The translations under genes and the position numbers were made by a program. DNA of 37,500 nt from Pelagibacteraceae bacterium AG-430-I06 (lineage in GTDB: Bacteria > Pseudomonadota > Alphaproteobacteria > Pelagibacterales > Pelagibacteraceae). Under the pieces are notes generated by a model, which saw only the letters and a program-made list of their open reading frames with translations, was not told the origin of the DNA and made no database searches. The DNA is taken from the NCBI GenBank assembly GCA_003209895.1, contig QCOH01000010.1:1-37500 (forward strand). The letters run 5' to 3'. Positions 1-37,500 of the stretch are shown here, one piece after another. The number at the start of each line of letters is the position of its first letter. Position 1 is the first letter of the stretch.

Positions 1-273
1 GAAACTTTATCATCAGACGGTTTCGAAATGCCGAAAGATCTTAATATAAATCAATTAACAAACAATCTTACTATTCCAGGCAATATTAAAACTCTTGTAG
101 AAAAAGGTGAAACTGGAATGTTAATGTTAAAACTAGTAGAGATAATTGGTAGTGATGAGATAGAAAATCTGGATCCAGAAACACTATATTTCATTGTAAA
201 CGTTCTTAACAAAGCAAAAATAAAAAAAACTAGAAACCAAATCCTTAATCTCACTCTACCTTTAAGAGTATAA
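1..273 (+). CDS. C-terminal part of an unknown protein (5' end outside window)
   Basis: The reading frame is open from base 1 to a stop at 271-273, so only the last 90 residues are visible. The ATG at 28 is internal to this open frame and need not be the start. The visible part is soluble-looking, with no membrane segment. It ends in a helical stretch (LDPETLYFIVNVLNKAK) that vaguely recalls the C-terminal helical tail of large hypothetical proteins in other alphaproteobacteria; I would not name a family on that. It lies 17 bases upstream of def on the same strand and probably belongs to the same transcript. Function not recognised. Confidence 0.6.
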   Translation, partial: ETLSSDGFEMPKDLNINQLTNNLTIPGNIKTLVEKGETGMLMLKLVEIIGSDEIENLDPETLYFIVNVLNKAKIKKTRNQILNLTLPLRV

Positions 274-290
274 TTATATTATAAACTCAA

Positions 291-815
291 ATGGCTGTTA
301 AAAAAATTTTATCAATACCAGATCCTATTTTGCGAGAGAAATCCATACTGGTAAAAAAAGTAGATAAAGATATCAAAAATTTAATGGATGATATGATAGA
401 AACAATGTACAACGCACCAGGAATTGGTTTAGCAGCAATTCAAATTGGTATACCAAAGAGAGTGATAGTAATGGACATATCTAAAGATAAGGACAAAAAA
501 AATCCAATGTTTTTTATTAATCCTAAAATTATTTGGAAATCAAAAGTTTTGTCAACTTATGAGGAGGGCTGCCTTTCCATACCGAATCAATTTGCAGAAG
601 TTCAAAGGCCAGATAAGTGTCATTTTAAATATTTGGATTACAATGGAAAAGAAAAAGAGATTAAGGCAGAAGGTTTGTTATCAACGTGTATACAACATGA
701 AATTGATCATTTAGACGGAATCTTGTTTATTGATTATCTATCAAAACTCAAAAAAGATATAATTATTAAAAAAGTTTCAAAAAATAAAAAAGAATTAGAA
801 AGAGTAGTGGTTTAA
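291..815 (+). CDS. def: Peptide deformylase
   Basis: Removes the N-formyl group from the initiator methionine of new proteins in the cytoplasm; a metalloenzyme, usually Fe2+. All three family motifs are visible: GIGLAAIQ (about residues 44-51), EEGCLS (92-97, with metal ligand Cys94) and QHEIDHLDG (135-143, the HExxH metal and catalytic motif). The length of 174 aa is normal. It is followed after 13 bases by fmt, the enzyme that adds the formyl group, so the add/remove pair is transcribed together as in many bacteria. The C-terminal tail is Lys-rich, as is common in this genome. Identification is secure. Confidence 0.97.
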   Translation: MAVKKILSIPDPILREKSILVKKVDKDIKNLMDDMIETMYNAPGIGLAAIQIGIPKRVIVMDISKDKDKKNPMFFINPKIIWKSKVLSTYEEGCLSIPNQFAEVQRPDKCHFKYLDYNGKEKEIKAEGLLSTCIQHEIDHLDGILFIDYLSKLKKDIIIKKVSKNKKELERVVV

Positions 816-828
816 ATTAATAAAAGTA

Positions 829-1749
829 ATGTCAAAAAAAATAGTTTTTATGGGAACCCCAGAGTTCGCAGTTCCATCATTAGAAGCTTTAAATAATTCC
901 GATCATAGCATTTTAACAGTTTATTCTCAGCCTGCCAGCAAAGCTGATAGAGGCCAGAAATTTATAGAGTCAAAAATAGAAATTGCTGCGAAAAAGTTTG
1001 CCCTAAATATCAGAACTCCATCCAATTTAAATAATGATGAGGAATACAATTATTTAAAATCAATCGAACCTGATATTGTTGTAGTAGTTGCTTATGGAAA
1101 GATAATTCCAAAAAAATTTTTGAGTATACCAAAGTTTGGATTTATTAATATTCATGCATCATTGCTACCAAAATGGAGAGGAGCTGCACCTATACAGAGA
1201 TCAATAATGAATTTAGATAAGGAAACAGGAATAAGTATTATGAAAATTATTGAGGAACTAGATGCTGGCCCAGTAATGCACCAGGATAAAATTAAAATTA
1301 ATGAAAATATAGACTCTCTAATACTATCAAAGCTTTTATCCAAATTAGGTGGTAAGTCTATAATCAATGCTTTAAGCAAAATAGAAAAAGGCGAAGCTAA
1401 ATTTATAGAGCAAAATCATAAAGAGGCAACTTATGCGAAAAAAATTTCAAAAAAGGAGTCCGAAATAAATTGGAATGAAAGTGCAAAAAAAGTATTAGCT
1501 AAAATCAATGGATTAAATCCTAACCCTGGTGCATGGTTTAAATACAAAAATGCAAGACACAAAGTCTGGAAAGCTAAGATATCAAACATTAATGGAAAGT
1601 CCGGACTAACCCTAGACGATAAACTTACTGTTGCATGTAAGGAGCAATCTATAGAAATTATTGAAATTCAAAAAGAGGGAAAAGGCAGGCAACTTGTCAA
1701 CCAGTTTTTACTTGGAAACAAGATCAAACAGGGCGAAAACTTGAGCTAA
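829..1749 (+). CDS. fmt: Methionyl-tRNA formyltransferase
   Basis: Formylates Met-tRNA(fMet) using 10-formyl-THF, providing the initiator tRNA. The N-terminal formyltransferase domain starts MSKKIVFMGTPEFAVPSLEA and carries the catalytic signature NIHASLLPKWRGAAPIQ (about 107-123; Asn107, His109) with the catalytic Asp in LDAGPV (about Asp145). A shorter C-terminal OB-fold-like domain follows from about residue 205. The 306-aa length is typical. The stop codon overlaps the truA start by one base (TAATG), suggesting translational coupling. It consumes formyl-THF, the same pool fed by fhs in this window. Confidence 0.97.
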   Translation: MSKKIVFMGTPEFAVPSLEALNNSDHSILTVYSQPASKADRGQKFIESKIEIAAKKFALNIRTPSNLNNDEEYNYLKSIEPDIVVVVAYGKIIPKKFLSIPKFGFINIHASLLPKWRGAAPIQRSIMNLDKETGISIMKIIEELDAGPVMHQDKIKINENIDSLILSKLLSKLGGKSIINALSKIEKGEAKFIEQNHKEATYAKKISKKESEINWNESAKKVLAKINGLNPNPGAWFKYKNARHKVWKAKISNINGKSGLTLDDKLTVACKEQSIEIIEIQKEGKGRQLVNQFLLGNKIKQGENLS

Positions 1750-2489
1750 TGTTTACATATCAAATTAGGGTAGAATATTTAGGAACAAATTTTGTTGGTT
1801 GGCAAATTCAAAGGAATGGGCTTTCTGTTCAAGGTGTTTTAGAAAAGGTACTTCATAAGTTTTTAAATGATAAAGTTAGAGTTATAGGATCTGGTCGTAC
1901 AGATGCCGGTGTTCATGCAAGTGAACAATCAGCTCATTTTAAAACAAAAAACAAGATAATTAATAAAAATATGTTTATAAACTCATTAAATTTCTTTTTA
2001 AGAAAATATCCTATATCTGTTCTTAGTATAGTAAAAAGATCAAACAAATTTCACGCAAGGCACAGCGCAAATGAGAGAACCTATAAATATTTTATTGTTA
2101 ATAGGCGTTCTTCTCTAGTTTTAGAAAAAAATAAGGCCTGGCATATTAAAAAAAAGCTTGATGTAAACATTATGAAAAAAGGAGCTGATATTTTAAAAGG
2201 CACCCATAATTTTTCAACTTTCAGAGCGTCATCGTGTCAGGCAAAATCCCCAATCAAAACTTTGAAAAAAGCTATGGTAAAAAAAAGTAAAAATAAAATC
2301 ATTTTTACTTTTAAGTCTAAGTCTTTTTTACAACAACAAGTCAGATCTATGGTTGGGTCTTTAAAATATCTTGGAGAGGGTAAGTGGAATATAAATGATT
2401 TCAAAAAAGCATTTAAGTCAAACAAGAGATCAATGTGTGCTCCTCCTGCTCCAGCACATGGTCTTTATCTGTATAAAGTCAAGTACTGA
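1749..2489 (+). CDS. truA: tRNA pseudouridine(38-40) synthase TruA
   Basis: Isomerises uridines at positions 38-40 of the tRNA anticodon arm. The catalytic motif GRTDAGVHA is at about residues 49-57 with the nucleophile Asp52. The length of 246 aa fits the family. The start is fixed by the TAATG overlap with fmt. The gene ends at 2489 and the next gene on the opposite strand ends at 2491, so only one base separates two convergent stop codons and no separate terminator can fit between them. The C-terminal half is unusually Lys-rich but keeps the family pattern (FLQQQVRSMVG). Confidence 0.96.
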   Translation: MFTYQIRVEYLGTNFVGWQIQRNGLSVQGVLEKVLHKFLNDKVRVIGSGRTDAGVHASEQSAHFKTKNKIINKNMFINSLNFFLRKYPISVLSIVKRSNKFHARHSANERTYKYFIVNRRSSLVLEKNKAWHIKKKLDVNIMKKGADILKGTHNFSTFRASSCQAKSPIKTLKKAMVKKSKNKIIFTFKSKSFLQQQVRSMVGSLKYLGEGKWNINDFKKAFKSNKRSMCAPPAPAHGLYLYKVKY

Positions 2490-2490
2490 A

Positions 2491-3411
2491 TTAATTTTCT
2501 ATTAGAGCATTTAAATGCATTTCCGTACTTTCCTTTAATGCGTTTAAATCGTATCCGCCTTCTAAGATTGAAACTATTTTATTATTGCAGCTTTCATTTG
2601 TAACTTTCAAAGTTCTTTTTGTTATTTCGTAAAAATCTTTTGACTTTAGTTTGAATTGCGCGAGAGGATCATCTTGATGAGCATCAAATCCAGCAGAAAA
2701 CAATAAAAATTCTGGTTTAAATTCTTTAAGTTTTTTTAAAACATGTTCGTATGCATTCATGTATTCCTCAGAATTTGTGCCAGCTGGCAAAGGAATATTT
2801 AAAATATTATTGTATTTACCTTTTTCATTATTTGTACCTGTCCCTGGATAGAAAGGATATTGGTGCATTGATATGTATAAAACTTTTTTATTTTCATAAA
2901 ATATATCTTGAGTCCCGTTTCCATGATGAACATCAAAATCTACTATAGCTATTTTATTGAGTCCGTATTTTTCTATAAGATAGTATGCTCCCACCGCAAC
3001 ATTATTATAAATACAAAAACCCATAGCTTTATTTTTTTCGGCATGATGTCCTGGCGGTCTTACAGGACAAAAAATATTTTTTAATTTTTCTTGTTGAACA
3101 ATATCAATAGCTGTTATTATTGATGCTACTGCATCTGAAGAAGCTTGTTTACTACCTGGGGACACAATTGTATCACCGTCTAAAAAACGCAAACCTTTTT
3201 TTGGAAAGGAGTTTTCTACTTCATCGATATAATTAGAATTGTGTGCAATTTTCAAATATTTGTAATCAAACTTTAATGGTTTTTTCCAAACCAATTTTTT
3301 GTTTCTCTTTAAGTTTTCAATTACGACTGAAACACGATCTGCTCTTTCAGGATGGCCTTGACCAGTATCGTGATTTAAATAAGTATCAGTAGTAATAATT
3401 CCTGTTTTCAC
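2491..3411 (-). CDS. Histone deacetylase-like amidohydrolase
   Basis: A zinc-dependent deacetylase of the HDAC/acetylpolyamine amidohydrolase superfamily. Visible signatures are RPPGHHAEKNKAMGFC (active-site His pair about 122-123), VDFDVHHGNG (zinc ligands Asp160 and His162), GFDAH (third ligand Asp243) and EGGYDL (probable catalytic Tyr287). The length of 306 aa is normal for the bacterial class II-like group. The substrate cannot be read from sequence; acetylated polyamines or other small acetyl-amides are usual guesses. It is the last gene of the long minus-strand run and its start overlaps the dapE stop by 4 bases. In other alphaproteobacteria truA rather than this gene usually lies next to dapE; this placement may be lineage-specific. 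Confidence 0.9.
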   Translation of the reverse strand: MKTGIITTDTYLNHDTGQGHPERADRVSVVIENLKRNKKLVWKKPLKFDYKYLKIAHNSNYIDEVENSFPKKGLRFLDGDTIVSPGSKQASSDAVASIITAIDIVQQEKLKNIFCPVRPPGHHAEKNKAMGFCIYNNVAVGAYYLIEKYGLNKIAIVDFDVHHGNGTQDIFYENKKVLYISMHQYPFYPGTGTNNEKGKYNNILNIPLPAGTNSEEYMNAYEHVLKKLKEFKPEFLLFSAGFDAHQDDPLAQFKLKSKDFYEITKRTLKVTNESCNNKIVSILEGGYDLNALKESTEMHLNALIEN

Positions 3412-4547
3412 TTAAAATAACTTACCAAAATATTTTCATATATTTTAGTTAATTTTTTTAAATCAGAAATAGATACACTTTCATCTATTTTGTGCATTGT
3501 CTTACCTACTAATCCAAATTCTAAACAAGGTGCAATATTCTTAATAAATCTTGCATCAGATGTACCGCCAGATGTAGATAGTTTTGGTTTAAGACCGGTG
3601 ACTTTTTTAATGATATTCTGAACCATGTAAGTAGTTTTATTCGGCTTAGTTAAAAATGCTTCACCTGAAACTTCATATCTTACTTTGAATCTAGATTTAT
3701 TAGTTTTCGTAACTGCTTTAAATATTTTATTGAGTTTATTTTTTAGTGAACCAGAAGAGTGTTTATCATTAAATCTTATATTAAAAACAGCTTCAGCAGA
3801 TCCGGGAATAATATTATCCGCATGATTATCAATATTAATTTTCGTTACTTCAAGATTAGAAGGTTGAAAGTTTTTTGTTCCTTTATCAAGTTTTAAATCC
3901 TTAATTTTTTTTAAAATTTTAATTAAAGTATTTGAGGGATTATTAGCTCTGTGTGGATAAGCAACATGACCCTGCGAACCTATTATAGTAAGCCTGCCAG
4001 TCAAACTTCCTCTTCTTCCAATTTTTATCATTTCACCAAGTCTATTTGGATTAGTTGGTTCACCAACTATACAAAAATTAATTTTTTCTCTTTTTCTTTT
4101 TAAATATTTTATAAGTCTTTTTGTTCCATTTACTGCTATTCCTTCCTCATCCCCTGTAATTAGCAAACTAATTGATCCTTTAAAATTTTTATTTTCTTTT
4201 TTAAATCTACTTACTGCAGCCACAAAACATGCAATTGATGCTTTCATATCATTGGCTCCTCGTCCAATTAATTTGTTATTTCTTATAATTGGATTAAAGG
4301 GATTAGTGGTCCAGTTTTTAATGTTTCCTGGAGGAACAACATCTGTATGTCCTGCATAGCAAAAATTTGGAGAAGATTTTCCAAGTTTTGCGTAAAGGTT
4401 TTTAATATTTTTAAAATTAATAATTTTACAATTAAAACCTATAGACCTTAAATTTTTAGCTAATAAGTTTATAGCCCCTGCATCTTTAGGTGTGATACTA
4501 GGTTTACGAATCAAATCTTTTGCTAACTTTAATTCACTTATTTGCAT
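3408..4547 (-). CDS. dapE: Succinyl-diaminopimelate desuccinylase
   Basis: Hydrolyses N-succinyl-LL-diaminopimelate to LL-DAP in the lysine and peptidoglycan pathway; M20-family dinuclear zinc enzyme. Metal and catalytic residues are visible: YAGHTDVVPPG (His67, Asp69), GRGANDMK (bridging Asp100), GDEEG (catalytic Glu134 and Glu135), VGEPT (Glu163) and a late His in TMHKIDE. The length of 379 aa matches the family. It starts 4 bases after dapD ends, so two steps of the same pathway are adjacent and co-oriented. Identification is secure against the sister M20 enzymes ArgE and carboxypeptidase G because of the dapD neighbour and the whole-length pattern. Confidence 0.96.
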   Translation of the reverse strand: MQISELKLAKDLIRKPSITPKDAGAINLLAKNLRSIGFNCKIINFKNIKNLYAKLGKSSPNFCYAGHTDVVPPGNIKNWTTNPFNPIIRNNKLIGRGANDMKASIACFVAAVSRFKKENKNFKGSISLLITGDEEGIAVNGTKRLIKYLKRKREKINFCIVGEPTNPNRLGEMIKIGRRGSLTGRLTIIGSQGHVAYPHRANNPSNTLIKILKKIKDLKLDKGTKNFQPSNLEVTKINIDNHADNIIPGSAEAVFNIRFNDKHSSGSLKNKLNKIFKAVTKTNKSRFKVRYEVSGEAFLTKPNKTTYMVQNIIKKVTGLKPKLSTSGGTSDARFIKNIAPCLEFGLVGKTMHKIDESVSISDLKKLTKIYENILVSYFK

Positions 4548-4551
4548 GATT

Positions 4552-5376
4552 TTAATCTCTTAACAAGTCATTTATAGAAGTTTTACTTCTAGTTTTCTCA
4601 TCTACTTTTTTTACAATTACCACACAATATAGCGATGGTCCCGTGGGATTATTTTTGCTTGGCATTGAGCCTGGAACAACTACTGAGTATGCGGGAACTT
4701 TTCCGTAATGAATCTCACCGGTTGTACGATCCACTATTCTTGTAGACGCACCGATATAAACACCCATTGATAATACCGATCCTTTTTCAACAATAACACC
4801 TTCTGCTATTTCAGCTCTTGCACCTAAAAAACAATTATCCTCAACTATAGTTGGATTTGCTTGCATTGGTTCTAGGACACCACCAATACCAGCGCCACCT
4901 GAAATATGACAATTTTTTCCAACCTGCGCACATGATCCGACTGATGCCCAAGTATCTATCATTGTACCCTCATCGACATAAGCTCCTACATTTATGAAGG
5001 ATGGCATTAGAACAACATTCTTTGCAATGTATGCTCCTTTTCTAATTACACCATTAGGCACGTATCTAAACCCTGCTCTCTTAACCTGTTCTTCACTCCA
5101 TCCTTGGGTTTTACCATCTACTTTATCATACCAAGTTGAGTAAGGTCCCTTGGACGCTTTCATTTTATTAACTCTAAAACTTAAAAGTATAGCTTTTTTA
5201 ATCCATTGATTGACTTTCCATTTTTCTTTTATCTTTTCAGCAACCCTAATTTTACCATTATCTAATAAATTAATAGTTTCCCCAACTAATTCAGTAAGCC
5301 CTTTATCAGAGCTATCTATTTTAGTTCTATTTTCGAAAGCTTCGTTTATAGATTTTTCAATTTTTTCTAAATTCAT
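4552..5376 (-). CDS. dapD: Tetrahydrodipicolinate N-succinyltransferase
   Basis: Transfers succinyl from succinyl-CoA to tetrahydrodipicolinate, committing to the succinylase route of DAP/lysine synthesis. The protein is 274 aa. It has an N-terminal helical domain, then a left-handed beta-helix of hexapeptide repeats ([20 protein letters not shown] and the following turns, about residues 110-235), and the family signature around [18 protein letters not shown]. Its first 20 bases overlap the end of the upstream HAD gene, an unusually long overlap that suggests coupled translation. dapE follows directly. Confidence 0.96.
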
Positions 5377-6028
5377 TTATTTCCTTTAAAAAAGTCGTTA
5401 AATTTGCTGTTTTATAATTTACAAAATTTTCATCTGAATATTTTGCTGCCCACGGTTCATTATTTTTAATCCAAACAGTTTTCATACCTAACTCATGAGC
5501 GGGTTTCAAATTTCTTGCAATATCCTCAATAAATATACAATATTGTGGCTCAATTTTGTATTTATCAATTAATCTTTTATAAGTTTCGATAGCAGGTTTT
5601 GGGATAAAATCTGAGTCTACAATATCAAAAATTCCATCAAAAAGCTTATTTATCCCAATTCTTTTAGTGACATTTTCAGCATGAGCACGGGAACCGTTGG
5701 TAAATATTATTTTTTTATCTTTAATTTTACTAAGTTCTAATTCTAAACCTTTATCATTTTTGAGAAATTCTAAATCAATATCATGAACAAAATCCAAAAA
5801 TTCTTGTGCATTTATTTTATGGTTTTTAATCATTCCATTTAAAGTCGTATCGTATTCATAAAAATAATTTTTTTGAATTTTTTTTGCTTCCTCAATGCTC
5901 ACATTTAGTTTATTTGAAATATATTTTGACATTCTTTTATCTACTTGATCAAAAACTTTAGTATCACCTGAGTATAGTGTATTATCTAGATCAAATAGCC
6001 AGTACTTAATATTTAACAGATCTTTCAT
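5357..6028 (-). CDS. HAD-family pyrimidine 5'-nucleotidase-like phosphatase
   Basis: A haloacid dehalogenase-type hydrolase of 223 aa. Motif I is [12 protein letters not shown] (nucleophile Asp and general acid Asp near residues 13-15), motif II is [10 protein letters not shown] and the acidic motif is [12 protein letters not shown]. In alphaproteobacteria the homologue next to dapD/argB is generally called a pyrimidine 5'-nucleotidase, which cleaves nucleoside monophosphates; the true substrate is unknown. The gene overlaps argB by 4 bases and dapD by 20 bases. The cap domain is the helical insert between motifs I and II (about 20-100). Confidence 0.88.
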
Positions 6029-6894
6029 TTTCTTATTAAAGTACCAGCACCCTGATCAGAGAAAATTTCTTTTAATATTGACCTTGGTTTTCTGCCATCA
6101 AGAATAACAACACCCTTTACACCATTTTCAACAGCATCTATACAATTTTTTATTTTTGGCAGCATTCCACCCTGGACAATTTTAAGATTTACTAAATTTT
6201 CCATGTCGTATGGTTTTATCTCAGATATTAAAGTTTTTCTGTCATCATAAACTCCTTCAACATTAGTCATTAATAAAAGCCTCCTTGATTTTAACTTTTT
6301 AGCAATTGCACTTGCTGCGGTATCTCCATTAATATTATAAGTTTGATTATTTCTATCTAAACCTAACGGCGCAACTATAGGTATTTGGTTTTCGCTAATT
6401 ATTTTTTTAATCATATTAATATCAATTTCTTTTGGAATTCCTACAAATCCAAGCTCCGGCTTATCTGGAACCACATTGATTACATTGTTTAATTTGGTAT
6501 TTATTGGAACAGCTTTTGAACCTCTTTTTTTAACCGACTCAACAATATCAGTATTAAAATCAATAAGTACCTTTTCAACTATGTCGATTACTTTTTTATT
6601 TGTTACTCTTAAACCATTTATAAATTCACTTTGAATGTTTCCTTTTTTTAACTCTCTTTCTATTCTTGGACCTCCTCCATGAACGACTACTATTGAGAGT
6701 CCTAATTTATTTAATACGCTTATATCCTGAATAAAATTATTAAATATATTTCTATCAATTAAAACATTTCCACCGTATTTAATTACTATTAAATCTTTTT
6801 GATATTTTTTAACATATTTAGGTATATTGCCCACATCTGGTGCATCTTTAGGCCAAAATTTTATTATTTCGTCTAAACTAATTTCATTAAACAT
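6025..6894 (-). CDS. argB: Acetylglutamate kinase
   Basis: Phosphorylates N-acetylglutamate in arginine synthesis; amino-acid kinase fold. Visible motifs are VIKYGGNVL (phosphate-binding Lys and glycines, about residues 37-45), VVVHGGGPRIE (substrate loop) and NGDTAASAIAKKL (ATP site). The length of 289 aa and the N-terminal extension (about 30 residues before the first beta strand) resemble the arginine-feedback-inhibited type, which carries an N-terminal helix, but regulation cannot be proven here. It starts directly after the yidC stop codon. The partner argJ is elsewhere in this window (25505). Confidence 0.96.
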   Translation of the reverse strand: MFNEISLDEIIKFWPKDAPDVGNIPKYVKKYQKDLIVIKYGGNVLIDRNIFNNFIQDISVLNKLGLSIVVVHGGGPRIERELKKGNIQSEFINGLRVTNKKVIDIVEKVLIDFNTDIVESVKKRGSKAVPINTKLNNVINVVPDKPELGFVGIPKEIDINMIKKIISENQIPIVAPLGLDRNNQTYNINGDTAASAIAKKLKSRRLLLMTNVEGVYDDRKTLISEIKPYDMENLVNLKIVQGGMLPKIKNCIDAVENGVKGVVILDGRKPRSILKEIFSDQGAGTLIRK

Positions 6895-8574
6895 TTATTT
6901 AGTTTTTACCGTTGTTCTTTTCATTATTACCCACTGTTGGGCAATTGTTAGAATATTATTGATTGTCCAATACACAACAAGACCAGATGGAAAAGGTGCC
7001 AAAATAATTGTTAAGAACAGAGGAAAAAACATAAATATTTTTGCCTGAATGGGATCGGGTGGTGTTGGATTTAATTTTTGTTGTAGATACATAGTAGCCC
7101 CCATCATTATCGGCCAAGCTCCTATTATTAAAAAAGATGGTGGATCCCATGGAATTAGACCAAATATGTTAAAAATTGATGTAGGGTCTTGTGCAGATAA
7201 ATCTTTTATCCAACCAAAAAAAGGCTGGTGCCTCATTTCAAGAGATATAAAAAGCATTTTATAAATTGCAAAAAAGAAAGGTATTTGAATTAAAATTGGT
7301 AAGCAGCCAGACAAAGGATTTACTCCTTCTCTTTTATATAAAGCCATCATCTCTTGTTGAAGCTTTTGTTTATCATCTTTGTGTAATTCTTTTAATCTCA
7401 ATAATTCAGGCTGTAAAATTTTCATTTTAGCCATTGATTTAAAAGAATAATTTGCCAAGGGAAAAAATAATAGTCTAACCGCAAAAGTAACAAGAACTAT
7501 CGCTATTCCAAAATTTTTTGTTAACTCAAACAAATAATTCATTATAAAAAATAAAGGTTTTGTAAAAAAATAAAACCAGCCCCAATCTATGGTCAAATCA
7601 AATTTATTAATGCTTTCTGTTTCAGCATATTTATCAATAACTTTAACTTCTTTTGCCGCAACAAATATTTTCGATTCAGATTTATTAGTAGTTGAGGGCT
7701 TAACTATAATTGGTTCATTTTGAATATAATTTGCTTTAAAACCATTTTTAAATAAAAATTCTCCTTTAAAAGACTGATTTTTTTCTGGGACTAACGCTGT
7801 CATCCAATATTTGTCGGTTATTCCCAACCAACCATCAGAAGCGTTAAATTCTTTTTTTCTATCCCTAACATCTTTGTAGCTTTCCTCCTTTAACTCTTCA
7901 TCGAAAACTCCAATAAAACCCTCGTGCAAAATATAAAAATCTGTTACATCAGGATCTTTATTTCTAGTTATTTGTGCATAAGGATATAACTCAACATCTT
8001 TGTTAGATTTATTTTGGATTTCTTGAGTGATTCTAAACAAGAATTTATCATCTAATTCTATTTTCTTTCTGAATACTAGTCCTGACTTATTATCCCACTC
8101 TAATAAAACCGGATTTCCTTTTTTTAATTTATTATTTCCTAAAACTTTCCATTTAGTTTCTCTATTAGGCAGAGCCATTTTTCCAAGATTACTTGCAGCC
8201 CAACCAGTTTCCACAAAATAACCTTTGTCGCTCTCTTTAGGATTTAAATAGGTTACTTTTTTATTTTCTCCAAGTTTCTCGTTATAATTTTTAAAAGTTA
8301 TATCATCAATCAGGGCTCCTTGAAGAGAAATTGAACCAACCACATTATCATTTTCAAAATCAATTCTCTCCGATGAGTTAATGGCATCTTCTCTTGAAAT
8401 AGATAATAATTTTTTATTTTCTAAATTAACACTTGGAGTATTTGTGTCCTGATTTTTATTTTCAATTTGCTGTGCTTTTTTTTGAGCTTCTTCCGGGGTA
8501 TCAAACATGTATGACCATGCGACTAAAATTGCGAAAGATAAGGATATAGCAAAAATTACGTTTCTAAGGTCCAT
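6895..8574 (-). CDS. yidC: Membrane protein insertase YidC
   Basis: Inserts and folds inner-membrane proteins alone or with Sec. The 559-aa protein has an N-terminal transmembrane anchor (about residues 5-22), a large periplasmic domain (about 30-340), and the conserved C-terminal membrane core of five segments with the cytoplasmic loop MKILQPELLRLKE between the first two. The pattern matches Gram-negative YidC. It is the fourth gene of the classic rpmH-rnpA-yidD-yidC order and abuts yidD with no spacer. In many alphaproteobacteria the GTPase gene engB follows yidC; here argB follows immediately. Confidence 0.97.
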   Translation of the reverse strand: MDLRNVIFAISLSFAILVAWSYMFDTPEEAQKKAQQIENKNQDTNTPSVNLENKKLLSISREDAINSSERIDFENDNVVGSISLQGALIDDITFKNYNEKLGENKKVTYLNPKESDKGYFVETGWAASNLGKMALPNRETKWKVLGNNKLKKGNPVLLEWDNKSGLVFRKKIELDDKFLFRITQEIQNKSNKDVELYPYAQITRNKDPDVTDFYILHEGFIGVFDEELKEESYKDVRDRKKEFNASDGWLGITDKYWMTALVPEKNQSFKGEFLFKNGFKANYIQNEPIIVKPSTTNKSESKIFVAAKEVKVIDKYAETESINKFDLTIDWGWFYFFTKPLFFIMNYLFELTKNFGIAIVLVTFAVRLLFFPLANYSFKSMAKMKILQPELLRLKELHKDDKQKLQQEMMALYKREGVNPLSGCLPILIQIPFFFAIYKMLFISLEMRHQPFFGWIKDLSAQDPTSIFNIFGLIPWDPPSFLIIGAWPIMMGATMYLQQKLNPTPPDPIQAKIFMFFPLFLTIILAPFPSGLVVYWTINNILTIAQQWVIMKRTTVKTK

Positions 8575-8832
8575 TTAGTTTTTTTTTCTAATTATTTGTT
8601 TTTTTGGAACAAAATCTAATCCCGAGTCACCACCTAAAAATTTTATTGGATGACACTTGCATATTCTTTTAAATCCAAGATAAACTCCCTTACTTGTCCC
8701 ATGAATTTTTAAACATTCAACAAAATATTCTGAACATGTCGGCAAAAATCTACAATTTGTTCCTAAAAATGGCGAAATAAAATATTTATAAAATTTAATT
8801 AAATATATAAGAATAATATTTATGTTTCTCAT
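8575..8832 (-). CDS. yidD: Membrane protein insertion efficiency factor YidD
   Basis: A small membrane-associated protein that helps YidC-dependent insertion. It is 85 aa with an amphipathic N-terminal helix, the cysteine pattern FLGTNCRFLPTCSEY (about 23-37) and RICKCHPIKFLGG, then GLDFVP near the end, all diagnostic of the family. It lies between rnpA (4-base gap) and yidC (no gap), the conserved position. Confidence 0.95.
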   Translation of the reverse strand: MRNINIILIYLIKFYKYFISPFLGTNCRFLPTCSEYFVECLKIHGTSKGVYLGFKRICKCHPIKFLGGDSGLDFVPKKQIIRKKN

Positions 8833-8836
8833 AACC

Positions 8837-9190
8837 TTAGTTCCTAATTTCTTTAAAACTTTTTTTCATCTTTTCAAACAAATATTTATTTTTTTCATCA
8901 TATACTTTTGATTTTCCAAAAATTATATATGTGTAATTCAGATTAATTGCACTATTTATTTTTAATAATTTTAGAACAATTGATTTTAATCTTCTTTTTA
9001 TTTTGTTTCTTTTCACTGCATTTCCAACTTTTTTCCTCATAACAAAACTAACATATAATTTTTTTATATTTTCCTTTTTTTTTATAAAATTTTTAACACA
9101 ATAAATTGAGAACAAGTCATTATTAATAACTCTTTTTTTTAACACAGTTTTGAAATGTGAATTTTTTTTCAGACTTTCAATTTTTGTCAT
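8837..9190 (-). CDS. rnpA: Ribonuclease P protein component
   Basis: Basic protein subunit of RNase P, which matures the 5' ends of tRNAs. The family RNR signature is visible as VGNAVKRNKIKRRLK (about residues 54-68), with the preceding SFVMRKKVG strand. The 117-aa length and very high Lys content are typical, although the usual final residues are more divergent than in model species. It sits 7 bases after the rpmH stop, the nearly universal rpmH-rnpA pair. Confidence 0.93.
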   Translation of the reverse strand: MTKIESLKKNSHFKTVLKKRVINNDLFSIYCVKNFIKKKENIKKLYVSFVMRKKVGNAVKRNKIKRRLKSIVLKLLKINSAINLNYTYIIFGKSKVYDEKNKYLFEKMKKSFKEIRN

Positions 9191-9197
9191 TATTTAG

Positions 9198-9332
9198 TTA
9201 TGTAGATAGTCTCTTTCGACCTTTTGCTCTTCTTCTAGCTATTAGTTTTCGGCCACCTCTAGTTGACATTCTAGATCTAAAGCCATGCCTTCTTTTTCTA
9301 ACTAATTTACTTGGTTGATAGGTTCGTTTCAT
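9198..9332 (-). CDS. rpmH: 50S ribosomal protein L34
   Basis: A 44-residue protein read on the minus strand: begins [18 protein letters not shown], continues with [11 protein letters not shown] and ends [12 protein letters not shown] before TAA. This is the full L34 consensus. It is the first gene of the nine-gene minus-strand run, and the 78-bp space to the divergent gene at 9411 must hold its promoter. No dnaA or origin-like DnaA-box cluster is seen next to it, although rpmH often sits near oriC in other bacteria. Confidence 0.96.
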
Positions 9333-9410
9333 AAGATTATTAAATTCATCCTAAAATTTTTCGATATTTATAGGTAATAAGGCTGTATAAGTACAGTTAA
9401 AAGTTTTTTT

Positions 9411-10142
9411 ATGAATTTATCCTCTAAAAATATTAAACTTACATTCGGAATCATTTATTTAGTAGTACTTTTTATAGTTCTATATTTTTTATTTTCAACA
9501 ATCGATTTAAGAGATTTAACAAGTTATGACTTTATCCGTTCAAATAAAGATATTATTCTAAAATATAAAAACGATAATTTTTTATTCTTAACTTTAAGTT
9601 TTTTCTTTTTTACAATCATTTGGATTCTTCTGTTAGGTTTTGCTGGCCCGATTTTGTTATTTGCGGGGTTTGTTTTTGGAAAATGGTGGGGGATAGGAAT
9701 TAGTTTGCTAGCAACTACAATTGGAGCAACTTTACTTTATATATTAGCAAAAGTTTTTTTTACAGAATTAATAAGAGAAAAACTAGAACACAAGTTTTAT
9801 TCCTTAAAAGATTTTTTTAAAAAAAATGAACTTATCTATTTCACATTATTTAGATTTATTGGTGGCGGAGGAATACCTTATGGAATTCAAAACGTTTTAC
9901 CTGTTTTATTTAATATTTCTACAAAAAATTATTTTTTAGGAACTTTAATAGGCGGGGGGCCACCAATGTTTATTAGTGTAGCTTTAGGAGCGGGCATAGA
10001 AAATTATATAGATAAAAATGATGAAATAAGTATTTTTCAATTAATTATATCTCCAGACATCTTTATTCCAATAATTGGTTTTGTTTTAATCGTTTCTATC
10101 GCTTTTTTTTTAAAAAAATTTTTCTTCAAAACAAATAAATGA
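9411..10142 (+). CDS. TVP38/TMEM64 (VTT/DedA-like) family membrane protein
   Basis: A 243-aa inner-membrane protein with about six hydrophobic segments (near residues 10-32, 55-75, 78-100, 100-120, 180-200, 212-236). The conserved core of the VTT family is seen in GFAGPILLFAGFVFGKWWG and in LFRFIGGGGIPYGIQNVLP, followed by GTLIGGGPPMFI. Relatives are lipid scramblases or undecaprenyl-phosphate/phospholipid transporters, so envelope lipid traffic is the likely but unproven job. It is divergent from rpmH and overlaps the next small gene by 4 bases (ATGA). Confidence 0.85.
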   Translation: MNLSSKNIKLTFGIIYLVVLFIVLYFLFSTIDLRDLTSYDFIRSNKDIILKYKNDNFLFLTLSFFFFTIIWILLLGFAGPILLFAGFVFGKWWGIGISLLATTIGATLLYILAKVFFTELIREKLEHKFYSLKDFFKKNELIYFTLFRFIGGGGIPYGIQNVLPVLFNISTKNYFLGTLIGGGPPMFISVALGAGIENYIDKNDEISIFQLIISPDIFIPIIGFVLIVSIAFFLKKFFFKTNK

Positions 10143-10297
10143 AGAAATTAAGATTAATTATTTTTATAATTTGGCTCTTCTTAGTAATTATCTGGAATTA
10201 TGGATATCCTGAAGCCTCACCATTTTTAGATGTATTAGCTGCAATCGTGCTAGCACTTTTTCAGTTTTTTATCTTGAAATTTTTAAATAAAAACTAA
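10139..10297 (+). CDS. Small membrane peptide, 52 aa
   Basis: A short frame starting at the ATG that overlaps the upstream stop (ATGA) and ending TAA at 10295-10297. It encodes MKKLRLIIFIIWLFLVII, then WNYGYPEASPFL, then a second hydrophobic segment (DVLAAIVLALFQFFILKF) and a short basic end. Two transmembrane helices joined by a Pro/aromatic turn are predicted by eye. The overlap with the TVP38-type gene and the intact hydrophobic pattern suggest a real, translationally coupled partner. No family recognised. Confidence 0.6.
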   Translation: MKKLRLIIFIIWLFLVIIWNYGYPEASPFLDVLAAIVLALFQFFILKFLNKN

Positions 10298-10309
10298 ATA
10301 ATTTTAAAG

Positions 10310-10385
10310 TGGTGCCCACAGCCTGAATCGAACAGGCGACCTTTTCCTTACCATGGAAATGCTCTACCAACTGAGCTATGTGGGC
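10310..10385 (-). tRNA. tRNA-Thr (GGU)
   Basis: The minus strand folds into a full 76-nt cloverleaf: acceptor GCCCACA paired with TGTGGGC, D arm GCTC/GAGC with loop AGTTGGTA, anticodon stem TTTCC/GGAAA with loop ATGGTAA (anticodon GGT), T arm GCCTG/CAGGC with loop TTCGATT, and encoded CCA. It reads threonine ACC/ACU codons. It stands alone between two plus-strand genes, so it has its own promoter on the minus strand between 10386 and 10460. Confidence 0.97.
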
Positions 10386-10501
10386 GTTTAACTTTAATAA
10401 AATTAAATATTTTACATTTAAATGGCACTTATTTACACTTTTTTTAGGAGAGGCTTGCATATTTGAATTCTTCAAAGTACAACATATTTAATGGTGACAA
10501 A

Positions 10502-10696
10502 ATGGGTATTCATTACGATTATAAATCAACTAGGGGCGAAAAAGCGATGAAGAAAGAAGCTAAGAGAAAAGCTCGCTTAGAAGAAAGAAGAGCCAAAAGA
10601 ATGTCTCGAACAAAAAATCAGGAGCCAGAAAAAAAAATGCATGATATCCAAAAACCTATTACTTTAGAAGATTTAACCAACCCAGATAAAAATTAA
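10502..10696 (+). CDS. Small charged protein of unknown function
   Basis: Encodes 64 aa from the ATG at 10502: MGIHYDYKSTRGEKAMKKEA, then a Lys/Arg/Glu-rich helix (KRKARLEERRAKRMSR) and a more acidic tail ending LEDLTNPDKN. No membrane segment or signal peptide; probably a single long charged helix, possibly nucleic-acid or ribosome associated. The frame also allows a TTG start at 10463, 9 bases after a good Shine-Dalgarno-like AGGAGAGG (10446-10453), which would add 13 residues. I prefer ATG because the sequence from MGIHYDY looks like a natural N terminus, but the upstream start is a serious alternative. Confidence 0.65.
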   Translation: MGIHYDYKSTRGEKAMKKEAKRKARLEERRAKRMSRTKNQEPEKKMHDIQKPITLEDLTNPDKN

Positions 10697-10701
10697 TTTT
10701 C

Positions 10702-10821
10702 ATGAAAGTTTCTCAGAGGAAAGAGAGCTCTATTTTTAGAAAGAATATGGCGTTAAAAATTAATTTAAAAAAAAGAAAAAAATTTAAACAAAAATATAAG
10801 ATCCAAAAAGAAAGAAAATAA
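10702..10821 (+). CDS. Very basic 39-aa peptide coupled to dcd
   Basis: A frame from ATG 10702 to TAA 10819-10821, whose last base is the A of the dcd ATG (TAATG, one-base overlap). It encodes [20 protein letters not shown], then a Lys/Arg run ([17 protein letters not shown]). The reading frame fills the gap between the upstream small gene and dcd almost exactly, which supports its being translated. AAA-rich DNA can create such frames by chance, so this stays tentative. A possible role is nucleic-acid binding; nothing is known. Confidence 0.45.
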
Positions 10822-11375
10822 TGAGCGTTTTGTCAGATAAATGGATTAGAAATATGTCAAAAAAGCACAAGATGATTTCACCATTTATTTCCAAGCAAAT
10901 TAGGAAAGGAAAAATTTCTTTTGGGCTTTCATCTTATGGTTATGATGCCAGAGTTTCAAATGATTTTAAGATATTTACCAATGTTAATTCAACAACAGTT
11001 GATCCAAAAAATTTTAAAAAAGACGGATTTGTATCTAAAAAATCTAAAGTGTGTATTATCCCCCCAAACTCTTTTGCTCTAGCCAGGACAGTCGAATACT
11101 TTAAAATTCCCGAAAATATAATGGTAATTTGCTTAGGAAAATCTACGTATGCAAGATGCGGTATTATTGTAAATGTCACACCTTTAGAACCTGGGTGGGA
11201 AGGTTATGTAACGCTAGAATTCTCTAATACTACGCCTTTGCCAGCAAAAATTTATGCAAACGAAGGTGCAGCACAATTTGTTTTTATAAAAGGCAATGAA
11301 AAACCCGAAGTTTCTTATTCAAAAAGAAAGGGTAAGTATATGAAGCAAAAAGGGGTCACTCTTCCAAAGATTTAA
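10821..11375 (+). CDS. dcd: dCTP deaminase
   Basis: Converts dCTP to dUTP, feeding dTMP synthesis. The 184-aa trimeric dUTPase-fold enzyme shows the family motif [20 protein letters not shown] (about 101-120; Ser/Arg phosphate contacts), then [20 protein letters not shown] with the catalytic Glu, and the nucleotide-binding EGAAQFVF. Length and motifs are normal. The start overlaps the stop of the small basic frame. murA follows after 3 bases. Confidence 0.95.
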
Positions 11376-11378
11376 TTA

Positions 11379-12641
11379 ATGGAAAAATTAGTTGTTAGAG
11401 GAAAAAGAAAAATATCTGGAGTTATAAAAATATCTGGCTCAAAAAATGCAACTTTACCAATTCTTGCAGCATCAATACTTAACAAAAATAAAATTGAAAT
11501 AAATAGAGTTCCCATAGTCAAAGATGTATTAACAATGGTTGAACTATTAAAACATATTGGTTCAAATATTAAATTAGATTTTAAAAAAAAAAGAATTTTA
11601 ATACATAATAAGAACAGAATATTAAAAACTACAGCACCCTACAACTTGCTTAAAACAATGAGAGCAGGAGTAATTATTCTCGGTCCTCTACTTTCAAGAT
11701 TTAAAAAGGCTAAAGTATCACTACCTGGTGGGTGCGCTATCGGATCGAGACCAGTTGATATCCACCTCTTTGTTTTAAAAAAACTTGGAGCGAAAATTAA
11801 AATTAAAAATGGATATATTATTGCAAAAACCACAAAAGGATTAATTGGAAAAAAAATAAAATTGCCCTCTGTATCTGTAGGAGCAACAGAAAATGCAATT
11901 ATTGCCGCTAGCTATGCTAAAGGGACTACCTACTTAAGTAATTGTGCGTGTGAGCCAGAAATTAAAGATTTAACAAACTTTTTAAAAAAAATGGGCATAA
12001 AAATTAATTGGATCGGAGAAAGAAAAATTAAGATTTCAGGAAAACAAAATTTAAAATCTGTTAACCATAAAGTTATGTTTGATAGAATTGAGTCAGGAAC
12101 ATTTATTATTGCTGGAGCTCTGATAGGAAACAAGCTCAAAATTTCAGGTATTGAACCTAAAATCCTCAAGAAAGAAATATCTATTTTAAAAAAAATGGGC
12201 GTTAAAATAAAAGTAAATAAAAGCGACCTCATTATTTTTAAATCAAATAAAATTAAACCTGCTTATATAAAAACTGAACCATATCCAGGCTTTCCCACAG
12301 ACTTACAGGCTCAAATTATGGTTTTGATGACTAAAGCAAACGGGGTTTCCAAAATAAAAGAAAATATATTTGAAAAAAGATTTATGCATGTTCCAGAGTT
12401 AAATAGAATGGGAGCAAAAATTAAAATTTTTGGTGATACATCTTTTATTTATGGTCCTCAACAATTAAATGGCGCAGAAGTTATGGCTACAGATCTTAGA
12501 GCATCTGTTAGTTTAGTTTTGGCAGGCTTATCTGCTGGAGATAAAACAATTGTTAATAGGGTTTATCATCTAGACAGAGGTTATGAAAAATTAGAAACAA
12601 AGCTAAGAAATTGTAAGGCTAATATTTTTAGAAAAAACTAA
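11379..12641 (+). CDS. murA: UDP-N-acetylglucosamine 1-carboxyvinyltransferase
   Basis: First committed step of peptidoglycan synthesis: transfers enolpyruvate from PEP to UDP-GlcNAc. The protein is 420 aa, the expected length. The UDP-GlcNAc-binding start GSKNATLPILAASIL (about 20-34) and the PEP loop LPGGCAIGSRPVDIHL with the catalytic Cys near residue 119 are present, so this is the fosfomycin-sensitive Cys type rather than the Asp variant. Late motifs YPGFPTDLQAQIM and ATDLRASVSLVLAGL complete the two-domain EPSP-synthase fold. It begins the murA-DUF2948-hisD-infA series common in alphaproteobacteria. Confidence 0.97.
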   Translation: MEKLVVRGKRKISGVIKISGSKNATLPILAASILNKNKIEINRVPIVKDVLTMVELLKHIGSNIKLDFKKKRILIHNKNRILKTTAPYNLLKTMRAGVIILGPLLSRFKKAKVSLPGGCAIGSRPVDIHLFVLKKLGAKIKIKNGYIIAKTTKGLIGKKIKLPSVSVGATENAIIAASYAKGTTYLSNCACEPEIKDLTNFLKKMGIKINWIGERKIKISGKQNLKSVNHKVMFDRIESGTFIIAGALIGNKLKISGIEPKILKKEISILKKMGVKIKVNKSDLIIFKSNKIKPAYIKTEPYPGFPTDLQAQIMVLMTKANGVSKIKENIFEKRFMHVPELNRMGAKIKIFGDTSFIYGPQQLNGAEVMATDLRASVSLVLAGLSAGDKTIVNRVYHLDRGYEKLETKLRNCKANIFRKN

Positions 12642-12647
12642 AAATAA

Positions 12648-13097
12648 ATGAATATCAAATTTTTAAAACTTAGTGCAAAAACACAAGATGATTTAAAAGT
12701 AATGTCAGCTCATTTACAAGATAGTATTACCCAGTCAGGGAATATAGTTCATTTGATTAGAAATAGAATCTTTTTAATACAATTTAACCGATTCATGTGG
12801 GAGGATGTTGAAAAGGGGGTTTTTAGGAAAAATAAAAGAATTTTAAGTGTATTAAAGTTTGAAAACGTATTATCAGTATACTCAAAAAAACTAGATCAAA
12901 ATAAACCAGATCATTTCTTGGACTTTTTAGCAATTGAAAGTAAATTATTGTCTGATAAAAGTTATGAAATAATCCTTCATTTTGCTGGGGATAAACAAAT
13001 TAAAATAAATTCAGAAGTGATTGATTGCTTCTTGGATGACCAGGGCGAACCGTGGGAAACAAAAAATAAACCAAAGCACGATATATTTGATGAATAA
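12648..13097 (+). CDS. DUF2948 family protein
   Basis: A 149-aa soluble protein of unknown function. It matches the alphaproteobacterial DUF2948 pattern: an opening like LKLSAKTQDDLKVMSAHLQDSI, a central FNRFMWED, and an end with LHFAGDKQIKINSEVIDCFL and DDQGEPW. Its place between murA and hisD is the standard position for this family. Its end overlaps the hisD start by 8 bases. Confidence 0.85.
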   Translation: MNIKFLKLSAKTQDDLKVMSAHLQDSITQSGNIVHLIRNRIFLIQFNRFMWEDVEKGVFRKNKRILSVLKFENVLSVYSKKLDQNKPDHFLDFLAIESKLLSDKSYEIILHFAGDKQIKINSEVIDCFLDDQGEPWETKNKPKHDIFDE

Positions 13098-14385
13098 AAT
13101 TTTAAACACAAGAAATAAAGCTTTTAAAAATCAGCTATCATTTTATCTAGAGTTAAGAAAAAAAAGTTCAAGCACAAAATTATCTGTTGTCAAAAAAATT
13201 TTAGCTGAAGTAAGAAAAAGTAAAGATAATGCTGTCATTAAATATGAAAAAAAATTTAGTGGCATTAAAAAGTTGAATAAGAATAAAATTTTTTTTTCAA
13301 AATCTGAAATAAAAAGAAATTTAAGGTTATTGAATAAAAGGACCAAAGCAGATATTGATCTTGCATATAAAAGAATATTTAATTTTCATAAAAACCAAAA
13401 AGTCAAAACTTTTTCAGTTACTGATAAATTCAAAAATAAACTTTCATATCGTACAAATCCTATTCAAAAAATAGGAGTATATGTGCCTGGAGGTCAAGCT
13501 AGTTATCCAAGTTCTGTTTTAATGAATTGTATCCCAGCAATTATAGCTGGAGTCCCTGAAATTTTTATGACTGTCCCAAGTATTAATAAAAAAATAAATC
13601 CAGGTATTTTATACGCTGCAAAGAAATGTAAAATAAAAAAAATTTATAAACTTGGTGGGGCACAAGCAATTGGAGCTTTGGCTTTTGGAACTGATGTTGT
13701 TGAAAAAGTCGATAAAATTACTGGACCCGGTAATGAATTTGTATCGCTAGCTAAAAAAGAGGTATTTGGAGAAGTAGGAATCGATATATTCGCAGGACCA
13801 TCAGAAGTAACAGTAATAGCTGACAAATATTCTAATGCTAATTGGGTTGCAGCAGATTTAATTGCCCAGGCTGAGCATGATCAGCGTGCACAATCTATAC
13901 TAGTAACAGATAGTAAAGAATTAATTTTAAAAGTAAAAAAATTTATAAATTATCAAATGAAATTTTTACCAAAGAAAAAAATTATCTCTAAGAGTATAAA
14001 TAATTTTGGTTTGTACATTTTAGCTAAAAATAAGACTGAAATAGCAAATATTGTTAATAAGATTTCTCCCGAGCATTTACAAATATGTACAAAAAAACCT
14101 GAAAGTTACTTAAACTTAATAAATAATGCTGGTTCAATTTTTTTAGGATATCTTTCACCAGAAGCTATGGGCGATTATATTGCTGGACCTAATCATGTAT
14201 TACCAACGTCAGGAACAGCTAGATTTTCGTCTGGTTTATCAGTTATTGATTTTTTAAAAAGACAATCAGTTATCAAAATATCAAAATCAGGTATTGAAAG
14301 ACTCGGTCCATCAGTTATAAATCTAGCAAATTATGAAAATTTACATGGTCATGCTAGTTCTGTGAAAATAAGAATTAAAAGGTGA
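13090..14385 (+). CDS. hisD: Histidinol dehydrogenase
   Basis: Oxidises L-histidinol to histidine in two NAD-linked steps; zinc enzyme. I place the start at ATG 13090 (MNKILNTRNKAFKNQL), giving 431 aa as in model HisD. The frame is open further upstream, but those 23 codons lie inside the DUF2948 gene. Motifs seen are YVPGGQASYPSSVLMN, KLGGAQAIGALAFGT, ITGPGNEFV, IFAGPSEVTVIAD, AEHDQRAQ and SPEAMGDYIAGPNHVLPTSG. The last covers the Zn-binding and substrate region. The start overlaps the upstream gene by 8 bases. No other his gene is in the window. Confidence 0.96.
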   Translation: MNKILNTRNKAFKNQLSFYLELRKKSSSTKLSVVKKILAEVRKSKDNAVIKYEKKFSGIKKLNKNKIFFSKSEIKRNLRLLNKRTKADIDLAYKRIFNFHKNQKVKTFSVTDKFKNKLSYRTNPIQKIGVYVPGGQASYPSSVLMNCIPAIIAGVPEIFMTVPSINKKINPGILYAAKKCKIKKIYKLGGAQAIGALAFGTDVVEKVDKITGPGNEFVSLAKKEVFGEVGIDIFAGPSEVTVIADKYSNANWVAADLIAQAEHDQRAQSILVTDSKELILKVKKFINYQMKFLPKKKIISKSINNFGLYILAKNKTEIANIVNKISPEHLQICTKKPESYLNLINNAGSIFLGYLSPEAMGDYIAGPNHVLPTSGTARFSSGLSVIDFLKRQSVIKISKSGIERLGPSVINLANYENLHGHASSVKIRIKR

Positions 14386-14388
14386 AGA

Positions 14389-14604
14389 TTGAATAAACAA
14401 GAAAAAATTGAATTTAAAGGCAAAGTAACCGAACTACTTCCCAACGCAATGTTTAGAGTTAAATTAGAAAACAATCATGAAGTTTTAGCTCATACAGCTG
14501 GAAAATTAAGGAAGAATAGAATAAGAGTTTTAGCCGGAGACCAAGTATTAGTCGAGATGACACCTTATGATTTGACTAAAGGCAGAATTACTTTTAGATT
14601 TTAA
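14389..14604 (+). CDS. infA: Translation initiation factor IF-1
   Basis: A 71-aa OB-fold protein that binds the A site of the 30S subunit during initiation. The sequence from [20 protein letters not shown] through KGRITFRF is near-consensus IF-1. There is no ATG; the frame begins at TTG 14389 four bases after the hisD stop, and a weak AGGTGA lies 3 bases upstream, so TTG is the most likely start. tRNA-Phe begins 6 bases after the stop, so the tRNA is probably cut out of the infA transcript. Confidence 0.95.
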
Positions 14605-14610
14605 CATTAT

Positions 14611-14685
14611 GGCCTTGTAGCTCAGTAGTAGAGCAGTACCCTGAAAAGGTATGTGTCGTTTGTGCGATTCAAACCAAGGCCACCA
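14611..14685 (+). tRNA. tRNA-Phe (GAA), atypical D and T loops
   Basis: A 75-nt cloverleaf with acceptor GGCCTTG/CAAGGCC, anticodon loop CTGAAAA (anticodon GAA) and encoded ACCA. Two points are unusual: the D loop is AGTAGTA with only one G where GG (G18G19) is expected, and the T loop is TGCGATT with G instead of U/pseudouridine at position 55. These positions normally contact each other at the tRNA elbow. All stems are intact, with one G-T pair at the bottom of the anticodon stem. It lies directly behind infA and 8 bases before the end of the opposing gene. Confidence 0.93.
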
Positions 14686-14693
14686 CACCTAAA

Positions 14694-15065
14694 CTAAATA
14701 CCTTTTTTAATTGCCGAGTAAATTTCTGTTTTCTCAGTTTGGCCAATTATTCTCGCAACTTCTTTTTTACCTTTAAAAACTACGATAGTAGTTCTAACAT
14801 TTACACTTAATGCTTCAGCTATGTCTTTATGCTTGCCTTGTTGGTAAGTCAAAAAAACTACATTTTTGAATTCCTCTTTTGCACCAGTAAGCACTTTGTC
14901 TTGTTTTCTACAGGACCAGCACCACGGTTCATATGAATTTACAACCACTGTTTTACCTGTGGCTTTTGCTTTTTCGAGGCTTTCTAGTGAAAAATTTGTG
15001 TATTTATCAGCCGCATTTGATGGAAACTGAATTAACAAAATCAATATTACTAATATTTTTTTCAT
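14694..15065 (-). CDS. Exported thioredoxin-fold protein
   Basis: A 123-aa protein with a signal peptide (MKKILVILILLIQFPSNA, cleavage near residue 18-19) and a thioredoxin fold. The redox motif is WCWSC (Cys49, Cys52) instead of WCGPC. The segment VNVRTTIVVFKGKKEVARIIG (written here as VNVRTTIVV then FKGKKEVARIIG) corresponds to the strand after the cis-Pro loop of thioredoxins, but the expected Ile-Pro-Thr is Arg-Thr-Thr, so the cis-proline is replaced by threonine. It is likely a periplasmic disulfide oxidoreductase or reductase of altered specificity; the partner is unknown. It is transcribed alone, convergent with infA/tRNA-Phe. Confidence 0.82.
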   Translation of the reverse strand: MKKILVILILLIQFPSNAADKYTNFSLESLEKAKATGKTVVVNSYEPWCWSCRKQDKVLTGAKEEFKNVVFLTYQQGKHKDIAEALSVNVRTTIVVFKGKKEVARIIGQTEKTEIYSAIKKGI

Positions 15066-15124
15066 AATTTAAAATAACTAAGTTTTATGGCATAGTCCAA
15101 GCCAAAAATAACGCAGGTACTTTA

Positions 15125-16810
15125 TTGACTAAAATTAAATCAGATATTGAAATTGCAAGAGCATCCAAAATGAAACCAATAAGAGAGGTTCTTGAAAAAT
15201 TTAATATTCCTGATAGCCCTTCTTCTTTCAGTCCAATGGGCCGCCATATTGCAAAACTAAATTTTGAATATATAGATAAATTAAAGGAAAAAAAAAGTAA
15301 TCTTATTTTAGTAACAGCAATAACACCTACACCCGCGGGCGAAGGGAAAACAACAACCTCGGTAGGATTAAATGACGGTTTGAATAAAATTGGAAAAAAA
15401 TCAATTGTTTGTTTAAGAGAACCCAGTTTAGGACCATCTTTTGGAATGAAAGGTGGGGCTGCAGGAGGAGGGTATTCGCAGGTTGTTCCGATGGAACAAA
15501 TTAATTTGCATTTCACTGGAGATTTTCATGCAATAACTTCTGCACATAACTTATTAGCAGCCTTGATAGATAATCATATTTATTGGGGAAACAAACTCAA
15601 TATAGATATAGAAAATATAGTTTGGAAACGTGTAGTTGATTTAAATGATCGTAGTTTGAGAAAAATAAAAATAAATCTTGAAAAATTAAAAACAAACGTT
15701 CCAAGATATGATAGCTTTGATATTACTGTCGCTTCAGAGGTGATGGCTATTTTTTGTTTATCAAATAGCCTTAAAGATTTAGAAGAAAAAATTGGAAATA
15801 TTACAGTAGCATATACTAAAGATAAAAAACCAGTTTATGCGAAAGATTTAAAAGCCAATGGTCCCATGACAGTGTTATTGAAAGAAGCAATCAGACCTAA
15901 TGCAGTTCAAACATTAGAAAATAATCTTGCAATTATTCATGGTGGACCATTTGCAAATATTGCTCACGGATGTAATTCAATTATTGCAACCAAAACTGCT
16001 TTAAAACTATCCGAATATGTAATTACAGAAGCTGGTTTTGGTGCAGATCTTGGTGCTGAAAAATTTTTAGACATTAAATGCCGTAAAGCAGAACTTAAAC
16101 CAAGTTGTGTAGTTCTTGTTACTACAATAAGAGCTTTAAAAATGCACGGAGGTTTAGAAAAAAACGATCTTAAAAAAGAAAATCTTGATGCACTTAAAAA
16201 AGGTTTGCCCAATTTAGAAAGGCACATACACAATATTAAAAAGTTTGGTTTAGAAGTAATAGTTGCAGTTAATCACTTTATTAACGACACAGTAAATGAA
16301 GTTAAAATTATCCAAGAACAATGTGCTAAACTTGGCGTCAAAGTAAGTCTTTGTACGCATTGGTTAGACGGAGGAAACGGAACAAAAGATTTGGCGAAAA
16401 ATGTAGTAGAAATATGCAAGAAGAGCGATACATCTAAATTTAAATATTTATATACTGATCAAACACCAATTTTAGGAAAAGTAGAAAAAATTGCTAAAGA
16501 AATTTATAACGCAAAAGGGATTGAGGTAGATGAAAAAATTAAAGAACAAGTTAAAAAAATAGAGCAGGCGGGGCTTGGAAGATTCCCAGTTTGTATAGCA
16601 AAAACACAATATAGCTTCTCTACTGACCCAAAATTAAAAGGAGCTCCCTCTGGCCATATATTGCCTATAAGAGAAGTAAGATTATCTAGTGGCGCTGAAT
16701 TTGTAGTTGTTGTTTGCGGATCTATAATGACTATGCCAGGACTTCCAAGAGTTCCAGCAGCTGACAATATTAAATTAAATAAAAAAGGTGAAATAGAAGG
16801 ACTATTTTAA
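15125..16810 (+). CDS. fhs: Formate-tetrahydrofolate ligase
   Basis: Interconverts formate + ATP + THF and 10-formyl-THF; in methyl-oxidising SAR11 cells it would mainly run toward formate and ATP. The 561-aa protein shows the P-loop [16 protein letters not shown] (about 68-83), then [24 protein letters not shown] split as [13 protein letters not shown] and [11 protein letters not shown], and late family signatures [13 protein letters not shown] and [20 protein letters not shown]. The start is TTG 15125 ([14 protein letters not shown]), as no ATG is available in a suitable position. The last 42 bases are repeated at 18353. fdh, which uses the formate product, lies 1.6 kb downstream on the other strand. 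Confidence 0.96.
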
Positions 16811-16818
16811 GATTTATT
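16769..16818 (+). repeat. Direct repeat copy 1: 3' end of fhs
   Basis: Covers the last 13 codons and stop of fhs (encoding [13 protein letters not shown]) plus 8 bases after the stop. It is 46/50 identical to 18353-18402. The four differences fall at third codon positions (Gly, Ile, Gly, Leu) and change no amino acid. Similarity stops at 16818, where unrelated sequence leading into the regulator-like gene begins. Confidence 0.9.
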
Positions 16819-16853
16819 ATTTTCAAATATAATCTTCCAATGAAAAGGCTTAA

Positions 16854-17309
16854 TTATTTTACTGATATTTTTAGTTTAGCAATTTTTTCCTCTACTTCAG
16901 ATACAGCTTTAAAAATTTTTTGTTTTTCTTGATCATTAATTACACTTCCTTGTGGGCCTTTAGGATCAATAGCCTCTTGAGTTGTATCCATTAAATATCC
17001 TATACGACCTCCAATGTTAATTAAAGCTGAAGATATATTTTCAAATTCATTGGTTTTTCTTAGCTCGTGTTCAAGTTTAAAATTAAAGCAATCAAGGAGA
17101 GGTGTTCCTAACTTTTTTTGTTGGAGAAGGACATCTAGCTTAATCGCGTCAGAAAAACTGATGTTATGATCTTTGTCATCTTCATCTCCACACTTTCTAA
17201 AGTGAGATATTGATTTTCCAGTAGATTTTTTAATCTCCTCCTCATTAAGTTTTTTAATAGCCTGACTTAAAACAAACTCAACAGATAGGGGTTTTCTTAA
17301 TTTTGTCAT
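16854..17309 (-). CDS. Putative phage-type regulator (CII/HTH-like), 151 aa
   Basis: Not a named gene. The N-terminal 80 residues (PLSVEFVLSQAIKKL, EEIKKSTGKSISHFRKC, then ISFSDAIKLDVLLQQ) follow the pattern of alphaproteobacterial and prophage DNA-binding proteins, in which a helix-turn-helix like VxxxTGxSxxxxRxW/CSDPD is followed by ITLDAAIRLD. The rest is helical, with a coiled-coil-like end (EKQKIFKAVSEVEEKIAKLK). A regulatory role is inferred from this resemblance, from divergent transcription with the gene at 17404, and from an 11-bp-arm palindrome in the shared 94-bp promoter region. It lies in the segment inserted between the two fhs 3' ends. Confidence 0.6.
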   Translation of the reverse strand: MTKLRKPLSVEFVLSQAIKKLNEEEIKKSTGKSISHFRKCGDEDDKDHNISFSDAIKLDVLLQQKKLGTPLLDCFNFKLEHELRKTNEFENISSALINIGGRIGYLMDTTQEAIDPKGPQGSVINDQEKQKIFKAVSEVEEKIAKLKISVK

Positions 17310-17341
17310 AGCAAATCTTAGATTACTCTAACAAACTCTAG

Positions 17342-17367
17342 GTGAAAAATAATCATTTATTTTTCAC
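17342..17367. promoter_or_regulatory. Palindrome in divergent promoter region (candidate operator)
   Basis: Arms GTGAAAAATAA and TTATTTTTCAC are perfect 11-bp inverted repeats around TCAT. It lies between two genes that start outward from it (17309 on minus, 17404 on plus), so it cannot be a terminator for either. A possible -10 (CATAAT, 17376-17381) for the rightward genes would place its -35 position inside the palindrome, fitting a repressor site. Binding by the 151-aa neighbour is inference. Confidence 0.6.
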
Positions 17368-17403
17368 TACAATTCCATAATTTTTTAAGCATGCTGTTCT
17401 TTT

Positions 17404-17637
17404 ATGAAGGCTTTAAAAATTATAATTTATTTATTTATCCTGCTTTTTACAACTCACACATTTGCCAAAAGTAATGCTTACTATCAGACAATACTCACTA
17501 ATGTTTTGACAAATTGTAATACCGCTGGATGCAAAAAACAAATATTTGAACAAGAAGCTCGTATCGCTTTTTTTGCTTTATTAGATACAGCTCTTAATCA
17601 GGCTAGATTTAAATTAAGTCAAAGGGAATTATGGTGA
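17404..17637 (+). CDS. Small exported protein, 77 aa, unknown
   Basis: Begins with a clear signal peptide (MKALKIIIYLFILLFTTHTFA, shown as MKALKIIIYLFILLF then TTHTFA; cleavage about residue 21). The mature part is about 55 residues and has two cysteines close together (NCNTAGC), which could form a disulfide in the periplasm, followed by an amphipathic helix (EARIAFFALLDTALNQARFK). No family recognised. It is the first of three co-oriented small genes; its stop overlaps the next start by 7 bases, indicating an operon. Confidence 0.65.
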   Translation: MKALKIIIYLFILLFTTHTFAKSNAYYQTILTNVLTNCNTAGCKKQIFEQEARIAFFALLDTALNQARFKLSQRELW

Positions 17638-17858
17638 AAATCTTAATGATTTTTTTTCTTTTAACCACACCTGTCTTAGGCAAAGGTAAATGCAAATATT
17701 ATTCTGAAGCAGATGTTGTAAACGGTAACTTAATCAATAAAAAAGAACACTATACGTGTGAAGAAAAAAATCAAAATTTTTTCGTTACATTTTTTACAGA
17801 TCCTAAATGGCAGCAATCAGCAACAATGTTATTTATAGCAATATTAGAAAATATATAG
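17631..17858 (+). CDS. Small exported protein, 75 aa, unknown
   Basis: Starts MVKILMIFFLLTTPVLGKGK, a short signal peptide with likely cleavage after VLG. The mature region has two cysteines (KCKYYSE and HYTCEEK) that could pair, and a hydrophobic end (KWQQSATMLFIAILENI) that might contact the membrane. No family recognised. It overlaps the upstream gene by 7 bases and is followed 14 bases later by the lipoprotein gene; it has no homologous features elsewhere in the window. Confidence 0.6.
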   Translation: MVKILMIFFLLTTPVLGKGKCKYYSEADVVNGNLINKKEHYTCEEKNQNFFVTFFTDPKWQQSATMLFIAILENI

Positions 17859-17872
17859 AAAGGAGGAAACAA

Positions 17873-18310
17873 ATGAGAATAGTCTTAATCATAATTGCAG
17901 CACTATTTTTATCCAATTGTACAAATAGTTATGTGAAAAATAAGAAAATTATTAATTCCCCAAATGATTTACAAAAATTTACAAATATTTGGTGTGAAAA
18001 AAACAAAACTACAGACAAAAAGATATTAATGTGCGGATCAGCATGGAGCAAAGATTTAGGTATTTCCGAATCTAAAGCGGTAATGAGTGCAAAACTTAAA
18101 ATCGCTGATGTTACATCTCATACAATGGTGCGTTCAGAGAAAGTAATGCACAGGGAAAACAAGAAAGGTCTTGTTAAAAGTTATGAGATGAATGCGGACA
18201 ACCAATTAATCGATGTCACAATTGCTGGGTACCGAGTTCTTCATAAAAAAATCTTGAAAGAAAAAAATGGCTGGAGAACTATGGTATTACTAGAATATAA
18301 ACTTACCTAA
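17873..18310 (+). CDS. Putative lipoprotein, LPP20/FlgT-N-like
   Basis: The start at ATG 17873 is chosen because AGGAGG lies 6 bases upstream (17861-17866), a textbook Shine-Dalgarno that is rare among genes in this window, and because it gives a lipoprotein signal peptide (MRIVLIIIAALFLSNC, lipobox LSNC with Cys16). The frame is open 66 bases further upstream but that part overlaps the previous gene. The mature protein (MCGSAWSKDLGISESKAVMS, AKLKIADVT..., ending WRTMVLLEYKLT) has the helix-then-strand layout of LPP20/FlgT N-terminal domains, in which GxA is followed by an Ala-rich helix. The fold call is by pattern only; the function is unknown. Confidence 0.65.
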   Translation: MRIVLIIIAALFLSNCTNSYVKNKKIINSPNDLQKFTNIWCEKNKTTDKKILMCGSAWSKDLGISESKAVMSAKLKIADVTSHTMVRSEKVMHRENKKGLVKSYEMNADNQLIDVTIAGYRVLHKKILKEKNGWRTMVLLEYKLT

Positions 18311-18325
18311 ATCATATAGTCATAT

Positions 18326-18352
18326 GGAGCAGGTAGATTTTTTACTTGCTCC
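18326..18352 (+). terminator. Hairpin at the right edge of the insert, possible terminator
   Basis: GGAGCAGGTA and TACTTGCTCC form a 10-bp stem (one G-U) with a 7-nt loop GATTTTT. It lies 15 bases after the lipoprotein stop, so it could end that transcript, although no T run follows. Its last base is directly adjacent to the second fhs repeat copy (18353), so it also marks the boundary of the inserted segment. Confidence 0.5.
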
Positions 18353-18402
18353 ATTAAATTAAATAAAAAAGGAGAAATCGAAGGTCTTTTTTAAGATTTA
18401 TT
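18353..18402 (+). pseudogene. Orphan 3' end of fhs (direct repeat copy 2)
   Basis: A second copy of the fhs 3' end, encoding [13 protein letters not shown] and a stop, with no fhs sequence before it. Identity to 16769-16818 is 46/50 with only synonymous changes. It runs into the fdh stop codon (minus strand, 18398-18400), so here fhs and fdh would be convergent with 3 bases between stops. This looks like the original fhs-fdh junction, displaced from its gene body by the inserted segment. Confidence 0.85.
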
Positions 18403-19597
18403 TCTTTTTGTATTTAGCCGCTTCCTCAGAACCGCCAGTCGCACTCCCCTTGCTATAAGAGTGGGCACCCATGCCAGCTAATTGACCATCTTTTATAATT
18501 AAATAAGGATCTCTGATTGGCTTTTTATCAAAGAAACATTCTAAAATTTCTCTAACACCTGCTGCATATCTAGCTTGTGCTGATAATGAGGTTCCGGAAG
18601 TATGAGGTGTCATACCGTGGTTTGGCATTGATCTCCAAATATGATCATTTGGAGCAGGTTGCGGAAACCACACATCCCCCGCATATCCACTTAATTGTCC
18701 AGATTTAAGAGCTTTAGCTATCGCCTCTCTATTGCAAATCTTTCCTCTAGCCGTATTAACAATGTAAGCACCTTTCTTCATTTTGCTTATTAATTTATCA
18801 TCAAATAAATTTTCAGTTTCTGGGTGTAGAGGGCAGTTAATTGTAACTACATCACAAACCTTAACTAAAGATTCTACAGAGTCGTGGAATGTTAAATTAA
18901 GTTCTTTTTCAACCGAGTCTGGTAATTTGTGTCTGTCAAAGTAGTGAAGATGAACGTCGAAAGGTTTCATTTTTCTTAATGCATCTAATCCAATACGTCC
19001 TGCCGCAACTGTTCCTACATGCATACCCTCCACATCATAAGATCTATGCACTGCATCAGCAATATTCCAACCACCTTGATTAACTATATTATGTTGATTG
19101 TGATAATCTCTAACTAAAGATAAAATCATCATAACGATGTGTTCGGCTACAGATCTTGAATTACAGTAAGTGACTTCAACTACATCAATTTTATTGTCCA
19201 TTGCTGCTTGTAAATCTACGTGGTCTGACCCAATACCAGCGGTAATAGCCATTTTTAATTTTTTTGCTGACTGGATTCTTTCTTTTGTTAAATAATAAGG
19301 CCAAAAAGGTTGAGATATAACAACGTCTGCATCAACTAATTCCTTGTCTGCTTTACAGCCCTTCGCATCTTTATCAGAGGTCACAACTAATTTATGGCCA
19401 TTAGACTCTAAAAACTTTCTTAAACCTAATTCACCTGAAACACACCCTAGTAATTGACCTGGCTTAAAATCTATTCCTTTTGGGGTTGGCAATGCCATAC
19501 CATCTGGATATTTATCTAATTTTGGTAAACTTGCTACAGGGTAGCTTTTGGGCATCCCCCCTTTAGGATCATCGTATAGAACGCAAAGTACTTTCAT
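18398..19597 (-). CDS. fdh: NAD-dependent formate dehydrogenase
   Basis: Oxidises formate to CO2 with reduction of NAD+; a cytoplasmic, metal-free D-2-hydroxyacid dehydrogenase-family enzyme. At 399 aa it follows the Pseudomonas-type FDH almost residue for residue: Asn146 (TYCNS), nucleotide loop GTVAAGRIG (195-203), Asp221 for NAD preference (YFDRH), Arg284 (NTARGK), Gln313 (FPQPAP) and His332 (TPHTSG), with the typical end GAHSYSKG...GGSEEAAKYKKK. It provides the final, NADH-producing step for formate released by Fhs. It is divergent from the metF-like gene over a 128-bp intergenic region. Confidence 0.97.
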   Translation of the reverse strand: MKVLCVLYDDPKGGMPKSYPVASLPKLDKYPDGMALPTPKGIDFKPGQLLGCVSGELGLRKFLESNGHKLVVTSDKDAKGCKADKELVDADVVISQPFWPYYLTKERIQSAKKLKMAITAGIGSDHVDLQAAMDNKIDVVEVTYCNSRSVAEHIVMMILSLVRDYHNQHNIVNQGGWNIADAVHRSYDVEGMHVGTVAAGRIGLDALRKMKPFDVHLHYFDRHKLPDSVEKELNLTFHDSVESLVKVCDVVTINCPLHPETENLFDDKLISKMKKGAYIVNTARGKICNREAIAKALKSGQLSGYAGDVWFPQPAPNDHIWRSMPNHGMTPHTSGTSLSAQARYAAGVREILECFFDKKPIRDPYLIIKDGQLAGMGAHSYSKGSATGGSEEAAKYKKK

Positions 19598-19671
19598 TTT
19601 TTCCCTGACATATTTGACTATTATAGCGGCACAAAGTCAAACTCTTCTTGTAATGATTTTTCTGGACACGT

Positions 19672-19692
19672 TGAGGGGTCCCCTGGTATATC
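19672..19692 (+). repeat. 21-nt sequence in metF leader, shared with metF coding region
   Basis: TGAGGGGTCCCCTG followed by GTATATC. It matches 20046-20066 at 20 of 21 positions; the preceding CTGGACA (19663-19669 and 20037-20043) also matches. It contains the near-palindrome AGGGGTCCCCT. It lies 33 bases before the preferred metF start. Confidence 0.8.
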
Positions 19693-19725
19693 CCGAGAAA
19701 TATGCATTTTTCTTTAGAGATAACA

Positions 19726-20430
19726 ATGAAGACAAACCTTGCGGTTTTACCAAAGGTAAAAGATGTTTACATAACCATGTTGCCCGGGAACGATTTTAGA
19801 GAGGTAGCCAATAAGGCTAAAGAACTAGTCCAATCCGGGTTTAATCCCGTACCTCACTTTCCTGCAAGATCAATTAAAAATTTTGAGAATTTAAAAGACT
19901 ATGTTTCTATGTGTAAAGATTTTGGCGTAAAACAAGCTCTTGTAATTGGCGGTAGCGCTGAACCCATTGGGGACTATCACTGTTCTCTTCAGATATTAGA
20001 GACAGGATTATTTGATGGTTTCAAGATAGGAATTGCTGGACATCCTGAGGGGTCCCCTGATATATCGGATTCGGAATTAGAAAAAGCTATGAAAGAAAAA
20101 AAACCCTTCGCCGATTATATCGTAACTCAATGGCTTTTAAACCCAGATCCAATTAAAGAATTTATTTCAAAACAAAGTTTGCCAGTACATGTTGGAATCA
20201 CAGGCCCTTTAAAAATTACCAATCTAATAAAATTTGCAAATATTGTAGGAGCAAAAAACTCAATTAATTTTATCAAGAGCAATGCAACAAAAGCACTAGA
20301 TTTATTAAAACCATCTGACCCAAACAATTTAATTGAAAAGGTTAAAAGTTCTACGAATAACTTTCATATTTATACTTTTGGAGGGTTAAAAGAGACAAAC
20401 AAGTGGTTAGAGCAAAATAATTATGCCTAA
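19726..20430 (+). CDS. metF: Methylenetetrahydrofolate reductase-like protein
   Basis: A 234-aa MetF-family TIM-barrel protein. Visible family elements are FNPVPHFPARSI, the segment IGIAGHPEGSPDI (compare GYPEGHP in classical MetF) and VHVGITGPLK. It is shorter than E. coli MetF (about 296 aa). In the context of GcvT-like, fhs and fdh it probably oxidises 5-methyl-THF to methylene-THF rather than feeding methionine synthesis; direction and cofactor are inference. I use ATG 19726 (MKTNLAVLPK); an in-frame ATG at 19702 would add 8 residues. Its stop overlaps the next start by 8 bases. Confidence 0.85.
   Translation: MKTNLAVLPKVKDVYITMLPGNDFREVANKAKELVQSGFNPVPHFPARSIKNFENLKDYVSMCKDFGVKQALVIGGSAEPIGDYHCSLQILETGLFDGFKIGIAGHPEGSPDISDSELEKAMKEKKPFADYIVTQWLLNPDPIKEFISKQSLPVHVGITGPLKITNLIKFANIVGAKNSINFIKSNATKALDLLKPSDPNNLIEKVKSSTNNFHIYTFGGLKETNKWLEQNNYA
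20046..20066 (+). repeat. 21-nt sequence inside metF, shared with its leader
   Basis: Encodes part of the conserved GHPEGSPDI motif. It is identical to 19672-19692 except at one position (A in place of G at 20060). The copy in the leader lies outside the gene, so the shared sequence is not explained by coding constraint alone. Confidence 0.8.
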
Positions 20431-21793
20431 AAAGATTCCAAATTCTTACAAGGTTGAAAAAGTAAATTACGACAAATTAAGACACGAAACTTCAGTAGAT
20501 CAATCAGACAGGCAAGTTCCTTATAATTTAAGGCAAAGCGGACCAACAAAAGTAGAGATGCTTATTTCGACAAGAGTAAGAAAATCTCCTTATTGGCATT
20601 TATCAATGAAAGCCGGATGTTGGAGAGCAACAGTTTATAATAGAATTTATCACCCCAGAGGCTATGTGAGACCAGAAAAAGGTGGAGCAATGGTAGAGTA
20701 TAAGGCTATAAAAAATCATGTAACAATGTGGAATGTGGCTGTCGAAAGACAAATTAGAGTCAAAGGTCCAGATGCAGAAAAATTTGTAGATTATGTGATT
20801 ACTCGAGATGCAACGAAAATTTCAACAATGCGTGGCCGGTATGTTATTCTTTGTAACTATAAAGGCGGAGTGCTTAATGATCCTGTTTTGTTAAGAGTAG
20901 AAAATGATGAATTTTGGTTCAGTTTGTCTGACTCTGACATTGGTTTGTATTTACAGGGTGTTAATGCTGATAAAAGATTTAATGTTGAAATAGACGAAAT
21001 TGATGCGTGCCCGGTTCAAATTCAAGGTCCAAAATCAAAAGCACTAATGAAAGATTTAATTGGTAATCAAGTAGATATGGATAATATCCCATTCTATGGT
21101 TTGGCCAAGGCAAAAATTGCCGGAAGAGATTGTGTTATATCTCAGTCTGGATTTTCAGGAGAAGCTGGTTATGAAATTTACTTGAGAAATGCAACGTTGT
21201 ATGCCGAGGATATGTGGAATGCTGTTCTTAAGGCTGGAAAAAAACATAAATTAATGGTTATAGCGCCAGCACACCATAGAAGAATTCAGGCAGGAATATT
21301 ATCTTGGGGTCAAGATTTGGATCACGAACACAATCCATTTCAATGTAATTTAGGTTATCAAGTTTCTCTATCTGGCAAAGGCCAATGGAACAAACAAACA
21401 GATTATGTAGGTAAAGAGGCACTAGAGAAAATGAAAATCCAGCTTAAAAACGGAGAGAAACCTTACAAACTTCAATTAGTTGGAATGGAGCTAGGTGGTA
21501 AGCCAGTAGAAGATTATGCAAATGATTTTTGGTTAATATCAAATGATAAAGGCGGTAAACCTGTTGGTTTTATCACCTCGCCTTGGTACCACCCCGAAAA
21601 GGGAACAAATATTGCAATGGGATATGTTCCATATGAAGGAAATTTAAGTAGTAATGGTTTTCCATTAGGCAATTTCGGTAAAAAATACAAAGTTCACCTA
21701 CCTAAAAAATATTCTAATAAACCTGTGAGTGCGACAGTAGTTCCTATACCTTTTACCGAGTCACATAATAAAAACACTAGAGAAACAAACTAA
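20423..21793 (+). CDS. GcvT/DmdA-family THF-dependent methyltransferase
   Basis: A 456-aa aminomethyltransferase-family protein. The folate-binding fold is seen from about residue 75 (YNRIYHPRG, MVEYKAIKNHVTMWNVAVER) through GGVLNDPVLLRV, QIQGPKSKALM and SGFSGEAGYEIYL, with the GcvT C-terminal barrel after about 350. The text NDPVLL and MWNVAVERQI resembles DMSP demethylase DmdA more than GcvT proper, which has DD at the NDP site. The protein is some 85 residues longer than either, with an extra N-terminal part (SDRQVPYNLRQSGPTKVEM). It probably moves a methyl group from an unidentified methylated substrate to THF, handing methyl-THF to the overlapping metF-like gene. It is not a classical gcvT: no gcvH or gcvP is adjacent. 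Confidence 0.83.
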   Translation: MPKKIPNSYKVEKVNYDKLRHETSVDQSDRQVPYNLRQSGPTKVEMLISTRVRKSPYWHLSMKAGCWRATVYNRIYHPRGYVRPEKGGAMVEYKAIKNHVTMWNVAVERQIRVKGPDAEKFVDYVITRDATKISTMRGRYVILCNYKGGVLNDPVLLRVENDEFWFSLSDSDIGLYLQGVNADKRFNVEIDEIDACPVQIQGPKSKALMKDLIGNQVDMDNIPFYGLAKAKIAGRDCVISQSGFSGEAGYEIYLRNATLYAEDMWNAVLKAGKKHKLMVIAPAHHRRIQAGILSWGQDLDHEHNPFQCNLGYQVSLSGKGQWNKQTDYVGKEALEKMKIQLKNGEKPYKLQLVGMELGGKPVEDYANDFWLISNDKGGKPVGFITSPWYHPEKGTNIAMGYVPYEGNLSSNGFPLGNFGKKYKVHLPKKYSNKPVSATVVPIPFTESHNKNTRETN

Positions 21794-21815
21794 GTTTTTA
21801 ATTAACGAAAATTTT

Positions 21816-22232
21816 ATGGTAGAAAATTTTAATAATTCATTTTTTCTAATTATATTTTTCATTCATTTTATTATTTATGGTCTGTACGCTTATCAATGTA
21901 CATTTAATACAAAAAATTTTTTAAAAAAATATGGTATGCATGAAACTTCAGCTATCATGACTCGTTTTTTTGGCTCAATGCTCATTGGTTCGTTTATTTT
22001 AGCCGGATATATTGTTTTCATAAGGGAAAAAGGAACGCTTGGAACTTGGGGTTTTTTTAATCTTATATTCTTACAAAATTTATTTACTTTTTTTGTAGCA
22101 ATGTCTTCTCATCAAAAAAGAAATTTAGGCGTGGTTAAAAGGACATCTGTAATAGGGATTATTATACCGGCTGTACTAACTTTTCTTTCAGGTATCCTTT
22201 GCTTTGGATTATCTAACAAAATTTATTTGTAA
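21816..22232 (+). CDS. Small four-helix membrane protein, unknown
   Basis: A 138-aa protein with four hydrophobic segments (about residues 8-26, 48-67, 75-95, 108-132), separated by short charged loops (FNTKNFLKKYGMHETS; SSHQKRNLGVVKR). No motif of a known transporter is recognised. It starts 22 bases after the GcvT-like gene and may be cotranscribed with the C1 genes. It ends one base before the opposing LON-domain gene ends. Confidence 0.65.
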   Translation: MVENFNNSFFLIIFFIHFIIYGLYAYQCTFNTKNFLKKYGMHETSAIMTRFFGSMLIGSFILAGYIVFIREKGTLGTWGFFNLIFLQNLFTFFVAMSSHQKRNLGVVKRTSVIGIIIPAVLTFLSGILCFGLSNKIYL

Positions 22233-22233
22233 A

Positions 22234-22860
22234 TTATTGTAGTATAGCATCATCTTTCGATTTTTCGAAAAAAGCAAAATTTGTTATTTCAATATATGTT
22301 TTGGCAATACTATTAATTTGCGGAATTTCTAATAGTTTTTGTTTTTCGCTTACAGAAAACGGAGAAATCATTATTAAATTATAAACTTGTTGCGACTTTT
22401 TTAATTGAGAAAGTTCCCTCCAATTTAAAATCATTCCCTCTCTTTCAAATAATTTTTTTGAATTCTCTACTAATTTATTAAGCAACTTTTCATCTACGAA
22501 ATCCTCTTTTTTGACATCATCCCCAAAAATATTGTAATTAACAATGAACTCTCTATAGGGTTCCTCATTATTAAGTTCTTTATCTATTTTGAAACGACTT
22601 AAGCCTAAAAGATTTATTAAAATTCTTCCATCAGGAGTTTTTTTATGATTATTAATTTTTCCCAAACATCCAATTTCAAATAAATCTCCATCAACTTTTT
22701 TAGATTGAATCATCCCTATAATTCCATTTCCTTTAATAGCTTTTTCAACCATTCTTAAATATCTATCTTCAAAAATATTTAAAGGTAAATTTGTACCCGG
22801 AAAAAAAATTGCATTTCTTAACGGAAATATAGGAATTTTATTAGGAAGTTTTTCAGACAT
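22234..22860 (-). CDS. LON N-terminal (substrate-binding) domain protein
   Basis: A 208-aa stand-alone LON-N/PUA-like domain, as in the alphaproteobacterial 'LON peptidase substrate-binding domain' proteins; it has no ATPase or protease part. Signatures are KIPIFPLRNAIFFPGTNLPL, NIFEDRYLRMVEKA and IGCLGKI. I choose ATG 22860 (MSEKLPNK); the frame is open further up but that part overlaps secA. It follows secA by 16 bases and is probably cotranscribed. The function is unproven; it may bind protein substrates. Confidence 0.85.
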   Translation of the reverse strand: MSEKLPNKIPIFPLRNAIFFPGTNLPLNIFEDRYLRMVEKAIKGNGIIGMIQSKKVDGDLFEIGCLGKINNHKKTPDGRILINLLGLSRFKIDKELNNEEPYREFIVNYNIFGDDVKKEDFVDEKLLNKLVENSKKLFEREGMILNWRELSQLKKSQQVYNLIMISPFSVSEKQKLLEIPQINSIAKTYIEITNFAFFEKSKDDAILQ

Positions 22861-22876
22861 GATCTTACAATTTAAA

Positions 22877-25444
22877 TTAGGCTGCCCTCCCACAACAATG
22901 CTTATATTTTTTTCCAGATCCACATACACATGGAGAATTTCTTGGTATCTTTTTCTTTTTTTCTAATACTTGAGGATTTTTTTCTTCCTCTTTATTTTGT
23001 TTTTCTACAACTATGTTCACATTAAAAAGAAACTTTATAGTTTCAGCTTTAATTTTTAACAATAAATTTTCAAATGACTCAAAAGCCTCTTTTCTAAATT
23101 CAGACAATGGATCTTTCTGTCCATAACTCCTAAGACCTATCACTTGTCTAAGCTGCTCTAAGTATTGTAAATGAGATCTCCAAAGAAAGTCTAAAATTTG
23201 TAAAAATATTCTTTTTTCTATTTCCGCATTTTGTGTGTTACCCAAAGTATCAATTCGCTCTTTCCTCTTTTTATTAAAAGACTCAGTGATTTTTTTTGAC
23301 ATAGATTTTTTATCTATCTTTGAAAATTCTTCAATTTTTTTTGTATCAAACATATTTCCAAAGCTTTCTTTAATTTCTGATGAAAAAATTTTTAAATCCT
23401 CATTTCTTTTAAAATTATCATGTGATTTCTCTAAATTTTCTATAATTTCTTTCAAAAAAGAGTAAATTAATTCAGAAATTTCGCCAACCTCTAAAATTTT
23501 AATTCTTTGACCAAATATAACTTGTCTTTGATCGTTCATTACATCGTCAAATTTTAGAAGTGTCTTTCTTATTTCAAAATTTCTAGCCTCGACCTTTTGT
23601 TGTGCTCTTTCCATTGCTTTATTTATCCAAGGATGATCAATAGACTCGTTCTTTTTTAATCCCAGTTTTTTAAGCATATTGTCAATAGATCCTCCACCAA
23701 AAATTCTCATAAGATCATCTTCTAGGCTTATATAAAAAATCGATGAACCAGGATCTCCCTGTCTTCCCGATCTTCCTCTTAATTGGTTGTCTATTCTTCT
23801 GCTTTCGTGTCTTTCAGTTCCAATAATATAAAGTCCTCCAAATGTTTTAACTTTTTCTTTATCAGAATTTATTTTTTCTACTTCCTTTTTGTTTGGCGAG
23901 GTATTATCGATAGTGAAATTTTTATTACCACCAAGCTGAATATCAGTACCCCTCCCCGCCATATTAGTCGCAATAGTTACCATAGAAACTTTTCCTGCTT
24001 CGGCAATAATTTTTGCCTCTTTCTCATGATGTTTAGCATTAAGAACGTTGTGTTGAATGTTATTTTCTAATAGTACTTTGGATATTTTTTCTGATTTTTC
24101 TATACTTGTTGTTCCAACTAAAACAGGCTGTCCTTTTGATTGACATTCCTTTACTTTATTAAAAATTGCATAATTTTTTTCTTCTTCGGTTCTAAAAATT
24201 TGATCATTATTATCTTTACGTATCATTTGTTTGTTTGTTGGGATACTTAGAACGTTCAATTTATAAATATCATAAAATTCTTCAGCTTCAGTTAATGCTG
24301 TTCCTGTCATCCCTGATAATTTTTTATATAATCTAAAATAGTTTTGATAAGTAATAGATGCTAAAGTTTGATTTTCATTTTGAATATTTACATTTTCCTT
24401 AGCTTCAATTGCCTGATGAAGACCGTCAGAAAATCTTCTGCCTTCTAACACCCTTCCTGTAAACTCATCAATAATTTGGACCTTATCATCCCTAACAATA
24501 TAATCTTTATCTTTAAAAAATAATAAACTTGCTTTCAAAGCCTGATTAACCAGATGAACAAGATTTAAATTTTGGGGATCATAGAAATTATCGTTTTTTA
24601 ATAATCCTGAACTTTTTGATACTTTCTCTGCTTTATCTATACCGCTATCGGTAAGAATTGCATTTTTATTTTTTTCATCTAATTCAAAATCTTTTTTATC
24701 TAAACTTTTTACAAGTCTTGTAGCAAATAAATATTGATCAGATTTATCTTCTACGCCTCCAGATATAATAAGAGGAGTTCTTGCTTCATCAATAAGAATA
24801 CTGTCCACCTCATCAATAATGCAAAACCCCCTATTTTTTTGAACAATTTCTGACAAATTATATTTCATATTGTCTCTAAGGTAATCAAAGCCAAGTTCAT
24901 TATTAGTTGCGTAAGTAATGTCTAAATTGTAATTTCTTTTTCTTTCTAAATCATCAAGATCATTTGTTATACATCCAGTTTTTAATCCTAGTCGGTTATA
25001 GACTTTTCCCATCCAGGCCGAGTCTCTTTTTGCTAAATAATCATTTACTGTTACAATATGAACTCCTTCACCCTTCAATGCGTTTAGATATGCCGGTAGG
25101 GTGGAAACTAGAGTTTTTCCTTCACCAGTTTTCATCTCAGCTATATTTCCTCGATGAAGAACTACCCCACCAATAATTTGAACATCAAAATGTCTCTCTC
25201 CTAACTCCTGTCTTGCCGCCTCTCTTACTAGGGCAAAGCTTTCTGGCAAAATTTCTTCAAGGGATCTACCGTCTGCAATATTCTTTTTAAATTCCGCCGT
25301 TTTACCTATGAAGCCCTCAGGGGATAAATTAATAAAATTTTTCTCCAAAGCGTTAATTTTAGCTATAATTGGCTTAATTTTATTTAATTCTTGTTGATTG
25401 CCGCTTTTAAACAATCTATCTAAAGCTTTTGTTAAAAAATTCAT
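22877..25444 (-). CDS. secA: Protein translocase subunit SecA
   Basis: ATPase motor of the Sec export pathway, at the inner membrane. The 855-aa protein has Walker A MKTGEGKTLVS (GEGKT 107-111), Walker B IDEVDSILIDEARTPL (DEVD 211-214), the preprotein crosslinking domain, the second helicase motor (TNMAGRGTDIQLGG; QLRGRSGRQGDPG) and the C-terminal zinc SEC-C motif (PCVCGSGKKYKHCC), which binds SecB. Length is normal to slightly short. It is divergent from argJ over a 60-bp AT-rich promoter region. Confidence 0.98.
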   Translation of the reverse strand: MNFLTKALDRLFKSGNQQELNKIKPIIAKINALEKNFINLSPEGFIGKTAEFKKNIADGRSLEEILPESFALVREAARQELGERHFDVQIIGGVVLHRGNIAEMKTGEGKTLVSTLPAYLNALKGEGVHIVTVNDYLAKRDSAWMGKVYNRLGLKTGCITNDLDDLERKRNYNLDITYATNNELGFDYLRDNMKYNLSEIVQKNRGFCIIDEVDSILIDEARTPLIISGGVEDKSDQYLFATRLVKSLDKKDFELDEKNKNAILTDSGIDKAEKVSKSSGLLKNDNFYDPQNLNLVHLVNQALKASLLFFKDKDYIVRDDKVQIIDEFTGRVLEGRRFSDGLHQAIEAKENVNIQNENQTLASITYQNYFRLYKKLSGMTGTALTEAEEFYDIYKLNVLSIPTNKQMIRKDNNDQIFRTEEEKNYAIFNKVKECQSKGQPVLVGTTSIEKSEKISKVLLENNIQHNVLNAKHHEKEAKIIAEAGKVSMVTIATNMAGRGTDIQLGGNKNFTIDNTSPNKKEVEKINSDKEKVKTFGGLYIIGTERHESRRIDNQLRGRSGRQGDPGSSIFYISLEDDLMRIFGGGSIDNMLKKLGLKKNESIDHPWINKAMERAQQKVEARNFEIRKTLLKFDDVMNDQRQVIFGQRIKILEVGEISELIYSFLKEIIENLEKSHDNFKRNEDLKIFSSEIKESFGNMFDTKKIEEFSKIDKKSMSKKITESFNKKRKERIDTLGNTQNAEIEKRIFLQILDFLWRSHLQYLEQLRQVIGLRSYGQKDPLSEFRKEAFESFENLLLKIKAETIKFLFNVNIVVEKQNKEEEKNPQVLEKKKKIPRNSPCVCGSGKKYKHCCGRAA

Positions 25445-25504
25445 TTGTTAAATTTATATAATTATTAGTTTCATATATATATAGTGATAAATTAATATAT
25501 TTAC

Positions 25505-26809
25505 ATGACAATAAACCTTAAAAATTTTTTAAGAGACAAACCTAAACTCTCAAAAATGGGGGAATTTCAGGAACTTGAGCCAATTGACGGTTTGGAAATC
25601 TCTGCAGTTTCGGCAGATTTATATGGAACTGGGAGAGACGATCTTTCTTTATTCTACTTTAAAGATGGAACTAATTATGCAGCCGTTTATACAAATAATT
25701 CGATTTGTTCAGAGTCGATTACTTGGAATAGATCCATAAGAAAAAGCTTGATCAAAGCTTTGATGGTAAATACTAAAAATGCAAATACATTTACAGGACA
25801 ACAAGGTTTAGATAGCTTAGAAATATTATCAAAAACTTTAGCCAAAAATTTGACTTTGAGAGAGTCTCAAAAAAAAGATGGCACAACACAAGCCATTAAA
25901 CCAAATGAGATAATTTTTGCTTCAACTGGGGTTATAGGTGAAAAATATCCAGTTCAAAAAATAAAAGATAATATCCCAAGTTTGGTTGATAAATTAAGAG
26001 AGAAGCAAAATAAATTTGTTTGGTTCAAAGCTGCATCATCTATTCTAACAACAGATACTAGGCCAAAACTAGCTTTTGAAAATTGTAGATTATGGAATAA
26101 AGATATAAGAATTTCAGCAATAGCCAAAGGTTCAGGCATGATAGCTCCAAATCTTGGAACTATGCTTTCGTTTGTCTTTACGGACGCAGATATACCTTCT
26201 GTTTTTTTGAAAAGTCTACTTAAAAAGGCAGTTTCAAATACTTTTAATGCTATAACGGTAGACAGCGACACATCAACAAATGATATGGTGGCTATATTCG
26301 CAACAGGAAAAGTAAAGACTGGAAAAATTTACAATGTTCTGGACCCAAAGCTTAAAGATTTTGAGGCTGCTTTACAAAAAGTTTTATTAAATTTATCAAA
26401 GCAAATTGTAAGTGATGGTGAAGGGGCAAAGAAATTTATTACGGTCAAAGTATTAAATGCTAGATCGGTAAATATGGCCAAAAAGATTTCATTTTCAGTT
26501 GCCAACTCACCTCTCTTTAAGACAGCTATGGCCGCAGAAGACCCAAATTGGGGAAGGATAGTAATGGGCATTGGTAAATCAGGAGAAAATATTTTTCCTG
26601 AAAAAATAGAAATTAAAATAGGAGAATTTAAAGTGGCCGAAAAAGGCAGAATGGTTGAAAATATTGATGAAGATAAAATTAAAGAATACATGAAATGGGA
26701 CTCAATAATTGTTGAGATTAATTTAAAAATGGGACAAGCTAACTATGAATGTTACACATGTGACTTTACCAAGGACTACATAGATATTAACGCTAATTAT
26801 AGAAGTTAA
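25505..26809 (+). CDS. argJ: Bifunctional ornithine acetyltransferase / N-acetylglutamate synthase
   Basis: Recycles the acetyl group between N-acetylornithine and glutamate in arginine synthesis. The 434-aa precursor cleaves itself before a Thr: the site is KGSGMIAPNLGTMLSF with nucleophile Thr219; the more common sequence is PNMATML. The oxyanion region FASTGVIGE and the C-terminal AAEDPNWGRIVMGIGKSG are present. Whether it is mono- or bifunctional (using acetyl-CoA too) cannot be read here. DUF1178 follows after 37 bases. It works with argB elsewhere in the window. Confidence 0.96.
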   Translation: MTINLKNFLRDKPKLSKMGEFQELEPIDGLEISAVSADLYGTGRDDLSLFYFKDGTNYAAVYTNNSICSESITWNRSIRKSLIKALMVNTKNANTFTGQQGLDSLEILSKTLAKNLTLRESQKKDGTTQAIKPNEIIFASTGVIGEKYPVQKIKDNIPSLVDKLREKQNKFVWFKAASSILTTDTRPKLAFENCRLWNKDIRISAIAKGSGMIAPNLGTMLSFVFTDADIPSVFLKSLLKKAVSNTFNAITVDSDTSTNDMVAIFATGKVKTGKIYNVLDPKLKDFEAALQKVLLNLSKQIVSDGEGAKKFITVKVLNARSVNMAKKISFSVANSPLFKTAMAAEDPNWGRIVMGIGKSGENIFPEKIEIKIGEFKVAEKGRMVENIDEDKIKEYMKWDSIIVEINLKMGQANYECYTCDFTKDYIDINANYRS

Positions 26810-26846
26810 ACTTGAAAATTTTAATATTGTTATTAAATATAACGAT

Positions 26847-27269
26847 ATGATTAAATATAATTTAAAATGTCAAAATAATCATGAATTTGAGAGCTGGTTT
26901 TCAAATTCCAGAGAATTTGAAAGACTAAAGTTAAAAAAAATGATCGAATGTATTTTCTGTAAGTCAAAAAATATTAAAAAATCCATAATGTCTCCAGTAG
27001 TTTTAAGTAAAAATGAAAAAAGAGAAAAAGAAAAGTCTTATAAAAATTTTAAAAAAGTTGAAAAAGAGTTATCAAAAATAAGGAAATTTGTGGAAAAAAA
27101 TTTTGAGAATGTTGGAAAAAACTTTCCTAGAGAGGTTAGAAACGTTTATTACGATAATAGAAAAAATAAAAAAATTTATGGCCAAGCTACCCCCGAAGAA
27201 GCAGAGGAATTAAGAGAGGAAGGAATAGAAATTGCTAGTATTCCTTGGGTAAATAAACAAAAAAATTAA
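26847..27269 (+). CDS. DUF1178 family zinc-ribbon-like protein
   Basis: A 140-aa protein. The N terminus MIKYNLKCQNNHEFESWF, with CIFCKSKNIKKSIMSPVV about 30 residues later, is the DUF1178 signature: four cysteines in a C-x-NH and C-x2-C arrangement that looks like a zinc ribbon. The middle is a long charged helix and the end (YGQATPEEAEELREEGIEIA; PWVNKQKN) is also typical. The function is unknown. It converges with ubiG and the coding ends overlap by 4 bases. Confidence 0.88.
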   Translation: MIKYNLKCQNNHEFESWFSNSREFERLKLKKMIECIFCKSKNIKKSIMSPVVLSKNEKREKEKSYKNFKKVEKELSKIRKFVEKNFENVGKNFPREVRNVYYDNRKNKKIYGQATPEEAEELREEGIEIASIPWVNKQKN

Positions 27270-27991
27270 ACTTTTTTTGCCACAATAATGTAATTTACAG
27301 AACAATCCGAACTCAAACTCCAGCTATTTGATAGAATATTAAATTTAAGACCGTTTAGGTATAATTTATTTAAGTTTAACTTCTTAAATCTTTTTTCAAT
27401 TTCCTCAGGTTTGAGAAATTTTTGCCAATCATGTGTGCCAATTGGAAGCCATCTAAGAATATATTCAGCACCAACTATTGCTTTTATATAGGATTCAAAC
27501 GTTCTGTTAATTGTAGCAATAAACATAATACCATTTTTTTTGAGAAGTTCACTTCCAGATTTTAAAAATAAGTCTAAATTTTCAACATGTTCTACAATCT
27601 CTAGATTTAATATTACGTCAAACTTTTCTCTGATATTTTTTTTTTCCGGTGAGGTATTAAAATATTTTATTTTTAGACCACTTTTTTGTGCATGTAATTT
27701 TGCAACAATAATATTTTTCGATGATGCATCAATACCAGTAACGTTCGCACCTAATCTACTTAACGGTTCACATACAAGACCCCCCCCACAACCTATATCT
27801 AAAACACTTAAACTAGAAAGTGGTTTTCTATCTTTTTTGTTTAGACCAAACTGAGATGTACATTTATCAATTATATATTTGATCCTTATTGGATTAAAAG
27901 CGTGTAAAGGTTTAAATTTACCGTTAGCATCCCACCATTGATCGGCTAATTTTGAAAACTTTTGAATTTCTTCTCGATTTATTGTAGTCAT
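27266..27991 (-). CDS. ubiG: Ubiquinone biosynthesis O-methyltransferase
   Basis: SAM-dependent O-methyltransferase acting on two hydroxyl groups in ubiquinone synthesis. The 241-aa protein has the family start KFSKLADQWWDANGKFKPLH, motif I LDIGCGGGLVCEPLSRLGA, motif post-I NVTGIDAS, and NLEIVEHVENLDLF. The end (SVNYIIVAKKV) fits UbiG. It is divergent from lysC over 65 bp. The alternative methyltransferases in this pathway (UbiE) lack the WWD opening. Confidence 0.93.
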   Translation of the reverse strand: MTTINREEIQKFSKLADQWWDANGKFKPLHAFNPIRIKYIIDKCTSQFGLNKKDRKPLSSLSVLDIGCGGGLVCEPLSRLGANVTGIDASSKNIIVAKLHAQKSGLKIKYFNTSPEKKNIREKFDVILNLEIVEHVENLDLFLKSGSELLKKNGIMFIATINRTFESYIKAIVGAEYILRWLPIGTHDWQKFLKPEEIEKRFKKLNLNKLYLNGLKFNILSNSWSLSSDCSVNYIIVAKKV

Positions 27992-28012
27992 TAAATCCTT
28001 TATTATATTTTA

Positions 28013-28045
28013 TTAACTTAATTTTAACTTAATTTATTCTATAAT
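28013..28045 (+). promoter_or_regulatory. lysC promoter region with 11-bp tandem repeat
   Basis: TTAACTTAATT occurs twice with no spacer (28013-28023 and 28024-28034), followed by a consensus -10 TATAAT (28040-28045) 11 bases before the lysC ATG. A weak -35 (TTAATT or CTTAAT) would overlap the repeat junction. Two identical 11-mers one helical turn apart fit a regulator site over the -35 region; this is inference. Confidence 0.55.
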
Positions 28046-28056
28046 AAAATATAGCT

Positions 28057-29268
28057 ATGATTAAAAAAGTGCTCAAATTTGGTGGAACATCTGTAGGTTC
28101 AATCAAAAGAATTATACATGCGGCAAAAATTATCAAAAAAGAATATGATAGCGACAATAAAGTTATAGTGGTGGTTTCTGCTATGGCAGGCACTACTAAT
28201 AATTTAATTGAACATTCCAAGTCTATATCAAAAAAATTTAATAAAAGGGAATTAGATGTTTTATTGACATCAGGAGAGCAGGTTACAAGTGCTCTTATGG
28301 CGGGCGCGCTTAACGACTTAGGCGTGAAGTCAAAGTCTTGGATGAATTGGCAGATACCTATTATTACAGAGGGTGAACATACAAACGCGAGAATTATAAA
28401 TATGAATATTGAAAAAATTAATAATTATATTTCAAAAGGTGGTGTTGCTGTTATTCCTGGGTTTCAAGGCGTATCAAAAAATGGTGAAATTACATCAATC
28501 GGCCGAGGAGGCTCTGACGCAACTGCAGTTGCCATAGCTAAAATTTTTCAGACCGACACTTGTGAAATTTATACTGACGTTGATGGTGTATATTCCTCAG
28601 ATCCAAATAAAATACCCTTAGCAAAAAAAATTGATAAAATTTCTTATGAAGAAATGCTTGAGCTATCATCCCTAGGGGCAAAAGTTATGCAATCCTCTGC
28701 AGTACAGTCAGCTATGATTAATGATATACCAATCCAAGTTAAATCAACTTTCACAGAAAGAAAAGGAACAGAGATAGGCGGAAAAGAAAATATAGATTAC
28801 AATAAAGCAGTTACTGGTGTAGCTTACTCAAAAGATGATGCTAAAATTACTCTTTTAGGAGTTGAAGACAAACCCGGAGTTGCAGCAGATATATTTGAGC
28901 CTCTATCAAATGAGCAAATAAACGTTGATATGGTTATTCAAAACATATCATCCGACGGGAAAAAAACAGATTTAACTTTTACAACAAAAAGGCAAGAAGT
29001 CAAAAATGCGGTAGCATTAATAAAGTCTAACAAAAAAATAAAGTATGAAAAAATACATATGAATGATAAGGTTTCTAAAATATCTATAGTTGGAGCCGGT
29101 ATGGTAGCAACACCGGGCATAACCTATAAAATGTTTAGGTCATTAGCAGAGGAAAAAATTAATATTCTTGCAATTTCTACATCTGAAATTAAAATTTCAG
29201 TAATAATTGATGAAGATTTAACTATAGATGCGGTAAAAATATTGCACAAAACTTTTAAATTGGATTAA
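28057..29268 (+). CDS. lysC: Aspartate kinase
   Basis: Phosphorylates aspartate, the entry to lysine, DAP, threonine and methionine synthesis. The 403-aa protein has the kinase motif [10 protein letters not shown] (about 7-16), the nucleotide loop [13 protein letters not shown] and the substrate loop [13 protein letters not shown]. Two C-terminal ACT domains (from about residue 265: [28 protein letters not shown]...) indicate feedback inhibition by lysine and/or threonine. The start is only 11 bases after a good -10, so the leader is very short. It supplies the same pathway as dapD/dapE. Confidence 0.97.
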
Positions 29269-29272
29269 TAAA

Positions 29273-30367
29273 ATGGAAACTAGACCACATAGGATCATAA
29301 AAAGAAAAAAAACTAGAAAAATAAAATTAGGCAATTTATTTATCGGCGGAGACTCGCCAATATCGGTTCAGTCAATGACAAATACACTTACTACTGATTA
29401 TAAAGGTACCATAAAACAAATAAAAGATTTAGAAGATGCAGGCGCAGATATAGTTAGAGTTTCTTGCCCAGATAAAGACTCTACTGAAGCTTTAAAGAAA
29501 ATAACAAAAGAAATAAGTTTGCCTATAGTTGCAGATATTCACTTTCATTACAAAAGAGCAATAGAGTCAGCAATATCCGGAGCAAAATGCTTAAGAATTA
29601 ATCCAGGAAACATTGGTTCTAAAGAAAGAGTAAAAGAAGTAATTAAAGCAGCAAAAGATTATAATTGTGCAATAAGAATTGGGGTAAATGCTGGCTCATT
29701 AGAAAAAAATATTTTAGAAAAGTATAAAGAACCTTGCCCAGAGGCACTTATTGAGAGTGCAACACACAACATTAAGCTTTTAGAAGATAATGATTTTTTT
29801 AATTTTAAAATTAGCGTTAAGTCCTCAGATGTTTTTCTCGCAGTAAAAGCTTACGAGGGACTTTCAAATTTATATAACTACCCTTTGCATCTTGGCATAA
29901 CTGAGGCTGGCGGTTTATTCACAGGCAGTATCAAATCTTCCATAGGGATTGGTAGACTTTTAATGCAAGGTATTGGCGATACAATTAGAGTTTCTTTATC
30001 TGCAGATCCAGTTGAAGAAATTAAAGCAGGTTTTGAAATTTTAAGCGCTTTAGGTATCAGGTCTAGAGGAGTCCAAATAATTTCATGTCCATCATGTGCG
30101 AGACAAGCATTTCCCGTAATTGACACTGTAAAAATATTGGAAAGAAAACTTTCTCATATTAAAAAACCCATGACACTTTCTGTAATTGGGTGTGTTGTAA
30201 ATGGCCCAGGCGAAGCCTCTCAAACAGATATTGGTTTAACTGGAGGAGGTGAGGGTAACAATTTGCTTTATTTATCCGGCATTCCACACAACAAGGTAGC
30301 AAGTAAAGACATTATTGATAAAGTTGTAACTCTAGTAGAAAATAAAGCTAAAGAAATTAATAATTAA
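29273..30367 (+). CDS. ispG: 4-hydroxy-3-methylbut-2-enyl-diphosphate synthase (IspG/GcpE)
   Basis: Converts MEcPP to HMBPP in the non-mevalonate isoprenoid pathway; a [4Fe-4S] enzyme. The 364-aa protein has the N-terminal barrel ([29 protein letters not shown]) and the C-terminal cluster-binding domain with Cys272 and Cys275 (SCPSCARQ), Cys307 ([12 protein letters not shown]) and Glu314. It follows lysC after 4 bases and precedes prfA after 5 bases, so lysC-ispG-prfA-prmC form one unit. The length is that of the common two-domain form without the extra insert of some phyla. Confidence 0.97.
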
Positions 30368-30372
30368 ATTTC

Positions 30373-31446
30373 ATGATACCTGTCGATAAAGTTAAAAAAG
30401 TAATAGAGAGATATATTTCATTAGAAAAGGAACTTTCCTCTGGAAAAATAGAACCAAAACTACTAGCACGTAAATCGAAAGAATATTCTGATCTCAAAAA
30501 TATTTTATCTAGTGCCCAAGAGTATGTTGAATTTGATAAAAATAAACAAGATTTAAAAAATATTATACAAGATAAGAAAAATGATAAAGAGATCATCAAT
30601 TTAGCGGAAAAGGAACTTTCTGATGCAGAAATTAAAAAAGAAGAAAATGAAAAAAAACTTAAAATTTTTTTACTTCCAAAAGATAAAGACGATGAAAAGA
30701 ATACAATTGTTGAGATCAGAGCTGGAACTGGAGGTTTGGAAGCTACACTTTTTGTTGCTGACTTGTTCAGAATGTATGAAAAAGTTTGTTCAAAAAAGAA
30801 ATGGAAAATTGAGATAATAAGTATATCTAAAAGTGAGGCAGGAGGTTTTAAAGAAGTTATATTTTCCGTAACTGGAGATAATATATATTCATATCTTAAA
30901 TATGAGTCCGGTGTTCATAGAGTTCAGAGAGTTCCATCAACCGAGGCACAAGGAAGAGTTCATACATCAGCCGCTACTGTCGCTATTCTTCCAGAAGCAG
31001 AGGATGTGGACATTAAAATAAATGATAGCGACCTAAGAATAGATGTATTCAGATCTAGTGGCCCTGGCGGACAATCGGTTAATACAACCGATAGTGCTGT
31101 TAGAATCACTCATGCTCCTTCAGGAATTGTGGTAACACAGCAAGATGAAAAATCTCAACATAAAAATAAAGCAAAAGCTCTTAAAATTTTGAGAGCAAGA
31201 CTCTACGAATCGGAAAAATTAAAGAAAGACAAAGAGAGATCTAATGAGAGAAAAAATCAAATAGGTTCTGGAGACAGGTCTGAGAGAATACGTACTTATA
31301 ATTTCCCACAAGGTCGAGTAACAGATCATAGAATAAACCTTACACTGCATAAGCTTAGTGAATTTTTAAATGGAGAAATTCATGAAGAAATGAACGATAA
31401 CTTAAGGCTAAAAGATCAAGATTTAAAATTGAAAGCACTAACTTGA
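30373..31446 (+). CDS. prfA: Peptide chain release factor 1
   Basis: Reads UAA and UAG stop codons and triggers peptide release. The 357-aa protein has the GGQ motif ([20 protein letters not shown], Gly232-Gly233-Gln234), whose Gln is the methylation target of PrmC encoded next. The stop-codon-recognition tripeptide is PST (about 188-190), a PxT-type RF1 motif, not the SPF of RF2. The N-terminal helical domain is Lys/Glu-rich. prmC starts one base after the stop. The gene pair prfA-prmC is classic. Confidence 0.97.
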
Positions 31447-31447
31447 G

Positions 31448-32284
31448 ATGAAAACACAGGAGCTTATTAATTTAGGATCAAGGTTCTTAAAAAATAAAAG
31501 TATATTAAGTAATAGGATAGACTCAGAAATATTACTCTCCTATTTATTAGGGATTTCAAGAGAGAAAATTTTAATAAATGATTTTGATATTAAACCAGAA
31601 AAAATAAATCAATTTAAATCTTTAATTGAAAGAAGATCAAAAAATGAGCCAATTGCTTATATTATAAAAAATAAAGAATTTAGGAGTATAAACTTTTTTG
31701 TTGATAAAAACTCTTTAATACCAAGGCCGGAGACAGAACTTTTGATTGACCCAATAGTTTCTCTTTTTAAAAGAAAGAGACTCTTTTTTTTAGATGTAGG
31801 GATTGGAACGGGTTGTATAATTTTTTCTATATTAAATGAATTAAAAAATAGTCAGGGCATTGGCATTGATAGGTGCAAAAAGACTATATTAAATGCAAAA
31901 AAAAACCTAGTAAATCTCAAATTCCAAAATCGAGCAAGACTATTTCATAAATCTATTAGCGACCTTTACAAATACAAGTTTGATTTAATTGTTACAAATC
32001 CTCCATATGTAATTAAGAGAGAAATAAAACGTTTATCAGGCGATATAACGAAATATGAGCCGAGATCGGCCCTGGATGGTGGAAACGATGGCCTTGACGT
32101 AATAAGAAAAGTTATTTACAAATCCAAACATATTCTCAAAACAAATGGCATTTTGGCTTTAGAAATAGGCAATGGTCAATATAAAAGCGTTTTAAGAGTG
32201 TTAAAAAATAATAAGTTTAAATTAAAAACAACTTTAACAGATTATCAAAATAATATTCGTTGTATATTTAGCACGTTGTTATAA
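31448..32284 (+). CDS. prmC: Release factor glutamine methyltransferase
   Basis: Methylates the Gln of the GGQ motif in RF1/RF2. The 278-aa protein has an N-terminal helical substrate-binding domain (SRIDSEILLSYLLG-type helix; residues 1-80) and a Rossmann methyltransferase domain with motif I FLDVGIGTGCI (about 114-124) and the catalytic NPPY (184-187, TNPPYV). It is immediately downstream of prfA, its substrate's gene. The protein is more Lys- and Ile-rich than usual but complete. Confidence 0.95.
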   Translation: MKTQELINLGSRFLKNKSILSNRIDSEILLSYLLGISREKILINDFDIKPEKINQFKSLIERRSKNEPIAYIIKNKEFRSINFFVDKNSLIPRPETELLIDPIVSLFKRKRLFFLDVGIGTGCIIFSILNELKNSQGIGIDRCKKTILNAKKNLVNLKFQNRARLFHKSISDLYKYKFDLIVTNPPYVIKREIKRLSGDITKYEPRSALDGGNDGLDVIRKVIYKSKHILKTNGILALEIGNGQYKSVLRVLKNNKFKLKTTLTDYQNNIRCIFSTLL

Positions 32285-32345
32285 AAAAATTGAAAATTAA
32301 ATAAATACTTTAGTAATACATAACATTATAATTAATACTTAATAA

Positions 32346-32723
32346 ATGAGAAACGGGAAAATAAGAAGATTTAGACCAAGGATGCATAATAAGCACAGCT
32401 CGAGAAGGTCTGGTCACTCAAACAAATCTAATGGAGTTCATCAAATTAACTCTCAAAGAAGTAACTTCAGAAATCATGTTCCTAAGAACCCGCAAAATCT
32501 TGAAAGATTAGTAGAAAAATATAAAAATCTTGCAAAAGAAGCATTAAGTTCTGGAGATGAAGTGCTAAATCAAAATTATCTTCAACATTCCGATCATTTT
32601 TCAAGAATTTTATCTGAGGTAAATGAGGCAAGATCAAAAAATAATTTAAATGAAAACCAACAAGAAACCAAGCTTGATTTGCAAAAAAAAGAAAATACGC
32701 CAACAGTAGAAGAAAAAAAATAA
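32346..32723 (+). CDS. DUF4167 domain protein
   Basis: A 125-aa protein whose first 90 residues match the alphaproteobacterial DUF4167 pattern: a basic, Arg/His/Asn-rich start (RRFRPRMHNKHSSRRSGH), then NPQNLERLVEKYKNLAKEAL, and SSGDEVLNQNYLQHSDHFSR. The charged C terminus is low complexity. The basic N terminus suggests RNA or ribosome binding; no function is established. It follows prmC as in related genomes. A possible -10 (TATAAT, 32327-32332) suggests it also has its own promoter. Confidence 0.85.
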   Translation: MRNGKIRRFRPRMHNKHSSRRSGHSNKSNGVHQINSQRSNFRNHVPKNPQNLERLVEKYKNLAKEALSSGDEVLNQNYLQHSDHFSRILSEVNEARSKNNLNENQQETKLDLQKKENTPTVEEKK

Positions 32724-32727
32724 ATTA

Positions 32728-34056
32728 TTACCTATAATTTTTTAATTCAGCTAACTTGACATCTAATTTTATTCTCTCAACTTCAAAAAGTTTTCTTTCC
32801 TCACCTTTTAAAATTTTTCCTGATGGTAATTTTAATTTCTGAGAATTAATAAATTTACCATTATAAGATACGGTGTAGTGGAGATGTGGACCCGTTGATT
32901 GCCCGGTGGATCCAACGTAGCCAATAATTTGTCCTTGTCTAACTCTACGACCAGATCGTGTTGCAATTTTTGACATGTGACCGTAGCCAGTTGTGTAAGA
33001 AGTGTTATGTCTTATCCTTACACATTTTCCTCCTGCTCCACACCAACCAGCTTTAATTACAGTACCTGTACCCGAAGCCATGATTGGTGTTCCAGTTGGT
33101 GCAGCAAAGTCAGTTCCATTATGATGTTTATTGAAACCTAAAATAGGATGTTTTCTCATCCCAAATGGAGAAGATAATCTTGCTCCATTGATTGGAGTTT
33201 TCATTAAAGCTTTAGAAATACTTTTTCCGTCTACATCATAAAAATCAATATTATTTTTTTTTCCAAACCTATATAGTTTTATTTTTTGATTATTTACATT
33301 TAAGAAAGCGTATAAAATTTTTCCAGTTTTTATAGATTTGCCTTTGTCATCAGTAAACCTTTCAAATAAAATCTCAAATTTGTCACCCTTTCTAATGTCT
33401 CTTTGAAAGTCTACTTCAAAACCAAATATTCTTGCAAACTCTATAATAATATTTGGCTCTATTTTTAGGTCAACAGCAGATTTATAAAGACTATTTGTTA
33501 TTTCTCCAGTTTGAATAATTTCTTTTTTATAAAGTTTTGTAATATTTTTTGTGACTTTAATTCCATCCTTTTTTTTATCTATTTGAACAAAAGTCTCTTT
33601 TGACAATGGGTAGTTTACATTAATAATCTCTATCTCATTAGTTTTTGTATTCCTTTTTAATAAAAAACTAATTTTTTGGTTAATTTTTATCTCAGCTAAA
33701 TTCATTTTTTTTATTTTTTTTACTATAGTATCAACCTCTTTGCTCTTAATACTGAACTTTTTAAGGATGCTCTCAATTGAATCACCCTCCTTTATTAAAT
33801 AGTCATACTCTAAATATGGAGATTTTATTTGGTTAAGAAGGTAGTTTTTTAATAAAATTGTATCATTATTGGAGAGAAATGAATTTATAGTTTCAGATCT
33901 CTCTTTTTTCAGTTTTGAATTGTAAGAAATTGATCCATAAATGACTAAAATAAAAACCACAGGGGAAAGAAGTAATAGAATTTTATTTTTTTTCGAACTA
34001 TTAAATTTATCCAAAAGTCTCTTAAAATTTTGATAAATTATGTGAATTTTCATCAT
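32728..34056 (-). CDS. M23-family cell-wall metallopeptidase
   Basis: A 442-aa membrane-anchored peptidoglycan endopeptidase of the LytM/MepM type. One transmembrane segment (about 26-45) is followed by a LysM-like/OapA-like region (LIKEGDSIESILKKFSIKSK, about 87-106) and a long linker. The catalytic LytM domain follows (from about 290), with HHNGTDFAAPTG (zinc ligands His312 and Asp316), GYGHM (His360) and GPHLHYTV (His391, His393). All catalytic residues are present, so it should be active and not a degenerate EnvC/NlpD-type activator. A Met at 34053 is an alternative start. It is divergent from the rRNA operon. Confidence 0.92.
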   Translation of the reverse strand: MMKIHIIYQNFKRLLDKFNSSKKNKILLLLSPVVFILVIYGSISYNSKLKKERSETINSFLSNNDTILLKNYLLNQIKSPYLEYDYLIKEGDSIESILKKFSIKSKEVDTIVKKIKKMNLAEIKINQKISFLLKRNTKTNEIEIINVNYPLSKETFVQIDKKKDGIKVTKNITKLYKKEIIQTGEITNSLYKSAVDLKIEPNIIIEFARIFGFEVDFQRDIRKGDKFEILFERFTDDKGKSIKTGKILYAFLNVNNQKIKLYRFGKKNNIDFYDVDGKSISKALMKTPINGARLSSPFGMRKHPILGFNKHHNGTDFAAPTGTPIMASGTGTVIKAGWCGAGGKCVRIRHNTSYTTGYGHMSKIATRSGRRVRQGQIIGYVGSTGQSTGPHLHYTVSYNGKFINSQKLKLPSGKILKGEERKLFEVERIKLDVKLAELKNYR

Positions 34057-34155
34057 GACTTTTCTATATTAAAAAAACTTACCTGATACAATGCTAAGTA
34101 GTAAAAAAAGCCTTGTTTTTTCTTATATTTCCTCAAAAATTACTAAATAAACGCC

Positions 34156-34183
34156 TTGATTAATTCTTGTTTTTTTATATAAC
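34156..34183 (+). promoter_or_regulatory. Candidate rRNA operon promoter
   Basis: TTGATT (34156-34161) and TATAAC (34178-34183) with a 16-bp spacer containing a T run. This is the best sigma70-like match in the leader and is 227 bases before the 16S 5' end. A GC-rich start region (TGCG) follows directly. Not verified. Confidence 0.45.
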
Positions 34184-34270
34184 TGCGTTTCGCCTTAATA
34201 GGTATAAAATCAAAGCTTTTAGCTAAGTTTGTATCGATTTTTGCGTGCAGATTTCCACTAGTTTTGGAAG

Positions 34271-34299
34271 TTTTAGCTTTTTTAAATTGTAAATGATTA
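34271..34299 (+). promoter_or_regulatory. boxA-like antitermination site before 16S
   Basis: TTTTAGCTTTTTTAAAT then TGTAAATGATTA. It recurs before the 23S gene (36141-36169) with 26 of 29 positions identical. It resembles the rRNA boxA (GCTCTTTxAxAATT), the NusB/S10 binding site that prevents Rho termination in rRNA operons. Confidence 0.65.
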
Positions 34300-34300
34300 A

Positions 34301-34327
34301 GAAGAGAAGTGTGGACGGTTAGGTTAA
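34301..34327 (+). other. 5' arm of pre-16S processing stem
   Basis: This 27-nt stretch is complementary to 35924-35950 on the far side of 16S: 22 Watson-Crick pairs, 3 G-U pairs and 2 mismatches, plus two further A-U pairs outward. It starts GAAGAGAA, pairing with TTCTCTTC. This is the expected long stem cut by RNase III to release pre-16S RNA. Confidence 0.85.
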
Positions 34328-34410
34328 TTTAAGAAATTTGTCGTACACACTTTAACGAAAGTAACTTTAATTAATTTTAAAGTTATTAAAGCTAGTGTGC
34401 GCCGTTATTA

Positions 34411-35913
<1,503 letters not shown>

Positions 35914-35923
35914 AAAAATATTT

Positions 35924-35950
35924 TTAATGTGACCGTCCTCATTTCTCTTC
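35924..35950 (+). other. 3' arm of pre-16S processing stem
   Basis: Pairs with 34301-34327 in the leader (see that entry). It ends TTCTCTTC at 35950, 19 bases before tRNA-Ile. Confidence 0.85.
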
Positions 35951-35969
35951 TTTAAAGTGTCTAACTTAG

Positions 35970-36046
<77 letters not shown>

Positions 36047-36054
36047 ATATTTTC

Positions 36055-36130
36055 GGGGGATTAGCTCAGCTGGGAGAGCGCCTGATTTGCATTCAGGAGG
36101 TCAGCGGTTCGATCCCGCTATCCTCCACCA
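36055..36130 (+). tRNA. tRNA-Ala (UGC)
   Basis: A 76-nt cloverleaf: acceptor GGGGGAT/ATCCTCC (one G-T), anticodon stem CCTGA/TCAGG with loop TTTGCAT (anticodon TGC), T loop TTCGATC, encoded CCA. It begins 8 bases after tRNA-Ile. Confidence 0.97.
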
Positions 36131-36140
36131 CTATTGACAC

Positions 36141-36169
36141 TTTTAGCATTTTTAAATCGTAAATAATTA
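36141..36169 (+). promoter_or_regulatory. boxA-like antitermination site before 23S
   Basis: Second copy of the motif at 34271-34299 (26/29 identical), 10 bases after tRNA-Ala. The presence of one copy before each large rRNA is the arrangement known for boxA in rRNA operons such as E. coli rrn. Confidence 0.65.
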
Positions 36170-36184
36170 TCAATATCTATATCC

Positions 36185-36273
36185 GATTGTTCAATATTGT
36201 GAACAATCAATGAATGTTCGAATAGATGAACATTCCAACAAAAATTTAATTTTTACAGAAAATTTTTTTCTGT
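36185..36273 (+). repeat. Three tandem hairpins before 23S
   Basis: Three perfect inverted repeats in 89 bases: GATTGTTCA/TGAACAATC (36185-36208), GAATGTTC/GAACATTC (36212-36235) and ACAGAAAA/TTTTCTGT (36255-36273). The first two share the core TGTTC/GAACA and look like copies of one element. They fill the space between boxA and 23S and may be RNase III processing or spacing structures. Confidence 0.7.
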
Positions 36274-36278
36274 GCATT

Positions 36279-37500
<1,222 letters not shown>

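What the first reader, a model, noticed from the sequence alone, without database searches (positions are those of the whole stretch)
16769..18402. Insert flanked by a duplicated fhs 3' end: possible small integrated element
The last 42 coding bases of fhs plus 8 following bases occur again 1,584 bp downstream, directly against the fdh stop. Identity is 46/50 and all four changes are synonymous. The repeat is therefore not a decayed copy of the neighbouring one: each copy seems to have diverged while part of a working fhs gene. The simplest reading is that fhs and fdh were once convergent with 3 bases between stops. A foreign segment carrying its own fhs end, from another strain, was then added by integration or recombination at the 3' end of fhs, restoring the gene and leaving the old end as an orphan. 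Integration into the 3' end of a conserved gene is well known for tRNA genes and some protein genes. No integrase is present, so the element would be a remnant or mobilised in trans.
Basis: partly seen in the sequence, partly recalled or inferred. Interest (0 to 1): 0.8.

Follow-up and report, generated by a model that had tools for sequence, protein, structure and literature searches.

The report
Four-gene cassette inserted behind fhs
In one marine SAR11-type bacterium a small acquired four-gene cassette sits right behind a housekeeping gene whose last 42 letters occur on both sides of the cassette, the mark of an insertion that kept the gene intact; related genomes still show the empty site.

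Summary
In detail: the last 42 bases of fhs plus 8 more recur 1,584 bp downstream (46/50), the window's only direct repeat with E<1e-3. Of 24 other fhs-bearing genus-mates, 14 have fhs directly against fdh, 2-3 bases between stops: an empty site. The insert's lipoprotein gene D is in 1 of 31 genus genomes, the window's own. All four differences are synonymous (simulated chance 0.001), so both copies diverged inside working fhs genes. The insert is a four-gene cassette (A-B-C-D) known from other sites in other Pelagibacteraceae. Of 32 other loci with D, 17 carry A and none of those an integrase match; four such units lie between tRNA-Leu repeats. Best reading: an integrase-less, CIME-like unit inserted at the fhs 3' end. 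The recombinase step is inferred: none of 110 other fhs ends has a second copy, the insert lacks arm-type repeats, and the imported tract may exceed the repeat, so homologous recombination is a serious rival. fhs as target appears new; the kind of event is known.

The parts
15125..16810 (+). fhs, formate--tetrahydrofolate ligase, intact (target gene)
   Evidence: PF01268, E 2.7e-260, profile covered end to end
16769..16818 (+). Repeat copy 1: working 3' end of fhs, 3 intergenic bases, and 5 bases like the fdh end
16854..17309 (-). Gene A, 151 aa, member of a family with CII/CP76-like members
   Evidence: PF06892 in 10 of 22 homologs (best 3.6e-7), not in A itself at E up to 0.1; homologs
17404..17637 (+). 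Gene B, 77 aa, probably exported (signal-like start, by eye)
   Evidence: homologs
17631..17858 (+). Gene C, 75 aa, probably exported (by eye), overlaps B
   Evidence: homologs
17873..18310 (+). Gene D, 145 aa, probable lipoprotein with a Cys conserved in all 15 aligned homologs after a signal-like start
   Evidence: weak LPP20 link in 4 of 15 homologs
18325..18353 (+). Hairpin after D (terminator-like) ending on the first base of copy 2
   Evidence: 13-bp stem, -17.4 kcal/mol
18353..18402 (+). Repeat copy 2: orphan 3' end of fhs lying against fdh
   Evidence: PF02826 E 5.3e-49

Best explanation
A small mobile unit carrying only genes A-B-C-D was inserted at the 3' end of fhs. It brought its own copy of the fhs end (42 codon-preserving bases plus 8), which completes the gene, and the previous end was pushed away to lie against fdh as an orphan. 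Shown: the duplicated end, the empty site in relatives, coding-constrained divergence of the two copies, the exact extent of the cassette and its presence at other sites elsewhere. Inferred: that a site-specific recombinase supplied in trans joined an element-borne and a chromosomal fhs end, with the crossover most likely in the fully identical 20-base block at the upstream edge of the repeat. It works like an integrase-less, att-flanked (CIME-like) unit.
For: Empty site in 14 of 24 other fhs-bearing genus genomes, 2-3 bases between stops. Repeat far above chance and two places only. All four differences synonymous. Similarity to the three closest cassettes runs from the A stop (16854) into D (18285-18300) and no further. 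Of 32 other loci with D, 17 carry A and 0 of these an integrase match, against 9 of 15 without A (Fisher P 1.8e-4); four A-type units lie between copies of the tRNA-Leu(UAA) 5' part. In the same genus the tRNA-Leu core is doubled in 5 of 31 genomes, in two of them around a 1.8-kb single-gene unit.
Against: No recombinase in the insert; the one tyrosine recombinase found in the genome is of a kind 21 of 31 genus genomes show. No second copy at 110 other fhs ends. No viral contig with the end pattern. No direct repeats of 9 bases or more at either end of the insert that could be arm sites. The last 114 bases of fhs are G001-like beyond the repeat (4 differences against about 17% elsewhere), which fits an imported tract longer than an att site. 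The event is seen in one genome only.
Confidence: 0.57

Rival explanations
1. Homologous or homology-assisted recombination: a donor fragment with its own fhs end and the cassette recombined inside fhs on the left and by a short or illegitimate join on the right; or the insertion first had identical repeats and the working fhs end was later replaced by another strain's allele.
For: fhs of this genome is mosaic against its relatives, and the last 114 bases are closest to G001 (4 differences, P 2.9e-5 uncorrected). The two copies differ like ordinary genus-mates (4 of 42; mean of 91 pairs 4.2).
Against: G107 gives a stronger mosaic signal (P 2.4e-6), so the G001 tract is not special. This reading still needs an earlier event that set the cassette at an fhs end, and does not by itself explain a repeat running to the end of the gene.
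Confidence: 0.3
2. Transposition-like insertion with a 50-base target duplication, followed by mutation of the two copies.
For: Insert flanked by a direct repeat and nothing else.
Against: No transposase among the four genes. Mutation of an orphan copy would not give four synonymous changes only (0.001).
Confidence: 0.05
3. Assembly or amplification artefact joining two strains' DNA.
For: Seen in one draft genome, 27 contigs, 77.6% complete; the closest cassettes are in another genus of the family.
Against: The longest exact stretch shared by the copies is 20 bases, too short to mislead usual assembly k-mers (inference). The insert is an intact known cassette with clean edges. Listed contamination is 0.01.
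Confidence: 0.05

Closest known systems
CIMEs (cis-mobilizable elements), including those at the 3' ends of fda, rpmG and rpsI in Streptococcus salivarius (PMC7563491, passages read)
   Same: Integrated stretch with cargo genes, flanked by recombination-site-like repeats at the 3' end of a protein gene, no recombinase or transfer genes; 1.6 kb is within the 1.2-13 kb given for classical CIMEs.
   Different: Descent from an ICE or IME and mobilisation are not shown; target is fhs; host is a SAR11-type alphaproteobacterium; A-type relatives lack an integrase as a group rather than one by one.
Genomic islands in tRNA/tmRNA genes (Islander, PMC4383910, abstract and one introduction passage)
   Same: Regenerated target plus displaced fragment mark the two ends.
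   Different: Target is a protein gene and no integrase is present.
SAR11 integrase-plus-resolvase elements at tRNA-Leu or tmRNA found here (L077, L078, L082, L083, L086, L087, L255, L256, L262)
   Same: Share C and D in 10 of 10 loci with the serine recombinase and B in 8 of 10.
   Different: They carry recombinases and no A; the window unit has A and no recombinase.
Tycheposons (PMC10872708, passages; the original description only recalled)
   Same: Small-genome marine bacteria, cargo inserted at a fixed site.
   Different: Bordered by a tRNA and carrying a tyrosine recombinase; neither is so here.

Membership tests
CIME | Flanked by att recombination sites | tested here: inconclusive
   50-base direct repeat of the target end, but recombination at it not shown and no arm-type repeats
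CIME | No recombination genes and no conjugation or mobilisation genes | tested here: met
   Four genes, no Pfam match above cut-off
CIME | Derived by deletion from an ICE or IME | not testable with these tools
   No ICE or IME at fhs found to compare with
CIME | Moves by accretion and cis-mobilisation | not testable with these tools
   Needs experiment
Target-restoring genomic island (Islander type) | Restored target gene and displaced fragment at the two ends | tested here: met
   empty sites
Target-restoring genomic island (Islander type) | Own integrase | tested here: not met
   None among the four genes; only match in the genome lies on another contig
Tycheposon | tRNA border and tyrosine recombinase | tested here: not met
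   No tRNA at either edge, no recombinase
Phage satellite or prophage remnant | Integrase and phage-type structural or packaging genes | tested here: not met
   PHROGs: only weak unnamed or CII-like matches, best E 0.00099 for D
Insertion sequence or transposon | Transposase; freshly made identical target duplication | tested here: not met
   No transposase; the two copies differ at four synonymous sites
Integron gene cassette | attC site | not tested
   No attC model was run

The most novel reading that the evidence does not exclude
Pelagibacteraceae carry a family of small units (gene A with B-C-D, often with more cargo) that as a group lack an integrase and are moved in trans, each restoring the end of its target. 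The window unit is the minimal form and shows that the family can also use the 3' end of a protein gene, fhs. Gene A, from a family with CII-like regulators and seen here only where no integrase was detected, would take the place of the missing recombinase by controlling a helper's integrase.
Probability: 0.25. Interest if true: 0.65.

Novelty: new variant of a known kind. Interest (0 to 1): 0.45.

Why it matters
SAR11 cells have streamlined genomes, and how they gain genes is not settled (general knowledge). A four-gene unit set without damage between two convergent metabolic genes, with a codon-preserving duplicated end and 14 empty sites in relatives, is a clean, testable case of gene gain. 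The wider set of units without an integrase at tRNA-Leu suggests a route that could be common in this group and would need a helper recombinase.

Tried and rejected
Chance repeat: rejected. Widespread repeat: two places only in the genome. Decayed tandem copy: rejected by the synonymous pattern. fhs end as a common integration hotspot: not supported, no second copy at 110 other fhs ends (two more loci, L237 and L238, had no end pattern and were not examined; some contigs gave less than 6 kb). Phage with an fhs end as attP: no exact match of the degenerate pattern in viral contigs; one phage record matched the 3' end by DNA, but it holds 99% of fhs, and 33 of the 40 phage records with an fhs match cover at least 80% of it. 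Similarity of the repeat to the tRNA-Leu gene: not significant, 116 of 2000 shuffles as good for copy 1, 1388 for copy 2. Relatives in viruses: D none and A none in viral contigs with short exact peptide patterns; in phage records D has weak matches in 5 (best E 9e-4, 29% identity; four Methylophilales phages and Pelagibacter phage Mosig) and A none. D on plasmids: none. Defence models: none for A-D. Structures: D (mean pLDDT 61.5) and A (83.0) gave no significant solved match; top non-significant ones are H. pylori HP1454 (E 0.11) and the phage 186 regulator (E 0.65). Rfam on the window: only rRNA and tRNA. An earlier count said that A and D were absent from all 31 genus genomes; those held only 8 of the 31, and replace it.

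Full report
Observation. The window has fhs at 15125-16810 (+) and a convergent 2-hydroxyacid-dehydrogenase-family gene, fdh, at 18398-19597 (-). The last 42 coding bases of fhs and 8 more (16769-16818) recur at 18353-18402, 46 of 50 identical. It is the only direct repeat with E up to 1e-3 in the window, and a pattern of this end is found at just these two places in the 0.92-Mb genome. For 110 other fhs ends the best second match within up to 6 kb downstream is 31 of 50, equal to the inverted control.

Empty site. In the genus, 25 of 31 genomes have an fhs match at E up to 1e-50, the window's own included. Of the other 24, 14 have fhs directly against fdh with no insert: 3 bases between the two stops in 11 and 2 in 3. 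In the remaining 10 no fdh lies in the fetched 1.5 kb on either side of fhs. D is in 1 of 31 genus genomes, the window's own; A is in 4 of 31, the other three only 33-38% identical. The simplest inference is that the junction without insert is the older state and the insert was gained.

Two alleles, not one decayed copy. The four differences are all third-position and synonymous; in 200,000 simulations four random changes were all synonymous in 0.00105. The 8 bases after the stop run into the end of fdh, so both copies look like fhs-fdh junctions. The copies differ at 4 of 42 bases, like two genus-mates (mean 4.2 over 91 pairs of the 14). Copy 1 is 1 base from G001 and 2 from G111 and G091; copy 2 is at least 4 from each of the 14. 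Which is the older resident end cannot be settled with 42 bases.

The insert. Between the copies lie A (151 aa, -) and B, C, D (77, 75, 145 aa, +). A's family has CII/CP76-like members (PF06892 in 10 of 22 homologs, best 3.6e-7), though A itself matches no Pfam family at E up to 0.1; a phage 186 regulator is its top, non-significant, fold match. D looks like a lipoprotein; LPP20 is matched weakly by 4 of 15 homologs, not by D itself. B and C look exported (by eye). None of the four matches a defence model. Against the three closest cassettes, in assemblies AG-414-L04, AG-439-C02 and AG-447-L10, DNA similarity of 71-73% begins at the A stop (16854) and ends in D (18285-18300). A hairpin after D ends on the first base of copy 2.

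A family of cassettes. In 397 genomes of the order D matches in 20 and A in 43, own genome included. A is in 17, none with a tyrosine-integrase match; a serine recombinase is in 10, of which 9 have the integrase (the tenth is on a 5.4-kb contig); 5 have neither. A against integrase: 0 of 17 and 9 of 15, Fisher P 1.8e-4. Both recombinase profiles were built from six of these loci, which therefore match by construction; of four integrases tested in Pfam one is above the family cut-off (L082), two have weaker matches (L077, L086) and one none (L087); the two resolvases tested are clear. Many flanks are cut by contig ends. Four A-type units (L081, L264, L266, L270) lie between copies of the tRNA-Leu(UAA) 5' part; of their 17 other genes 12 were checked in Pfam and none is a recombinase. 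In the window's own genus the tRNA-Leu core is present twice in 5 of 31 genomes. In G081 and G086 the stretch between is 1.8 kb with a single trypsin-like protease gene and in G113 about 1 kb with one gene; in G056 and G077 it holds several ordinary-looking genes and may not be one unit.

Mechanism. The anatomy is that of a target-restoring insertion: a 20-base identical block at the upstream edge, then a restored end that keeps every codon. I favour integration by a recombinase supplied in trans (0.57). Against it: the one tyrosine recombinase found in this 77.6%-complete genome is of a kind that 21 of 31 genus genomes show, nearest XerD but far below that family's cut-off (78 against 330 bits); there are no short direct repeats at the insert's ends, while tRNA-Leu units show AGTC-type repeats beside their cores (by eye); there is no second case at fhs. 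Also the last 114 bases of fhs differ from G001 at 4 sites, against about 17% elsewhere. That would fit an imported tract longer than the repeat, hence homologous recombination (0.30). The signal is weak: G107 gives a stronger one, and no window of fhs looks foreign to the genus.

Known and new. By behaviour it is closest to CIMEs, decayed integrated elements that keep att sites but no recombination or transfer genes; the paper I saw in passages reports composite islands with CIMEs at the 3' ends of rpmG, rpsI and fda in streptococci (PMC7563491). Membership is open because descent from an ICE or IME could not be tested. It is not a tycheposon: no tRNA border, no recombinase (PMC10872708, passages). 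A search for 'formate-tetrahydrofolate ligase' with 'attachment site', 'integrase' and 'integration site' listed ten of 415 papers, none of which holds the first term. None of the papers listed seems, from title and start of abstract, to describe such units in SAR11; most subscription journals are not in that library.

Noticed in passing
L264 4746, 9536, 11235, 13019; L081 118, 2935, 8010; L253 2210, 4864, 5682: Arrays of tRNA-Leu(UAA) 5'-part copies with 1-5 kb stretches between them.
   Followed up: partly
L077, L078, L082, L083, L086, L087, L255, L256, L262: Elements with tyrosine integrase, serine recombinase and the C-D (mostly B-C-D) operon, near tRNA-Leu or tmRNA in most.
   Followed up: partly
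L086 7722-7768, 8703-8749, 10357-10403: Three near-identical 47-base direct repeats, two of them flanking the C-D genes.
   Followed up: no
window 19659-19692 and 20033-20066: A 34-base piece of a coding region (85% identical) recurs upstream of that gene; both places are also found in 6 of 10 fdh loci examined.
   Followed up: partly
window 14694-15065: A thioredoxin-like gene (label by motif, recalled) lies upstream of fhs here and in G111 and G024, not in the fetched stretches of the other genus-mates.
   Followed up: no
G000:C9:44666-45172 (L148): Single tyrosine recombinase of the genome, XerD-like but far below the cut-off; 21 of 31 genus genomes have a PF00589 match.
   Followed up: partly
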